A DNA stretch of 64,000 nucleotides. Source: Gammaproteobacteria bacterium (GTDB lineage Bacteria; Pseudomonadota; Gammaproteobacteria; Pseudomonadales; Pseudohongiellaceae). The translations under genes and the position numbers were made by a program. A model generated the notes under the pieces. It did no database searches and had not been told where the DNA came from. It was given only the letters and a program-made list of their open reading frames with translations. This document shows positions 1 through 64,000 of this stretch, piece by piece. Position 1 is the stretch's first letter. Each line of letters starts with the position of its first letter. The stretch is from NCBI GenBank assembly GCA_009922595.1, contig RFVC01000003.1, positions 1 to 64,000 of the forward strand, read 5' to 3'.

Positions 1-1179
1 ATCATTATGGCTACCTGTATAGAACATGAAGTGCAGGTTGCTGTCGGCGATATGGCCAAAGACCATCATTTTAGCTTTGGGCAGGGCCTCCGTTACTTCC
101 TTCTCAACCTGCGTCAGGAATGCGGTCATCGAGGAAATGGGGACGCTGATGTCAAAATTAGCCGTGTCCTTGATGAAGGCGCCGATTTCCCCCACGCCGT
201 CGCGGATGCTCCAGAACCCTTCCCTGTCCTTTTCAGAGTTGGCTATCAGCGCGTCAGTAACAAGCTCGAACTCCATGGCATCCGATAGCGAATTCATAAA
301 CAGGTCGGCATCCTTTTCAACATCGCCGCCTTCCATTTCCACCAGCACGTAAAAGTGATGCTTCTCATTAAACGGCGACTCGATACTGTCGACGTAGCTG
401 GTGATGAAATCAAAGTAGGAATCCCACATGACCTCAAAGGCACTGAGCTGGCCGCTGAAATCACGGGAAAGTTTATGCAGTAGCGCAATCACTTTCTCAA
501 ATTCATTGACTCCCAGTAAGGCCGTATTCCTGCTCACAGACTTTGGGAACAGCCGAAGTACCGCTCTAGACACAACACCCAGTGTGCCCTCCGTGCCAAT
601 GAAAAGATGCTTAAGATCATAACCGGAGTTGTTTTTCAACATCTTGTTCATGGAGGAAATGACTGTGCCGTCGGCCATCACCGCTTCAAGGCCCAGCACG
701 AGCGCGCGCGCCATACCAAAACGCAAAACCTGGTTGCCACCGGCATTGGTAGAAATATTGCCGCCAATGTTGCAGGTCCCCCTGGCTCCTAGGTCCAGCG
801 GAAAGATGAAGCCAGCATCATCCGCAGCTTCCTGAATAACCTGCAGGGGCGTACCAGCCTTAACCGTCATGGTCATTGAATCTTCATCCAGTTCTTCAAT
901 GCCATTGAGCCGCTCCAGATTAATCGCAATTTCCCCTGCCTGGGGAATACCGCCGCCGGTAAGTCCGGTCAGTCCTCCCTGCACAACAACCGCCCGGTCA
1001 TTTCCATGGCAAAGTTTTAGCGTCTCCGCCAGCGCCTCGGTTGTAGCAGGTCTGACCACCGCACCAGGCATTCCCGGGGCATCGGCGGACCAGTCACGCT
1101 GGTATTTCTCCGTAATGGCAGCATCAGTGAGAACATCATTGCCCTCGACCGCTTGTAACTGTGAAATCAGTTCCTGCAT
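1..1179 (-). CDS. FAD-linked oxidase, GlcD / D-2-hydroxyglutarate dehydrogenase-like (3' end outside window)
   Basis: The frame opens at an ATG at 1179 and runs without a stop off the window edge, giving about 393 residues of a protein normally near 460. The N-terminal half shows the PCMH-type FAD-binding pattern: QGGLTGLTGGG near residues 60-70, then NIGGNISTNAGGNQVLRFG and GYDLKHLFIGTEGTLG. The truncated end carries GHIADSNLH, the metal/substrate-site motif of the FAD-oxidase C-terminal domain. Such enzymes oxidise D-2-hydroxy acids (glycolate, D-lactate, D-2-hydroxyglutarate) and pass electrons to a quinone or electron-transfer flavoprotein. The gene lies 18 nt after the D-glycerate kinase and is probably cotranscribed, hinting at 2-hydroxy acid use. 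The exact substrate cannot be read from sequence. Confidence 0.88.
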   Translation of the reverse strand, partial: MQELISQLQAVEGNDVLTDAAITEKYQRDWSADAPGMPGAVVRPATTEALAETLKLCHGNDRAVVVQGGLTGLTGGGIPQAGEIAINLERLNGIEELDEDSMTMTVKAGTPLQVIQEAADDAGFIFPLDLGARGTCNIGGNISTNAGGNQVLRFGMARALVLGLEAVMADGTVISSMNKMLKNNSGYDLKHLFIGTEGTLGVVSRAVLRLFPKSVSRNTALLGVNEFEKVIALLHKLSRDFSGQLSAFEVMWDSYFDFITSYVDSIESPFNEKHHFYVLVEMEGGDVEKDADLFMNSLSDAMEFELVTDALIANSEKDREGFWSIRDGVGEIGAFIKDTANFDISVPISSMTAFLTQVEKEVTEALPKAKMMVFGHIADSNLHFMFYTGSHND

Positions 1180-1197
1180 GGCGAATTACATTTTCCT

Positions 1198-2124
1198 TCA
1201 AAGTCTTGTTTCAATAGTTTGCCGGTCAGTGAGCTGGAATACCACGTCAGCTTTTTCAGGCAGCGTCTGCAAGCCGTGCCGGGTAACCCGTTCATAGTGC
1301 TGAATAAAGCGCTGGAGTTCTTCCGGCGACATGATGCGATTATATGCCCCTGCAGCGTCTGACTGTGCGGCGGCCAGTTTGTCTTCCTGGTTCTGACGCC
1401 ATTCATAGACCTTGTCAAAACCGGGCGCCTTGAGCATTACCAGGTAATCCACCATGCCATAGAAATCCAGGTAGTCATTCCTTATTGCGGCATTCACATA
1501 TCGGCGCCAGGCCCCATCGGCATCTTCATTCTGTTCCAGTGCGTTAATGCCTTCCTCCAGTTCGGCTTCATTCTGCGGGCCGATAGACAGGCACCAACCT
1601 TCCAGGACAATAACATCTACCGGCCCGGAGAGTTGTGGCCAGTCCTGTTCAGGATAACGGTCATCAATGGCCTTGTTGAAACGGGGCACCGCTACCTGGC
1701 CGGACTCCGAGAGTTGCCTGATCGTATTCATTGCAAGAGTGACATCGTGGGTTCCAGGTACGCCGCGTGTTGCCAGCAACGTATGCACCTCGCGGGCCAG
1801 GTTCTGCCGCTCCAGGTGCGTCAGGTAAAAATCATCAATTGACAGGTTAATGCAGCGCAGTCCCAGCATCCCGTTGAGCATTTTGACCAGCAAAGCGGCC
1901 AGGGTCGACTTACCACTGCCCTGGCAGCCGCTTATACCAACCACATAGGTGCCCTCGTGGGCCGAGATTCTGACCAGGAGCTCTTCAACCATTGGCTCAA
2001 ACCACTGCTGGACCGTTTCCAGGTAGGAATCGGGAAGTTGTTCCTGCTCAATGAATGTTTTAACGAGGGAAGCCAGGTCTGGTGTCATGTGAATTACTTT
2101 ACTGATACTGCCATTTCTTGCCAT
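1198..2124 (-). CDS. D-glycerate 3-kinase family P-loop kinase (GLYK/Tda10-like)
   Basis: 308 residues. A Walker A loop GISGCQGSGKS lies at residues 63-73, followed by NLSIDDFYLT and later VIVLEGWCLS, the order seen in the GLYK/Tda10 branch of P-loop kinases related to pantothenate and uridine kinases. Family members phosphorylate D-glycerate to 3-phosphoglycerate, feeding two-carbon and serine metabolism into glycolysis. The gene is the first of a two-gene minus-strand unit with the FAD-linked oxidase, and only 51 bp separate it from the divergent MBL-fold gene. The start is uncertain: ATG at 2124 and an internal ATG at 2088 (protein beginning MTPDL) both lack a good ribosome-binding site. 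The kinase fold is certain; the glycerate substrate is inferred from the family. Confidence 0.82.
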   Translation of the reverse strand: MARNGSISKVIHMTPDLASLVKTFIEQEQLPDSYLETVQQWFEPMVEELLVRISAHEGTYVVGISGCQGSGKSTLAALLVKMLNGMLGLRCINLSIDDFYLTHLERQNLAREVHTLLATRGVPGTHDVTLAMNTIRQLSESGQVAVPRFNKAIDDRYPEQDWPQLSGPVDVIVLEGWCLSIGPQNEAELEEGINALEQNEDADGAWRRYVNAAIRNDYLDFYGMVDYLVMLKAPGFDKVYEWRQNQEDKLAAAQSDAAGAYNRIMSPEELQRFIQHYERVTRHGLQTLPEKADVVFQLTDRQTIETRL

Positions 2125-2175
2125 TGTAGCAGATGTTATTTATGCTTCTTCGCCCCTTACAATAATAAATTTTCT

Positions 2176-3099
2176 ATGAAAAACAGATTTTTACGCTTCT
2201 CGAAGGCACTCTTTTTCACCCTCTCCTGTACACTCTCAATCTTCACATTAGCTCAGGACGAAACTCGCGTAGTCATTCTCGGGACCGGAACTCCGGTACC
2301 GGATGCGGATAGAACCGGCCCGGGTGTTGCCATCATCACCAATGGTGAAGCCTACGTTTTTGATGCCGGTGGCGGAATGGTTGCTAGGGCAGTGCAGGCT
2401 TACGAGCAGCATGATTTACCCGAACTCTATCCCCAGGACATCAAATACCTGTTTATCACCCACCTGCACAGCGATCACATTCATGACATCGCCGAGCTAT
2501 CAACGCACCGCTGGTGGGGCCGACAGCAGCGTCTGAGTGTTTACGGACCAAAGGGACTCCACACTTATATGGAAAACCTGCACGGCATGGCGGCTGTTGA
2601 AGCGGACATCAGGGCAGCGGGTACTCCGGAACAACTAGTAACTGACCGGCACGGTTATTTATCTGTCGCCCATGAAATCGAGGACGGCATCGTTTTCAGC
2701 AATAACGACATCACCATTGAAGCCTTTTCCGTTCCCCATGGCGAGATCAGGCCAGCTTATGGGTACAAGGTGACCACAAGAGATAAATCCATCGTGATTT
2801 CCGGAGACACTACCTACAGTGAAGAGCTTGCCGAAAAGGCAGAGGGAGCTGACATCCTGATACATGAGGTTTACAGTGGTGACCGCCTGAGCCAACAGTC
2901 TGAATTCTGGCAGCAGTACCATGGCTCCTCTCATACCAGCGCACAGCAGGTTGCCGATATAGCTAATATTGCCCAGCCCGGCCTCGTCGTGCTGTATCAC
3001 ATACTGTTCTTCAACGCCTCAAAAGAGGAAATCGTGGCTGAAGTAAAACGCCGCTACAGCGGCGATGTGGTCATGGCCGATGATCTGGATATTTTCTGA
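2176..3099 (+). CDS. Exported MBL-fold metallo-hydrolase (RNase Z/arylsulfatase-like)
   Basis: 307 residues. ATG 2176 is chosen because it directly opens a signal peptide (MKNRFLRFSK, hydrophobic core, cleavage near LAQ at residue 27), while the frame upstream overlaps the divergent kinase. The mature part begins RVVILGTGTPVP and carries the metallo-beta-lactamase metal motif THLHSDH (H96, H98, D100, H101). Further metal ligands are ISGDTTYS near residue 215 and a late histidine in LYHILF. The pattern matches tRNase Z-like and arylsulfatase-like hydrolases, but export to the periplasm argues against a tRNA role, so the substrate is unknown. It is followed after 12 nt by the glycosyltransferase gene, so the genes may share a transcript. 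Confidence 0.85.
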   Translation: MKNRFLRFSKALFFTLSCTLSIFTLAQDETRVVILGTGTPVPDADRTGPGVAIITNGEAYVFDAGGGMVARAVQAYEQHDLPELYPQDIKYLFITHLHSDHIHDIAELSTHRWWGRQQRLSVYGPKGLHTYMENLHGMAAVEADIRAAGTPEQLVTDRHGYLSVAHEIEDGIVFSNNDITIEAFSVPHGEIRPAYGYKVTTRDKSIVISGDTTYSEELAEKAEGADILIHEVYSGDRLSQQSEFWQQYHGSSHTSAQQVADIANIAQPGLVVLYHILFFNASKEEIVAEVKRRYSGDVVMADDLDIF

Positions 3100-3111
3100 C
3101 CCGGCACACTA

Positions 3112-4173
3112 ATGAACGCTGAATTAAATCTAGATGTCACTGCCGTCATTATCAATTACGGAAGCAGCCCGGATACCGCTGAGCTTTGCAACAAATTAAA
3201 AACCCAGGTGGCCAATATCATTGTTGTTGATAACAGCAACGATATTGAAGACAGCAGTCCAGCCCGCCAAACGGCCCAGGTCGTCACGCCTGTAAAAAAT
3301 CTCGGCTTCGGGGCAGCCGTCAATCTCGCAGCCAGGCAGGTTGCAACGCGCTGGCTGCTTGTACTGAATCCCGACGTGCGCCTGAAAAGAGACTGCCTGC
3401 AACTATTGGTGGAAGCCTCAAGCAAACTGCATGCACCGGTATGCGGCCCCAGGTTTTACTGGGATGATGCCTGCACTCTGCAGTTACCCCCTGCCCTGGG
3501 GCATCCTTTATGGCTCCTGTCTGATCGCCATATTCCTAACAGCAACCTGACGGAAATGTCCGATGTGAGCACCCTAGCCATCTCACGGCATGAACATTTC
3601 TGGAATGAGAATGCCCCTTTCAGCGACCCGGTACTATCCGGCGCCTGCCTGCTGGTGGACAACACCTGGTTCAGGGAAAACTCAATGCCGATTTTTGATG
3701 AAGATTTTTTTCTTTACTACGAAGATACCGACCTCTGCGGTCGGCTCATGCGCAAAGGCGTAATGCCCGTGTGTGTCGCAGCGGCAACTGCTGTGCATTA
3801 CTGGAACCAGTCCTCTGAGCCACCAGAAGGAAAATCCTGCCTTATGCAGCGAAGCGAAGAGATTTTCCTGAAAAAATACTATCCCAAGGGACCTCCGCCA
3901 CTACCCGCGGCTAAAATCCAGCCTGATTTTAAAAATCTTGGCGTACTGAAAAAATCCCCTGCCCTGATACTGCCCCCTGATATAGTGAGCCTGGACATAG
4001 GGGTGCAGGAAGACTTTATTGTTTTTGCCAGGGCAAAGATTAAGCAATCTTCATTCAGTTTCAGTCGCAATATGTGGCAAAGACTCCGAGATGGCAGGTA
4101 TTATTTTCGCGCCATGAATAATCAGGGCCAGGCCGGGCAATACTGGGTATGGGAAAAAGCCTCTGGCGTTTAG
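3112..4173 (+). CDS. Family 2 glycosyltransferase (rhamnosyltransferase-like)
   Basis: 353 residues. Features of GT-A glycosyltransferases of family 2 are visible in order: VTAVIINYGSS near residue 9, IIVVDNS near 36, the NLGFGAAVN motif at 63-71, and the metal/nucleotide-sugar motif NPDV at 86-89. LSGACLLV and FLYYEDTDLCGRLMRKG contain the acceptor-side ED motif. It would transfer a sugar from a nucleotide donor onto a glycan at the cytoplasmic face of the membrane. No transmembrane segment is apparent. The C-terminal ~90 residues are not recognisable as catalytic. It sits between the MBL hydrolase and a sulfotransferase-like gene 24 nt downstream, which suggests the two modify the same surface or extracellular polysaccharide (inference). 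Confidence 0.87.
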   Translation: MNAELNLDVTAVIINYGSSPDTAELCNKLKTQVANIIVVDNSNDIEDSSPARQTAQVVTPVKNLGFGAAVNLAARQVATRWLLVLNPDVRLKRDCLQLLVEASSKLHAPVCGPRFYWDDACTLQLPPALGHPLWLLSDRHIPNSNLTEMSDVSTLAISRHEHFWNENAPFSDPVLSGACLLVDNTWFRENSMPIFDEDFFLYYEDTDLCGRLMRKGVMPVCVAAATAVHYWNQSSEPPEGKSCLMQRSEEIFLKKYYPKGPPPLPAAKIQPDFKNLGVLKKSPALILPPDIVSLDIGVQEDFIVFARAKIKQSSFSFSRNMWQRLRDGRYYFRAMNNQGQAGQYWVWEKASGV

Positions 4174-4197
4174 GGTCTGGTTTTAAGGAAGCAATAC

Positions 4198-4668
4198 ATG
4201 AATAAAACTTTCGTCATTCTCGGCTGCCATAGAAGCGCCTCGAGCCTTGTTGCCAAAGCACTTCACGAAGCCGGCGTGCACATGGGCGATGAGCTGCTGT
4301 CTGGTCTTCCTGATAATCCAGAGGGGCATTTTGAAGACATGGACTTTCTCAAGAAGAACGTGGAAATTCTTGACGGTGATGTATGGAATGACGTGAACAG
4401 GCCGCTACAGGATATCGATACCACTGCGCTAATTAAAGAAAAAAACAATGTTCCACTCTGGGGCTGGAAAGATCCGAGGACCACGCTGACCATAGAAAAA
4501 TACTATGGGCATCTTGATGACCCCATTATTGTAAGCCTGTTCAGGAAGCCTGAACATGTGGCCAGGAGCATGGCAAAAAGAGGGGATGTCACTGAAGAGG
4601 AAGCGCTTTCCCTGGCAAAAGCCTACAACCGCAAGATAATCGACTTCCTTAGCAAGCACTTTGTATAA
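4198..4668 (+). CDS. Small sulfotransferase-family protein
   Basis: 156 residues. The N-terminus MNKTFVILGCHRSASS (residues 1-16) is the 5'-phosphosulfate-binding loop of sulfotransferases, a P-loop variant. Also visible are PEGHFED near residue 42 and WGWKDPRTT near 85, the conserved region of bacterial carbohydrate sulfotransferases that bears Lys-Asp-Pro-Arg. IVSLFRKPEHVARSM near 115 is the 3'-phosphate-binding motif. Family enzymes transfer sulfate from PAPS to sugars or other hydroxyls. At 156 residues it is compact, though the standard motif order is intact. It follows the glycosyltransferase by 24 nt with an AAGGAAG ribosome-binding site. Sulfation of the product of that enzyme is a reasonable inference. 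Confidence 0.82.
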   Translation: MNKTFVILGCHRSASSLVAKALHEAGVHMGDELLSGLPDNPEGHFEDMDFLKKNVEILDGDVWNDVNRPLQDIDTTALIKEKNNVPLWGWKDPRTTLTIEKYYGHLDDPIIVSLFRKPEHVARSMAKRGDVTEEEALSLAKAYNRKIIDFLSKHFV

Positions 4669-4724
4669 AAACGTACTAATTACTGTTATAAACATTGCAT
4701 TCAAATCTAAAGGAAAATTCGTTA

Positions 4725-5945
4725 ATGAAACGCACGCTTAAATTCGGCTTACTCGCCTCCTGTATCCTGTCTCTAGTTTCGGCTTTCGCTCAGCGCGACG
4801 TTCCATTCAGTGGCCCATACCCCACTGCGCCAACTGGCCTGGAGGGGATCCTCCTTGGAGAAGGGCCCTGGATCTATCCAACAGCAGAAGGCATGGATAT
4901 CAAGGTATCCATTGTGGCAAGACTAGAATATCCGATGGCACTGGAATTCTTGCCGGACGGAAAATTGCTGACAGTGACCCGGCGTGGCGAAATTTACCTG
5001 ATTGAAGACGGCACAATGCAGCTTGAACCTGTCATGGGCGGCCCACCCTCGGTATTCGCCGGAGAATCAGGTGCTGGCGGTACCTCACATGGTTACTTGG
5101 ATCTAATCAAGCATCCGGATTTCGCAAATAACCAGCTGTTGTACCTGACCTTTACCAAACCTAAAGCCGAGGGAAGAAACAATCTTGCTATCGGCAGGGC
5201 CCGCTGGAATGGCAGTGCCCTGGAAAATTTTGAGGAAATTTTCGATCTCGAACCGGGCATGAGCGGTGCCGGCAGAATTGCCTTTGGCCAGGACGGTAAA
5301 CTTTACGTGACCACAACCGGTGGCGACCCCCAGTCTCTGGCCTCCATCGGCGGTAAAGTCTTGCGACTAAACGATGACGGCAGTGTGCCTATCGACAATC
5401 CCTTCGTAAACACACCCGGGGCCAGGGGGGAAATCTATTCCTATGGACATCGCGGTGCACTTGGCCTGGCCGTACACCCGGAAACCGGAGCGATTTTCCA
5501 GAATGAAAATGGTCCAAACGGAGGCGATGAAATTAACCTGATCAAGCCCGGCGTTAACTACGGTTGGCCCGTCGTCAGTTTGGGGCGCACCTATCCCGGA
5601 CCCTGGCAAACCAACGATCGCCCCACCCATGACATCTTTGAGCCACCGCTGGTTTATTGGATGCCGGCTATCGCTGTTTCCGGCATGCTGTTTTACACCG
5701 GTGATGCGCTACCCGCATGGAAAGGCGACATCCTTGTCGGAGCCTTGCGTACGGGCGAAATCCCCGGTACGGGGCATTTTGAGCGCATCATGATTAACCG
5801 CGATTATGAGGAGGTGAGGCGTGAAAGCTTGATCACAGATCTGCACCAACGAGTCAGGGACGTGGAGATGGGGCCAGATGAATTTATCTACCTTGCTACT
5901 GAACAGCGTGACGGCGCAATACTTAGAGTAGAGCCAGCAAACTAG
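4725..5945 (+). CDS. Exported PQQ-dependent sugar dehydrogenase-like protein
   Basis: 406 residues from ATG 4725, preceded by AGGAAAA at 4711. The start opens a clear signal peptide (MKRTLKFGLLASCILS, ending FAQ). The mature protein has the soluble glucose/aldose dehydrogenase six-bladed propeller pattern: LEYPMALEFLPDGKLLTVTRRGEIYLI, then GYLDLIKHPDFANN, YGHRGALGLAVHPETG, ENGPNGGDEINLIKPGVNYGWP and a final GPDEFIYLATEQ. These match the GSDH family (acinetobacter soluble GDH, bacterial Yli-type, HHIP-like), which oxidise sugar aldehydes in the periplasm using PQQ and calcium. Whether it really binds PQQ cannot be read by eye, and no pqq biosynthesis genes occur in the window. It converges on the SnoaL-like gene, 12 nt away. 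Confidence 0.87.
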   Translation: MKRTLKFGLLASCILSLVSAFAQRDVPFSGPYPTAPTGLEGILLGEGPWIYPTAEGMDIKVSIVARLEYPMALEFLPDGKLLTVTRRGEIYLIEDGTMQLEPVMGGPPSVFAGESGAGGTSHGYLDLIKHPDFANNQLLYLTFTKPKAEGRNNLAIGRARWNGSALENFEEIFDLEPGMSGAGRIAFGQDGKLYVTTTGGDPQSLASIGGKVLRLNDDGSVPIDNPFVNTPGARGEIYSYGHRGALGLAVHPETGAIFQNENGPNGGDEINLIKPGVNYGWPVVSLGRTYPGPWQTNDRPTHDIFEPPLVYWMPAIAVSGMLFYTGDALPAWKGDILVGALRTGEIPGTGHFERIMINRDYEEVRRESLITDLHQRVRDVEMGPDEFIYLATEQRDGAILRVEPAN

Positions 5946-5957
5946 GCGCAAATTCAC

Positions 5958-7298
5958 CTACTCAATAACTTCAGTTCGCCCAGTCACCGGGTTGTCGTAG
6001 TGATAAGGCGGTAGAAATGCTTTGGGATACATTTCAAAATCCAGTGTCGGCGGCTCGTCCGGCGGATTACTCTCCGTGATACCGGGAGGCTGGGATCGGG
6101 TAATGTTTATCCATCCATCATCGGTGCCGGCAAAATAGGTATTGATTTGCTGGTCCTTTAACATCAGCCACTGCCCGTCGCGTTTCACGAAGATGTTCTC
6201 GTAAATACCTCCCATGAAGCGGCCCTGCCTGCCGAAAGTGCCCATCAGGCTGAAAGCCCTTGAACGCAATCTGGCAGTCTGGCCATTCTCATCCACGTGA
6301 ATGACAGGCTGGTACTGCATATGGTTGTGCAGTTCGCCCGGAAGCTCATCCTGGACGCCGTAAAGATTTAGATTACGCCGAATGCTGGCTGCTCCCCGGT
6401 AAACGCCGCGCTGGGCTATTTCGATGGTGCCATCTGCAGCAAAGATACCGGTCAAGTCATCCCACTGATTGCGTGCCAGGTAATAGCCATAGATAGTCTG
6501 CAGGCGCTCAATTTCGTCAGCATCTTCAACCAGGCCAAGACGTTTATCCATCTCGTCAATTTTGGCAACGAGTTCTTCTAGGGAGAGTAATACACTCAAT
6601 GTGAAGGCACCTGATGCGTCGTACGGATCAGTAACCGGGTTGCCGTAGTGAAAAGGAACGACAAACACAGCGGGGTAATTTTCATAATCTATACTTGGCG
6701 AGCGATCGGGGGGTAATTCAGCACTGAGCTCAGAGCGTGGCAATGCCGTGACGTGCCAGCCATCATCTACCGGGGAGCGCATGGTGGAGTAAAGGTGAAG
6801 CTTGCTAATTTTCCAGACCCCCTCTTCCTTGATGTACTCATTCTCATAAGTACCGGCACCCCAGTGATGACTGACGCCCCACTCGGCCTGCTGTGAAAAG
6901 TGATGCCAGCGCGCTTTCGCTGTGCCATCAGCATTGACATGAATGACTGGCTGGAGCTGCATATGATCATCCAGTATGCCCTCCTGCGGCCCTTCGGCGC
7001 CAAGACTCTGCAGGTAGGCCAGGATTCGCGGCTTACCAACATAAACGCCTGACCCACCCATTTCTATGGTGGCATCATCGGCGAAAAGGTCAGCTACCTG
7101 GATCCACTGGTGCTTATCTAAATAAAAGCCAAAAACTTTCTGCAGGTTTTCTATCTCGTTTTCATCTTCAAGCAGTGCAAGCTCCTGCTCTAGGGCGGCC
7201 GCCTCTGCTGCAAGGGAAGCCAGGTCACTGCCTTGAGAATGCAAAAATCCAGACAATAAAGCCACTGGGAAGAATATTAGCAACGTAAACTTTTTCAT
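5958..7298 (-). CDS. Secreted protein with two tandem SnoaL/NTF2-like domains
   Basis: 446 residues with a signal peptide (MKKFTLLIFFPVALLSG, cleavage near HSQ). A short acidic coiled segment precedes domain 1 (about residues 45-195: FGFYLDKHQWIQVADLFADDATIEM, a histidine-containing VIHV strand, EGVWKISKLHLY). Domain 2 (about 250-410) repeats the same order (YGYYLARNQWDDLTGIFAADGTIEI, VIHV, DGQWLMLKDQQI). This is the SnoaL-like cone fold related to scytalone dehydratase and limonene epoxide hydrolase, but no activity can be assigned. Its ATG overlaps the stop of the upstream paralogue by one base (TAATG), with GAGGGGAAAGG as ribosome-binding site, so the two are translationally coupled. The internal repeat plus the neighbour suggests local duplication. 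Confidence 0.83.
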   Translation of the reverse strand: MKKFTLLIFFPVALLSGFLHSQGSDLASLAAEAAALEQELALLEDENEIENLQKVFGFYLDKHQWIQVADLFADDATIEMGGSGVYVGKPRILAYLQSLGAEGPQEGILDDHMQLQPVIHVNADGTAKARWHHFSQQAEWGVSHHWGAGTYENEYIKEEGVWKISKLHLYSTMRSPVDDGWHVTALPRSELSAELPPDRSPSIDYENYPAVFVVPFHYGNPVTDPYDASGAFTLSVLLSLEELVAKIDEMDKRLGLVEDADEIERLQTIYGYYLARNQWDDLTGIFAADGTIEIAQRGVYRGAASIRRNLNLYGVQDELPGELHNHMQYQPVIHVDENGQTARLRSRAFSLMGTFGRQGRFMGGIYENIFVKRDGQWLMLKDQQINTYFAGTDDGWINITRSQPPGITESNPPDEPPTLDFEMYPKAFLPPYHYDNPVTGRTEVIE

Positions 7299-8059
7299 TA
7301 GCCTTTCCCCTCACCGCTGACTTCAGGTGGACTGTAACGACCCACCGGATTTTCAAAATGGAACGGCGGCAGAAACGTTTCAGGCCAAGAACCAAAATTA
7401 TCTGTTTGCGGTTCATCCGGCGGCAGCAGTGGTGAAACGTAAATGCCCTTATTTATGTCTTCGTTAAGCCCCCAGCCTCCTTCATAAGGCACCATGATGG
7501 TCTGATACCAGCGTACCTTGCTTATTTTCCAGACACCGTTTTCCTTGCGGTATTCATTTTCATAGGGACCTTCACCCCACACGCCTTCACCCCCATGCTG
7601 GCCGCTGAGAATAAGTGCGCGCCATCTGCCCTTGGCGGTCATTCCGTCATCAGATATTGTAATGACTGGCATCAACTGGTAGTGCTCATTGAGTTGTCCC
7701 TCGCTCAAACCATTCTGGCCACCCCCCAATGCGTAAAGGTACTCACGGATTCTATCTTTGCCGCGGTACAAGCCATCACGCCCATACTCAAAAGTGGCAT
7801 CTTCAGTAAATAAATCAGCGAGCTCATCCCAGAGCGCCTCATCGAGATAGTAGCCGTAAGCACGCTGCAGCCGTTTGATGTCATTGCTGTCCTTGACCCT
7901 ATGCACTCTGCTTTCAAGATCAGCCAGCTTGCTCTGAAGCCTTGCCATAGTTTCTTCGTCATCCGACGATTCTGTAAAAATATTCGCCTGGTCTTTGCAG
8001 GAAACCAGGATCATTGGCAGAAGGAAACAAAGCGTAAGCTTCATGGGTAGGCGTATCAT
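7298..8059 (-). CDS. SnoaL/NTF2-like lipoprotein
   Basis: 253 residues. ATG 8059 is supported by AAGGGA six bases upstream; an internal ATG at 8044 has no such site. The N-terminus ends in the lipobox LVSC with the cysteine at residue 21, predicting a lipid-anchored periplasmic protein. After a short coiled segment comes one SnoaL-like domain with the same motifs as the downstream gene (YGYYLDEALWDELADLFTEDATFEYG, a VITI strand, NGVWKISKVRWYQT) and a shared tail pattern LPPDEP..FLPPFHFENPV. It is the first gene of the pair; the 119 bp to the divergent gene at 8179 should hold its promoter. Function is unknown. Confidence 0.8.
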   Translation of the reverse strand: MIRLPMKLTLCFLLPMILVSCKDQANIFTESSDDEETMARLQSKLADLESRVHRVKDSNDIKRLQRAYGYYLDEALWDELADLFTEDATFEYGRDGLYRGKDRIREYLYALGGGQNGLSEGQLNEHYQLMPVITISDDGMTAKGRWRALILSGQHGGEGVWGEGPYENEYRKENGVWKISKVRWYQTIMVPYEGGWGLNEDINKGIYVSPLLPPDEPQTDNFGSWPETFLPPFHFENPVGRYSPPEVSGEGKG

Positions 8060-8178
8060 TTTTTTCCCTTATTATTATCTGGATTTTGGCCGAGTATAAA
8101 TGACAGCAACTGCCTCAGGTAGGGCCTGTGGAATTTTTCAGGACAAAGGAATACACTTTTTTACAAAGAGAATACGCT

Positions 8179-8763
8179 ATGAAGATTTTTACTATTAATC
8201 AAGGTGTTGTTTTCCTGATGATACTGACTTGTTCTCAGGCAATAGCCCAGGTCAATCCGGCGTTCGAAGGCCAGTGGCAATTCAACACTGAGCTGAGTGA
8301 CAATACGGACAAGGAGGTTGGGCGCGCACTGCGTGCGATGGGCCAGAAGATCAGTCGATGCTGGCTCAATTGCGAGAAAGACCGTTTTCGTGGCGGCCCT
8401 GAAGAACAAGAGCTGTATGACCGTCTTTCCTATGACAAGTCGCTGACCATCATCCTGCAGGAGCCTGAGTACCTTTTTGTCTATGATGACAACTACCGGC
8501 GGCCAGTTTTCACTGATGGCCGCACTCAGTCTATCAGCCTTGCCGGCCTCGATGAAGTCGAGGATTTTTCAATGGCACACTGGGAAGGCTCCACTCTACT
8601 CGTTGAAGCCCGGCCCCGGGATGGCGGGTTTGCCAATGAAGCCTATACACTCTCAAACCAGGATTCCCAGCTGCAGGTCAAACTTTATATCCAGCCTAAA
8701 GGTTTCACAGAACCCATAGAGCTAACTCGCGTCTACGACAGGCTGGGTACTGTACAGCAATAA
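8179..8763 (+). CDS. Secreted protein of unknown function with TDGR...WEG motif
   Basis: 194 residues from ATG 8179, which opens a signal peptide (MKIFTINQGVVFLMILTCSQAIAQ). The mature protein begins with a lipocalin-like strand FEGQWQFNTE and contains FTDGRTQS, then AHWEGSTLLVEARP, and ends PIELTRVYDRL. The same succession (TDGR, a WEG/WDG strand followed by hydrophobics, then a strand ending in P-V/I-x-x-x-R/K) recurs in the proteins at 14350-15753 and 49298-50107, so I place it in that loosely defined secreted family. It stands alone between the divergent SnoaL-like pair and the amidohydrolase 23 nt downstream. No function can be assigned. Confidence 0.7.
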   Translation: MKIFTINQGVVFLMILTCSQAIAQVNPAFEGQWQFNTELSDNTDKEVGRALRAMGQKISRCWLNCEKDRFRGGPEEQELYDRLSYDKSLTIILQEPEYLFVYDDNYRRPVFTDGRTQSISLAGLDEVEDFSMAHWEGSTLLVEARPRDGGFANEAYTLSNQDSQLQVKLYIQPKGFTEPIELTRVYDRLGTVQQ

Positions 8764-8786
8764 AAAACCTCAACCGGAATATCGCC

Positions 8787-10115
8787 ATGTTTGTTAGAAA
8801 AATACTTGCCAGCCTTCCCTGTCTTATGACACTGGTTTCAACGCTGATCCTTGCACAGGAAAACCGCGTTGCTCTGGTCGGCGGTTTACTTATTGATGGT
8901 AGCGGTGAGGAACCACTGCGTAACAGCATCGTACTGATTAATAATGACCGCATCGAGGCGGTCGGCACCATCGGTCGCCTAGCTATCCCTGAAAACTACC
9001 AGCTGGTATCCACTGAAGGCATGACCGTTTTGCCCGGGCTTTGGGACCCCCATGTTCATCTGCTGTACAACGGTCACCCTGACTTTGGGCACTGGTTCAA
9101 TAACTACTCTGACCAGTTTGCCGATATCACCATCCCGGCATCCGCCAGGCAGTTTCTAATGGCAGGTGTCACCAGCGTGCGGGACCTGGCTGTGAATACC
9201 GATGACATTGCCACAGTGAGAAGTCGCATTGAAAGCGGCGAAATTCCAGGGCCAACGATTTATGCTGCTGGCTCCGCGCTCGTACCCACTGATGCTCCCC
9301 AATCAAGACCGCATATCCTGCCGGTAAGAGATGTGCAGACTGCTATCGAGGAAACCAACAAACTAATTGCAGCCGGCATGGACATTATCAAGATACTGGG
9401 AGCGACACCGGCATCACAGGAAACGGTAAATGCCATCGTGGAAACAGCTCATGCAGCCGGTGTCAGAGTCACGGCTCATGGCCGTGAAGACGAGGAAATC
9501 AGGATTGCCCTCAGGGCCGGCGTAGATGAGATCCAGCATATCGGTGTCAGTACCCCAACCTATCCAGCTGACCTGCTAGACATGGTGGAGGACCGTGTGG
9601 CCAATGGTGTACCCCTTTACTGGAACCCAACAATAGGCATGATTCTTAATACCGATGAGCTTGCTGCCGATCCTGAGTGGCTGGATGATCCGAAGAATTT
9701 TGTTGGCCTGCCTCCTGAAATGGAAATGAATATTCGCCAGGCTATCGCCAGCGCGGAATTCGCGGTACAGCCCCCCGCTGCTTCAGATACCATCAAGCGT
9801 AAACTCCAGAGTCTTTCGGAACGGGGTGTGATATTTACCTTCGGCAGTGATGAAGGCACCTTTGGTCATCCGGCCAGCGAGGCCACCTGGCGCGAACTTG
9901 AAACCTGGGTATTTGAACTTGGTATGGACCCACTGTTGGCGCTCAAATGGGCCACTGCCGATTCCGCCGCCTATATGGGCGTACTTGATGAGGTGGGAAC
10001 GATCAGCCCGGGCAAACTTGCGGATGTTATTGCTGTTAAAGGATCTCCGCTGAGGCATTTCAGCACCCTGCGTGAACCAGCGATGGTCTTCAAGAATGGA
10101 CAGAGAGTGAAATAA
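8787..10115 (+). CDS. Exported amidohydrolase (imidazolonepropionase-like)
   Basis: 442 residues with a signal peptide (ending LILAQ). The amidohydrolase metal sites are in order: VLPGLWDPHVHLL (HxH near residue 90), VTAHGRED (His near 230), IQHIG (His near 251) and FGSDEGTFGH (metal-binding Asp near 355). N-terminal LVGGLLIDGSG and C-terminal GTISPGKLADVIAV form the small beta-sandwich domain of this superfamily. A carboxylated lysine is expected in MDIIKILGA. Enzymes of this type hydrolyse cyclic amides, dipeptides or xenobiotic ring bonds; export suggests action on external substrates. It follows the 8179 gene by 23 nt, likely on one transcript. Confidence 0.87.
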   Translation: MFVRKILASLPCLMTLVSTLILAQENRVALVGGLLIDGSGEEPLRNSIVLINNDRIEAVGTIGRLAIPENYQLVSTEGMTVLPGLWDPHVHLLYNGHPDFGHWFNNYSDQFADITIPASARQFLMAGVTSVRDLAVNTDDIATVRSRIESGEIPGPTIYAAGSALVPTDAPQSRPHILPVRDVQTAIEETNKLIAAGMDIIKILGATPASQETVNAIVETAHAAGVRVTAHGREDEEIRIALRAGVDEIQHIGVSTPTYPADLLDMVEDRVANGVPLYWNPTIGMILNTDELAADPEWLDDPKNFVGLPPEMEMNIRQAIASAEFAVQPPAASDTIKRKLQSLSERGVIFTFGSDEGTFGHPASEATWRELETWVFELGMDPLLALKWATADSAAYMGVLDEVGTISPGKLADVIAVKGSPLRHFSTLREPAMVFKNGQRVK

Positions 10116-10268
10116 TTAGAGACAAGATTATTGTGATTTCTAAATTTAATCTATCGAAATTCAGTTCCCAAATCGGTAAATATATATTTTCACCTAATCA
10201 GTGTCTTGTGGTTGATTGGTCTTTCTTGCACCCTGTCTCTTGCTTCTAGCCTCTGGCGCGTAGGCGCC

Positions 10269-10655
10269 TTAGATCATGGCAAACCAGCTCACTGCCGTCT
10301 TGTTTACGGCAATGCCGACAATATAAACAAACGTAAATACCGCTAGGAAAAACGAAATGATGCGTACTGGCTTGGTGCGTCCCCTGCTCAGCGTAACCCC
10401 GACAAAGAGCAGGTAAAACATAAGAAGTGCAATTTTCATTGTCAGCCATCCCTGTGCAAATAGTCCTATATTCAGCACAAAAGCCATGCTGAAACCGCTC
10501 AGTAAAAACACGGTGTCTATAAGATGAGGTGTCGCCAGAATAAGCTTGTGGTTAAGCCATTTCGAATCAATCACCATCAGGTAAGCACGAAACAGGAAGC
10601 CCGTGAAACTGATCAGCGCACAGCACATGTGAATAGTTTTAAGGGTAAGGAACAT
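10269..10655 (-). CDS. SirB2-family integral membrane protein
   Basis: 128 residues with four predicted membrane segments. The N-terminus MFLTLKTIHMCCALISFTGF and the central PHLIDTVFLLSGFSMA match the SirB family (regulators of invasion gene expression by name, real function unknown), followed by GWLTMKIALLMFYLLFVG and a final segment. Length fits the family. The gene stands alone on the minus strand with 108 bp to the next gene and 153 bp to the convergent amidohydrolase; neither gap shows a gene. No regulatory role is implied here. Confidence 0.8.
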   Translation of the reverse strand: MFLTLKTIHMCCALISFTGFLFRAYLMVIDSKWLNHKLILATPHLIDTVFLLSGFSMAFVLNIGLFAQGWLTMKIALLMFYLLFVGVTLSRGRTKPVRIISFFLAVFTFVYIVGIAVNKTAVSWFAMI

Positions 10656-10763
10656 CGATTACTTGAAAAATATAGATGGATTTACATATAAGCCAGCTTG
10701 TTATCAAGGAAAAGGTACAGGTAATCGTAATTTTTCTTGTACCTTATAATCTCGTAACTGCAT

Positions 10764-11792
10764 TCAGTCTTCAGAAAAAGTCACATCCTGAAGCTCATCT
10801 GACAAGCCCTGCTCCCAGGTAGACCAGCCTGAGTTCATGCCGTAAGGCACGCGTTCGAGGATAGCTTCGATTTCATGAATGGTGCCGTCGTAAACCTTGA
10901 AAATCTCCGCAATACCCCAGGTCCAGGGTTGAACAGGTCCGGCAGTCACCTGGCGACCCTCAGGGGTAACACCATGACGGAATTCACCTCCGGAATGATC
11001 AAAGAAAACAAAAGAGTAAACCAGGCCCATTTCTTCATCTACCGTGACGAAGCGCCTGTCACGGATGCGATTGACGAAAAATATTAATCCGGATTCAAAT
11101 TGCTCAAGACAGCTCCACTGGGCTGAATACACAGAAGCATCAGATGGATCAGGGCGCACTTCGCCAGCCGGTGTTGGGGCATTGGTGCTGCGCATGCCGT
11201 TTTCAATCCTGTCGCAGTCCTCCGCAAAGGGGTAATCCATCAGGCCGTCATTCTGCTGCATGCCGACAAAGTACATGTTGGCTGTTTCCAGCATATCCTG
11301 CCTGGACATCCGCAGCTCTTCAGGCACCGGTGTACTCAGGGCCTCTCTTGGTGTCGCGCCTGCCAGGCGTTCGGCAGCACTGGTGCTGCGAACAACAAAA
11401 TGCTCAATTTCACTGATACCTCCTTCAGTGATTCGCAAACGCAGAGCCAGCAATACAGGAGTAAGCTGGGTGGGATCCCTGTGCTCCTCGTAAATATTGC
11501 CGAGGAAAGCAACCTGCTGCGCGGGGACATCAGAGACAAAAATACGGTAGTCACCCTTGCCTTCCATAGTCTGCCACAGACCATCTTTCAGGTTCAGACG
11601 CTGGCCATTTTCGGTAAAACGGACATTTTCAGTAAACCGCACCGCCCCCGGATTATTATCAATGACAGCATCAAGGTATCGGTCCACGTAATTTTCAAGA
11701 CAGGCGCGATCACAATTCTGCGCGTAAACGGGCATGTAAAAAAATAGTAATGCACTAAGTGCAGGCAGCAGAAAATACTTCTTGTTATGCAT
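10764..11792 (-). CDS. Secreted protein of unknown function (nuclear-transport-factor-like / DUF8021-like)
   Basis: 342 residues from ATG 11792, which opens a signal peptide (MHNKKYFLLPALSALLFFYM, ending VYAQ); the longer frame upstream lacks one. The mature start NCDRACLENYVDRYLDAVI with LWQTMEGKGDYRIFVSD resembles a group of uncharacterised secreted proteins I associate with DUF8021, but that name is tentative. A six-residue tandem repeat, VRFTEN twice (about residues 52-63), looks like a recent slippage. The second half has FFDHSGGEF and a C-terminal WTWGIAEIFKVYDGTIHEIEA, a cone-fold-like strand, so this may be a distant relative of the SnoaL-like proteins at 5958-8059. It is a monocistronic minus-strand gene. 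Confidence 0.68.
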   Translation of the reverse strand: MHNKKYFLLPALSALLFFYMPVYAQNCDRACLENYVDRYLDAVIDNNPGAVRFTENVRFTENGQRLNLKDGLWQTMEGKGDYRIFVSDVPAQQVAFLGNIYEEHRDPTQLTPVLLALRLRITEGGISEIEHFVVRSTSAAERLAGATPREALSTPVPEELRMSRQDMLETANMYFVGMQQNDGLMDYPFAEDCDRIENGMRSTNAPTPAGEVRPDPSDASVYSAQWSCLEQFESGLIFFVNRIRDRRFVTVDEEMGLVYSFVFFDHSGGEFRHGVTPEGRQVTAGPVQPWTWGIAEIFKVYDGTIHEIEAILERVPYGMNSGWSTWEQGLSDELQDVTFSED

Positions 11793-11984
11793 CCAGGAAC
11801 TCCCCTTGTACCCTTTATGACAGCGCATTGAGACTACTCGATTTATCTTGAAAATAACAGCCAATGGCACCCTGCGCGGCGTCCAACTGGGATTTTTCCT
11901 TAGTGAGAAAAGGGTGTTTTATGCTAAATTAGCCGGCTCCGAAATATTGTTGTTTTCATCAAGCGAGAAAGGAAAGACAGTTCC

Positions 11985-12857
11985 ATGACCAAGACCTGTA
12001 TGGCTCCAGATCCGGATACCAAGACGCCGGAGTTCAAGCTACCTGCAAATGCCACCGATGCCCACTGCCATATCTTTGGCCCTGGTGACAAATATCCCTA
12101 CTCACCGACCAGGACATACACGCCTCCTGATGCAGGCCTGGATGATTTCAAAAAACTACAGGCAACGCTTGGTCTGACCCGGGCTGTACTCGTTAATGCC
12201 AGCTGTCACGGCATCAATAATGACCCTATTCTTGATGCCATCGCGCAAAGTGGCGGCGCCTACCGGGGCGTGGCCAATATCAATGATGACTTCAAAGAAG
12301 CCGATATCGAAAAACTCCACGAAGGGGGTTGCCGCGGCTGCCGCTTCAATTTCGTAAAGCACCTTGGCGGCATTCCTGATATGGAAAAATTTCATAGTAT
12401 TATCAATAAGATAAAAGGCTTTGGCTGGCACGTAGTGCTACACTTTGATGCCATAGACCTGGTCGAATTCCAGGACCTGCTCGACAACCTGCCGGTGCCT
12501 TACATCATTGACCACATGGGTCGCGTCCCCACTAAGGACGGTCTGGACCAGGAGCCATTCAAGATCCTGCTCGAGTTTGCAAAAAGGGATAACTGCTGGA
12601 TCAAGGTCTGCGGTGCTGAACGTATCTCTTCAAATGGTCCTCCCTTCACTGATGCGATGCCATTTGCAAAAGCCATCATCGACCTTGCACCGGATCGCGT
12701 GCTTTGGGGAACAGACTGGCCGCATCCCAATATCAAGGAGCATATGCCCAACGACGGTGACCTGGTTGACCTGATTCCACTCATGGCGCCGGATGCTGAA
12801 ACCCAGCAGAAACTGCTGGTCGATAATTCGCACAGGTTATACGGCTTTACCAACTAA
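11985..12857 (+). CDS. Amidohydrolase family 2, 2-pyrone-4,6-dicarboxylate lactonase-like
   Basis: 290 residues, no signal peptide, AAAGGAAAG ribosome-binding site. Motifs of the LigI branch are visible: ATDAHCHIFGPGDKYPYSP (HxH near residues 28-30), VLVNASCHG near 70, GCRGCRFNFV near 110, VLHFDA near 145, YIIDHMGR near 170 and LWGTDWPHP near 240 with the catalytic Asp. LigI hydrolyses 2-pyrone-4,6-dicarboxylate in protocatechuate 4,5-cleavage, but the family also covers other lactonases, so the substrate is open. It is followed after 9 nt by an SDR oxidoreductase, and an aromatic-acid-type MFS carrier lies 5 kb on, consistent with degradation of organic acids (inference). Confidence 0.86.
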   Translation: MTKTCMAPDPDTKTPEFKLPANATDAHCHIFGPGDKYPYSPTRTYTPPDAGLDDFKKLQATLGLTRAVLVNASCHGINNDPILDAIAQSGGAYRGVANINDDFKEADIEKLHEGGCRGCRFNFVKHLGGIPDMEKFHSIINKIKGFGWHVVLHFDAIDLVEFQDLLDNLPVPYIIDHMGRVPTKDGLDQEPFKILLEFAKRDNCWIKVCGAERISSNGPPFTDAMPFAKAIIDLAPDRVLWGTDWPHPNIKEHMPNDGDLVDLIPLMAPDAETQQKLLVDNSHRLYGFTN

Positions 12858-12866
12858 CTTTTAGCC

Positions 12867-13691
12867 ATGACGAAGATTGTTCTCATTACCGGCTCAACAG
12901 ATGGCCTTGGCAAAGCCGTCGCTGAACGCCTTGCCCGACAGGACTGGAAAATCTTGTTGCATGGCCGTAGTGAGGATAAAGGGACAGCGGTGCTGGCTGA
13001 GATGCGTGAGCTGACCGGCAATGATGACATTTACTATTTCAATGCTGACCTGTCTTCGCTTGCAGACACCAAACGTCTTGCCGATGAGATTCTGGCTACC
13101 CAGAAGAGGCTTGATGTGCTTATTAACAATGCGGGAATCGGCCCACGTGCACCAGACTCAATCCGATCCCTGAGCAAGGATGGCAATGAATTGTTTTTAA
13201 GTGTGAATTACCTGGCCGGCTATCTGCTTGCACGCCAGCTGTTACCGCTATTAAGCAAGTCCGCCCCGTCCCGGGTGATCAATGTGGCTTCAATAGCCCA
13301 GGTCCCCCTCAACTTTGACGATATCATGCTTGACAATGACTACAGCGACTATCGGGCTTACAGTCAAAGCAAACTGGCTCAGATTATTCATACCAACACA
13401 ATGGCTGAGCAATATACGGATTTGGGCGTGACCTTTAATAGTCTGCATCCCGCTACGCTAATGAGTACGAATATGGTTACTAATTCGACCTCGCTGCCCG
13501 ACAGCATGTCCACTGTCGATGATGGCGCCGACGCGCTAGAACGACTTGTGGTATCAGACGCTATAGCTCAAAAAAGTGGCTGCTACTTTAATGAGCAAAA
13601 CGAGGAAAAGGCGAACGCTCAGGCCTATGATGCCGATGCACAGAAACAGTTAATGGCTGCAAGTGAAATGCTGATAAAAAACGCGATATAG
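12867..13691 (+). CDS. Short-chain dehydrogenase/reductase
   Basis: 274 residues. TGSTDGLGKAVAERL near residue 8 is the Rossmann TGxxxGxG motif, NNAG lies near residue 91, the catalytic serine is in VINVASIA near 138, and YSQSK near residue 168 gives the Tyr-Lys pair. FNSLHPATLMSTNM follows the active site as in retinol-dehydrogenase-like SDRs. It would oxidise or reduce an alcohol/ketone with NAD(P). It lies 9 nt after the LigI-like hydrolase and before a strong terminator, so the two form a small operon. Confidence 0.85.
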   Translation: MTKIVLITGSTDGLGKAVAERLARQDWKILLHGRSEDKGTAVLAEMRELTGNDDIYYFNADLSSLADTKRLADEILATQKRLDVLINNAGIGPRAPDSIRSLSKDGNELFLSVNYLAGYLLARQLLPLLSKSAPSRVINVASIAQVPLNFDDIMLDNDYSDYRAYSQSKLAQIIHTNTMAEQYTDLGVTFNSLHPATLMSTNMVTNSTSLPDSMSTVDDGADALERLVVSDAIAQKSGCYFNEQNEEKANAQAYDADAQKQLMAASEMLIKNAI

Positions 13692-13710
13692 TCAGAGTGA
13701 TTATTTTTTC

Positions 13711-13763
13711 TCAATAACCGCAGTAAACAAGCAGTAAACGCGCAATAAACAGACAATAAAAAG
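13711..13763. repeat. Short degenerate tandem repeat, about 10-11 bp unit
   Basis: Five imperfect units can be read in a row: TCAATAACCG, CAGTAAACAAG, CAGTAAACGCG, CAATAAACAGA and CAATAAAAAG. The block lies between the SDR stop and the terminator hairpin, so it is transcribed in the 3' end of that mRNA. No function is evident; slippage is the simplest origin. Confidence 0.55.
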
Positions 13764-13786
13764 CCCGCAATTAAGCGGGCTTTTTT
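13758..13786. terminator. Bidirectional rho-independent terminator
   Basis: AAAAAGCCCGC, loop AATTAA, then GCGGGCTTTTTT: an 11-bp stem with A and T runs on both sides, sited between the convergent SDR gene (plus) and DUF6152 gene (minus). Confidence 0.9.
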
Positions 13787-13807
13787 ATACTTAGGTTATT
13801 GCTGTAA

Positions 13808-14296
13808 TCAGTCGAGCGTTGACTCAGTAAGAGGTTCATTGCCAATCTGGATAGAACCTTCCACAGAGTCGCAGTGCATGCCTGGCTCGGGTGGAGTTCT
13901 TTCCGGGCATTTGAACAGACCGCCCTCACGCGATCCGGCATTTTCACCGTTGCGCAGAGGGTGCAGAGCTACACTGAATACTGTGCCTGCGGGGAACGAG
14001 TTTACCGATACACCCTGGCGGGCCATGGCTGCGGATCCCTGCATTTCAACTGACCAGACTATTGGCTCACCGTCTTCATCACGCAGGACGTTTTTACGCT
14101 CTTCATTCATGGGCGCAAAGAAAATAGCCAGGTGATTGGCTGCCGGATCAACACGGGTAACCACGCCGGTAAAAACGCGGATGTTGCGCATGTCATACAT
14201 GGCAAAGGAATGATGTGCCTGTGCGGGTGTTCCAAACAGTGCCGCAAGTGCCAGTGAGGCTGCGAAAGGTTTGGCTATCTTTTTGAAAATATTCAT
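13808..14296 (-). CDS. DUF6152 family secreted protein
   Basis: 162 residues from ATG 14296 (MNIFKKIAKPFAASL signal peptide ending AQA; the frame extends five codons further to 14311). The mature N-terminus HHSFAMYDMRNIRVFTGVV is the DUF6152 signature. Also visible are the region equivalent to the NPHSW segment (NHLAIFFAP) and a central WSVEMQGSAAMARQGV. The C-terminal extension with two cysteines (FKCPERTPPEPGMHC) is longer than in the 120-residue homologue at 48883-49245. Function is unknown. It follows the large secreted protein at 14350-15753 in the same orientation, a pairing repeated at 48.9-50.1 kb. Confidence 0.8.
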   Translation of the reverse strand: MNIFKKIAKPFAASLALAALFGTPAQAHHSFAMYDMRNIRVFTGVVTRVDPAANHLAIFFAPMNEERKNVLRDEDGEPIVWSVEMQGSAAMARQGVSVNSFPAGTVFSVALHPLRNGENAGSREGGLFKCPERTPPEPGMHCDSVEGSIQIGNEPLTESTLD

Positions 14297-14349
14297 ATTT
14301 TTATTCTCCAATTACCCCGGATATTGTCAGTATGGCTTCTGTTTTCTGA

Positions 14350-15753
14350 CTAGAAGCTGAATATATCTTCTTCTTCCGGTCTCTCCATATCCTGTTCAAA
14401 ATGCTTCTCCCAGATCTCCGCCCAGGGTCGCCCATACATGTCAGGAACCTCGTATTCTATCATTTCACCGTGAGAAACGGGGACAGGATAGCCGTCAATT
14501 GGGAAAATAGTTTGAATACACTCAACAAATACATAGGGTGTTGCATCAGGGTCATCAAATTCATTCTGCTTGATATAGTTCCTGACAATTCGCACCGGCT
14601 CAACCCACACTTCCGGATCATAGAAAATTGTTTCGTGGTTCAGGCCAACGAAGTTTCCCTCTTCGTCATGGTTAGGCGTGTAGATTTCGATAGTCTGCAT
14701 CAGGTTTGAATGTTCCGGGGCAGAGTGGTTTTTCCAGCTCTGGATATTAGAGGTCCAGGTGATCAGCGCATCACCATCCCAGAAACCTACTGTTTCACCG
14801 TACCAACGCGGCACATCCTCGCCAAGCCTGGGCACCAGGCCATCCATGTTGAACTCCCGGCCAATGTGGATATTGGTGATGAAATTGCGTGCGACCCCGG
14901 CCAGAATCTGCACCATGTTGGGTGTCACCATGAGGTAATGCTCCCACACAGCAAACTCATGGAAACGGCGCGTGAATCCCTCCGGCCAGCAGTACTGCGA
15001 CTGCCACTGTGGCGCGTTGGTATTGCCGTGGTGGTAGGCCTCCTGAACGAAATACTCCTGGTACTGCGGTGTCAGCAACGACAGGATGGTGGGAATCTGG
15101 TTGTACCGCATACGGTACCAGTACTGGTTGTTGGGCGTACGGGCCGGGTGCATGTAAATACCGCTCCACTCGCCGGGAACAGTGGCATAAGTGTGCTTAG
15201 TGGGCCCGCCACGACTTTTTGTTTCTTCCATTAGCGCTTCATAGTGGGCCTGGGCCGTTTCAAACGAATAGGGACTGACAATGGCTTCACGCGGATAGTC
15301 TGTCTCGCAGTCTCCCCAGGGAGCGGTCAGTGGCGGGTTATCCCCTAGAATTCCTGAGCCCCTGGCATTCGCGCCCCAGAGGTCTTCAATGGCCGCCGAA
15401 CTGTTGCAGCGGTAATAACGCGGATCCATCCAAAGATGCCTGTCCGCATAAAAGTCATCTGAATTGAACAAATCACGCTCCAGCGGTTCGACACCCTCTG
15501 GCGTTTCCCCGGCCCGTGCACTCCCGATAAAACGTGACACTGAACCCGGAGGATCAAAAGGACCGCCTCCCCTGATGGTGGCACCCGTCATCGTGTAATC
15601 ATTGGTATCTGCTGCCAACGGCCAGCCCCTGCCGACACTATCAAAGTCCATCTGGGCTGTTGGCTGGGCAAACAGCGGCGATGCCAGTGCAGCAAGTGCT
15701 GCGGGAATAAGGAATTTCTTGAGATAAGGGAGTGTCATAGCGCTTGTTGTCAT
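14350..15753 (-). CDS. Large secreted protein of unknown function, paired with DUF6152
   Basis: 467 residues with a signal peptide (MTLPYLKKFLIPAALAALAS, ending LFAQ; an internal ATG at 15738 is an equally good start). Aromatic- and proline-rich throughout, with WSGIYMHPARTPNNQYWYRM near residue 190 and NIHIGREF, PRWYGETVGFWDGDALITWT and IFYDPEVWVEPVRIVRNY in the last third. That last third parallels the TDGR / WEG-LV pattern of the proteins at 8179-8763 and 49298-50107. I do not recognise a catalytic motif. It is the first gene of a two-gene unit with the DUF6152 gene 53 nt downstream. Confidence 0.72.
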   Translation of the reverse strand: MTTSAMTLPYLKKFLIPAALAALASPLFAQPTAQMDFDSVGRGWPLAADTNDYTMTGATIRGGGPFDPPGSVSRFIGSARAGETPEGVEPLERDLFNSDDFYADRHLWMDPRYYRCNSSAAIEDLWGANARGSGILGDNPPLTAPWGDCETDYPREAIVSPYSFETAQAHYEALMEETKSRGGPTKHTYATVPGEWSGIYMHPARTPNNQYWYRMRYNQIPTILSLLTPQYQEYFVQEAYHHGNTNAPQWQSQYCWPEGFTRRFHEFAVWEHYLMVTPNMVQILAGVARNFITNIHIGREFNMDGLVPRLGEDVPRWYGETVGFWDGDALITWTSNIQSWKNHSAPEHSNLMQTIEIYTPNHDEEGNFVGLNHETIFYDPEVWVEPVRIVRNYIKQNEFDDPDATPYVFVECIQTIFPIDGYPVPVSHGEMIEYEVPDMYGRPWAEIWEKHFEQDMERPEEEDIFSF

Positions 15754-15841
15754 TATTTATTTTAATCATTATCGGACACCGCTAGGGTGTCCGTATCAGG
15801 GGCGCAAGTATAAATTTACTGCGAAAAAAAGGCTATTACCG

Positions 15842-16603
15842 TCAGTTCTTCAGGCGGTAGCCGGTTTTAAAGATCCAGTAGAGAGCTGAAATACAGACAC
15901 CCAGGAAAACCAGCGTCATGGCAATACTGACAGTCACGTTCACATCGGAGATTTCATAAAAGCTCCAGCGGAATCCGCTGACCAGGTAAACCACAGGATT
16001 GAACAAGGACACCTTTTGCCAGAATTCCGGCAGCATATTGATAGAGTAAAAACTGCCGCCAAGAAATGTCAGCGGCATGACCACGAGCAGTGGAATAATC
16101 TGCAGCTTTTCAAAATTATCCGCCCAGATACCGATAATGAATCCAAACATGCTGAAGGTCATGGCAGTGAGAACAAGGAAAAGGAACATCGTGATCGGAT
16201 GCAGAACCTGCAGGTCTACGAACATGGCCGAAGTCGCCAGGATAATCGACCCCACCATCACTGCCTTCGTGGCAGCAGCGCCGACATAACCCAGAACGAT
16301 TTCTGCGGGCGATACCGGCGCGGAAAGCACTTCATAAATGGTTCCAGTGAAACGGGGAAAATATATGCCGAAGGAAGCATTGGAGATGCTCTGGGTTAGC
16401 AGGGTCATCATGATCAGACCTGGCACTAGGAATGCACCATAGCTGACACCGCCGATATCACTCATGCGTGATCCAATAGCACTGCCAAAAACAACGAAAT
16501 ACAGTGACGTTGAGACGACGGGGGAGATGATGCTTTGCGCGATGGTGCGCCAAGTACGGGCCATTTCAAAATTGTAGATAGCCCTGATGGCATAGAGATT
16601 CAT
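15842..16603 (-). CDS. ABC-2 type transporter permease (YadH-like)
   Basis: 253 residues with about six membrane segments and the ABC-2 permease pattern: short cytoplasmic N-terminus with [29 protein letters not shown], then [23 protein letters not shown], and [20 protein letters not shown] near residue 190. It pairs with the ATPase upstream, whose stop lies just before this ATG, so translation is likely coupled. The pair forms a simple exporter in the inner membrane; the E. coli relative YadGH has no firm substrate. No accessory subunits are present here. Confidence 0.88.
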
Positions 16604-16604
16604 T

Positions 16605-17525
16605 TTATTTTTTTACCAGGTTAACAAATATTTCTTCGAGCGAGTTTTGCCGGGTTTCAAGGTCCATGAAAGCGATACCCGCCTCTTCAACGGCATCGAG
16701 CAAGGCGGTAATGTCACTGCTCTTGTGCTGGGTGTCATAGCTGTAAACAAGATCCATGCCTTTCCGCTTTACTTCAAGATTGAACTGCTGCAAAGCAGGC
16801 GGAATTTCCGAGATAGCATCCTGCAAGTGCAGGGTCAGACTCTTCTCACCGAGTTTCTGCATCAGGGTATGCTTTTCCTCAACCAGGATAACTTCACCCT
16901 TATTGATCACACCGATACGATCCGCCATTTCCTCGGCCTCCTCGATGTAGTGGGTGGTCAGAATAATAGTGACACCTGATTCTCTTAACTCCCTTACCAC
17001 CTGCCACATATCCTTGCGCAATTCGACATCAACCCCGGCAGTAGGCTCATCAAGAAAGAGTATGTCGGGTTCGTGGGACAGTGCCTTGCCGATCATGACT
17101 CGACGCTTCATACCGCCTGAGAGAGTCATAATGCGGTTATCTTTTTTATCCCAGAGCGACAGAGCCCTGAGTACTTTTTCAATATGGGCATCATCTGGCG
17201 CCTTGCCAAACAGGCCGCGTGAAAATGCCAGTGTATTCCAGACTGTTTCAAAAGAATCCGTGGTGAGTTCCTGCGGCACGAGTCCAATGCTCGACCGGGC
17301 ATTGCGGTAATCCTTGATAATGTTGTGACCATTGACTGTCACGCTTCCTTCAGAAGGATTGACGATGCCGCAAATGATACTGATCAGTGTAGTCTTGCCG
17401 GCACCGTTTGGCCCGAGCAGCGCAATGATTTCGCCTTTGCTGATCTCGAGGTCAACATTCTTCAGCGCCTGGAATCCTCCAGCGTAGGTTTTAGACAGGT
17501 TTTCAACCTTGATAACGGAATTCAT
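16605..17525 (-). CDS. ABC transporter ATP-binding protein (YadG-like)
   Basis: 306 residues from ATG 17525; the frame extends upstream but [17 protein letters not shown] is the normal beginning of such ATPases. Walker [12 protein letters not shown] near residue 38, signature [20 protein letters not shown] near 135, Walker [13 protein letters not shown] near 158 and a switch histidine in [12 protein letters not shown]. The C-terminal 70 residues form the extension seen in ABC-2 exporters (LTLHLQDAI to [11 protein letters not shown]). It supplies the ATP motor for the permease at 15842-16603. Confidence 0.92.
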
Positions 17526-17613
17526 GATTGGGTACTTCTCAATCTGGCTATCGCACAATAATTCAAGCAATAAAAACCCGGTGCTTAACGGGCACATTTT
17601 TCGATCTTAGCGA

Positions 17614-17925
17614 TCAGAACTGGCAGTTAATATCCTGAGGATTCGCGTTACAGAAATCGCGAAGAAAAGCATCAACAACAACACAGGTGCCAGCAGTCAT
17701 AACGGTATTGCCACTTTGCGTGACAAGTTCGGTTGTTGTACCAGCATCAAGATCAACAACAGCTGATGCGGACAAGATCAACTTGTCTTCCTGAGGCTGG
17801 TAAATCGACTGAAAATTCTCATTTTCACTGCCAGGCTCCATGGCGCTTGCGTCTGCCAAAGTCTCGGCAAATACTGCGGGTGCCAGCAATATACTCGAAA
17901 CCAAGACTTTAGATACACTGGTCAT
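17614..17925 (-). CDS. Small secreted protein, unknown
   Basis: 103 residues from ATG 17925 (signal peptide MTSVSKVLVSSILLAPAVFA). The longer frame to 17952 would overlap the upstream terminator, so the shorter start is preferred. The mature protein is acidic, with QPQEDKLILSASAVVDLDAG, and three cysteines near its end (GTCVVVDAF, RDFCNAN, DINCQF) that could form a disulfide. No family recognised. It sits alone between the MFS terminator and the ABC transporter genes, all on the minus strand. Confidence 0.6.
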   Translation of the reverse strand: MTSVSKVLVSSILLAPAVFAETLADASAMEPGSENENFQSIYQPQEDKLILSASAVVDLDAGTTTELVTQSGNTVMTAGTCVVVDAFLRDFCNANPQDINCQF

Positions 17926-17951
17926 ATCATCATTGTAAACCGTAAAAAACA

Positions 17952-17978
17952 AAAAGGCAGGCCTATGGCCTGCCTTTT
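17952..17978 (-). terminator. Rho-independent terminator after MFS gene
   Basis: AAAAGGCAGGCC, loop TAT, GGCCTGCCTTTT: a perfect 12-bp inverted repeat 20 nt beyond the MFS stop. On the minus strand the stem is followed by TTTTTGTTTTTT. Confidence 0.9.
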
Positions 17979-17998
17979 ATTTATCCAGCTTGACTTGA

Positions 17999-19381
17999 TC
18001 AGGTGGCTGCTGGCATCCCCATGCCTTCAGCCTGTGGTTCACTTTCCGCTTCCGCCGCTGCCAGCTCCTGCGGATCATCTGTCTTCATCTTGAGGAAAAG
18101 TAGTGCGATCGCAGCCAGTAATGAGCCGGCGGCCAATACCATGGCAACCGTTGGCAAACCTTTATCGGCCTCAAACAGGAAGCCCGCCAAGATTGGGGCA
18201 AGCACTGCACCTGCCCTGCCCACGCCGATGACAAAGCCCGTACCGGTGGCGCGCACGTGTGTGGGGAAGGAATAAGCAACAATCGAATAGAGTCCTGACA
18301 CGCCAGCGTTGCCAAAAAAGCCAGCAAACGCGGCCAGCAGAGCCATACGATCAAGATCAGCAGGCGTTCTGCCGAAGACCGCCACACCAACAAAGGTCAA
18401 AAGCAGAATCCAGATAGTCAGGGGCTTCAATCCGATGCGCGCTGTCAGTACCCCGAATGTCGCACCACCGATTGCACCACCAACATTAGCCCAGGTCAGG
18501 ACACCGCCGGCCGCCGCCGCGGCAAAACCCATGTCGGCCACAATCTTTGGCGTCCACTTGAGAATGAAGTAGAAGGTCGTGATGTGGAAAAAATACGCTG
18601 CTGTAACAATGATGGTTGTCATGGCCAACGTTGGTGAGAATATGTCCGCTACTGATTTCTTCTTTTCCTCTTCATCAACTTCGGGCAGCGTTGACACGCT
18701 TTCTTTACCCAGTTTAGCCATGGAAGCGTTGACTTTATCCAGTGCGCCTTCAGGTTGCTTCCGGGTCAGCCAATGGACAGATTCAGGGACAAGGAAGTAC
18801 ACAATGGGAATCAAAGCGCCGGTAACAATTGCGCCGAAATAGAATACAGAGCGCCAGTCAAAGTTAACCAGCAGGTAGCTCCTGGCAATCATGCCGCCGA
18901 ATACGCCACCCAGCGGATAGCCAATCACCATCAGTGAAATACAAAGGCTGCGCCACTTGTTGTTGGAAAATTCCGCCACGGTGGCATTGGTGCAGGAAAG
19001 CATACCGCCGATTCCAAGGCCTGTTAGCACACGCCAGACACAGAGAATAATGGCAGAGCTGGATGTAGTGGCAAGAAACATACCAAAGGCCATAACGATC
19101 AGGCAGCCAAGCAGTGTTTTGCGCCTGCCGAGTCCATCTGCTACACCCCCAAGAAAAATTGAACCGATGGCCATGCCGATAAGCTCGGCCGACAACACAA
19201 AGCCCAGACCTGCAGCAGAAATACCCCATTCGTCGGCAATACCCGGAGAAGCAAAGCTGATAGCCAGAACATCAAATCCGTCCATGGCATTAAGAAAAAC
19301 AGTAATGGCGACAACAATGATCATGGGTGTAGTCATTGCAGTCTGGTCCAGAACCTTACGCGGATCAGTGGAAGTATTCAT
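17999..19381 (-). CDS. MFS transporter, aromatic acid:H+ symporter (AAHS)-like
   Basis: 460 residues with twelve predicted membrane segments. The first helix carries FLNAMDGFDVLAISFASP, containing the DGFD motif typical of the aromatic acid:H+ symporter subfamily (PcaK, BenK, MhpT). GGVADGLGRRKTLLG between helices 2 and 3 is the MFS loop motif, repeated as GVLTARIGLKPL in the second half; PESVHWL follows helix 6. Such carriers import benzoates, hydroxybenzoates or related acids with protons. The C-terminal tail is alanine/glutamate rich. It is transcribed alone, divergent from the MBL gene at 19588 across 206 bp. The LigI-like hydrolase nearby supports an organic-acid substrate (inference). 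Confidence 0.85.
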   Translation of the reverse strand: MNTSTDPRKVLDQTAMTTPMIIVVAITVFLNAMDGFDVLAISFASPGIADEWGISAAGLGFVLSAELIGMAIGSIFLGGVADGLGRRKTLLGCLIVMAFGMFLATTSSSAIILCVWRVLTGLGIGGMLSCTNATVAEFSNNKWRSLCISLMVIGYPLGGVFGGMIARSYLLVNFDWRSVFYFGAIVTGALIPIVYFLVPESVHWLTRKQPEGALDKVNASMAKLGKESVSTLPEVDEEEKKKSVADIFSPTLAMTTIIVTAAYFFHITTFYFILKWTPKIVADMGFAAAAAGGVLTWANVGGAIGGATFGVLTARIGLKPLTIWILLLTFVGVAVFGRTPADLDRMALLAAFAGFFGNAGVSGLYSIVAYSFPTHVRATGTGFVIGVGRAGAVLAPILAGFLFEADKGLPTVAMVLAAGSLLAAIALLFLKMKTDDPQELAAAEAESEPQAEGMGMPAAT

Positions 19382-19587
19382 GTTAGCGAGTGTCCCCTTT
19401 AACCTAAGTGAAAGCGCCTTGGGCGCGGCAATTAAAATTAAATAGTCAGTAGATTCTTATTGTTATCGATGAAGCATAATCCACAGCTGTACACATGACA
19501 AGAAAGAGCGGGGCTGTAGCATGGAATGTTCAGATGGGCTCATTTATACTGCCCCTCCCGAATTCAACAGGAATTGGTTAAAAACGC

Positions 19588-20520
19588 ATGCTCGCCACCA
19601 GACGCATCATCCAGGGTATTCATACACTGCTTTCCAGGTTTTTGACTTTCGCCCTCGCCAACCTGCTTCTTTCTCAGGCAGGCCTTGCGCAGAATATGAA
19701 CGTCCAGCGCATCGGCAATTCCATGGCTGTAATATCCGGCAGCGGCACCAATATCCTGGTCAAGCAGGTCGCAGGCAACGAACTCATTGTGGTCGACGGC
19801 GGACATGCCGAATATGCCGATGCCACCGCTGAAACAATCGCGGAAGCATTCGGACTAGACAGCTTCACAATCTCTTTGCTTTTTAATACCCACTGGCATC
19901 CCGAGCAAACAGGACTGAACGCCAAAGTTTTTGGTACAGCGCGGATTTTCGCTCATGAAAACACGCGTCAGTGGCTGACCACGCCTGTGACGCGTCCCTG
20001 GGATGGCATCAGGATAGAACCCCTGCCGGAAAACGCTCAGCCAAATGAAACCTTTTTCCATTACGGTGAACTGACCCACGGCGATACCGAAATGCTTTAT
20101 GGCTACCTGCGCCAGGCCCACACTGATGGCGACATGTACGTGTATTTCCCGGAAGAAAACGTGCTCCATGCAGGCGGCGTTATCGAAAATACCGGCTGGC
20201 CTTTGATGGACTGGTGGACAGGCGGCTGGATCGGCGGGCTGGCCAACAGTCTCGAAGTGCTGCTTGAAATCATCAACGAGGACACCGTAATCGTGCCAGC
20301 CAACGGCCAGCTCATGACCAAGGACGACCTGGTGGCCATGCGAGAAATGTACGCCACCATTTTTGAACGTATCAGTACCGGATTTCGCAATGCCAACAGC
20401 GTAGATGACACCTTAGCTGAAATGCCAACGGCAGAATTCGACGATCAGTTCGGCGATCCAGAGCAGTTTATCCGCCGCTCTCATGAAAGCCTGATCCCCC
20501 ACTATACGCCCGACGCCTAA
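19588..20520 (+). CDS. Exported MBL-fold hydrolase with variant metal motif
   Basis: 310 residues with a signal peptide (ending GLAQN, near residue 31). The metal-binding loop reads NTHWHPEQTG: both histidines are kept, but the aspartate-histidine of the usual HxHxDH is replaced by Glu-Gln. FAHENTRQWL and AHTDGDMYVYFPEENVLHAGGV resemble periplasmic MBL proteins of the quinoprotein-relay type, with a later TVIVPANGQLM in place of the usual PGHG. The substrate is unknown, and with the altered ligands a mononuclear site or no hydrolysis is possible. It precedes the DUF1552 gene by about 250 bp. Confidence 0.8.
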   Translation: MLATRRIIQGIHTLLSRFLTFALANLLLSQAGLAQNMNVQRIGNSMAVISGSGTNILVKQVAGNELIVVDGGHAEYADATAETIAEAFGLDSFTISLLFNTHWHPEQTGLNAKVFGTARIFAHENTRQWLTTPVTRPWDGIRIEPLPENAQPNETFFHYGELTHGDTEMLYGYLRQAHTDGDMYVYFPEENVLHAGGVIENTGWPLMDWWTGGWIGGLANSLEVLLEIINEDTVIVPANGQLMTKDDLVAMREMYATIFERISTGFRNANSVDDTLAEMPTAEFDDQFGDPEQFIRRSHESLIPHYTPDA

Positions 20521-20771
20521 ACCGGCCCCCGCTTGCATATTTCTTGAATATTTCTGCCTATTTGGCTTTATAAGGTATTGTAAATTCTAAATTTTTTTAT
20601 ATTTTTCTGCGCCTAATAGCAATAACCAAAACCAGCCCCCAGCCGCATATAACGGATGAAAATTCTTCCATATTTCAGTAAACTGCTGAGAGACTTTTGA
20701 GGATAAATTTCATAATCAAAGCCTTAACACCAGCCTGGTAAAAGCCAGATACCTGACAGGGAGAAGTATTA

Positions 20772-22082
20772 ATGTTTATCAGCAAAAAGCATCTTTCACG
20801 CCGAACGGTACTGAGAGGTCTTGGAACGAGTGTTGGACTACCACTCCTCGACGCCATGGTTCCTGCTGCCACTGCCATTGCCCAGACTGCTGCCAATGTC
20901 CAACCGCGCCTTGGCTTTATTTATTTCCCCCATGGTGCGGTCATGGATCGTTGGACACCGACTGCTACCGGCACTGGTTTTGAGGTACCTGAAATTCTTG
21001 CCCCAGCAGTGGCGCACAAGAGCAAGATGACCGTCATCTCCGGTCTTAGAAACAAGCCCGCTGAAAGCAACGATCCGCATGGTATTGTGGTAGGCACATG
21101 GCTGCGCTGTGTTGCGCCGAACGATTTCAGTGATCCATCCAAAGGTATCACGGCTGACCAGTTGGCTGCACAGACCATCGGTCAGAGTACAACCTTCCCT
21201 TCCATCGAGTTAGGCACACCTTCTGGTGGCCCCTGCGCACCAGGATTTTCATGCTCCTTCGGCAGCTCCCTGGCTTTCCAGACACCGGAGCTTGGCCTGC
21301 CAATAGAAAATAATCCGCGCAAATTGTTCTTTCAGCTCTTTGGACAGGGCGATGATGCGGCGGAACGCGCGGCGATTGTTGATGAAACCGGCAGCATCCT
21401 GGACTCCATCATGGCCGATGCCAGCAGCTTGCAGAAAAAACTGGGTGCAGAAGATGTAGCAAAAGTCGACAGTTATCTTGAGTCAGTGCGCGAAATTGAA
21501 CGCCGCGTTCAGATGATGAAGAGTCAGGACCTGTCGGGCGTGGAAATACCGCCTGCCCCGATCGGCATCCCCGGAGATTTTGAAGAACACCTGACCATAC
21601 TCTTTGACCTGCTGGCCGTTGCCTACCAGATCAACCTGACAAACGTGGCGACCTTCCTGATGGAAAAAGAAGTGAGCATGCGCACCTATGCCAATCTTGG
21701 CGTTACCGAAGCATTCCATCCGCTTTCACACCATGGTGACGATCCTGACAAGAAAGTCAGGCTGGCCCGTGTTCAGGCTTTCCACACGCAGATATTCACC
21801 AAGTTCCTCGATCGGCTGGATGCCATGGAGGAAGGCAACGGAACCGTACTCGACAACTCCATGATCCTGTTCGGCTCCAATATGAGCAACAGTGACAAGC
21901 ACAACCAGGATCCACTGCCTAACGCCGTATTCGGCCTGGGCGGCGGCAACATCCGTGGCGGCCGGCACCTGGCCTATCCGCAGGATACACCACATGCCAA
22001 CCTGCTCTTGACCTTACTCAATCGAGCCGGCGTCAACCAGGAAAGCTTTGGTGATGCCTCAGGTGAGCTGTCAGAAGTTTAA
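20772..22082 (+). CDS. DUF1552 protein with Tat signal
   Basis: 436 residues, AGGGAGAAG ribosome-binding site. The N-terminus has a twin-arginine signal (SRRTVLRGLGTSVGLP, Arg10-Arg11) typical of DUF1552. FIYFPHGAVMDRW near residue 50, VISGLRNKPA, a conserved AVAYQINLTNVATFLMEKE near 285, HPLSHH, and a C-terminal LFGSNMSNSDKHNQDPLPNAVFGL complete the family pattern. The fold resembles sulfatase-like DUF1501 proteins; function is unknown. In many genomes a DUF1592/DUF1588 cytochrome-like gene stands directly upstream, but none is present here. Confidence 0.87.
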   Translation: MFISKKHLSRRTVLRGLGTSVGLPLLDAMVPAATAIAQTAANVQPRLGFIYFPHGAVMDRWTPTATGTGFEVPEILAPAVAHKSKMTVISGLRNKPAESNDPHGIVVGTWLRCVAPNDFSDPSKGITADQLAAQTIGQSTTFPSIELGTPSGGPCAPGFSCSFGSSLAFQTPELGLPIENNPRKLFFQLFGQGDDAAERAAIVDETGSILDSIMADASSLQKKLGAEDVAKVDSYLESVREIERRVQMMKSQDLSGVEIPPAPIGIPGDFEEHLTILFDLLAVAYQINLTNVATFLMEKEVSMRTYANLGVTEAFHPLSHHGDDPDKKVRLARVQAFHTQIFTKFLDRLDAMEEGNGTVLDNSMILFGSNMSNSDKHNQDPLPNAVFGLGGGNIRGGRHLAYPQDTPHANLLLTLLNRAGVNQESFGDASGELSEV

Positions 22083-22117
22083 TTTATGAAATAAAAGAAA
22101 ACAGGCAAGTGATCAAA

Positions 22118-23743
22118 ATGTCACTCTTGCGGCAAAAGCTTTTTCTCTTTTTTATCTTGATCAGCCCTGCTCTGGCCATGGGGCATGGTAATCTTGCGGA
22201 TGTAGTTGACGGAGGAAATCGGGGTCATGCGCTGGAAATGATCCGCGAAGGCACTGATGTCAATGCAGTCCAGTCGGACGGCACTTCTGCCCTGCTCTAT
22301 GCCATACACCAGAACGACCTTGAACTGGCCACTGCCCTTGTAACTGCCGGAGCAAGCCCAAATCACCAGAATGAATACGGCGCCAGCACCATGGGCGAAG
22401 CCGCAATGTTGGGCAACTCGGAAATCCTGAAATTGCTGCTGGAAAATGGCGCGAATGCCAACCTGCCTAATCTTGAAGGTGAAACACCTCTCATGGTCGT
22501 TGCCAGGGCCGGCAATCTGGAAGCTGCCGCCCTGCTAATCGAATACGGTGCTGACCTGAATGCTAGGGAGCATTGGGGCGGCCAGACCGCTGCCATGTGG
22601 GCCGCCGCTCAACAGCAGCCTGAGATGCTTGCGCTGCTGATAGAGAATGGCGCCAACATCGACCTGAAAAGCCATGCCAGAAACTGGCAGCGCACCATAC
22701 TTAACGAACCGCGCCCTAAGGACATGAATAACGGCGGCTTTTCTCCGCTACACTATGCGGCGCGCGAAGGCTGCACAGAATGCATCAAGGTCCTGGCTGC
22801 AGGCAGCGCTGATTTAAATGCCACCGACCCTGACCGTGTATCACCACTTAACCTGGCACTCATCAACATGCATTTCGAATCAGCACTGGCCCTGATAGAG
22901 GCTGGTGCAGATATTAACCAGTGGGATATTTTTGGCCGCTCTCCGCTATATAACGCTATCGACATGAACACGATGCCGGTAGGTGGACGCCCCGATATCC
23001 CTTCTCTTGATATCACCACCGGCCACGACGTAGCGAAAATACTCCTGGAAAAAGGTGCCAATCCTAATATGCAGCTCAAACTGCGCCCGCCTTACCGCAA
23101 CGCCGTGTTTGACCGTGGAGCTGACAACCCCTTATCCAATGGCGCTACACCTCTCATTCGAGCAGCGCGTTCTGCAGACAATGAATCAGTAAAACTTCTG
23201 CTGGAACATGGCGCACTGGTTGACCTGCCTAACTCTATGGGTCACACACCGCTGCTGGTTGTGTCAGGTATACAGTGGCCCGCCGATCCTACCCGCGGCC
23301 GTTTCAAGACAGAGGAAGAAAGTATCGAGACAATTAAACTTTTACTTGATGCCGGCGCCGACATTAATGCCCTCACCGGCGACCCTTCCATACGCCCGCA
23401 AATTACAAGCCCAGGTGATGACCGAAGCGTAGGCTTCGAAAGAGGTAACGGCAGAAGCCCAGTTTTTGCTGACGGCCAGACGGCACTGCATGCCGCTGCT
23501 AAAGTAGGCTGGAATAAGATTCTTAGATTTCTTATAGACCAGGGCGCTGCTCAGCAGGTTATGGATGCCTCAGGCCGAACACCCTTTGACCTCGCCATGG
23601 GACGATATACCGGGGGATTTCTGCAGCCTCCTCCCGAGCCCCTCTTTGAAACCGCTAGTCTGATTCAGGAAGCCTGCATGGCAGATGATAACTGCGTCAT
23701 GGAAGCTCCTGTCGACTTTTTTAATCCGTCGGCGATACAGTAG
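22118..23743 (+). CDS. Secreted ankyrin-repeat protein
   Basis: 541 residues from ATG 22118; an in-frame GTG at 22109 is possible but sits too close to the AGG of the ribosome-binding site. A signal peptide (ending PALAMG) leads into about ten ankyrin repeats recognisable by GxTPLxxAA and LLxxGAxxN/D phrases (for example ALVTAGASPNHQNEYG, LLLENGANANLPNLEGETPL, ALIEAGADINQWDIFGRSPL, LLLDAGADINALTG). Two longer loops interrupt the array (around residues 185-205 and 410-450). It probably works by protein binding in the periplasm. It follows the DUF1552 gene by 35 nt, a pairing common in marine gammaproteobacteria. Confidence 0.88.
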   Translation: MSLLRQKLFLFFILISPALAMGHGNLADVVDGGNRGHALEMIREGTDVNAVQSDGTSALLYAIHQNDLELATALVTAGASPNHQNEYGASTMGEAAMLGNSEILKLLLENGANANLPNLEGETPLMVVARAGNLEAAALLIEYGADLNAREHWGGQTAAMWAAAQQQPEMLALLIENGANIDLKSHARNWQRTILNEPRPKDMNNGGFSPLHYAAREGCTECIKVLAAGSADLNATDPDRVSPLNLALINMHFESALALIEAGADINQWDIFGRSPLYNAIDMNTMPVGGRPDIPSLDITTGHDVAKILLEKGANPNMQLKLRPPYRNAVFDRGADNPLSNGATPLIRAARSADNESVKLLLEHGALVDLPNSMGHTPLLVVSGIQWPADPTRGRFKTEEESIETIKLLLDAGADINALTGDPSIRPQITSPGDDRSVGFERGNGRSPVFADGQTALHAAAKVGWNKILRFLIDQGAAQQVMDASGRTPFDLAMGRYTGGFLQPPPEPLFETASLIQEACMADDNCVMEAPVDFFNPSAIQ

Positions 23744-24034
23744 CTGGCTTACTCAATTTTTACTACTAAAAACTCAAATTCACAAGATTTTTAGCGGGGA
23801 ACCAAATTTCGCCTGTTTTAGTGAGACTCTTCATCCTGCACGCTGTTTGCTACGAATAGAATTGCCTTAAACCTGTCCATAATTTTCTGCTTAAGATTTG
23901 GCAAATTGTCACGAACATAAAACTCCTCAACCCAATTGTTCTTTAGTGCTTCAAATGAATGGGATACGGCAGTCAATGGTAGACGCGGCTAGTACAAGGG
24001 TTATCATTGCTGTGCTCCGCTGAAGGGAATAATT

Positions 24035-24799
24035 ATGTCCGTAGTCAAATTAAATAAATTGGTGAAAAATTATCCCAGGCCGGATAACAAAAAGGATTCT
24101 TTCTATGCCGTCAACGGCGTTTCACTGACGATTGAGGCTGGCCAGATTTACGGCATACTTGGTCCAAACGGCGCTGGCAAGACAACCACTCTGGAGATGG
24201 TAGAAGGCATCACCGACATCGACGACGGCTCTGCCAGTGTGGATGGCATCGATGTTACTCGAAGCCCTTATGAGGTTAAGCAGATCATAGGGGTTCAGCT
24301 GCAGGCTAATGAATACTTCGACCACCTCTCCCTCGTTGAGCTCCTGACTCTATTCAGCAATCTTTACGGCCGCGATGATGACCCACATAAACTACTTGCC
24401 AAGGTAAACCTTAGGGAAAAAGCTCTCGCTAAACCGTCCAACCTCTCCGGCGGCCAGAAGCAGCGTTTTTCAATCGCCTGTGCCCTGGTGAACGATCCCA
24501 AGGTGCTATTTCTGGACGAACCAACCACCGGGCTCGACCCACAGGCTAAACGCAACCTGTGGGACCTGGTAAAAGAATTGAATTCCAGCGGCATGACCAT
24601 CGTATTAACCACGCACAATATGGAAGAGGCAGAGTTTCTCTGTGACCGTCTAGCCATTATGGATCACGGAAAAATTATTGCAGAGGGAGAACCCCAAGAA
24701 CTTATACTTGAGCATGCACCGGAGCCGCCTCAGGCGCCTCTACACGGCAACCTAGAAGATGTTTTTCTTACTTTGACCGGTCATGAACTCAGAGAATAA
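24035..24799 (+). CDS. ABC transporter ATP-binding protein
   Basis: 254 residues, AAGGGA ribosome-binding site. Walker [13 protein letters not shown] near residue 42, Q-loop IIGVQLQ near 86, signature NLSGGQKQRFSIACALVNDP near 138, Walker B VLFLDEPTTGLD near 160 and switch His in LTTHNMEEAE near 195. The C-terminal LEDVFLTLTGHELRE is typical of ATPases partnered with ABC-2 permeases of the drug or polysaccharide export type. The stop is 14 nt from the permease start. Confidence 0.92.
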   Translation: MSVVKLNKLVKNYPRPDNKKDSFYAVNGVSLTIEAGQIYGILGPNGAGKTTTLEMVEGITDIDDGSASVDGIDVTRSPYEVKQIIGVQLQANEYFDHLSLVELLTLFSNLYGRDDDPHKLLAKVNLREKALAKPSNLSGGQKQRFSIACALVNDPKVLFLDEPTTGLDPQAKRNLWDLVKELNSSGMTIVLTTHNMEEAEFLCDRLAIMDHGKIIAEGEPQELILEHAPEPPQAPLHGNLEDVFLTLTGHELRE

Positions 24800-24813
24800 A
24801 AGGAACAGGGATT

Positions 24814-25908
24814 ATGGGCCGTCTAAACAAAATTCTTAAATTTGCCAAGGTCATGCTGAAGATACATTCCCGTGATCGCCAGGCCATCTTCTTTTCCCTG
24901 TTTTTCCCGTTGATGTTCATGTTCATCATCAGTCTTGCCAGTGGCGGCGAACCCGATCCAATTGAGATGGGTATCATCAACAACGCTGAAAACAATCTGT
25001 CGACCAACTTCATTGCCTCCCTAGAAAATACACTATTGTTCAACATTACAGTGGGCGACGAGGAAAGCCTGCGGGAGCAATTAATTGCAGGTGAAAAAGT
25101 GGTTGTGCTGATATTGCCAAAAAATTTCCAGGATACAGGAAGTCCTGCCGAGCTCCAGGTCCTGATCGATGCCGCAGAGGTGCGCCAGGCCAGCATCGTT
25201 TTGCCCGTACTCGAACAGGCCCTGGTCGATGTTGAGCGCAACCTGCGTAATACCGAGCCGCTATTTTCTCTGAACATCGAGGACGTCCAGTCACGCACAC
25301 AGCGTTATCTCGATTTCGTAGTACCAGGCCTGCTGGCATTCAGCATCATGAACATTGGCCTCGCCGGCAGCGGTTTCAATATTGTTGAATACCGCCGCAA
25401 AGGAATTCTCAAGCGCCTTTTTGTCACTCCAATCGAGCCCAGGGATTTTATTGGCGGGCTGGTCCTATCGAGGCTGACTATCTGCCTGATACAACTGACC
25501 GGTTTACTTCTAGCTGCTATTTTCCTATTTGATGTGATCTTTGTCGGCAGCATTCTAACTCTCTACCTATTTATCTTTTTTGGTAGCGTCATTTTCCTAT
25601 CTATTGGCTTCTGCCTTGGCAGCCTTGCCAAAACCCAGCAGGCAATTATTGCGATTGGCAATCTGGTCACCTTTCCACAGATGATACTATCAGGCATATT
25701 CTTTCCCATTGACGCTCTACCGGCACTGGCCCAACCTGTCGCCAAACTCCTGCCCTTAAGTTTTGTGTCAGGCGGGCTCAGAGAGGTCGCCATAAACGGC
25801 GCCGATATCCTTGAGCTCATCCCGGATGTTATCGGTATCGCTCTCTGGACTGTAGTCGCGCTGGTATTGGCGATCAGGCTTTTTGTCTGGAAGGAAGTGG
25901 CCGCCTGA
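24814..25908 (+). CDS. ABC-2 type permease with large periplasmic loop
   Basis: 364 residues. One N-terminal membrane segment (FFSLFFPLMFMFIISLASGG), a periplasmic domain of roughly 140 residues (LSTNFIASLEN to TQRYLDFVVPG), then five segments. FVVPGLLAFSIMNIGLAGSG and GILKRLFVTPIEPRDFIGG are the characteristic ABC-2 motifs of the YhhJ/DrrB-like class. FPQMILSGIFFPIDALPALAQPVAKLLPL follows near residue 290. Partner of the ATPase immediately upstream; substrate not predictable. Confidence 0.9.
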   Translation: MGRLNKILKFAKVMLKIHSRDRQAIFFSLFFPLMFMFIISLASGGEPDPIEMGIINNAENNLSTNFIASLENTLLFNITVGDEESLREQLIAGEKVVVLILPKNFQDTGSPAELQVLIDAAEVRQASIVLPVLEQALVDVERNLRNTEPLFSLNIEDVQSRTQRYLDFVVPGLLAFSIMNIGLAGSGFNIVEYRRKGILKRLFVTPIEPRDFIGGLVLSRLTICLIQLTGLLLAAIFLFDVIFVGSILTLYLFIFFGSVIFLSIGFCLGSLAKTQQAIIAIGNLVTFPQMILSGIFFPIDALPALAQPVAKLLPLSFVSGGLREVAINGADILELIPDVIGIALWTVVALVLAIRLFVWKEVAA

Positions 25909-26016
25909 CCACGCCAAGCTCCGTGATTGCTAATCTATCTGGAGACCAATGTGCCAAATGGCAGAACCATGTAGATCACAAGGGAATTTTCCAACTCAAG
26001 TAGGCAAGCATTGACG

Positions 26017-26037
26017 CCCTGCCTTTACCGGGCAGGG
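26017..26037. terminator. GC-rich hairpin between convergent genes
   Basis: CCCTGCC, loop TTTACCG, GGCAGGG. It lies midway between the convergent ABC permease and mltD but lacks a T run, so termination is only a suggestion from position. Confidence 0.4.
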
Positions 26038-26150
26038 GCTCGTTCACATGGCTAATCTTCATAGATCAGGTTAACCAGTAAAATCCGTGTGCCGGAGCAT
26101 ATATAGGTCGATACCTCCCTGATATCAGCTCCAGTGAGCTCACATCTACT

Positions 26151-28301
26151 TCAGATTTCAACGCGCTCAACGATGGGAAAGACAACAACCTGACCAATCT
26201 GGATGCGGCCTGCATCGACTTCCGGGTTGTACTGGCGAAAAAGCCACATAGGTACCGACCGCTCCCTGGCCAGATTCACCAGAAAGTCCCCCCGACGAAT
26301 ACTGTGCTGCTCAGTTTCTATAATCCGCCAGTTTTGGAAATAGGATGCCTGCAGGTCACGATGAAATTGCCGACGCTGCTGCTCAAAGGTTTTAATATCA
26401 ATTTTGCTGAAATCCATCTTCAGCCGCTCACCAATTATCACGGGTTGACGGTAAACCATATCGTTGAGCCGGCGAATATCCCAGGCCCTTATACCAAGCC
26501 AATCGGCGTAATGCCCTAGAGTCTCAGCAGCTTGTATTTCAATGGTGTTATCGGCAAGCACAGTATAGTCAGAGGGATCAGATTCCAGGTCGACTAGCAG
26601 CTGCTGGGCATCTTCCTGACTGTCAGGCTCAACGGCTGCAGCACTTGAATCAACGACCACTGCTCTGTTTACAAAAAGTGACGAAGTATCTCCAAGCTCC
26701 AGTTCCTCATCTTCATTAATAATAAGTACTGGCTGTTCTATGGAAACTTCGAAATCGCCAGACACATTTTCCGCTGAAGCGACTAGCGTATCCTCTGAGG
26801 ATTCCCGTAACTGCAGAACTTGGCCTGGATAGATTGTGCCACTGTCACTGAGACCGTTAAGCGAAAGCACCGTTTCTATCGGAACACTAAAACGCTTAGC
26901 AATAAAAGATACAGTATCGCCTCGTCTTACCTCGTAGCGACCGGTTGCAGGTATTGGCTGTGGTCCCTGATCGCTGACCACAAGTGTCGGCACGGACCCA
27001 TCCGGCTGTGGCAGCAGCAGTGTCTGGCCAACACGGATCCGGTTTCTGTCACGCAGCTGGTTAATGGCAACAAGCTCGGACACAGACGTGTCGTATCTTT
27101 CCGCAATCACCGACAGACTGTCGCCACGCCTAACGGTGTAGCTCATATCAGGAATCTGCTCACCGAAGAGCATTGAGGCCGGAATCGCATTAATTCCGTC
27201 AAGCAGGCTGTCATTGAAAACGTAGCGATCAAGCTTTAATTCATATCCCTTAGGTATACGCTTGGTACCTGACCATACTGAGGGTTGCAGTGCAGGATTG
27301 TCGCGCTGAAGCGAATTAACACTGACTCCGAGGGTTTCCGCGAGAATCTCAGCATCAATGAAAGCATCCAATTCAACTGTTTGAAAATCCGGCTCCCTGT
27401 CTTTCAGAATTAGACCAAAATATTCCTGCGCATTCTGATCTACATGAAGTGCTGCCAGGAATTGGGGGTAAAAATTGCGGGAAGCGAATCCAAACCGGGG
27501 CCCTTTGTAATCGGCAATAATTCTGCCGATATCGGTCGAACCAACATCCCTAATGGCGCGAGCAATACCATTAGCGCCATGGTTATAGGCGGTTAATGCT
27601 AACGGCCAGCTACCAAGCGCATTGTAATTGTATTCCAGTAATTCCATGGCGCCATTAGAAGCCGCATAGGGATCCAAGCGCTGATCCACGACATAGTCTA
27701 CCCGCATGAAGCGCTGTGCCGTTGAGCGAACAAATTGCCACATTCCCGTGGCAGCAGCACTTGAGTAGGCGCCGGGGTGATAGGAAGACTCCACGTGAGG
27801 AAGAATGGCCAGCTCTATTGGCATGTCTTTTGACCGAATCACGCTTTCGATATGGTTGCGGTAAGCCCCCGAGCGCTTGATACCCGCAATAAATCGATCG
27901 GACTGACCAAGCTGCCAGCGAATATTATTCGCGGCTGTTGCCAGCCTGTCGTTTGGCGTGTCGTCTCCCCACAGATCCAGGAGACGCTGCTGTGATGGTG
28001 TCAGGCCTGATCTTTTGCCTGAAGCCAGCACGTGTAACTCTTCGCGTATCTTGTCTCTGGTGGAATTTATAAGCTCGCGGTCGCGATCAAGTTTCTGGTA
28101 GACAATGGAAAGGTCCTCGGGATCATGCAGGAACCCACTCTGGGTATCCACCTCGGTATACACTTTGGTCCAGAAATTGATGGCAGGACGAATATTGTCC
28201 GGAACAGGAAAATCGGCGCTGGCCGCGGTCAAACAAAGCGGAGAAAAAAGCAATAAAAACCATATGATGGGCTTAAAACCCAATTTTATTGCTGCATTCA
28301 T
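26151..28301 (-). CDS. mltD: Membrane-bound lytic murein transglycosylase D-like with four LysM-type repeats
   Basis: 716 residues from ATG 28301 (signal peptide ending TAASA); a GTG nine codons upstream is an alternative and neither has a strong ribosome-binding site. The SLT domain carries LPHVESSYHPGAYSSAAATG with the catalytic Glu about residue 171, then MWQF and LTAYNHGANGI. LysM units follow: YTVRRGDSLSVIAERY, YEVRRGDTVSFIAKRF, a degenerate one around SAETLGHYADWLG and a last one HSIRRGDFLVNLARE. It cleaves peptidoglycan in the periplasm to give 1,6-anhydromuropeptides. E. coli MltD is shorter and has fewer LysM units, and is lipid-anchored; no lipobox is visible here. Monocistronic. 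Confidence 0.88.
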   Translation of the reverse strand: MNAAIKLGFKPIIWFLLLFSPLCLTAASADFPVPDNIRPAINFWTKVYTEVDTQSGFLHDPEDLSIVYQKLDRDRELINSTRDKIREELHVLASGKRSGLTPSQQRLLDLWGDDTPNDRLATAANNIRWQLGQSDRFIAGIKRSGAYRNHIESVIRSKDMPIELAILPHVESSYHPGAYSSAAATGMWQFVRSTAQRFMRVDYVVDQRLDPYAASNGAMELLEYNYNALGSWPLALTAYNHGANGIARAIRDVGSTDIGRIIADYKGPRFGFASRNFYPQFLAALHVDQNAQEYFGLILKDREPDFQTVELDAFIDAEILAETLGVSVNSLQRDNPALQPSVWSGTKRIPKGYELKLDRYVFNDSLLDGINAIPASMLFGEQIPDMSYTVRRGDSLSVIAERYDTSVSELVAINQLRDRNRIRVGQTLLLPQPDGSVPTLVVSDQGPQPIPATGRYEVRRGDTVSFIAKRFSVPIETVLSLNGLSDSGTIYPGQVLQLRESSEDTLVASAENVSGDFEVSIEQPVLIINEDEELELGDTSSLFVNRAVVVDSSAAAVEPDSQEDAQQLLVDLESDPSDYTVLADNTIEIQAAETLGHYADWLGIRAWDIRRLNDMVYRQPVIIGERLKMDFSKIDIKTFEQQRRQFHRDLQASYFQNWRIIETEQHSIRRGDFLVNLARERSVPMWLFRQYNPEVDAGRIQIGQVVVFPIVERVEI

Positions 28302-28484
28302 GAAAGAAGTTATTTGGACCGACTTCACGCGCTTAGGTTAATGGACAAGGTTTTGATATACAAGGAAATTTAAATGGCAAAAATATGACAATTTCAGCGG
28401 TCATTAAGCCTCGAATCATCCAAAAAAACGTTATTAGCGGTGCATGGCCAAGACAAAAAGAAAATGCAAACGTAATTACTCCAT

Positions 28485-29243
28485 TCAATGCGTCATGGCG
28501 TAGATGACATAATTAAGACCAAACCGGTACGCCAGCGCGGTCATTGGTTCCGGGTAGCAGGGGTCGTCGGCGTGCTCCCAGGCATCTCCCATGTCCATGT
28601 TGAAATTGATCGCCACGATCAGCCTGCCCTCATCATCATAGATACCTGACCATTTTTGCGGTCCTTCCAGGCCAGCCTCGCTGGCGCCGCAATAATAAAG
28701 GTGTCTTTCCCCCGGTATCTGGGTGAGTTGGTCAAGGTCGTAAAGGGCATGGAAAATGCCGTCATCAGGGGTCAGGTCCACAATCGGGTACCCCGGCAAT
28801 ACTTTTTGCAACGCGGCAACGACGACAGACCACTGGTAGGTGCCATGAAAATCATCGATGACCAGAAACCCGCCACGCATGAGGTATTCCCTGAGGCGAC
28901 TGGCTTCCTCTACTGTAGGCGACCAGACTCCCTGCCCTACCTGCTGAGCAAACAGCCAAGGATAGTCATACAGATCATCATCCGTAATTTGGACGTGCTG
29001 GCTGTCTTCAGCGACATTGATATTAGACAATCGACGCACTCCGCGCGTGAAATGATACTCCGCCGAGGGATAATCAATTGCCCACCAGCCACGCCTGAAC
29101 CCCCAGCGCCCGCGCCCTCCGGCTCCCCCATCCGAGTAAACCATGCGTGCCATGTGAAATTCGGCCTCAGGATTTCTCGGCTCTTCCGGCTGTGCAGTTA
29201 CCGCGGCAGATACGGCGAGAAAGAAAAGAAAAATAAATTTCAC
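28485..29243 (-). CDS. DUF4159 domain secreted protein
   Basis: 252 residues with a signal peptide (MKFIFLFFLAVSAAVTAQ). The mature protein shows ARMVYSDGG, a glycine/arginine stretch, and YPSAEYHFTRGVRRLSNI, then DLYDYPWLFAQQVGQGVWSPTVEEASRLREYLMRGGFLVIDDFHG. This is the DUF4159 core, a class I glutamine-amidotransferase-like fold without the catalytic Cys. Most DUF4159 proteins sit with MoxR/BatA-type genes; here the gene is alone, so its partner is unknown. Confidence 0.85.
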   Translation of the reverse strand: MKFIFLFFLAVSAAVTAQPEEPRNPEAEFHMARMVYSDGGAGGRGRWGFRRGWWAIDYPSAEYHFTRGVRRLSNINVAEDSQHVQITDDDLYDYPWLFAQQVGQGVWSPTVEEASRLREYLMRGGFLVIDDFHGTYQWSVVVAALQKVLPGYPIVDLTPDDGIFHALYDLDQLTQIPGERHLYYCGASEAGLEGPQKWSGIYDDEGRLIVAINFNMDMGDAWEHADDPCYPEPMTALAYRFGLNYVIYAMTH

Positions 29244-29306
29244 GAATATGGGAATAATAAATTGTGAGCAAAGGTTAACTATAAAGCCAAACGCGATGGG
29301 GAGTAA

Positions 29307-29618
29307 CTAAAAATCTTCTAACCTGAAAACATCATAGGCCGGTTCCTCGTAGGGATGACTGGCTTTCAGTGCCGCAATGATTTCCTTGATAAGGGCATCC
29401 TCGCATACCAGTTCAACCTTGTATTCATCGACCTGTTCTACAGCCCCTTGATTACCGATATGGGGATTGCTGCCTTCCAGGGCACGAAACTGTCCTGTCC
29501 CGAGCGTATGCCAGCAACAGCTGTCATAGTCGCCGATTTTACCGGCTCCCGCTTCAAAAAGTGCGGCTTTCACAATTTCCAGATGGCTGCCAGGAACGAA
29601 AAAATTCAATTTATACAT
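29307..29618 (-). CDS. NIF3-like (YqfO) small protein
   Basis: 103 residues. MYKLNFFVPGSHLEIVKAALFEAGAGKIGDYDSC, a central FRALEGSNPHIGNQG and a C-terminal ASHPYEEPAYDVFRLED match the CutA-like insert domain of NIF3 proteins, which also occurs as a stand-alone protein of this length (YqfO type). It is soluble and cytoplasmic; its molecular role is unsettled in all organisms. It stands alone upstream of mltD/DUF4159 in the same direction. Confidence 0.85.
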   Translation of the reverse strand: MYKLNFFVPGSHLEIVKAALFEAGAGKIGDYDSCCWHTLGTGQFRALEGSNPHIGNQGAVEQVDEYKVELVCEDALIKEIIAALKASHPYEEPAYDVFRLEDF

Positions 29619-29685
29619 AGGGTTAGCTTAACAAATAATCCTTGGCAAAAAAAAGCGAGATAAAAAGTTGCTCATAACTGTATAT

Positions 29686-29707
29686 GTGTATTAATGAACC
29701 AATACAC
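29686..29707. promoter_or_regulatory. Inverted repeat upstream of photolyase gene
   Basis: GTGTATT, 8-nt spacer, AATACAC: a perfect 7-bp inverted repeat in the 257-bp gap before the photolyase. It could be an operator; no regulator is identified. Confidence 0.35.
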
Positions 29708-29875
29708 TAGCCAAGAGAGTTTTGACTAGTTCAGCATTGACGCACAATCCGGCATACCTATTTACAAGTAGCTTAAAGCCTTTAAGCCCACGTACGCTAT
29801 AGCAATCAAATCCGCTGCTTTATCCGTATACTCGAAGTAGATTCTTAAAATTACTCTCGCGGATACAACAGGCCT

Positions 29876-31345
29876 TTGAAACTCCAGCTTATTCTTGGCA
29901 GCCAGCTATTTCCTGTCCACTTTTACCAGGACGCTGAACATATTTTCATGTGCGAGGATCTTGGCCTCTGTACACACTTCCGTTACCACAAGCACAAGCT
30001 CATTTTTTTTCTGGCGGCAATGAGAAATTATCGTGACACCCTTTCATCAAATCCTGGCAAAACAGTTCACTACTTCGAGCTGGATCCTGATGTTAGTTTT
30101 TTCAGACGGCTCAGACTAACCATAGATGAAAAAAGCGTATCAGCATTGCAGTGCTTTGAGATAGAAGATAAGTTTTTCGAAAAGGCCCTTGAAGAATTCT
30201 GTCAGGACCTTGGCATTAAATTATCCATAGCCCCCTCTCCGATGTTCCTGGTAACAAGAGATGCTTTCCGTGAGTACAAGCAGCGGGTAAAGAAACCTTT
30301 CATGAAAAGCTTCTATGAAGGTATTCGACAAGACCATGGCATCCTGATGACAAAGGAAAATACACCAATCGGCGGCAAATACAGCTTTGATGCGGAGAAC
30401 CGAAAAAAAATCCCGAAGAAGTTCAATGTCATTCAAACGCCGCTAAAAAGCAAAGATGACCAGAACACAAGGAATGTTATAGCGCTTGTTGACAGGTATT
30501 TTCCAGACCATCCTGGATCAAGCAATAATTTCTGGCTGGAAGTAGACAGGAAAGGCGCACTTGATGCGCTGAATTACTTCTTTGCCAACAAGTTTGAAAA
30601 CTTCGGAGTTTATGAGGACGCCATTGATGACCGGGACCCCTTCCTCTACCACTCGGTATTGAGCCCATACCTGAATATCGGTTTTATTACACCCGAAGAA
30701 ATCATTGAAAAGGCACTCGAGGCTGAGGCCCCTTTAAATTCAAAGGAAGGTTTTATTCGCCAAGTCATTGGTTGGCGCGAATTCATCAGGGGCATTTACC
30801 AGGAATATTCTGAAATCCAGAGCGAGGCCAATTTTTTCTCACACCAGAACAAGCTAGGGGAAGCCTGGTATACGGGTGAGACTGGTATTCCACCGCTTGA
30901 TGATGCCATAAGGAAAGCCCTGTCCTATGGTTATTGTCATCACATAGAAAGGCTGATGATCATTTCCAATATCATGCTGCTCTGTGAGATCGCCCCAAAG
31001 GAAGTCCATGGCTGGTTCATGGAAATGTTTGTTGATTCTAGCGACTGGGTCATGGGGCCCAATGTCTATGGTATGTCGCAGTTCAGTGATGGCGGTATAT
31101 TTGCCACGAAACCTTACATAGCCGGTTCTAATTACATCCGCAAGATGAGTCACTATAAGAAAGACAGCTGGGACGATATTCTAGACGGCCTATACTGGCG
31201 CTTCATTGAAAAACACCGCGACTTTTTCGGCAAAAACTACCGCATGAGCATGATGGTTAAATTGCTGGACAAACTAGATCGGAAAAGAAAAGCGCGGATT
31301 TTTCAAAAGGCCGAGACTTTCATTAGCAGGACTACTCGACAGTAG
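29876..31345 (+). CDS. Cryptochrome/photolyase, PhrB (bacterial 6-4 photolyase) class, lacking most Fe-S ligands
   Basis: 489 residues starting at TTG 29876, chosen because MKLQLILGSQLFP is the normal N-terminus of this class. DLGLCTHFRYHKHKL near residue 27 and NVYGMSQFSDGGIFATKPYIAGSNYIRKMS near 395-425 are PhrB-class landmarks, as is YCHHIERLMI near 353. Family members repair (6-4) photoproducts with FAD, normally with a second chromophore and a [4Fe-4S] cluster. From memory the Agrobacterium PhrB ligands are C350, C438, C441 and C454. Here Cys354 may match the first, but no cysteine exists after Cys370: the segment between RKMSHYKK and LYWRF is shortened and has lost the CxxC and the third-position Cys. 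An inverted repeat lies about 170-190 bp upstream. Monocistronic. Confidence 0.9.
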   Translation: MKLQLILGSQLFPVHFYQDAEHIFMCEDLGLCTHFRYHKHKLIFFLAAMRNYRDTLSSNPGKTVHYFELDPDVSFFRRLRLTIDEKSVSALQCFEIEDKFFEKALEEFCQDLGIKLSIAPSPMFLVTRDAFREYKQRVKKPFMKSFYEGIRQDHGILMTKENTPIGGKYSFDAENRKKIPKKFNVIQTPLKSKDDQNTRNVIALVDRYFPDHPGSSNNFWLEVDRKGALDALNYFFANKFENFGVYEDAIDDRDPFLYHSVLSPYLNIGFITPEEIIEKALEAEAPLNSKEGFIRQVIGWREFIRGIYQEYSEIQSEANFFSHQNKLGEAWYTGETGIPPLDDAIRKALSYGYCHHIERLMIISNIMLLCEIAPKEVHGWFMEMFVDSSDWVMGPNVYGMSQFSDGGIFATKPYIAGSNYIRKMSHYKKDSWDDILDGLYWRFIEKHRDFFGKNYRMSMMVKLLDKLDRKRKARIFQKAETFISRTTRQ

Positions 31346-31408
31346 GACTTGCCGCGCTCAACTGAAGCTCTATTGCTGCTAGTCTTAACGCCAGCAGCAA
31401 ATAAGTAA

Positions 31409-34400
31409 TCAGTTCAGCCAGAGGCGCGCATTTCGGAACATGCGCATGGTCGGGCCGTCTTCCCCCCACTCATCACTCTGCCAGGCGTTAGCGACTGCAC
31501 GGAAGACCCTTTCTGGGTGCGGCATCATAATGGTGAAACGCCCATCTTGACTGCAAATGCCCGTGATGCCTTCTGGAGAGCCATTCGGGTTGGCCGGGTA
31601 TCTTGAAGCTATATTTTCGAAGTTATCGATAAACTGCAGGGCCACGGTACCGCTAGCAAGTGCAGCCGCTTCAGCTTTTCTGGACGCAAACTCGGCCCTG
31701 CCCTCACCATGGGCACAGGCAATAGGAAAGACAGAAGCGGTCATATCCCTGAAGAATACTGAATTGGAATCGGCCACTTTTACCAGCACTGTTCTGCCTT
31801 CAAACTGCTCTGAGCGGTTGCGCACAAACCGCGGCCAGTGATCGGTTCCGGGAATCAGTTCATGCAGGTTGGACATCATCTGACAGCCATTGCAAACACC
31901 TAGCGCCAGCGTCTCGCCACGACAGAAAAATTGTTCGAATTCTTTTCTTGCCCTTTCGTTGAATAAAATTGACTTGGCCCAGCCTTCGCCGGCACCAAGT
32001 ACATCCCCGTAAGAAAATCCGCCACAGGCTGCCAGGGCATTGAAGTTATCCAGTGAGACATTGCCGCTGATGATGTCACTCATGTGAACGTCAATACTGT
32101 CAAAACCGGCCCGATCAAAAGCCGCGGCCATTTCCATTTGAGAGTTAACACCCTGCTCTCTGAGAATGGCGATACGCGGACGTTCGCCAAGGGCAATAAA
32201 AGGATGACTGATGTCTTCATCAGAAGCATAGGTCAGCTTGGACTGTAAGCCAGGATTATCGGCTTCGAGAATACTGTCGAATTCTTCATCAGCACATTCG
32301 GAGTTATCACGGATACGCTGGATCTGGTAACTGGTTTCTGACCAGAGCCGCTGAAAATGTGTGCGCGTATTCTCCAGCACCACGTTGCCGGCAAGTGTAA
32401 AACGCACCGTATCTTCAGGTACCGGCCTGCCAATGCCGCAACAGATATCGAGTAAACCGGCTTCATCCGCAATTTCTTTTACCCTGCTGATATTGTCTTC
32501 ACTGACCTGGATGACTGCACCGAGTTCCTCATTGAACAGGGTGTCGAGTGCATGGCCCTGGCTGCTGGCATCATCCAGATGAATATCCAGGCCGCAGTGA
32601 CCCGCGAATGCCATCTCGACCAGGGTGGTAAAGACACCGCCATCGGAGCGGTCGTGGTAGGCCAACAGCAGATCTTCCTCTAAGCAGTCCTGAATAAAAC
32701 CGAAGAAGGCCTTCAGATCAGAGGAACTGTGTACATCAGGGACTTCACTGCCCAGCGCCTTGTAGACCTGCGCCAGTGCCGACCCACCCAGACGGTTGGA
32801 GCCAAGACCAAGATCAAGCAGTATAAGGCGGGAGTCGCCTTCATCAAGACGCAGCTCTGGTGTCGCTGTTTTGCGAATATCACTGACCGGTGCAAACGCG
32901 GAAATAATCAAGGACAAGGGTGCGGTTACGCTTTTTTCCTTCCCCTGATCCTCCCAGACTGTGCGCATGGACATGGAGTCCTTGCCAACGGGTATGGTGA
33001 TGCCAAGTTCAGGACAGAATTCCATACCAACGGCTTTTACCGTTTCATACAGATTGGCATCCTCGCCGGGATAACCCGCCGGCGCCATCCAGTTCGCGGA
33101 AAGGCGGATGTCACTGATTTTATGGATGCGGGTACTAGCTATATTGGTGATGGACTCGGCTACGGCCATCCGCCCCGAGGCCGGCGCGTTAATCAGAGCG
33201 CTTGGCGTGCGCTCACCCATCGCCATGGCTTCGCCGTGGTAACTGTCGTAAGTGAGCGCCGTAACAGCGGCATCGGCTACCGGCACCTGCCAAGGCCCAA
33301 CCATTTGTTCTCGCGCCACCAGGCCAGTGATACAGCGGTCGCCTATCGTAATCAGAAAGCTCTTGCTTGCTACTGTCGGTAGCTGCAACACACGCTCTGC
33401 TGCATCGTTGGCATCAATGCCGCCTAGATCAAAATCTGTGAATGCCTGTTTTACTGAAGCCACATCACGATGCATTCTTGGTGGTTTACCAAAAAGCACT
33501 GACATGGGCAGATCAATGGGGGCGTTTTCAAAGTGTGAATCTTTCAGCTCCAGGTGCAAAGCTTCTGTCGCTTCGCCGACCACGGCAAATGGGCAACGCT
33601 CTCTTTGACAGATGGCGGCAAAATCCCCAAGACGGCTTTCCGGAATTGCTATCACGTATCTTTCTTGGGCCTCGTTGCACCAGATTTCCATAGGAGACAT
33701 GCCGTGTTCTGCGTTGGGAATATCACGCAGCCTGAATTTGCCGCCCCGCTCGCCGTCCTTCACCAGTTCCGGAAGGGCATTCGAAAGCCCGCCGGCACCA
33801 ACATCGTGAATAAAACTAATCGGGTTGTTCTCGCTGAGACCCCAGCACTGGTCAATAACTTCCTGGCAGCGGCGTTCCATCTCGGCGTTGTCACGCTGCA
33901 CAGAGGCAAAGTCAAGATCCTCATTGCTGGCGCCGGAAGCCATTGATGACGCAGCCCCGCCGCCAAGACCAATGAGCATAGCCGGGCCACCGAGCACCAC
34001 CAGTTTCGCCCCGACAGGAATATCCTGCTTCTGCACGTGTCCTGCACGGATGTTGCCGACCCCCCCGGCAATCATTATCGGCTTGTGATAGCCACGCACA
34101 CCGTCCGGCGCCTCTTCCTCGAAGGTGCGGAAATAGCCGCAGAGATTTGGCCTACCGTATTCGTTGTTGAAGGCAGCACCCCCAATAGGCCCCTCGATCA
34201 TGATGTCCAGTGCTGAGACGATATGGCCGGGTTTGCCGTAATCGGTTTCCCATGGCTGTAGAAAGCCGGGAATTTTCAAGTTGGAAACACTGAAACCAGT
34301 CAGACCAGCCTTAGGCTTACCGCCAGTACCAGTTGCCCCTTCATCGCGGATTTCTCCGCCGGAACCGGTAGATGCCCCCGGGTATGGGGCTATAGCGGTA

Positions 34401-35293
34401 GGATGGTTGTGGGTTTCGACCTTACAGAGAATGTGAACATCCTCCTCATGATAGGTGAACTGGCGAGTCTGAGGATCGGGGAAAAAACGCCCGGCCTTGA
34501 AGCCTTCAAACACGGCCGCATTGTCCTTGTAGGCAGAAAGAATGCCCTTGCTGTTGTTTTCATGCGTATTACGGATCATCGCGAATAGGGAGTGATCCTG
34601 GTCCTGTCCATCAATGGTCCAAGATGCATTAAAGATCTTGTGTCGACAGTGTTCAGAGTTTGCCTGGGCAAACATCATCAGCTCAATATCATTAGGGTTT
34701 CTGCCCAGGCCTGAAAAACTTTTAACGAGGTAATCAATTTCATCATCGGCCAGTGCCAAGCCCATTCGGCTGTTCGCTTCCTCAAGGGCGAGTCTTCCGC
34801 CGCCAAGAATGTCCACGTTATTCATGGCAGAGGGGTTGGACTGTTCGAACAACACAGAGGCTTCATCGGTTGAGGCCATCACGGCCTGAGTCATGCGATC
34901 GTGCAGCAACGCCTTGAGCCCATTACGGTCGTAATCAGCATCAGCTTCCACCAGGTAGGCAGTGCCACGTTCTACCCTTTTTAATTTGCTGAGTCCACAG
35001 TTCCAGGCGATATCAGTGGCCTTGCTGGACCAGGGTGAAATAGTCCCAGTCCTTGGTGTTACAAGGTAAAAGTCACCGGCTGCAGGATCAAGGGCATCAT
35101 GCTGGCGAGGACCGTAGGTCAGAAGCCTTTCTAGAATTGCCATTTCCTGCGCAGAGAAATCTTCCGACACGTCGACAAAATGATAAAAATAGGTATGAAC
35201 AGCCTTGATGGCAGGATGGGCAGTCTGGATTGTCTGGAGCAGTTTCTGGCTGGAAAAAGCAGAGAGAGCTGGAGCTCCACGTAGGGTTAGCAT
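31409..35293 (-). CDS. purL: Phosphoribosylformylglycinamidine synthase
   Basis: 1294 residues, the long single-chain form of gammaproteobacteria. [13 protein letters not shown] opens as in E. coli Pur[16 protein letters not shown] lies near residue 210, [31 protein letters not shown] near 290 is the FGAM synthetase ATP site, and [17 protein letters not shown] follows near 505. The C-terminal glutaminase has GVCNGCQMM with the nucleophile Cys near 1136 and [11 protein letters not shown] for His/Glu. It converts FGAR, ATP and glutamine to FGAM in purine synthesis. The 470-bp upstream gap holds the sigma-54 small RNA on the opposite strand; no obvious PurR box was seen. Confidence 0.98.
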
Positions 35294-35566
35294 CGCTTGC
35301 TGAAAATCCTGGGCGACCGAGTTAAAACAAGTTTTATATTCTACTGGAAATGGTCACCTACATGAATAAGCAGAGGCGCCTTTTACGCTGAAGCTGGGTG
35401 ATTTTTGAACGTTAAAAGCAGGATAAGCACCAGTTTGGGCTTTCTATTCTTTAGCGCACCAAAAGCGTGCTCCAAGTTAGATCATCGTCAGGGCCTTTAC
35501 AAGAGAATTTTTCCCAAAAAGCAGAAATATTTAATATTTTCAGTTAGTTAAATAAAATTTGCCAAG

Positions 35567-35584
35567 TTGGCACACTCTCTGCAT
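35567..35584 (+). promoter_or_regulatory. Sigma-54 (-24/-12) promoter
   Basis: TTGGCACACTCTCTGCAT has GG at 35569-35570 and GC at 35581-35582 with exactly ten bases between, and TTGGCAC at the -24 side as in the RpoN consensus. Transcription would start near 35593-35595. There is no coding sequence downstream before the strong terminator at 35677-35706. Confidence 0.75.
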
Positions 35585-35593
35585 GTAGATGAG

Positions 35594-35706
35594 TAACGGA
35601 CAATATTACTTCTCCCCTTTTGTGATAGCGACCGTTATTTCCCCTTGAGACCCCCCAAGTCTCTATTACTTTGTATAGGCCCCTGCCCCCAGGGGCCTTT
35701 TTTTTT
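35594..35706 (+). ncRNA. Candidate sigma-54-dependent small RNA, about 113 nt
   Basis: The interval between the RpoN-type promoter and a strong terminator contains no credible ORF. It can fold into three stems: TAACGG (35594-35599) with CCGTTA (35632-35637), GAGAC (35647-35651) with GTCTC (35659-35663), and the terminator stem AGGCCCCTG/CAGGGGCCT with loop CCCC and nine Ts. C-rich single-stranded stretches (CTCCCCTTTT, TTTCCCCTT, CCCCCCAA) would suit pairing with Shine-Dalgarno sequences, as in several known sRNA families. It lies alone between divergent purL and the LysR gene. E. coli GlmY is also sigma-54-dependent and near purL, but on the other side of purL and without recognisable similarity, so I do not call it GlmY. 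Confidence 0.65.
35677..35706 (+). terminator. Rho-independent terminator of small RNA
   Basis: Nine-bp stem AGGCCCCTG / CAGGGGCCT, loop CCCC, followed by nine T residues; there is no T run on the other strand, so it acts on plus-strand transcripts. Confidence 0.92.
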
Positions 35707-35764
35707 ACTGTCTTTTTAGGATGCTTTACCACCTTTGACAGCCTTTGACACCTGTTCGTTCTGT

Positions 35765-36697
35765 CTAGAGGATGCCGACATCACCGCCGAACTGCCTTTC
35801 GATCTCACCCTGGATAAAGCCACCCAGTTCCCGATAGAAACCTCTCAATGGTGATGAATCACGCCAGACCAGGGCATGCATGCGCTCGATCTTCTCACCG
35901 GTGATGCTGTGGACACTTAGCTCATCCCTGTCCAGAATTTCTGACCTGATATAAAGAGAAGGTAGGAAAGCCACCCCCATCTCCATATAGACCATTTGCC
36001 TGATGGAATCGAGACTGGTGCCTTCGTAGTCACGTAAGAGCTCCGCCTTGAACTGTTTACACAGATCTTCCACCTGCCGGAACAGCAGGTGATGCTCTTC
36101 GAGGGTCAGAATTTCGACTCCCTCCAGCTGATCGCCATCGACCGACTGCTGAGTTGCCAGCGGATGGCTCTTGTTCATGACTAGGTACAGTGGCTCCCTG
36201 AAAAGCGGCATGATGGTGATGCCCTGTTCTTTCAAGGGCAGTGTCGTCAGGATCAGATCATAACGACCGCTATACAGACCCTCTGCAAGGTTGTCAGGCA
36301 CCTCTTCTCGAACGAAGAATTTGACGGAAGTAAATTCTTTGTGCACTTCCGGCAGTATCCAGGGCAATGCGTAGGGACCGATCGTCGGGCTGGCACCCAA
36401 CCTAAAGGTACCGGATGGGCCTTTTGTAGCAAAGTTCGCTGCATCGACGATGGCCTCTGCGGCATTTACGGCTTGCTGGGCCTGTTTAATCAGATCCCGA
36501 CCGAATGGTGTCAAAGTGACCCCACCCCTACTACGCTCAAATAGCTCAACGCCCAGACCGTCCTCTAGCTTTTGCATTTGGGCACTCAGGGAGGGCTGGC
36601 TGATCTTGAGCTCTCTGGCCGCCTGACGCAGGCTCTCATGACGCGCTGTGGTTAGGTAATAGCGTAATTGTTTCAGCGAAATACAAAGATCTTTCAT
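35765..36697 (-). CDS. LysR-family regulator, OxyR-like but without the peroxidatic Cys
   Basis: 310 residues. The N-terminal winged helix (LKQLRYYLTTARHESLRQAARELKISQPSLSAQMQKLE, residues 8-45) is standard LysR. The effector domain resembles OxyR (DLILTTLPLKEQGI, GTSLDSIRQMVYMEMGVAFLPSLY). Aligned by eye, E. coli OxyR Cys199 falls on Leu204 and Cys208 on Cys213, so disulfide peroxide sensing is not possible in the known way. It diverges from the carbonic anhydrase/SulP operon across 207 bp, and LysR proteins commonly control the divergent operon. A role in sensing CO2/bicarbonate or a metabolite is therefore an inference. Confidence 0.9.
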   Translation of the reverse strand: MKDLCISLKQLRYYLTTARHESLRQAARELKISQPSLSAQMQKLEDGLGVELFERSRGGVTLTPFGRDLIKQAQQAVNAAEAIVDAANFATKGPSGTFRLGASPTIGPYALPWILPEVHKEFTSVKFFVREEVPDNLAEGLYSGRYDLILTTLPLKEQGITIMPLFREPLYLVMNKSHPLATQQSVDGDQLEGVEILTLEEHHLLFRQVEDLCKQFKAELLRDYEGTSLDSIRQMVYMEMGVAFLPSLYIRSEILDRDELSVHSITGEKIERMHALVWRDSSPLRGFYRELGGFIQGEIERQFGGDVGIL

Positions 36698-36904
36698 GTT
36701 GTTAGTAATTTAGCAGAAGGAACAGTAAAGTGAAAGTTAATTCCTATCGCTTATAATATTTATTACGACAATTTATTTCACTATATTGCCGGCCCTGAGC
36801 CTTAGTTCAGCGCTTATTAAAGACAAAAAAATGTCAAACTAAGTGCGCCATTCTTTTTACTTATCATGTAATTAGCGCAACACAAAATTGAGGAAACAAG
36901 AGTT

Positions 36905-37537
36905 ATGGATAAAGTAATCAAGGGTATCGCCAAGTTCAAGGAAAAAGGCTTCGAAGAACGTCGTGAACTCTTCAAGACTCTAGCCACCGGACAGTCTCCG
37001 GAGGTGCTTTTCATCACCTGTTCTGACTCCAGAATCGATCCGAACTTGATCACTCATACAGAACCCGGAGATCTCTTCATCATCCGTAATGCCGGTAACA
37101 TCGTCCCTCCACACGTGAAAGAAGCCGGAGGTAATACGGCCACCATCGAATATGGTGTACAGGTGCTGGGTGTCGAGGACATCATCATTTGTGGACACAC
37201 AGACTGCGGAGCGATGAAAGGTGCCATGAATCCCGATTCCGTCAAGACGCTGCCCCACGTTTCTGAATGGCTGCAACACAGCGCTGCTGCATCCGCCAGG
37301 TGCGAGGCCCGTCATGGTCAACTAGGCACAGAGCATACCCTAGAGATGATTCAGGAAAATGTTCTCCTGCAGATGAGCCATCTCCAGACCCATCCCAGCG
37401 TAGCAGCCAAGCTTGCAGTCAACGAGATTGCTGTTCATGGCTGGGTTTACGACATCGAGAACGGTGAAGTCACTGCTTATGATGATGCTCAGGGGAAATT
37501 CATCCCTGTCGAAGAGAAATATTTGAAGAGTGCGTGA
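36905..37537 (+). CDS. Beta-class carbonic anhydrase
   Basis: 210 residues, GAGGAAA ribosome-binding site. The zinc site is complete: Cys39-x-Asp41-x-Arg43 in CSDSRIDP and His98-x-x-Cys101 in GHTDCGAM. RNAGNIVPPH and ATIEYGVQVLGV complete the family pattern. It interconverts CO2 and bicarbonate in the cytoplasm. The SulP transporter starts 87 nt after it, and both diverge from a LysR gene, so the pair probably forms a bicarbonate acquisition operon. Confidence 0.95.
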   Translation: MDKVIKGIAKFKEKGFEERRELFKTLATGQSPEVLFITCSDSRIDPNLITHTEPGDLFIIRNAGNIVPPHVKEAGGNTATIEYGVQVLGVEDIIICGHTDCGAMKGAMNPDSVKTLPHVSEWLQHSAAASARCEARHGQLGTEHTLEMIQENVLLQMSHLQTHPSVAAKLAVNEIAVHGWVYDIENGEVTAYDDAQGKFIPVEEKYLKSA

Positions 37538-37624
37538 AAAAGAAGCATTAAGAGACGTAGATGAGCCCCCAATTAACGCTACCTGCGCGGCAAATGAAAC
37601 AAATGAAAATGGAGTCAGAAGGCA

Positions 37625-39280
37625 ATGATAAAACTAGATACGAGTAACCTGCGCGGCGATATATATGGTGGTATCACTGCAGGGGTGGTCGCCCTGCCCC
37701 TTGCACTTGCCATGGGTGTGGCGTCTGGCCTGGGTCCCATCGCGGGTATGTACGGCGCAATTTTCGTGGGCTTTTTTGCAGCCCTCTTTGGGGGAACTGA
37801 ATCCCAGATATCAGGCCCAACCGGCCCAATGACTGTTGTAGCTGCCGGTCTTGCTGCCAGCATAGCCGCCCATCCCGACCTAATGGGAAATACCAGCCTT
37901 ATTTTTACTGCCATCATGCTTGCCGGCCTGTTTCAGATTGTTTTGGGCGTGTTCAAGTTAGGTGAATTAATTCGTCTTGTCCCCTATCCAGTAATTAGCG
38001 GATTCATGAGCGGCATCGGTGGAATCATTATTATCCTTCAGATAAGCCCAATGCTGGGTCATGATGCGCCTGCCGGAACTCTTGATGCCCTATTCTACAC
38101 ACCAACGGCTGTACAAAGTGCTAACCCAATTGCGCTTCTGATAGGAATTCTCTCACTCGTCATCGCACTTAAATGGCCTGCCGCATTGGGTAAATATGTT
38201 CCAGGAGCTTTAGCCGCCCTGATAATCGGTACCTTATTGAGCCTTATCGTTGGCGGCGCGCCTATCTTGGGCGACATCCCATCGGGATTACCAACCTTCC
38301 GCATGCCAACTATTGACTCTATTTCCTTTTTTATAGTAGCGGAAGCTGCCTTCGTGCTAGCACTTTTGGGCTCAATCGACAGCCTCCTTACCTCTCTTGT
38401 AGCTGACAACATGACCAGGACTCGTCACAACTCAAACAAAGAACTTGTGGGCCAAGGGATAGGAAATCTCTTTGCTGGTATGTTTGGTGGAGCACCGGGC
38501 GCCGGCGCAACCATGCGCACGGTCGTAAACATACGCACTGGGGGTAAAACACGAATCTCCGGAATGCTGCATGCACTTTTACTGCTAGCTATCGTTCTAG
38601 GCCTTGGCCCTTATGCAAGCTACATCCCTAACTCAGTGTTAGCGGGCATTCTGGTCAAGGTAGGCCTTGATATCATTGACTGGAGTTATATAAAGAATGC
38701 CCATCGCGGCCCGCGCTGGGATCTTGCTCTGATGGCAATTGTAGTCATACTAACAATTTTTGTTGATCTAATTACCGCGGTCGGCGTTGGAGTGGTCTTG
38801 GCATCTCTCGCATTTGTGAAACAAGTTGCCAACGACCAAATGGAAATTCTGCGCGATGTTCACTCTGTTAGGCACAGCGCCAGCAGCCGTGAAATTGAAA
38901 TTCTTGATATTTTAGGTGACAAGGTGCAGGTATTCGATTTCGGCGGACCACTGAGTTTTGGAGCGGCGGCTGACCTTGGTCACCATGCCCGTTCGCAGCT
39001 TGAAGGCGGCGCACATGCCATCATCATGGATTTCGAGCGAGTGCCAAGGCTGGACGTCTCGGCAGCTCTGGCAGTGGAAACAGTTGCCCGTGATGCTAAG
39101 CAGTCAGGTCGCAATATTTTCCTTTGCACGATGAATGAGGATGTCGAAGGGACATTGAGCGCACTAGAAGCTGACAAGCACCTAGATAAGACAGACCACT
39201 TCAAGACTCGCGAGGAAGCCCTTGAAGCGGCCTTGAGAGCGCTTGGCAATCCAAAAATGGATGTCGTACAGCCAGCCTAA
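37625..39280 (+). CDS. SulP-family anion transporter with STAS domain (bicarbonate/sulfate type)
   Basis: 551 residues. The N-terminal GDIYGGITAGVVALPLALAMGVASGLGPIAGMYGAIF is the SulP signature, followed by ten to twelve membrane segments and GGTESQISGPTGPMTVV (family motif near residue 60). The C-terminal ~120 residues are a STAS domain (VQVFDFGGPLSFGAA, AIIMDFERVPRLDVSAA). SulP proteins move sulfate or, as in cyanobacterial BicA, sodium-coupled bicarbonate. The adjacent carbonic anhydrase favours bicarbonate (inference). It ends at a strong bidirectional terminator. Confidence 0.92.
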   Translation: MIKLDTSNLRGDIYGGITAGVVALPLALAMGVASGLGPIAGMYGAIFVGFFAALFGGTESQISGPTGPMTVVAAGLAASIAAHPDLMGNTSLIFTAIMLAGLFQIVLGVFKLGELIRLVPYPVISGFMSGIGGIIIILQISPMLGHDAPAGTLDALFYTPTAVQSANPIALLIGILSLVIALKWPAALGKYVPGALAALIIGTLLSLIVGGAPILGDIPSGLPTFRMPTIDSISFFIVAEAAFVLALLGSIDSLLTSLVADNMTRTRHNSNKELVGQGIGNLFAGMFGGAPGAGATMRTVVNIRTGGKTRISGMLHALLLLAIVLGLGPYASYIPNSVLAGILVKVGLDIIDWSYIKNAHRGPRWDLALMAIVVILTIFVDLITAVGVGVVLASLAFVKQVANDQMEILRDVHSVRHSASSREIEILDILGDKVQVFDFGGPLSFGAAADLGHHARSQLEGGAHAIIMDFERVPRLDVSAALAVETVARDAKQSGRNIFLCTMNEDVEGTLSALEADKHLDKTDHFKTREEALEAALRALGNPKMDVVQPA

Positions 39281-39300
39281 TAAAGAAATTTCAGGCAAAA

Positions 39301-39333
39301 AAAAACCGGTACTTTTTAATACCGGTTTTTTTT
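39301..39333. terminator. Bidirectional rho-independent terminator
   Basis: AAAAACCGGTA, loop CTTTTTAA, TACCGGTTTTTTTT between the convergent SulP and porin genes; A and T runs on both sides let it serve both. Confidence 0.92.
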
Positions 39334-39357
39334 GCTCGAAATTACTAGAGGTAAAAC

Positions 39358-40122
39358 TTACAGTTCGAAGTCAATTCCATAAGATACTACAAATTTAACT
39401 TCGTCATTGTCCCGAGCAGGCATGTTAGCATAATCTTCAAAGCCATCACCGTCACCGTCTGAATCCAGATCAGTGAAGGTTACCATAGCAGTGAAACCAT
39501 CTTTAGCAATGCTGACGTTGAAGTCCATGTAGTCTTCGGTCACACCATTAAATGAATAGGCGAAGTCACCTTCGTGAAAACCAGCGTGTAAACCAAGTTC
39601 TGCACCGCTTTCCAGAGGGATAGTATAATCCACAGAGAAGTAAGACGCCTCTGCGAAACCGAAGTCCTCACCCGGGCCTTCATCAGGCTCAGCGTTGGTC
39701 AGCAAGTAAAGGGTAAGGCCTAAATTACCAAGTCCAATGGATCCGTAGATTTCACCAAAGTCGTAACCTGCGTTCGAGTCATAGTTATAATATAGATACC
39801 CAACGTCATAACTGAAACCTTCAGCCTCACCAGAGAAACCAAAGTAGATGTCATGCTCATAAGAATAAGCATCGTCTGAATCATAAGAGACATTTGACGC
39901 CCAGGTACCGATGTAGAAACCAGACTCATCTGCGTAATCAATACCACCCTGAACGGCTGATTCGTTGATTGATTGGGTTAGACCTCGCCAAATGTAGTTG
40001 TTTGTAACGCTTACGTTACCAGACAGTTCCGCATAAGTAGGTACAGAAACTGTGGCTGCAGCCATGGTTAGAGCTGATACAGCCAGAGGTTTTTTAAAAG
40101 TCGTTATCAGCGAATCTTTCAT
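39358..40122 (-). CDS. TorF-family putative porin
   Basis: 254 residues from ATG 40122; the frame continues to 40161 but MKDSLITTFKKPLAVSALTM opens the signal peptide, ending TYAE. The mature start LSGNVSVTNNYIWRGLTQS is the hallmark of the TorF family (TIGR02001), followed by repeated amphipathic strands rich in Tyr and Asp and a C-terminal VSYGIDFEL ending in the alternating pattern expected of an outer-membrane barrel. An acidic loop DLDSDGDGDGFED resembles a calcium-binding loop. It may pass small solutes; nothing ties it to the SulP system except position. Confidence 0.85.
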   Translation of the reverse strand: MKDSLITTFKKPLAVSALTMAAATVSVPTYAELSGNVSVTNNYIWRGLTQSINESAVQGGIDYADESGFYIGTWASNVSYDSDDAYSYEHDIYFGFSGEAEGFSYDVGYLYYNYDSNAGYDFGEIYGSIGLGNLGLTLYLLTNAEPDEGPGEDFGFAEASYFSVDYTIPLESGAELGLHAGFHEGDFAYSFNGVTEDYMDFNVSIAKDGFTAMVTFTDLDSDGDGDGFEDYANMPARDNDEVKFVVSYGIDFEL

Positions 40123-40334
40123 ATTTAATTCTCCTAGTGTGTCTCTCGTGAGACTATTCAATTGATTAAGCCAGGAAAGCTGTTATTTCCTTGCCATCTA
40201 TTAGCAAGGACCTTGCCAATAAATCTATCTGATTGATTTTTATAGGAAATATTAATATGTGTTGAAAAGTTTATAGGTTGTGACACTGCGGGGATAGCCT
40301 TTATCGCTACCTTATAGTGCGGTGTTCAGGCAAT

Positions 40335-40358
40335 GCGCACCTATTTGGTGCGCCATTT
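40335..40358 (+). terminator. Terminator hairpin with no upstream plus-strand gene
   Basis: GCGCACC, loop TATTT, GGTGCGC, then CATTTTT. The T run is on the plus strand only, while both flanking genes (porin and tadA) are on the minus strand, so it may end an unannotated short transcript. Confidence 0.5.
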
Positions 40359-40376
40359 TTGTGCAAATGCTAGGGC

Positions 40377-40835
40377 TCAGCCAGAACGACGGGCATTGAA
40401 AAAATCGGACATAAGCCGTCCACATTCCTCGCTTAGAATGCCCTCTGTAAATTTTAGATGATGGTTATAAAAGGCCTGTTTATCGAGCTGTAGCTTACTG
40501 ACCAGCGCCCCTGCTCTAGGTTCGCGTGCCCCAAAAACCACATGATCTATCCGAGCATGAATCATAGCTCCGACACACATGGTGCAGGGCTCAATGGTCA
40601 CATATAAAGTAGTTCCAGGAAGCCTGTAGTTGCCCTCTTTAAGTGCAGCATCACGAATGGCTACGATCTCGGCATGGGCGGTTGGATCTTTGGATGTAAT
40701 CGGTCGATTGGATCCTCGCCCGATAATTTCGTCATCCCTAACAATGATCGCGCCTACCGGCACTTCGCCATAACTCGCGGCTTCAGAGGCCAGGGCCAAT
40801 GCCTTTTTCATCCAAACTTCATAAAAGAAAGCCAT
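40377..40835 (-). CDS. tadA: tRNA-specific adenosine(34) deaminase
   Basis: 152 residues from ATG 40835 (MAFFYEVWMKKALALA, matching the normal TadA start with the conserved WM); the frame reaches 40901 without a plausible N-terminus. Zinc and catalytic residues are intact: His54-Ala-Glu56 and Cys84-x-x-Cys87 in PCTMC. It converts A34 to inosine in the wobble position of tRNA-Arg(ACG). From memory tadA neighbours guaA and purL in Pseudomonas; here it is separated from guaA by the proteorhodopsin island and from purL by the carbonic anhydrase module. Confidence 0.96.
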   Translation of the reverse strand: MAFFYEVWMKKALALASEAASYGEVPVGAIIVRDDEIIGRGSNRPITSKDPTAHAEIVAIRDAALKEGNYRLPGTTLYVTIEPCTMCVGAMIHARIDHVVFGAREPRAGALVSKLQLDKQAFYNHHLKFTEGILSEECGRLMSDFFNARRSG

Positions 40836-41103
40836 GAAACTTAATGTTATATCCGGTGATATAGTTACAAGTTTTTGTTTGACACATAAAATAGCCAACA
40901 ATCGGTGATAAGTACTAAAGGTTGTCCTGCAAATTTTTTGAGAAAAATTCTACCCAAATCACCTCTTTCTGCAGATTTTTTCTTGCCAAAAAAACTAGAG
41001 CATTTCTATGATAATTTAACCAATATCGGTGCCTAGTTTTAAACTAACTGGCAAAATAGTATTTCTAAAATTCTTCTTAACTTAAAGATGTAGAAGCATT
41101 TTT

Positions 41104-42084
41104 CTACTCGGAACAGGCCAAGCCAATTCTCAGGCCGGACTCCATGAACTCGAAATGATCAAGCACCAATTGAGTTGATTCGGTTGCAGCCCTAAGCACG
41201 GGGCCCGCCTGGGCGATAACATTTGCGCCCAGCTTGATGGCTTTCGCCGCGTCAAGGCCGTGACGAATTCCGCCAGAGGCGATCACTGGAATGTCGGGCA
41301 AATCTGCACGAATATCTCTAACGGCGTCAGGCGTGGCAATGCCCCAGTCCTTGAATATCTCAGCTAGGGCTTGAAGCCTTGGGTCATTGTTGCGCTCTGC
41401 TTCAACTTTAATGAAATTTGTTCCTCCCTTTCCTGCGACATCAATTGCCTTAACACCAGCATTGACCAGCCTGCTTGCAGTCCCTACTGAGATGCCCATG
41501 CCAACCTCCTTCGCAATCACGGGCACATCAAGATAAGCGCACACGTTTTCAATGGCATCCAGGAGGCCGTGCCAGTTTGTATCGCCGTCTTTCTGAATAA
41601 ATTCCTGAAGACAGTTCAAGTGAATAATAAGTGCGTCGGCCGCAATCATCTCTACCGCTTTTTGGACATCCGACTGAGAAAAATCATCACGTAGTTGAGC
41701 TGCGCCCAGATTTGCGTAAAGGGGTATATCTGGTGCCCATTTTCGTAAGTTGTTAGTCAAGCCATTATCACCTTCACTCAGCAGGGCTATGCGCTGTGAA
41801 CCCACGCCCATTGCTATACCCAGTTCCTGCGCAGCCTCTGCTAAATGGGCGTTTATTTTCTCCGCCTTAAATGGGCCTCCAGTCATCGAGCTTATAATAA
41901 AGGGAAGTTTTAACTGCCTGCCAAGAAATTCAGTTGACAGGTCAAAATTTCGTAAGTCTTCCTCAGGCAAGGCATTGTGGGTCAAGATTACTTGATCCCA
42001 AGGACTTTTCTCCTCTGCAGCATCTAAACGCTGCTTTAGAACCAGCTCAATATGGTCTGTTTTACGCTTGAGAATCTCTGTCAT
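41104..42084 (-). CDS. fni: Type 2 isopentenyl-diphosphate delta-isomerase
   Basis: 326 residues. Type 2 (FMN-dependent) features: KTDHIELVL at the N-terminus, FIISSMTGG near residue 60, MGVGSQR near 95, KEVGMGIS near 195, DVAGKGGTNF near 220 and ASGGIRHGLDAAKAIKLGA near 275. It interconverts IPP and DMAPP, supplying both for CrtE. It is the last gene of the crt operon and its ATG overlaps the blh stop by four bases (ATGA), so it is translationally coupled. Confidence 0.96.
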   Translation of the reverse strand: MTEILKRKTDHIELVLKQRLDAAEEKSPWDQVILTHNALPEEDLRNFDLSTEFLGRQLKLPFIISSMTGGPFKAEKINAHLAEAAQELGIAMGVGSQRIALLSEGDNGLTNNLRKWAPDIPLYANLGAAQLRDDFSQSDVQKAVEMIAADALIIHLNCLQEFIQKDGDTNWHGLLDAIENVCAYLDVPVIAKEVGMGISVGTASRLVNAGVKAIDVAGKGGTNFIKVEAERNNDPRLQALAEIFKDWGIATPDAVRDIRADLPDIPVIASGGIRHGLDAAKAIKLGANVIAQAGPVLRAATESTQLVLDHFEFMESGLRIGLACSE

Positions 42085-42959
42085 TGTACTGTCCTTTCTT
42101 GCTGCTGATTTAACAGGCCTATCAGGAGCATATGAGGCACTGTCAGTGCGAGCAGACCGACAAATATGACCTGTATGAATCGGGAGCTGACATCAATATC
42201 TGGCAAGCTTATAAATAATATTATGCCGAACACAAAACTGAGTACGGTAAAAGGAACTGCGTAGACTAAAGTTTTTGTTATGCCAAGCTTTTTAAGAGAT
42301 CGGCCAAGGTGGATTGGACTGTGTAAAACGCAAAAGTAAACAGTAAAGTGTGCTATAGGCGGCAAGGCAAATGCGCTAAAGAACAAAACCGCCAATTCTA
42401 AGAGCACTACTATGTTTGGTCTTTGAGCCCGAAGACAGAGGGCGCATACGGCTAATGTACTAACCACTGATACAAGCCTCATAGAATCCACTATGATCTG
42501 ACCAGTCGCCGGTGTTAGAACTGCAAATATTGCAAGAAGCTCCTCGGGATAGAATAAGGCCGGTAGCGTAATCACCGAGGAGCTAATGGCTAAGCAAGCC
42601 AATCTGTCAAAATAGTCAAGCCAGTCTTCAGAAAAGTGCCATGCGGAAAAAATAAGCATAGGTACGAAAAATAATTCGGGGACAATTAGCCATACAGCGA
42701 CGACCATGACCGAAAGCGCTAAATATCCTAGAGAAAATATTAGCAGGCCGAATGCTCCTTCCCACCAACCAGCTTGCCTAGCGATTGCTGGGTCAATCGC
42801 ACCGTGAGGTAGGCCGGTTAAAGCAAGAAGAAAGCCGAGTATGATGAGATGTGCCTCAAAATTTTCTCTTAACCAGAAATTATAAGTCGCTATCGCGATC
42901 ACACAGATTACACAAAAGGAGAGTCGTGCGGGGAGTTTAGCAGTGGTGCTTCGTGTCAT
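42081..42959 (-). CDS. blh: Brp/Blh beta-carotene 15,15'-dioxygenase
   Basis: 292 residues from ATG 42959, which overlaps the crtY stop in an ATGA junction; an in-frame ATG at 42971 is possible. A polytopic membrane protein with the Blh histidines in GLPHGAIDP near residue 50, SAWHFSEDW near 110 and FCVLHSPIHLG near 215. It cleaves beta-carotene symmetrically into two retinal molecules, the chromophore of the rhodopsin encoded at 47760. No second retinal-forming enzyme is present in the window. Confidence 0.95.
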   Translation of the reverse strand: MTRSTTAKLPARLSFCVICVIAIATYNFWLRENFEAHLIILGFLLALTGLPHGAIDPAIARQAGWWEGAFGLLIFSLGYLALSVMVVAVWLIVPELFFVPMLIFSAWHFSEDWLDYFDRLACLAISSSVITLPALFYPEELLAIFAVLTPATGQIIVDSMRLVSVVSTLAVCALCLRAQRPNIVVLLELAVLFFSAFALPPIAHFTVYFCVLHSPIHLGRSLKKLGITKTLVYAVPFTVLSFVFGIILFISLPDIDVSSRFIQVIFVGLLALTVPHMLLIGLLNQQQERTVQ

Positions 42960-44191
42960 GCATGGCTCCAATTTATCGCTCTTATCTCGTGATATATTTG
43001 TGCAAGTGCAGAGTGAAAAAGAGCCAGCTTTGGCAGGGCCAGCACAATAGCAAGTAAATCTCTCATGGTTGGTTGATCAGTAAGGAATCGCAACAAACTC
43101 TCTGGTGAAACTTTGCGCGCCAAAGAAAGAAACAACTGCGGAGCAATGGCTGGATTGTTAGCAATAGTTCTGAGAAAAACCTTGTCCATCCACATCAACA
43201 GGGGGTTGTCAGGCAAAAACCCATGTGCATTTCTGCCTTCAAGAATTCTCTCGGCGCAGCGATCTGCCCAATGCTGAATTCGTTTGAACGCGTATCCAGT
43301 GGAAGGTCTGGCGGCTCCAGCACCAAGGCCAGTATGAATCCAACGGGCGTCTTTAGGCTTTAACTTACCTCGAAGTCCCATTGGAATCATGCCGTACTCC
43401 TCTCTGACTATGTGATAGCCAGAGCCTCCACAGACACGGCGAAGTGATTCCATAGCGTCTTTTCGTAGACTCTCAGGCGAAAGAGATTTCTCAGCGAAGC
43501 GAGTGAATTCCACAAGGATCGAATTGCTATCTATTGGCAAGACGTAATCAAAAACAAATCCTTTGTCATCGACTCGCATGTTTTCCATGACTCTTGCGAC
43601 ATCAGGGAATCGGTGAGATTTATTCATGACAACTTCAAACCCGAAAAATATTTGTTTAAGAACTGCAGAGCTCACATCAACATTTTCAGGAATTCGGGTA
43701 TCCACAATCTGTTTTGCGGCAACTTTTTCAGTTTTAATGTTATTGTCAACAGAGCAACTTTCTATAAGAATCTCAATATGATTATCTTGGGGATTTACAT
43801 CGACCACGCGGCTATCTTTCAATAGCGTCAGATTTGGGTTAAGAGATATATTTCTCTCAGCACTATTATAAAATGTGATGGCAGGGACATAGTGATATTT
43901 CCAGCCACGTTTTGAGGCTTGTCTGTAGCTGATAGAATTTGAACTAAATTCCCAAGCTTGCCATTTTTTCCTGACCAGATCGCTATTCTTCTTGTCTTCC
44001 TTTTCCCAGTAGCACCAAGACCTATCATTTGTATAACAAGGACGAGGTTCAATAATTAGAGTACTTGGAATAAGGTCAGGTTTGTCTGCAAGTCTACAAA
44101 GCGCTAATGCCAAAGAGAGCCCTGAGCAACCCCCTCCGATAATGACCAACTCAAACTCGCTACGACATTTATTCGGTTGAATTATTTGCAT
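42956..44191 (-). CDS. crtY: Lycopene beta-cyclase
   Basis: 411 residues. An N-terminal dinucleotide motif (LVIIGGGCSGLSLALAL near residue 16), DRSWCYWE near 57, a VDTRIPE segment near 155, NSILVEFTRF near 225 and GLGAGAARPSTGYAF near 290 identify the CrtY type. It cyclises both ends of lycopene to beta-carotene. The GAGGGG ribosome-binding site lies in the crtB coding region, with which crtY overlaps by 23 nt. No ketolase or hydroxylase gene is nearby, so beta-carotene appears to be made only for retinal. Confidence 0.95.
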   Translation of the reverse strand: MQIIQPNKCRSEFELVIIGGGCSGLSLALALCRLADKPDLIPSTLIIEPRPCYTNDRSWCYWEKEDKKNSDLVRKKWQAWEFSSNSISYRQASKRGWKYHYVPAITFYNSAERNISLNPNLTLLKDSRVVDVNPQDNHIEILIESCSVDNNIKTEKVAAKQIVDTRIPENVDVSSAVLKQIFFGFEVVMNKSHRFPDVARVMENMRVDDKGFVFDYVLPIDSNSILVEFTRFAEKSLSPESLRKDAMESLRRVCGGSGYHIVREEYGMIPMGLRGKLKPKDARWIHTGLGAGAARPSTGYAFKRIQHWADRCAERILEGRNAHGFLPDNPLLMWMDKVFLRTIANNPAIAPQLFLSLARKVSPESLLRFLTDQPTMRDLLAIVLALPKLALFHSALAQIYHEIRAINWSHA

Positions 44192-45089
44192 GAGGCAAGC
44201 CCCTCAAATAAACATGCAGGCTAGCTGTGTGAAGAGTATAGGGTCTTCTGCTTGTATTAGACATGAGCGCCCTGAATGCAACATGTAACTTTCTTGCCAA
44301 ATTGACATAGGCTCGACCTGAGAATACGTCGTAAGCTTTTCTCTCAATTACCACCCCAATTTCCTTATATACAGTAGCAGCAACCTTTATTCCTGTTCGT
44401 GCTCGTGTGGGTAAAAATCCTAGCCCGGCATCGCCAGATTCGTAATAAAGATTTGCTAGTGAGAGCAAGCGCTGAACCGATTTCTTTATATTCTCTGTTT
44501 CTGTCGTTGTAGCTCTTGTCAAGCTCTCTGGCAAAATCTCGCCGACCCACTCGCCTGGTATATAACGCCTGCCCATTTCTGCATCTTCTTTCACGTCTCT
44601 GGCGATGTTTGTTAACTGCATTGCGATACCAAGATCAATCGCGTGAGGTCTCGCTTTAGGGTCTTTTACACCCAGAACATCACACATCAGGAGTCCCACT
44701 GTACCTGCCACTCGGTAGCAATAGCGCAAAAGTTCAGCCTCATTTTTTATTAGAGCTGGCGTTAGGTCGGATTCGATACCTTTAATTAGCTCTGATATCA
44801 CGCTAGTTTGCATCTGGTAAAGTTTGGCTAGCTCAATAAAGTCCTGGACAACAGAAATTTGGCTGTAGCCAAGTTCCAGATTTTGCTTTAAATGGTCAAG
44901 CTTTTTTTGTGCCAGAAGTATATCTGACTCTTTGTCCACGAGGTCATCAACAAAGCGACAAAAGCGGTATAGACGAGCACAGTCCTCGAGCTGTTTTTTA
45001 TTAAGAAAGCGACCTGCGAACCTGAAGGATTTACCATGAAAAGCTAATACATTTACGGCAGGTTCAATAGATTTGGCTTTGTAGCTCAT
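44169..45089 (-). CDS. crtB: Phytoene synthase
   Basis: 306 residues from ATG 45089, favoured over ATG 45095 because AAGG then sits eight bases upstream. The two Asp-rich sites of squalene/phytoene synthases are present: RFVDDLVDKESD near residue 50 and LTNIARDVKEDAEMGRRYIP near 165. It condenses two GGPP into phytoene. The gene is third in the operon, 18 nt after crtI. Confidence 0.96.
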   Translation of the reverse strand: MSYKAKSIEPAVNVLAFHGKSFRFAGRFLNKKQLEDCARLYRFCRFVDDLVDKESDILLAQKKLDHLKQNLELGYSQISVVQDFIELAKLYQMQTSVISELIKGIESDLTPALIKNEAELLRYCYRVAGTVGLLMCDVLGVKDPKARPHAIDLGIAMQLTNIARDVKEDAEMGRRYIPGEWVGEILPESLTRATTTETENIKKSVQRLLSLANLYYESGDAGLGFLPTRARTGIKVAATVYKEIGVVIERKAYDVFSGRAYVNLARKLHVAFRALMSNTSRRPYTLHTASLHVYLRGLPHANNSTE

Positions 45090-45107
45090 TACCATGGCCT
45101 TGCTTTT

Positions 45108-46604
45108 CTATGCAGCGGTATAAGCTGGGTTATTGACGACTTTTGGAACTAGCCGGTCCAAAACTTTTGCAGAGCTTATAACCCCAGGAAGACCGGCACC
45201 TGGGTGAGTTCCAGCACCTACAAGATATAAATTTTTTGGACCTTCCGCTTTGTTATGAAAGCGGAACCATGCTGATTGAGTAAATAAGGGAGCCACGGAG
45301 AATCCTGCTCCACCCTCGCTGAGGTAGTCTTTTTTGAAGTCCTCTGGAGTCATATAAAAATCGGCAAGTATGTGCTGTTTTAGATCAGGCAGCAAATGCT
45401 CACTGAGTGACTCAATGATTTTTTTCTTCAACAGAGGGGCTTGGGTTTCCCAATTAATGCTTGCATTAAGATTAGGGACTGGGGCTAGCACGTAGAATGA
45501 ATCACAGCCATCTGGTGCGAAGCTAGAATCTGTCGCTGTTGGTCTATGCAGATAAAGTGAGAAGTCTTCTGGTAAAGATTTACTGTTGAAAATCTCATAC
45601 AGTAGTTCTTTATATCTTTTGCCTAACCAGATTGTATGGTGGGCAATATCCGGATATTTCTTATTAGTCCCAAAAAATAGAACAAAAAGTCCCATCGATA
45701 GAGCACTATGCTGCGATTTAAATTTAGCTATACTAGTCTGCTCAGAAGAGTCTAGCATGTGACGATATAAATATTTTGGATCAACGTTCGCCACTACTAG
45801 GTCTGCATTAATCTTGGTGCCATTTTCAAGCTGAACTCCAACAGCTTTTTTATTGTCAACTAGTATCTTGTCGACGGTTGTATTGAGTTTTATATCTATA
45901 TTCAGCTCTTCCATCAACTTTCTATAAGCATCAACTAAAGCACCGGTTCCTCCCATAGCGAAGTGGATACCCCAACGTCTTTCAAGGAAGTGAATTAAGC
46001 CATATATACTTGTTGTATCGAATGGATTTCCGCCGACTAATAGAGGTTGCACAGAAAACGCCTGTCTTAGCTTGGGGTCTCGCAGGTACGCGCATACCAT
46101 TTGCCAAACTGTACGGTAGCACTTTAGTCTCACCAGTGTTGGAATCTGAGCCAGCATTGTGGCTAATTTATGGAAAGGTTTATCAGATAGCTTCGTAAAA
46201 CCAACGTCAAAGATTTTTTCCGAGTGAGCTACAAGTTGCCTGTACCCCTCAACGTCGGCTGGATTAAATCGTGCTATTTCCTTTTCGGTGTCTTCAATTT
46301 CACCACCGTAATCAAATGTATCTCCATCAGAAAACTGAAACCTATACCATGGGTCGAGCTGACGAAACTCTACATAGTCTTCCCGACGACGACCGTGTAA
46401 TTCAAATAACTCATCAAAAAGGAATGGCGCAGTAATTACCGTCGGGCCAGCATCAAATTTAAATCCATCTCTTTCGAATACTTGAGCCCTGCCTCCCAGT
46501 TTTGGACATCGATCTAAAACCTGTACTTCATAACCTTTGGCGCGAAGCCGTATTGCAGAGGCTATACCGCCAAAGCCGCCGCCCACAACTAGAGCTCGAT
46601 TCAC
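45108..46604 (-). CDS. crtI: Phytoene desaturase
   Basis: 498 residues. The FAD-binding N-terminus RALVVGGGFGGIASAIRLRAKGYEVQVLD and the C-terminal LYLVGAGTHPGAGLPGVISSAK are the CrtI signatures; DPWYRFQFSDGD and PLLVGGNPFDTTSIYGLIH lie between. It introduces four double bases into phytoene to make lycopene. Its ATG overlaps the crtE stop by four bases. Confidence 0.96.
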   Translation of the reverse strand: MNRALVVGGGFGGIASAIRLRAKGYEVQVLDRCPKLGGRAQVFERDGFKFDAGPTVITAPFLFDELFELHGRRREDYVEFRQLDPWYRFQFSDGDTFDYGGEIEDTEKEIARFNPADVEGYRQLVAHSEKIFDVGFTKLSDKPFHKLATMLAQIPTLVRLKCYRTVWQMVCAYLRDPKLRQAFSVQPLLVGGNPFDTTSIYGLIHFLERRWGIHFAMGGTGALVDAYRKLMEELNIDIKLNTTVDKILVDNKKAVGVQLENGTKINADLVVANVDPKYLYRHMLDSSEQTSIAKFKSQHSALSMGLFVLFFGTNKKYPDIAHHTIWLGKRYKELLYEIFNSKSLPEDFSLYLHRPTATDSSFAPDGCDSFYVLAPVPNLNASINWETQAPLLKKKIIESLSEHLLPDLKQHILADFYMTPEDFKKDYLSEGGAGFSVAPLFTQSAWFRFHNKAEGPKNLYLVGAGTHPGAGLPGVISSAKVLDRLVPKVVNNPAYTAA

Positions 46605-47458
46605 GCGGCTTCTCTATTAAGTTCACTTAATAGTTTTGAGCATTTCTCTCTTAGGAGCGACCCACAGCCATTCGGCAAAGCGGCAGCATTGGTTGCTGCA
46701 TCATTTAAAAAGTATAGGGCTAAGTCTTCAGCGGTCTCCTTTGTTGAAGTTCTGTCAGACAAAACAGATAAGTTCGACAGCTTTCCGTTATTTTTATCTT
46801 GATCAAAATCATGAAGATCATCGAATATTTGATAACCGATGCCAAAGGAAGCGCCGGCTTGCCTTGCAACATCCAGAAATTCTCCTTGGCCTGCTACCAC
46901 AAGCGGAAGCTCTAGGCTAAGAGAGAAAAAAGGTCCGGATTTTTCTTTTGCTATAAGGATCGCATCATCTATAGATAGATTTTGATCAATATTGAGATCA
47001 TTTGTCTGGCCTTGAAGTGTTACCGCTATTGCCCTTTTCATTGTGGATATAAGATTGTTTGCAGAATTTGGTGCTGCAGAAGCGGCCAGTGCAAAAGCGT
47101 TTGCGATGAGCAGGTCAGTAGTATTGATAGCAATATCTGAGCCAAATTTCTTCCATACAGAAAGCTGCCCCCTTCTGAATTCGTCTTGATCTTGAAAGTC
47201 ATCTTGAATTAACGAGGCGTTATGAAGTGTCTCAACTGCGGCAGATAGATATATAGCGACCTTAGAGTTCAGGCCGAGGGCAAGGCTAGCTGATATGCAC
47301 AGTGAACCCCTGGCCTCTGAGCCTGAGGCCGAGTAATGGTACTCGATAACCTGCCTCAACCTGGAGGTTGGGGAGAGCTCTTCAAGAAGTGTGCTCTGTG
47401 CTAAATCGCGGCTATCTTTCAGTAAGTGTTTGAAATCAGGCATTTTTTTATTTTTCAT
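46601..47458 (-). CDS. crtE: Geranylgeranyl diphosphate synthase
   Basis: 285 residues. The first Asp-rich motif is LIQDDFQDQDEFRRG near residue 90 (DDxxxxD spacing), and the second is YQIFDDLHDFDQD near 205. TLHNASLIQ precedes the first motif as in prenyltransferases. It makes GGPP from FPP or DMAPP plus IPP. It is the first gene of the crt operon; AGGGCGAG is its ribosome-binding site and its promoter must lie in the AT-rich 301-bp gap shared with proteorhodopsin. Confidence 0.93.
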   Translation of the reverse strand: MKNKKMPDFKHLLKDSRDLAQSTLLEELSPTSRLRQVIEYHYSASGSEARGSLCISASLALGLNSKVAIYLSAAVETLHNASLIQDDFQDQDEFRRGQLSVWKKFGSDIAINTTDLLIANAFALAASAAPNSANNLISTMKRAIAVTLQGQTNDLNIDQNLSIDDAILIAKEKSGPFFSLSLELPLVVAGQGEFLDVARQAGASFGIGYQIFDDLHDFDQDKNNGKLSNLSVLSDRTSTKETAEDLALYFLNDAATNAAALPNGCGSLLREKCSKLLSELNREAA

Positions 47459-47642
47459 AAGCTCGCCCTAGCTTTATAACACTATAATTTGTCCCGACAA
47501 ACTACCTTTTCGTAATAATTAGTTATTATTGGCAATATTACTGAATAGTAAGGATTTAATTAAGCAAAGTTTATTATTATGTATTTCGGTACGTTCAGCG
47601 GTTGATTTAAGATCATTTTTAATTGATTATTATTTTATATTC

Positions 47643-47670
47643 TACATATAAAACTTACATTTTATATGTA
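47643..47670. promoter_or_regulatory. Perfect 11-bp inverted repeat in crtE/proteorhodopsin gap
   Basis: TACATATAAAA, spacer CTTACA, TTTTATATGTA. It lies about 90 bp before the rhodopsin ATG and 185 bp before the crtE ATG, in the 301-bp intergenic stretch that is otherwise AT-rich and without a gene. A dimeric regulator site controlling both directions is plausible; it lacks a T run of its own to act as a terminator. Confidence 0.5.
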
Positions 47671-47691
47671 TTATATTTTGATCTGTTTCTA

Positions 47692-47714
47692 CAACCATGG
47701 CGTAACAATGGTTG
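47692..47714. promoter_or_regulatory. Second inverted repeat upstream of proteorhodopsin
   Basis: CAACCAT, nine-base spacer, ATGGTTG, followed at 47716 by TATATA, a possible -10 element. Position close to the start suggests an operator or mRNA leader hairpin. Confidence 0.4.
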
Positions 47715-47759
47715 CTATATAAAAAAAATTGCATTTTTACCTACATAGGGGGGGACAAA

Positions 47760-48530
47760 ATGAAGAAATACCTAATTGCATGCTTTTCAATAGCTGGCCT
47801 GTTTGCGGGCCAAACAGCACTGGCAGCCTCTGGCGATACTACAATGCTCCAATCAGGAGATTTTGTAGGCTATTCGTTTTGGCTGATCTCAATGGCACTT
47901 GCAGCTTCAACTGTATTTTTCTTAATGGAATCACTTCGCATCGGCGGTAAGTGGGCTACCTCACTTACAGTTAGTGCTCTTGTAACATTCATTGCAGCGT
48001 TTCACTACTTCTACATGAGAGAAGTATGGGTCAGCACAGGCAACACCCCTACTGATTTTCGCTACATTGACTGGCTACTAACAGTTCCATTGCTGATGAT
48101 TGAGTTTTACCTCATTCTTTCAGCCATCACAAAAGTATCGGGAAGCGTTTTCTGGAAACTTTTAATCGGTACACTCGTGATGTTAGTTCCAGGCTACATG
48201 GGTGAGGCTGGCTACTTAAATGCAACTGTTGGTTTCGTAATTGGAATGATTGGTTGGGCTTACATTCTATTCGAAATATTTGCCGGTGAGGCAAGTCGTG
48301 TTGCAGCCAACGAAGCAACTCCGGCTGTACAGAAATCGTACAACCTGATGAAATGGACAGTTACAATAGGATGGGCTATCTATCCTATAGGTTACTTCCT
48401 GGGTTATCTAGCGGGCGGCACAGACATGGGCACCCTAAACATAGTTTATAACTTGGCTGACGTACTAAATAAGATCGCTTTTGGTCTCTTCATTTGGTAT
48501 GCAGCTAACGAAGATACATCTGGTAGCTAG
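47760..48530 (+). CDS. Proteorhodopsin, green-absorbing proton-pump type
   Basis: 256 residues, seven helices after a cleavable-looking signal (ending LAAS). Key residues by alignment to green proteorhodopsin: His82 (H75), Arg101 (R94), proton acceptor Asp104 (D97), Thr108 (T101), tuning position Leu112 (L105, green), proton donor Glu115 (E108) and the retinal lysine Lys238 (K231) in ADVLNKIAFG. The DTE motif predicts outward proton pumping driven by light. ATG 47760 follows an extended AGGGGGGGG ribosome-binding site. It is divergent from the six-gene retinal operon and ends at a clear terminator. Confidence 0.97.
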   Translation: MKKYLIACFSIAGLFAGQTALAASGDTTMLQSGDFVGYSFWLISMALAASTVFFLMESLRIGGKWATSLTVSALVTFIAAFHYFYMREVWVSTGNTPTDFRYIDWLLTVPLLMIEFYLILSAITKVSGSVFWKLLIGTLVMLVPGYMGEAGYLNATVGFVIGMIGWAYILFEIFAGEASRVAANEATPAVQKSYNLMKWTVTIGWAIYPIGYFLGYLAGGTDMGTLNIVYNLADVLNKIAFGLFIWYAANEDTSGS

Positions 48531-48561
48531 TGTCTAATTAGATTTAGATACAATTCCTTAA

Positions 48562-48593
48562 AAAACTCCGCTAATTTGGCGGAGTTTTTTTTT
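48562..48593 (+). terminator. Rho-independent terminator of proteorhodopsin
   Basis: ACTCCGC, loop TAATTTG, GCGGAGT followed by nine Ts, about 35 nt after the stop codon. Confidence 0.92.
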
Positions 48594-48606
48594 GCACAAT
48601 TTAGAG

Positions 48607-48795
48607 TGGGGATGCGCCCACCAGGCAGTCATGAAGTCTATGGTTTAACTCGGACTTACGGTCAGAACATTAGAATATTGGCGAGCATAACCCTCTACAC
48701 CTAACGATTTCACCTAGAAACACGACGAAGGGGCTGACATTGTAATGCCATTCGGCGTTGTGCAGTTCCTTAATGAAAATGGCATCTGCCTAAAG
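48607..48795 (-). pseudogene. guaA: Decayed fragment of guaA 3' region
   Basis: The stretch aligns with the intact guaA at 50640-50830 in the same direction: both share GATGCGCCCACC, CATGAAGTCTATGGTTT, TCGGCGTT and AATGAAAAT blocks. Read in pieces on the minus strand it still spells ADAIFIKELHNAEW (intact [14 protein letters not shown]), FVVFL and IDFMTAWWAH (intact [10 protein letters not shown]), but with shifts and stops between. The fragment starts 14 nt after the proteorhodopsin terminator and lacks the last ~110 nt of the gene, so the rhodopsin locus seems to abut or truncate it. This explains most of the 352-bp gap between proteorhodopsin and the DUF6152 gene. Confidence 0.8.
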
Positions 48796-48839
48796 TGTTT
48801 TGCGGACATGAAGGTAAAGATCTATTTCCAGACATCAGG

Positions 48840-48857
48840 GATGGTTCTAGAACCATC
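48840..48857. repeat. Perfect 18-bp palindrome
   Basis: GATGGTTCTAGAACCATC equals its own reverse complement. It lies 26 bp beyond the DUF6152 stop, with no T run, so a protein-binding site or weak terminator are both possible. Confidence 0.6.
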
Positions 48858-48882
48858 ATAGGAGGATACTTTATGATGTTTC

Positions 48883-49245
48883 CTACCAACGCCCAATAAT
48901 GTTGCCGTCTGGAAATCTGGCACCTACGAATAACCCGCCGGGCGAGCCGTCTTTCATGGGCCTGGTTCTGATCACCACTTCGGCACCAGGAGGGAACGTG
49001 GACGGCCGGATTCCCTGTCGCCCTAGGTTGTTGGGACTGCCCCATTCAATACTCCACTCAACCAGCTCGCCACCCTCAACAGGCACATTGATCTGAATCC
49101 AGGAGTGGGGATTCGTGAACTGGAATTCAACAACTTTACCGGCCAGTTCGACAGTCTCTACTTCTTCAAACATGGCGTTGGAATGATGCGCCAATACCTG
49201 GTGAGCCGAGATTAGGATGGCAATTGAAAATACTAGTTGTTTCAT
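48883..49245 (-). CDS. DUF6152 family secreted protein
   Basis: 120 residues with a signal peptide (MKQLVFSIAILISAHQVLA). The mature N-terminus HHSNAMFEEVETVELAGKVVEFQFTNPHSWIQI, followed by EWSIEWGSPNNLGRQGI and PPGAEVVIRTRPMKDGSPGGLFVG, is the canonical DUF6152 pattern. The fold is probably a small beta barrel; function is unknown. It follows the secreted protein at 49298 by 52 nt, mirroring the arrangement at 13808-15753. Confidence 0.85.
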   Translation of the reverse strand: MKQLVFSIAILISAHQVLAHHSNAMFEEVETVELAGKVVEFQFTNPHSWIQINVPVEGGELVEWSIEWGSPNNLGRQGIRPSTFPPGAEVVIRTRPMKDGSPGGLFVGARFPDGNIIGRW

Positions 49246-49297
49246 TTTAGATCGCCTCTTGATGCCTTTATGTTATTTATTTAGAAATGCGTCCTGC

Positions 49298-50107
49298 TCA
49301 ACGGCCCGGGGCCAGATCTATGATCTGCCCATCAGGACCGATTGTATAAGTCCAGCCGGTATTAGGATCGATAGGATTACGATTGTTTTCGTTGCAGGCA
49401 TAATCGTAGACCCAGGTCGATTCAGGTGTTTTTCTGAATTGCTTGGTCACCACCCAGGGTGCTGTCAGCGCCTTTTCATCGAAAATTGTCATTTCCGCGA
49501 TCATGAAACCGTCATTATTAATACCCATACGTGTAGTGATCTCGGCCGCATCACTGAGCATCAGGCCGGTACGGTCAAGAATGGTGCCCCCGCTCTCTGA
49601 GCTATGCAGGCTGAGTGTTTGAAAGACCAGAATTTCACCCTCCCAGCGACCAACTGAAACACCTGTGTGGGTGGGCCAGCGGTCTTCCGGTGCCGGAAGG
49701 CTTCGGCCATCGGTATAGACACGCATTATATTCGGACCGTTTTCTGCGATGATCCAGACCGCCGCATCTGTTACAGCGAACTCATAAACATCTGGCAAAT
49801 TCATTATGCGGGGAAATCCGGTTGGGATGCCGCAATATGAATTGGGGTCTGGAAAGATGCCCTCATCTCGCAGTTGCAGATTTGCTTGGTATCTAGCTTC
49901 CCATTCAGCATTATAAGGAGGGTGTTCGCGAACTCCGGGGCTTGTAGATCCGCCTTCACCGGTCTTGGTTGCCTGATCGAAGATGGTTCCACCCATCATA
50001 GCCCATACCCCGCTCCAGTCAGGCAACTCCTGAGCACATATTACTGGCGAAACTAAGCAACTTACTCCTAGAACAAGAGAGACAAGATTCAGCTTTATTT
50101 TTCCCAT
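49298..50107 (-). CDS. Secreted protein of unknown function, partner of DUF6152
   Basis: 269 residues with a signal peptide (ending ICAQ). PDWSGVWAMMG starts the mature part. The region GIPTGFPRIMNLPDVYEF, then NIMRVYTDGRSLP, VSVGRWEGEILVFQT and LTAPWVVTKQFRK shares the TDGR / G-x-W-E-G-x-x-LV / PW-V-x-x-x pattern with the proteins at 8179 and 14350. No catalytic residues are recognised. It is first in a two-gene unit with DUF6152 inside the apparent insertion region between tadA and guaA. Confidence 0.75.
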   Translation of the reverse strand: MGKIKLNLVSLVLGVSCLVSPVICAQELPDWSGVWAMMGGTIFDQATKTGEGGSTSPGVREHPPYNAEWEARYQANLQLRDEGIFPDPNSYCGIPTGFPRIMNLPDVYEFAVTDAAVWIIAENGPNIMRVYTDGRSLPAPEDRWPTHTGVSVGRWEGEILVFQTLSLHSSESGGTILDRTGLMLSDAAEITTRMGINNDGFMIAEMTIFDEKALTAPWVVTKQFRKTPESTWVYDYACNENNRNPIDPNTGWTYTIGPDGQIIDLAPGR

Positions 50108-50392
50108 GACCTTAGACCTCTGCAGATTTTTGACTTTTTGCTGTTTTTCAACCAGTGTTTATTGCAGGATTTCTCCTAGAGATCGATTTATAGCACTCTG
50201 ATTTGCCGGGAGTAAAGGGGGCATTCGCTGCTTTGCTGTATCCTGAAGTTATTCAGAGTTCTGAGGGGAGCCAAAACTTTGAATGCAAGCTGAATGTTAA
50301 GAATGGAGGATTCTGATTTATAGGATTTTTAAAAGCTTTGTGTTTCTGGTAATGAATTAAGATATTGATCTTATTTATTTTTAACCAAACTC

Positions 50393-50405
50393 ATTCCCAC
50401 TCAAT
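50393..50405 (-). repeat. 13-bp copy of the guaA 3' terminus (possible attachment site)
   Basis: On the minus strand ATTGAGTGGGAAT, followed by GA, repeats the last codons of guaA (Ile-Glu-Trp-Glu and stop), which occur at 50528-50540, 135 bp away in the same direction. Integrative elements that target the guaA 3' end are known and regenerate such a copy. No integrase gene is visible in the window. This copy and the ACTTAGTAAC repeats are the only distinct structures seen in the gene-free 50108-50525. Confidence 0.55.
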
Positions 50406-50449
50406 CGTCTATTGGATGCAACTACATGATTTCATTCAGTAAAATATTC

Positions 50450-50480
50450 ACTTAGTAACAACTTAGTAACTGCTACTAAG
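50450..50480. repeat. Clustered ACTTAGTAAC repeats between the guaA-end copies
   Basis: ACTTAGTAAC occurs at 50450-50459 and again at 50461-50470; CTTAGTA (50462-50468) also forms an inverted repeat with TACTAAG (50474-50480). Such clusters next to a recombination core resemble integrase arm sites, but may have another role. Confidence 0.5.
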
Positions 50481-50525
50481 GCACAGAAAACACTGAAAAA
50501 TACCTAAGTAATTGATTTTATTCAT

Positions 50526-52103
50526 CTATTCCCACTCAATAGTGGCTGGCGGTTTGCTACTAATGTCATAAGTCACACGACTGACATCCCTGATTTCATT
50601 GATAATGCGGTTTGAGATTACTTCGAGTAATTCATATGGGAGATGCGCCCACCGAGCCGTCATGAAGTCTATGGTTTCAACGGCACGCACGGCCAAGACA
50701 TAGGAGTAACGGCGGGCATCACCCACTACCCCTACCGATTTTACCGGCAGAAATACTACAAAGGCCTGGCTGACTTTCTGATACCAGTCGGCGTTATGCA
50801 ATTCGTCGATGAAAATTGCGTCCGCCTGACGAAGGATGTCGCAGTATTCCTTTTTTACCTCGCCAAGCACACGTACTCCAAGCCCAGGCCCCGGGAATGG
50901 ATGGCGATAAATCATTTCATGAGGAAGCCCCAACTCGATACCGATATTGCGGACTTCATCCTTAAAAAGCTCCCGCAGTGGTTCAACAAGGCCCATGTTC
51001 ATATCTTCAGGTAGTCCGCCCACGTTATGGTGAGATTTGATCACATGTGCAGTACCATGCTTGGAACCAGCCGACTCAATTACGTCAGGATAAATCGTTC
51101 CCTGGGCTAACCACTTAACATCACCCAGTTTTGTGGCTTCCTCATCAAAGACCTCGATAAAGGTATTACCAATAATCTTGCGCTTGGACTCTGGATCTTC
51201 AACACCTGCCAGCTTGCCGAGAAAGACATCTTCGGCATCAACCCTGATCACGCGCACGCCCATGTTCCTGGAAAAGGTTTCCATTACCTGGTCTCCCTCG
51301 TGCAGTCGCAGCAGACCGTTATCAACAAACACACAGGTAAGCTGGTCGCCGATAGCCCTGTGAAGCAGCGCGGCAACGACGGATGAATCTACACCGCCGG
51401 AGAGTCCAAGCAGCACCTGGTCGCTGCCCACCTTCTCCTGGATCGTACTGATTGCATTATCGATAATATTAGCCGGCGTCCATAGTCGACCGCAGCCACA
51501 CAGCTCATGGACAAAACGGTTAAGAATCTGTTGGCCGGATTTTGTATGGGTCACTTCCGGGTGAAACTGCAAACCGTAAATCTTTTTTTCCTCGCAGGCC
51601 ATGGCGGCAATGGGTGCACTGTCAGAGGAAGCAATCACATCAAAGCCCCCAGGAACTGCTGTCACCTTGTCGCCATGACTCATCCAGACATCATGATTAA
51701 AGATATTACCTTCCTGGACAGAATCCTCGAGGTCGCTTAAGAGCGGGCTACCGGTGGGAATGGCGATGCTGGCATAGCCGAATTCCGATTTATTTGAGCC
51801 TTCCACTTTACCGCCGAGCTGCTCGGCAATGGTTTGCATGCCGTAGCAGATGCCAAGTACAGGTAGGTCGGCGCTGAGAATGTAATCCGGCACACGGGGG
51901 GAGTCTTCAAGGTGAGCTGATTCCGGACTACCAGAGAGTATAACCCCTCTCGGTTGAAACTCCTGAAATGCTGATTCAGGAAAATCGTAATGGTGAATCT
52001 CGCAATAGACTCCCGCCTCGCGAACGCGACGTGCAATCAGTTGAGTATACTGGGATCCAAAATCCAGGATCAGGATTTTGTGGTCATGAATATTCTGAGA
52101 CAT
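50526..52103 (-). CDS. guaA: GMP synthase (glutamine-hydrolysing)
   Basis: 525 residues, full length. The class I glutaminase has GICYGMQT with nucleophile Cys86 and LQFHPEVTH near residue 178. The ATP pyrophosphatase loop is [17 protein letters not shown] near 232. The C-terminal dimerisation domain ends PPATIEWE. It aminates XMP to GMP. It follows guaB by 44 nt in the usual guaBA arrangement. Its 3' end is bordered by a short copy of itself and, 1.9 kb on, by a decayed fragment. Confidence 0.98.
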
Positions 52104-52147
52104 GCAGCCTGCTTGGCGTTTCTCTTAAAAGCCTGTGAACTTGTTGA

Positions 52148-53568
<1,421 letters not shown>

Positions 53569-53682
53569 ATAAATACCTGAAATCCCGTTAAGGGAAATCG
53601 ATTCATTATACTCTATGAGGGTTTTTCAGGTAAACGCCTGAAGAACCTCAAATACTCTTGATTTGGGTGCTGCTCGCCCTTT

Positions 53683-54060
53683 TTACTTACGCTTGAGGCC
53701 CGGACGCTTGACCCTGTCCTCGGGGTCTATGATCTTAAGATCACCCAACAGCCCTCTGCCCTCTTCATCAACCTGGTCTTTGTCATCTCCGGGAGTTGCC
53801 GCCATATTATCAGCGTTGTAAGAGGCCTGATCTAAGCTGGTAGTAGAGGGTATGGCCCTATTTCCTATGCAGACTTCCTCGGCAATTGCCACGATCTGGT
53901 TGCGCTCCCAAGACGTCATGGCACTGCTGACCTCTTCGCTAATGCGAAGGGCAATTTCTCTGGCCTGGAGGTTGCAAGCGCGCATGTCAGGAGACAGCTG
54001 GGCTGACAACGATACCGGCAATACAATTAAACAGCTTGTGAAAATGTGGCGAATTTTCAT
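53683..54060 (-). CDS. Small secreted protein, unknown
   Basis: 125 residues from ATG 54060 with a signal peptide (MKIRHIFTSCLIVLPVSLSAQ). The mature part has two cysteines (DMRACNLQAREIALRI and AEEVCIGNRA) flanking helices, then an acidic linker and a basic tail KRPGLKRK. No family recognised. It diverges from xseA across 84 bp. Confidence 0.55.
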   Translation of the reverse strand: MKIRHIFTSCLIVLPVSLSAQLSPDMRACNLQAREIALRISEEVSSAMTSWERNQIVAIAEEVCIGNRAIPSTTSLDQASYNADNMAATPGDDKDQVDEEGRGLLGDLKIIDPEDRVKRPGLKRK

Positions 54061-54144
54061 GTCAAATCCCAAATAGGGTTGGATGGCCGGGCATTGTATC
54101 TCAACTGTCGGCCAGGGATAAGTCTGATGCTATTATGGGACCTT

Positions 54145-55533
54145 ATGGATACAACCACCAAACAGGACATCATCCTCAGCGTCAGCGACCTGAACCGTGA
54201 AGCCAGGTATCTCCTGGAAGACAATTTTCCTTCCGTCTTGGTTGAAGGAGAAATTTCCAACGTGGCTATGCCGGCATCCGGACATTGGTACCTGACGCTG
54301 AAAGATGAGTCTGCCCAGATTCGCTGCGCCATGTTCCGCAACCAGAATATGCGGGTCAGGTTTAGGCCTGAAGATGGCATGAAAATACTGGTGAAGGGAA
54401 AAGTCAGCCTTTACGAGGGACGGGGTGATTTCCAGCTTATCCTCGAGAAGATGGAGGAAAGAGGAGACGGCGTCCTTCTTCGTGCTTTTGAACAACTCAA
54501 GGACAAACTGTTCCGGGAAGGACTCTTTGAGGAAGCGTTGAAAAAGCCTTTACCGGACCTGCCGGCCCATATTGGTGTTATCACTTCTCCAACGGGAGCA
54601 GCAGTCAAAGACATTATCAGCACCTTGCGTCGACGCTTCCCATCAATACCCGTTACAGTGCTGCCGGTAACTGTCCAGGGTGAAACAGCTGCCGAGGAAA
54701 TGATCCGGGCAATAAAACTTGCCAACGAGAAACAGGGGTGCCTCGGAGACATCGATGTACTGCTGATTGGTCGCGGTGGCGGCTCACTGGAGGACCTCTG
54801 GAGTTTTAACAGTGAAGCACTCGCCCGCTGCATTGCAGACAGTAAATTACCGATCGTCAGTGCCGTTGGACATGAAGTGGATTTCACTATTGCCGATTTT
54901 GTTGCAGATGTCAGGGCAGCAACGCCTACAGCTGCTGCTGAAATACTCAGTCCGGACCAGAATGAAATGGCCGTCCTGTTCAAACGCTACGAACGCCAGA
55001 TCACCGGCCTGGCCCTGGATACTATTCGCCAGAAAAAACAGTCACTGGCCTGGCTGCAAAAACAGCTCAAACATCCAGGAAGAAAACTCCAGGAACAGGC
55101 GCAATTACTCGACGATAACGAAGCAAGATTAAGAAGAGCTTTCAGGAATAATCTGATGGAACTGTACGGACGATTGCAGCGACTGCAATTTGGACTGCGG
55201 GAACAATCACCCAAGAGACTCATACATGAAAACAAATACGAACTAAAAAATTTCTACCAGAGACTATTATCTTCAATGCAGCAGACTCTTGATCATAACC
55301 AATACAACCTTTCCGATCTTGGACATGCGCTGAATACAGTGAGTCCTTTAAATACGTTGGGCCGCGGCTACTCCATCACCTACTCTGGCAAGGAAGTAGT
55401 GACCGATTACCAAACAATGAAGGCGGGTGATACAATCCGGACCCGGCTTTATAATGGTGAAATCACTAGTACCGTTCATCAAGCTACTGCCTTGGAGCCT
55501 TCCAATTCACCAGCCGGCAAGAAAAAGAAGTAA
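54145..55533 (+). CDS. xseA: Exodeoxyribonuclease VII large subunit
   Basis: 462 residues from ATG 54145 (MDTTTKQDIILSVSDLNREAR, the normal XseA start; the frame extends 33 codons upstream). An OB-fold domain (VEGEISNVAMPASGHWYLTL) is followed by the catalytic region with ITSPTGAAVKDIISTLRRRFP near residue 145 and GRGGGSLEDLWSFNSE near 210. VGHEVDFTIADFVADVRAATPTAAAE follows, then a long coiled coil and a C-terminal GRGYSI segment. With XseB it degrades single-stranded DNA; xseB is not in the window. Confidence 0.97.
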   Translation: MDTTTKQDIILSVSDLNREARYLLEDNFPSVLVEGEISNVAMPASGHWYLTLKDESAQIRCAMFRNQNMRVRFRPEDGMKILVKGKVSLYEGRGDFQLILEKMEERGDGVLLRAFEQLKDKLFREGLFEEALKKPLPDLPAHIGVITSPTGAAVKDIISTLRRRFPSIPVTVLPVTVQGETAAEEMIRAIKLANEKQGCLGDIDVLLIGRGGGSLEDLWSFNSEALARCIADSKLPIVSAVGHEVDFTIADFVADVRAATPTAAAEILSPDQNEMAVLFKRYERQITGLALDTIRQKKQSLAWLQKQLKHPGRKLQEQAQLLDDNEARLRRAFRNNLMELYGRLQRLQFGLREQSPKRLIHENKYELKNFYQRLLSSMQQTLDHNQYNLSDLGHALNTVSPLNTLGRGYSITYSGKEVVTDYQTMKAGDTIRTRLYNGEITSTVHQATALEPSNSPAGKKKK

Positions 55534-55657
55534 AAACACAAGAACAGCACCGGCATTCCAACGCTTTTACTTTATTTTTCTCTAACATAAAGTTTATAAA
55601 TTGATACAGCTCAACATGGCTGTGCAGTTATAGCAGTAGAAATAAGGTAGTAAGGTT

Positions 55658-56278
55658 ATGAGTGGAGAAGAAAAACATATCAAGGAAGTCCGCGGACTCA
55701 AGATATATAAAAAGAAGCATAAAACTATCAAAAAGCTGCTGAAAGAGACCAGTGTACCGGAGATTCACGGCGACAAGGTCTGGTTTTCAAGCTACCTGAT
55801 TATGGACTACCTAGAAGAGCATCCACCAAAGAAAGGTTCCAGTATTCTCGAAATCGGATGCGGTTGGGGAATACTTGGCATCCATTGCGCCAAGTTATTT
55901 AACGCGGATGTGACAGGCGTGGATGCAGATGAGAATGTTTTTCCCTTCCTGAAAAAACATGCCAAGCTGAACAATGCCAAGGTTAAGTGCAAGGTCAGTC
56001 CATTTGAAAATTTAAAATCAAGCCTGCTCAAGAAGCAGGATATTATCCTTGGCGGCGACATCTGTTTCTGGCCGAAACTGAAAAAATCACTGTACAAGCT
56101 AATTCAGAATGCACTCGACAATGGCGTCAAAAAAATCATTATCGCCGACCCAGGGCGTTCACCGTTTTTAAAACTGGCGAAGAAATGTAAAAAGGATTTC
56201 AATGCCGAACTGCTCGAAGTAGAACTTGAGGATCCGATAGAAGAAGATGGCTATCTTCTGATAATCAAAAACAAATAA
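55658..56278 (+). CDS. Class I SAM-dependent methyltransferase
   Basis: 206 residues. ILEIGCGWGILGIHCAKLF near residue 64 is motif I, GVDADENVFPFL near 87 the acidic motif II, and IILGGDICFWPKL near 127 motif IV. A lysine-rich N-terminus precedes the fold. The order resembles protein-lysine methyltransferases such as ETFB-KMT/PrmA-like enzymes, but the substrate is unknown. It ends 6 nt before ppk1 and is probably cotranscribed. Confidence 0.82.
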   Translation: MSGEEKHIKEVRGLKIYKKKHKTIKKLLKETSVPEIHGDKVWFSSYLIMDYLEEHPPKKGSSILEIGCGWGILGIHCAKLFNADVTGVDADENVFPFLKKHAKLNNAKVKCKVSPFENLKSSLLKKQDIILGGDICFWPKLKKSLYKLIQNALDNGVKKIIIADPGRSPFLKLAKKCKKDFNAELLEVELEDPIEEDGYLLIIKNK

Positions 56279-56284
56279 AGTGTC

Positions 56285-58381
56285 ATGAACTCAATATTCC
56301 AGAAAAAGTCGGAAAAAGAAATTGATATCGGGAGTCCTGAGAACTTTCTCAACAGGGAATTAAGCCTGCTCGAGTTCAATAAAAGGGTACTCGCCCAGGC
56401 AAGGGATAAATCCACGCCTTTGCTGGAGAGACTGTTCTTTCTCTGTATTGCCAGTCTCAACATGGATGAGTTTTTCGAAATCCGCGTAGCAGGCCTTAAG
56501 CAGCAGGTAGCATTTGGCTCACTGCAGAGCGGGCCAGACAACATGACCCCCTCCGAGCAGCTGCAAAATATCAGCGACGCAGCCCATGAAATTGTCCAAG
56601 AACAATACCGGGTCATGAACGAGGATGTCCTGCCAGCCCTTAAAAAAAAGGACATCCACTGTCTAGACAGAAATAACTGGAACCAGAAGCAGCAGGAATG
56701 GATCAAGGGCTACTTTAACCGGGAATTGCTCCCAATTCTCAGCCCGGTGGGACTCGATCCGGCCCATCCATTTCCTCAGGTACTGAACAAAAGCTTAAAC
56801 TTCATTATCTCCCTGGAAGGCAAAGATGCCTTTGGCCGTAACTCAGGTATTGCCATTGTCCAGGCACCAAGAGCCCTGCCAAGACTGGTGCAGCTGCCGC
56901 AAACCTGCTCCAGCCACCAATACGATTTTGTCTTTCTCTCTTCTATCATTCATCACCACGCCGACGATCTCTTTCCGGGAATGACCGTAACCGGGTGTTA
57001 CCAGTTCAGAATTACCAGAAACTCCGATTTGCTGGTAAGTGAAGAAGAAGTGGGTGACCTCATGCGCGCACTCGAGGGCAAGCTTCCCTCAAGGCGATTT
57101 GCCGAGGCCGTACGCCTGGAAGTGCCCGATAACTGCCCGCAGGAAATGATTGACTACTTGACGCACCAGTTTAACCTTCAGCAAAATGATGTTTACCAGG
57201 TTAATGGGCCTGTGAACCTGAACCGGCTAATGGCGATCTCACAGATTGTTGAACGGCCCGACCTGAAATATCCTCCCTTCACACCCGGCGTCCACAACCG
57301 TCTGATGAAAAATATGGATATTTTCGAGGCGATTAAAAAAGGCGATATTCTGCTGCACCATCCCTTCCAGTCCTTCAATCCGATAATCGACTTTATTCGC
57401 CAGGCTGCTCTTGACTCCAATGTGCTTGCTATCAAACAGACGCTTTACCGCACGGAAGATGATTCCAGTATCGTTGACGCCCTGATCAGGGCCGCACATG
57501 AAGGCAAGGAAGTTACCGTTGTAATCGAGCTCAGAGCACGCTTTGACGAAGAGGAAAACATAGAACTTGCCAATGAATTACAGGCAGCCGGTGCCCACGT
57601 ATCCTATGGCGTTGTCGGGCATAAGACACATGCCAAGATGAGCCTTGTAATCCGCCGCGAGGGACGCCATCTCAAACGCTATGTGCATCTTGGCACCGGA
57701 AACTACCATGCCGGTACGGCCCGTCTTTATACTGACTATGGCTTCCTCACAACGGACATGGCTATTACGGATGATGTGCAGAAAGTTTTCCAGCAGCTGA
57801 CCGCGCTGGGTAAAGCCGGCAAGCGCAAGAAAATTCTCCAGGCACCGTTTACTTTTCACAGCGGCATGCTTGAGCTTATCGAGCGTGAAGCCAATGCTGC
57901 CCGAAATGGCAAACCCGCACGCATCATAGCCAAGATGAATTCCCTGGTAGAGCCCACTATCATCGAGGCGCTTTATACGGCATCCCAGGCCGGCGTAAAG
58001 GTTGACCTGATTGTCCGGGGAATCTGCTGCCTGCGTCCCGGCATCAAGGGCATTTCAGAAAACATCCAGGTCAGATCAATTGTCGGCCGCTTCCTGGAGC
58101 ACAGCCGCATTTTCTATTTTCATAATGAAGGGGACTACGAGATTTTCCTTTCTAGTGGAGACTGGATGGACAGAAACTTTTTCAGGCGCGTGGAAACCTG
58201 TTTTCCTGTAGAGGAAAAGCGGATGAAAAAGAAAGTTCTCAAGGAAGGCCTGCAGATTTATCTTTCTGACAACACCCAGTCATGGCAGCTGCAGTCTGAC
58301 GGCAGTTACAAGCAAAACCCTCCGGGCAACGCAGCGCTGAAAAGCGCACAGTCCACGCTGCTTGAGCTGTATTCCTCGTAA
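56285..58381 (+). CDS. ppk1: Polyphosphate kinase 1
   Basis: 698 residues. NFLNRELSLLEFNKRVLAQA near residue 18 opens the PPK1 N domain. HHPFQSFNPIIDFIRQAA near 355, KQTLYRTEDDSSIVDALIRAA near 380 and YVHLGTGNYHAGTARLYTDYG near 465 belong to the two phospholipase-D-like C domains; the autophosphorylated His lies at about 435 in GVVGHKTHAKM. A second conserved His is in FLEHSRIFYF near 610. It makes inorganic polyphosphate from ATP. No ppx gene is adjacent. Confidence 0.97.
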   Translation: MNSIFQKKSEKEIDIGSPENFLNRELSLLEFNKRVLAQARDKSTPLLERLFFLCIASLNMDEFFEIRVAGLKQQVAFGSLQSGPDNMTPSEQLQNISDAAHEIVQEQYRVMNEDVLPALKKKDIHCLDRNNWNQKQQEWIKGYFNRELLPILSPVGLDPAHPFPQVLNKSLNFIISLEGKDAFGRNSGIAIVQAPRALPRLVQLPQTCSSHQYDFVFLSSIIHHHADDLFPGMTVTGCYQFRITRNSDLLVSEEEVGDLMRALEGKLPSRRFAEAVRLEVPDNCPQEMIDYLTHQFNLQQNDVYQVNGPVNLNRLMAISQIVERPDLKYPPFTPGVHNRLMKNMDIFEAIKKGDILLHHPFQSFNPIIDFIRQAALDSNVLAIKQTLYRTEDDSSIVDALIRAAHEGKEVTVVIELRARFDEEENIELANELQAAGAHVSYGVVGHKTHAKMSLVIRREGRHLKRYVHLGTGNYHAGTARLYTDYGFLTTDMAITDDVQKVFQQLTALGKAGKRKKILQAPFTFHSGMLELIEREANAARNGKPARIIAKMNSLVEPTIIEALYTASQAGVKVDLIVRGICCLRPGIKGISENIQVRSIVGRFLEHSRIFYFHNEGDYEIFLSSGDWMDRNFFRRVETCFPVEEKRMKKKVLKEGLQIYLSDNTQSWQLQSDGSYKQNPPGNAALKSAQSTLLELYSS

Positions 58382-58404
58382 TTGAGCCTGTTCAAGTCTG
58401 ACGT

Positions 58405-59118
58405 TCAACTCAGCGCAAGCTGCATGAATCTTGAAAGAATGACTTCCGACTCTTTGGCAGGGATGACACTTGCTAGCAACGCGTCAGCATCAAGGCCCTC
58501 ATTGCGAATGACCTCAAAACGCTCCCGGATGTATCCAGTCATGATGTCCTCATCAAATTCCGGATGGAATTGAATTCCCCAGGCCCTGTCAGCAAAGCGC
58601 ACTGCCTGATGGCGGTCAAATTCATTGAACCCAAGAATCTCTGATCCAGTCGGCAGGTCTATTACCGACTGCATGTGGGTGACATGGATAGGAAATTCAG
58701 GTGACAAATTATGCATCAGTGGATCCCCTTCGGCAGCACTGTTCAATTGCAGCGTGGTAGTCCCGATCTCTCGACCCTGGGGATGCCAATCCACCCTGCC
58801 GCCAAGGGCCTGGGCCAGTAACTGGTGGCCGAAACAGATGCCAAGTACCGGTTTGGGCTGGTCAATCGCATCGAGAAGATAGTGTTCGCTGGTGGTTATC
58901 CACTCCAGTTTTTCTGTCACCATGGCAGGTGAACCTGTGACGATTACACCAGCTATATCTGCAACAGGCGGCAGCGGTTCATTGTTATGGACTGAAACTG
59001 TCTGAAAGTGATTCTCTGGATACCCTGAAGTTTGTCTAATCCAGTCTTCGAAGTCGCCGCGCCGAGCAATAATGGAAGCCAGCGATTCGCCGGTTTTCAG
59101 GATCAGTACGGGCTTCAT
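58405..59118 (-). CDS. Class I glutamine amidotransferase (GMP synthase-like)
   Basis: 237 residues. [11 protein letters not shown] near residue 58, nucleophile loop [16 protein letters not shown] (Cys near 95), and [14 protein letters not shown] near 180 with catalytic His and Glu give a complete triad. [18 protein letters not shown] lies between. Stand-alone relatives hydrolyse gamma-glutamyl compounds or assist unidentified synthetases. The ATG overlaps the der stop by four bases, so it is the last gene of the bamB-der unit; convergent with ppk1. Confidence 0.86.
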
Positions 59119-60587
59119 CGCGTTTTGGCTTTGCTTTTTTTACTACCCGCTTTGCCTGATTTCTTTTTGGCACCAGGCATGGCTTTACTCTTGCCCGATA
59201 ACTCCCGGCTTTTCTGTATCCGGCGCTTGCGTGCCACCTGCCTGGCCGTCTGTTCTTTCTCGCCTTTAACAAAGGGGTTCTCATCACTGACTAGCTCAAT
59301 ACGCACCGGCGTACCTTCAAGATCGAGAAATTTGCGAAAGCCTTTTTCAAGGTAGCGCACATAAGAAGAAGGCAGCTTGTCAGTCTGTTTGCCGTGAATC
59401 ACTATGATTGGAGGATTGCTACCCCCCGGATGGGCATAACGCAACTTGATTCGTCTCGAGTTGATCATCGGAGGTGAGTGATCTGATGTCAGTCGCTCAA
59501 GCAGTTGGGTCAGTTTATTGGTGGCTAATTTCTTGCTAGCAGAAGCATAGGCTTTGTCGACTGACTTGTAGAGATCACCCACTCCTGTGCCGTGCAGGGC
59601 CGAAATGAAATGAATCTTAGCAAAATCAAGAAACACAAGGCGTCGCTGTATGGTTCTCTTGACCTCTTCCTTGGCATAGTCGTCCATGCCGTCCCACTTG
59701 TTTAGCGCCATGACAAGCGCCCTGCCCGATTCCAGCACATAGCCAAGCAGGTGCAAGTCCTGTTCAACAAGTCCTTCCCTGGCATCAACAAGCAGTATCA
59801 CCACGTTGGCATCCCTTATCGCCTGCAGTGACTTTACTACTGAAAATTTCTCGATGCTTTCCCTGGTCTTGCCCCGCTTGCGAATACCGGCTGTATCTAT
59901 CAAAGTGTAGGGTTTGCCCCGCCGTTCAAATGGGATATAGACGCTGTCACGCGTAGTACCAGGATGGTCGTAAACCACAACCCGCTCTTCACCCAGCAGC
60001 CGGTTAACCAGCGTGGACTTGCCCACGTTGGGCCGTCCAGCGACAGCAATCTTGATGCCCCTGTCTTCCTCTTCCTCGGCTATTTCAGCCGCCGTTTCCG
60101 GGAAGGGAGAAAGTACATTCTCCATCAGCCTGCTGACTCCTCTGCCGTGAGAGGCCGCGATGGCATAAACATGCTCACAACCGAGTTCATGAAATTCAGC
60201 CAGAGCAACATCCGGATCAAGCCCGTCTGTCTTGTTCACCACAAGAGAGAATGCCTTGCCATTTTTGCGAAGGTACTCGACCATTTGCTGGTCACCTGTC
60301 TGCAGGCCTTCTCTCGCATCTACCAGCAGCAAGGTGATATTGGCTTCCTCGATAGCCTGCAGGGACTGCTTGCTCATGCGCAAATCAATTCCTTCTTCCA
60401 TGCCGGTAATGCCGCCGGTATCAATCACGATAAAGTGCCGGTTTTCCGCATGTCCCTCCCCGTACTGCCGGTCCCGAGTCAGGCCTGCATAGTCTGCCAC
60501 CAGGGCATCACGCGTCCGCGTAAGCCTGTTGAAGAGAGTCGATTTACCCACGTTTGGCCTACCCACCAGGGCAATTACGGGAGTCAT
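59115..60587 (-). CDS. der: Ribosome assembly GTPase Der (EngA)
   Basis: 490 residues with the two tandem G domains unique to Der. G1 at residues 8-16 (GRPNVGKST), DTGG, NKTD; then GRPNVGKST again near 190, DTAG, NKWD, and a KH-like C-terminal domain with [12 protein letters not shown] basic, lysine-rich tail of about 45 residues ends the protein. It acts in 50S ribosomal subunit assembly. Neighbours bamB and yfgM are as in E. coli. Confidence 0.98.
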
Positions 60588-60682
60588 GCGTTAATCCTGA
60601 AAGTCTGCTTGTAAAAAGTAAGGACAGAGAATAAGCGGTATTGTAAACGACGCGCGGGCGAAACGCCTGCAGGGATACGATA

Positions 60683-61852
60683 CTATTGAACGGTTAATGC
60701 CGAAAGGTTGCCGCCATTGCCGTAAACATAGAGTGTGTTGCCGCGGGATTGGAGACTGGCCCTGATGCCATTTCTGTCTACGCGGGTTCTGCCGACAAAA
60801 CGCCCATCAACCTGGGATAGCAGGTGGACATAGCCTTCAAAGTCGCCCACGGCGACATAGTTGCTAAAACTTTCGGGCGCCGTGACATTACGAAGATCAA
60901 GCTGTTCGTTACTCCAGACCAGATCATCCTGGCCAGTGCGGTAGGCTTTGACATGGCCACGCTCGTCGCTGATATAAATATTTCCAAACCCGGAGCTGGC
61001 GCCACTGGCGCTGGACTCCTGTACGCGCCACCTGGTCTGTCCAGTGACGACATCAATGGCTGCAAGGTATCCCTGGAAACTTGGCACAAGCAGCATGCCC
61101 TGGTCAGAAACGAACAGGTCACCGTCAATATCAACCATACGGTCGATTTCCGAAGTCCCTGTCGGAATGGCAACCCTTTCTTCCCAGCGCAGGGTCCCAT
61201 TATCCAGCGCCAGCGAGATCACCGAGCCGTTACCAAAGGCGGCCAGCACAAAATTTTCAATAATCAGTGGAGAACTGGTGCCGCGAAGACTCAGCGCAGG
61301 AACAGTGCTTTCATAAATCCAAATCTGCTCCCCAGTTTCAGCATCATGGCCAGTTAACTTTCCGTCCACGGACTGGGCAACGACAATCCTGCCATTAGTA
61401 GCGGGTGCAGCGAGCACTTCACTTGAAACTGTGGTCTGCCAGGCTACTTCACCGGTGGCGACATCTAGGGCGATCAAGCCTGAATTAATAGTGCCGACAA
61501 GTACAAGGTCTCCACCTACCCCAACGCCTCCGGTAATTTCAGCTTCCAGTCTTGCCCGCCAGACCGTACTCCCTGATTCTCGATTGATGGCATAAACATC
61601 CCCATTGCTGCTTGCAGCATAGATGATGTCCCCGTCGATAGCCGGCTTGATGCGGTTATAGGTTTTACCCTGCCCCTTGCCAATATTGACACTCCACTGG
61701 AGGCGCAGCCTGACTTCTTCATCAAAATTTACAAGGTCGGCCGGTTTTGCCTCATCCTTGTTCGATTGCCAGAAACTAAGTGGATTCCAGCCGCAGCCCG
61801 CCAGCAATAAAAGCAGGAATGTAAGGGATACAAGTCGAAGCAGTTTAGCCAT
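60683..61852 (-). CDS. bamB: Outer membrane assembly lipoprotein BamB
   Basis: 389 residues. Lipobox LAGC with Cys20, then an eight-bladed PQQ-like propeller seen as repeated phrases ending in W-x-x (DVYAINRESGSTVWRARLEAEI, LIALDVATGEVAWQTTV, LTGHDAETGEQIWIYEST, YLAAIDVVTGQTRWRV). It scaffolds the BAM complex at the outer membrane, presenting barrel proteins to BamA. The gene lies 22 nt after yfgM. Confidence 0.96.
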   Translation of the reverse strand: MAKLLRLVSLTFLLLLLAGCGWNPLSFWQSNKDEAKPADLVNFDEEVRLRLQWSVNIGKGQGKTYNRIKPAIDGDIIYAASSNGDVYAINRESGSTVWRARLEAEITGGVGVGGDLVLVGTINSGLIALDVATGEVAWQTTVSSEVLAAPATNGRIVVAQSVDGKLTGHDAETGEQIWIYESTVPALSLRGTSSPLIIENFVLAAFGNGSVISLALDNGTLRWEERVAIPTGTSEIDRMVDIDGDLFVSDQGMLLVPSFQGYLAAIDVVTGQTRWRVQESSASGASSGFGNIYISDERGHVKAYRTGQDDLVWSNEQLDLRNVTAPESFSNYVAVGDFEGYVHLLSQVDGRFVGRTRVDRNGIRASLQSRGNTLYVYGNGGNLSALTVQ

Positions 61853-61874
61853 TTAAAAAAGTACGCGGTCAGTT

Positions 61875-62543
61875 TCAGGAGCTGCCCAGTGCCCTCAGCT
61901 TTAGTTCGATCAGGCTGGCATTAGCAGGCGCAAAGTCCAGTGCTCTCTCGTAGGCACTTCGGGATTGCTCTAACTGGCCAAGCTGCTTGTAAGCGTCACC
62001 TTGCGCTTCGGCAAAGCCGGCACCCAGCTCAAGCGGTTCAACGAACGTAAGCAGGTCTAGCGCCTGCTGGGATTCACCCTGGGCCAGCCTAACGCGGGCC
62101 AGACGCAGCCTGGCCGTTAAAAACAGCTCTTTTTCAGCCATTTGCATGAAACCGAGCTCAGGATTCTCAATTATCCAGTTTAACTCTGCTGCCGCCTGGT
62201 CATAGTTTTCCTGCGTGGCATAGACACTTGCCATTAACAGGGCGCCGTAGCGGGCATAGATAGTGTCAGTATGATCGTTGCGCAATGAGTTGTAGTTGCT
62301 TTCGAGTTCAGACATGCCGGTTTCATCTAGGGTTGCAGAATGAAACAACGCCACCGACGGCAACATGTTCTCGTACAGGTCTGAAGCAGCCTCAGCCTTT
62401 TCAACCTGCGCACTCTGCCACTGCCTGGACCCAAACAGTACAACCAGGACAATGACAACTGCGATTACCAGCGAATTGCCGTTTTCCGCCCACCAGCGCT
62501 TCAGCGCTTCGATTTGTTCTTCATCACTTTCGTAACTTGCCAA
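61875..62543 (-). CDS. yfgM: YfgM-type ancillary SecYEG translocon subunit (TPR)
   Basis: 222 residues starting at TTG 62543, preceded by AGGAG at eight bases, giving the family N-terminus (M)ASYESDEEQIEALKRWWAENG; a longer ATG frame (62576) would lack such a site. One membrane segment (NSLVIAVVIVLVVLFG) is followed by a periplasmic TPR region (YARYGALLMASVYATQENYDQAAAEL, GDAYKQLGQLEQSRSAYERAL). YfgM links the Sec translocon to periplasmic chaperones. Position between hisS and bamB is conserved. Confidence 0.93.
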   Translation of the reverse strand: MASYESDEEQIEALKRWWAENGNSLVIAVVIVLVVLFGSRQWQSAQVEKAEAASDLYENMLPSVALFHSATLDETGMSELESNYNSLRNDHTDTIYARYGALLMASVYATQENYDQAAAELNWIIENPELGFMQMAEKELFLTARLRLARVRLAQGESQQALDLLTFVEPLELGAGFAEAQGDAYKQLGQLEQSRSAYERALDFAPANASLIELKLRALGSS

Positions 62544-62582
62544 AAGAGTATCTCCTGCTGGGAACGAGGTTCCCACTAACGG

Positions 62583-63860
62583 TTAATTTTTTAGGTTGGC
62601 TTTCAGCCAATCACATACAGACGATGTGGCTATGCTGTCCGTCGCCCCGTCATCATCAAGTATCTTGGTCTTGATTTCTGCCTGCGCTTCATCGCCCTCC
62701 AGGATTAATGCACACCGGGCGCCGCTGGCAAAGGCTTTTTTGAGCTGGCTATTATATTTACCACCACCACAGTGGGTCAAAACCCTCAGCTCAGGCAGGT
62801 TCTGCCTGATCGCCCTCGCCAATAGCTGGGCCTGCTCCGTCACACCCGAACCAATGACGGCCAAATAAACATCCACGGTGTGGGCCGTTTCAGCCGGCAA
62901 CCGGTCCAGTTCTTCAAGCAGCAGGATAAGGCGCTCCATGCCAAGCGCAAAGCCAACGCCCGGCGTATCAGTCCCACCGAGCTGTTTGGAAAGTCCGTCA
63001 TACCGTCCGCCTGAGCAGACCGCGGACTGGGCGCCAAGCTTGTCAGTAACCCATTCGAAAACCAGGCCATTGTAGTAATCCAGGCCGCGAACCAGGCGGG
63101 TGTTCACCTCAAAATCGATACCGGCGGAAACCAGTATTTTTTGAATCGCGCTGAATGACTCTGCAGATTCAGTTGAGATGTAATCGGGCATCTGCGGGGC
63201 GTTGCGAAGAATCTCCTGGGTTTGAGGGCTTTTACTGTCCAGGATTCGCAGGACATTTTTATCCAGACGCCGCTGGCTATCCTCGTCCAGATCTTCCCTA
63301 TGCACTTCCAGGTAATTTTTCAGGGCCTCGCTGAAACTGAGCCTGTCGTCCGCCGTGCCCAGGTTGTTAATTTGCAGTCTCACCACATCAATAATGTCGA
63401 GTCTCTGCCAAAGGTCATAACAGAACATCAGGATCTCGGCCTCGATATCAACGCCGGGCATACCAAAAGCCTCGACACCCATCTGGTAAAACTGACGGTA
63501 ACGTCCTTTTTGCGGCCTTTCATGGCGATACATCGGCCCCATGTACCAGAGCTTTTGTGTCTGGTTGTAAAGGAGGCCATGCTGTTCCGCCGCCCTGACA
63601 CAGCTGGCAGTTCCTTCAGGCCTGAGGCTCAGACTGTCGCCGTTACGGTCTTCAAAGGTATACATCTCCTTCTCGACAATATCGGTGACTTCTCCAATGG
63701 AGCGTTTGAAGAGCTGAGTCTGCTCGAGCACAGGAAAGCGGATTTCTCGGTAGGCATAGGCGGCAAGAAGATCCCGCATGGTTTGCTCAAGATACTGCCA
63801 AGCGGGTGTCTGGTCCGGCAGCACATCGTTCATGCCGCGTATTGCCTGAATTTTAGCCAA
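62583..63860 (-). CDS. hisS: Histidine-tRNA ligase
   Basis: 425 residues. IQAIRGMNDVLPDQTPAWQYLEQTM opens as in HisS; motif 2 is WYMGPMYRHERPQKGRYRQFYQMG near residue 105, the His-A loop RGLDYYNGLVFEW near 260 and motif 3 PGVGFALGMERLILLL near 305. The C-terminal anticodon domain contains VYLAVIGSG. It charges tRNA-His. The gene lies between ispG and yfgM as in E. coli. Confidence 0.98.
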   Translation of the reverse strand: MAKIQAIRGMNDVLPDQTPAWQYLEQTMRDLLAAYAYREIRFPVLEQTQLFKRSIGEVTDIVEKEMYTFEDRNGDSLSLRPEGTASCVRAAEQHGLLYNQTQKLWYMGPMYRHERPQKGRYRQFYQMGVEAFGMPGVDIEAEILMFCYDLWQRLDIIDVVRLQINNLGTADDRLSFSEALKNYLEVHREDLDEDSQRRLDKNVLRILDSKSPQTQEILRNAPQMPDYISTESAESFSAIQKILVSAGIDFEVNTRLVRGLDYYNGLVFEWVTDKLGAQSAVCSGGRYDGLSKQLGGTDTPGVGFALGMERLILLLEELDRLPAETAHTVDVYLAVIGSGVTEQAQLLARAIRQNLPELRVLTHCGGGKYNSQLKKAFASGARCALILEGDEAQAEIKTKILDDDGATDSIATSSVCDWLKANLKN

Positions 63861-63936
63861 AACTTTTTCCTGTACTACCCGCTAATTGAACGTGATCTAA
63901 ATTTTATAATTATTAGTGCTTTAAAAGCGCTTTCGT

Positions 63937-64000
63937 CTAAAGGCCCTGTGCACTCTCTTCTTTTTCTTTCACTTTCTGGCGAATCATTGCCTCGAGTTCA
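63937..64000 (-). CDS. ispG: C-terminal end of probable ispG (4-hydroxy-3-methylbut-2-enyl diphosphate synthase)
   Basis: Only the last ~20 codons are inside the window: ELEAMIRQKVKEKEESAQGL then TAG at 63937-63939. The helical, charged tail beginning ELEA-I fits the IspG C-terminus, and ispG precedes hisS in E. coli and Pseudomonas, so identification rests mainly on position. If correct it belongs to the MEP pathway that feeds the crt operon in this window. The 76 bp to hisS shows no terminator. Confidence 0.55.
   Translation of the reverse strand, partial: ELEAMIRQKVKEKEESAQGL

Follow-up and report, generated by a model that had tools for sequence, protein, structure and literature searches.

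A predicted NtrC/sigma-54-type small RNA with C-run loops beside purL, and an apparently undescribed RNA family in Pseudohongiellaceae

A predicted small RNA and the closest described systems

GlmY/GlmZ and Qrr are sigma-54-dependent small RNAs (sRNAs), and the CrcZ/CrcY RNAs titrate Hfq/Crc through A-rich motifs. The cited sources describe NrsZ of Pseudomonas aeruginosa as an NtrB/C- and RpoN-dependent sRNA (PMC8395346, PMC9308961), CrcZ/CrcY of Pseudomonas as CbrB/sigma-54 sRNAs (PMC9308961) and, in Enterobacteriaceae, a nitrogen-regulated sRNA that comes from the glutamine synthetase mRNA (PMC9731577). For the mycobacterial B11 RNA, pairing of the C-loop with G-rich 5' UTRs was shown by mutants of both loop and UTR (PMC10470900). 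The window analysed here is a stretch of 64,000 nucleotides from a member of Pseudohongiellaceae (contig RFVC01000003.1, positions 1 to 64,000), for which an undescribed, sigma-54-driven, C-rich sRNA had been proposed between purL and a lysR gene. The features of this locus are the following.

31409–35293, minus strand: purL, divergent neighbour, which adjoins the element in G001–G004 as well
35567–35583, plus strand: sigma-54 -24/-12 box TTGGCACACTCTCTGCA, read from the sequence and kept in 5/5 copies of the genus
35594–35706, plus strand: predicted small RNA of about 113 nt, its start inferred from the box and its end from the T-run
35593–35638, plus strand: first hairpin, imperfect, from the fold, with CCCC (35614–35617) in the loop and slight covariation
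35641–35644, plus strand: C-run in an unpaired linker, from sequence and fold
35647–35663, plus strand: second hairpin, from the fold, with CCCCCC (35651–35656) extending into the loop
35677–35706, plus strand: intrinsic terminator with a C-run in the loop and nine T after the stem-loop, from the sequence and 5/5 copies
35765–36697, minus strand: gene of a LysR-type regulator, convergent neighbour, which adjoins the element in G001–G004 as well

The box contains TTGGCAC (35567–35573), and its GG (35569–35570) and GC (35581–35582) have the ten-base spacing that had been claimed for it; its -12 part reads CTGCA where TTGCA is expected. The window holds 7 boxes with one mismatch against 4.76 expected, a number reached by 21 of 100 shuffles; such boxes are not rare, so the box proves nothing alone. 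The terminator was also found as described, with a 9-bp stem and a 4-nt loop (35677–35698) followed by nine T (35698–35706), and the letters of its stem and loop are identical in the five copies of the genus. The segment 35592–35708 folds with a minimum free energy of -35.4 kcal/mol (z -5.31), a stability equalled by none of 200 shuffles, and this fold contains the two further stems of the original prediction. Its C-runs of four to six in or near loops are present as well, and we counted five in the window copy, with lengths of 4, 4, 6, 4 and 5.

No open reading frame had been seen in between. A 19-codon frame does overlap the RNA, but it begins before the predicted +1, with an ATG at 35589. 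By eye, the frames of the relatives differ in length, and from one genome to the next the loops gain or lose one or two bases, which breaks any common reading frame. That the locus produces a short coding transcript is scarcely credible.

When compared with NrsZ, the window element resembles it in being an intergenic gene with a sigma-54 box, and NtrC and nitrogen limitation are likely here as well. However, NrsZ is 226 nt long and processed, whereas the window RNA is predicted at about 113 nt, and NrsZ adjoins ntrC, whereas the window element adjoins purL (contig C113 of its own genome, whose ntrC is on C244). The NrsZ motif ACAGGCAG is absent from the five copies of the genus, and the C-run loops are a further difference from NrsZ. 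With 6C/B11, the element has in common C-run hairpin loops, possibly redundant, and G-rich 5' UTRs as the expected partners; two hairpins with C-run loops, the 6C feature that bears on how the RNA would work, are present in it. In contrast, mycobacteria belong to another phylum and the window element is predicted to be sigma-54-controlled, and no 6C model of Rfam was among its matches at the gathering threshold or among those with E up to 10. The window RNA would work like NrsZ in its signal and like 6C/B11 in its C-loops while appearing to belong to neither. The likeness to CrcZ/CrcY is that of a sigma-54-dependent intergenic sRNA, predicted here, and the difference is that the window element has no CbrB-like site. 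The sRNA of the glutamine synthetase mRNA is likewise tied to nitrogen limitation but is released from a 3' UTR, whereas the window RNA has its own predicted promoter. In Rfam, no family was matched at its gathering threshold, which upholds the description of the RNA as undescribed; the 12 matches at E up to 10 were all under their gathering scores, and GlmY/GlmZ and Qrr were matched at neither level. Among the open-licence papers listed in literature searches, no title or abstract opening describes the window RNA.

Conservation of the element and its relatives in other genera

When 57 genomes were searched at the DNA level, the element was detected in the window's own genome and in G001–G004 (E 2e-14 or less); G005 of the same genus gave only a 23-nt match, on a different contig. 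Model R1, built from the window's genus, agrees with this result, placing the element in five of the six genus genomes. In the five carriers it is flanked by the 5' end of purL and the 3' end of lysR and is oriented toward lysR. Mean pairwise identity over the box and the RNA is 84% in the five genomes, compared with 74% for lysR, and the 100-bp flanks reach 62% upstream and 59% downstream, with shuffled values of 56% and 59%. Five C-runs of at least three letters stand at matching positions in every genus copy, and G004 has one extra. This conservation is the decisive support for the existence of the element, and it bears out the expectation that promoter, stems and C-runs would be kept in close relatives. 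Of the compensatory changes also expected, few are seen in the five sequences of the window's genus (97.2% of cells paired and two pairs changed on both sides, equalled by 26 of 500 shuffles), and they are clearer in genus g3, described below.

Among 20 lysR loci (L081–L100), four have the element, L094 has a diverged copy, L085 retains a terminator remnant and 14 have none. The element is absent although purL adjoins lysR in L093, L097, L098, L099 and L100; the last is the locus of G005, which lacks the RNA and retains the palindrome CGCACCAATGCTGTGCG. Matches in L093 and L098 proved to be the end of a SulP gene with a terminator, not the element. In G152 of genus g4 (L085:4519–5693) the terminator stands alone beside lysR, near transposase and integrase fragments; a second LysR C-terminal fragment was also observed near this remnant. 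The L094 record (CAMDML010000065.1) is labelled Klebsiella pneumoniae, a label that looks wrong, its genes matching the window's family.

The same build, in which a sigma-54 box precedes two hairpins with C-run loops and a terminator, recurs in four further genera of the family. In G022 (genus g8) a diverged copy lies upstream of purL (E 2.3e-6 with R1), followed on the same strand by a porin gene; used as a query in a DNA search, this copy matched G022 alone (1 of 137 family genomes). A second place in G022, L043, was not alike. The g3 element of G065, used in the same way, matched 17 of the 137 genomes, namely G011 (g7), G078 (g5) and 15 of genus g3, a figure that counts the g3 genomes with a match. 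The g3 type is found as follows.

L121–L131, L136, L137, L041, L150: g3 loci with the C-loop RNA before an S1/P1 nuclease gene

Every part of this build is present in G011, G078 and G064: the sigma-54 box, the two hairpins, whose loops are C-rich, and the terminator. Each of the three has an NtrC-like site as well. Model R2, built from g3, detects them in 6.5 kb with E values of 2.9e-15 (G011), 1.2e-16 (G078) and 7.7e-43 (G064), and the corresponding values for R1 are 4.5e-6, 0.026 and 0.0014. The arfB/VOC neighbourhood of g3 is common to G011 and G064. The related elements of the two more genera lie at L148 (G011) and L149 (G078).

The g3 alignment, which is imperfect in the region of hairpin 1, holds 13 of the 15 g3 elements. 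The stem of hairpin 2 is invariant and its loop reads GACTCTCCCCTT in 13/13 sequences, and hairpin 1 bears CCCC in its loop in 12/13, G014 being the exception. On this imperfect alignment, both partners are changed in seven pairs, as in 2 of 500 shuffles, and the covariation score is 0.159 compared with 0.088 (0 of 500 shuffles); the number of additional pair types is unremarkable (84 of 500 shuffles).

The surroundings of these copies bear on two other readings of the element. It might be a leader with an attenuating terminator for the downstream gene and not a free sRNA, as 14/14 g3 loci, and G064, have an S1/P1 nuclease gene next to it in the same orientation. However, lysR, the next gene in the window's genus, is on the opposite strand in 5/5 cases, and the porin gene that comes next in G022 seems, by eye, to have its own sigma-54 box; we regard a leader as improbable in general, and read-through control of the g3 nuclease gene may occur. 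That the RNA acts as an antisense regulator of lysR, the convergent gene 58 bp away in the window, is more improbable still, since the G022 copy sits elsewhere, between purL and the porin gene, and the g3 copies adjoin other genes.

Across the whole family of 137 genomes, R1 gave matches with E up to 0.1 in 12: the five of the genus, G022, G014 and G065 of g3, G152 (terminator only), and G083, G125 and G128, whose matches were by eye without a sigma-54 box or like hairpins and were rejected. In a search over 48 kb, R1 detects 12 of 14 g3 loci with E up to 1, and in G019, the one g3 alignment displayed, its hairpin 1 is matched to hairpin 1 of g3. In the other direction, R2 gives E values up to 0.019 for the window and for G001, G002 and G003, and 0.043 for G022, and misses the element of G004. 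Over 390 genomes drawn from the order, R2 reaches E 0.01 in six, all g3. R1 reaches E 0.01 or less in five of the 390, those of the window's own genome and G022 being genuine by eye; the matches in G241 and G281 are by eye without a sigma-54 box, and that in G480 does have the box, together with an NtrC-like site and an RNA that folds, but lacks C-loops. As G480 scores 40.8 bits with R1, above every g3 element, the R1 scores lean mainly on box and terminator and are not by themselves proof of kinship. Common descent of the elements of the five genera is nevertheless likely, though not proven, because they share one build and are matched reciprocally; they would form an NtrC/sigma-54 sRNA family, apparently undescribed, in at least five genera. 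The G480 locus, which is of another family (L140:1501–1653), has its NtrC-like site at -169 and a strongly folded RNA with a terminator, and is perhaps a different sigma-54 sRNA.

Candidate activator and signal

The original prediction had left the signal as nitrogen or carbon status. The features that bear on the choice are these.

35455–35471, plus strand: NtrC-like site CGCACCAAAAGCGTGCT with 9 of 12 consensus letters, 112 bp upstream of the box at 35567–35583
39358–40365: putative porin gene of the TorF family (TIGR02001) and its upstream sites, among them a perfect sigma-54 box at 40203–40219, minus strand
L080:1644–2741 (G000:C1, own genome): CbrB-like sigma-54 activator gene between pcnB and gluQ

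We scored the NtrC motif TGCACC-N5-GGTGCA in the 220 bp upstream of the element. The best sites have 9/12 letters at -112 in the window (equalled by 27 of 500 shuffles), 10 at -101 in G001 (6 of 500), 9 at -141 in G002 (57), 12/12 at -114 in G003 (0) and 9 at -111 in G004 (33). Those of G001 and G003 are individually significant, that of the window is moderate, and in this genus the sites lie mostly 101–114 bp upstream of the box. A score of 9 is reached by 29 of 100 upstream regions of other frames; the summed score of the five copies has a chance of 0.00085 if these are independent, which orthologues are not. The G022 site is equalled by 44 of 500 shuffles. In g3, sites of 9–11 occur in 13/14 upstream regions, nine of them at -154 to -156, and shuffles do as well in 197 of 500 cases for G014 and 40 of 500 for G065. 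G064 and G011 have sites of 10/12 and G078 one of 9/12.

Other genes of these genomes carry the motif too. Before the sigma-54 box of the window's porin gene, where two NtrC-like sites overlap (40336–40365), 2 of 500 shuffles are as good, and the layout of this promoter is by eye similar in G001, G003 and G022; on these sites, the porin gene probably belongs to the same nitrogen regulon. Paired NtrC-like sites 21 bp apart precede the glutamine synthetase genes of G001, G002, G004 and G005, and the own genome has a single site there, no pair; the pattern used detected no sigma-54 box before the glutamine synthetase genes. The own glutamine synthetase (L116, G000:C245) is GlnII-like, with 384 bits against an equivalog cut-off of 500, and no type I GlnA was above cut-off in the six genus genomes, G003 giving no match whatever.

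RpoN and NtrC were found above cut-off in all six genomes of the genus. The own genome has a single RpoN and a single NtrC above cut-off. Its only other strong match to the sigma-54 activator domain is the CbrB-like protein, and four more matches are weak (E 6e-7 or worse). An alternative is a carbon-status sRNA that depends on a CbrB-like activator acting via sigma-54, and a CbrB-like gene does lie between pcnB and gluQ in 6/6 genus genomes, an interval that we take to be the usual place of CbrB. However, the protein of the own genome has no receiver domain (the orthologues of G001–G005 are longer, aligning from the receiver on), NtrC-like sites are present, and the CbrB motif reached 7–8/12 at best upstream of the element, so that no CbrB-like site was found there. 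We consider a carbon-status sRNA quite unlikely. Nitrogen is favoured over carbon because NtrC-like sites lie upstream and a CbrB-like site was not found, which leaves the nitrogen part of the original prediction standing and its carbon part not favoured. Judged by these sites, NtrC is probably the activator of the predicted sRNA, and nitrogen limitation is the likeliest signal.

Proposed action and meaning of the RNA

Taken as a whole, the evidence is explained best, and with somewhat better than even probability, by a stand-alone NtrC/sigma-54 sRNA that pairs with mRNAs via its C-runs. The course that we infer is as follows. Under nitrogen limitation, phosphorylated NtrC would bind upstream (35455–35471 in the window) and let sigma-54 polymerase start near 35594, and transcription would end at the hairpin 35677–35698. 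The resulting RNA, about 113 nt long and ending in a U-tail, would show its C-runs in two hairpin loops, the linker and the terminator loop. These would pair, probably with the help of Hfq, with the G-rich ribosome-binding sites of several mRNAs, which would then be translated less, as with the C-loops of the mycobacterial B11 RNA. Hfq was found in five of the six genus genomes, including the own genome, and not in G003. A crude pairing scan of 73 start regions of the window gave no trusted target; a DUF1552 gene and a SnoaL-like gene have G-rich sites upstream and were not called targets.

The C-loops might instead bind protein rather than mRNAs, as CrcZ holds Hfq/Crc. The presence of several similar C-runs in one RNA, constant though loop lengths vary, is in line with such a decoy, but the twelve loop letters kept in hairpin 2 of g3 are more than a C-run needs, and that we know of no bacterial regulator that binds C-runs also counts against it. 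A protein decoy is unlikely. Going further along the line of mRNA pairing, the RNA could under nitrogen starvation be a broad translational brake, in which several interchangeable C-run loops cover the G-rich ribosome-binding sites of many mRNAs, and the five genera could share a single old family, its gene having moved between purL–lysR, purL–porin and arfB–nuclease neighbourhoods; this is a speculative possibility, less probable than simple pairing with mRNAs. If true, a 6C-like design would have arisen independently in Gammaproteobacteria and been wired to NtrC.

NrsZ is the well-known NtrC/sigma-54 sRNA of the same order, and the window element would represent a second family, conserved in several genera. 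For target searches, the twelve g3 loop letters are a sharp seed. Such a second family would show how little-studied bacteria link translation to nitrogen supply and, if so, nitrogen control would be joined to a C-loop design studied in mycobacteria.
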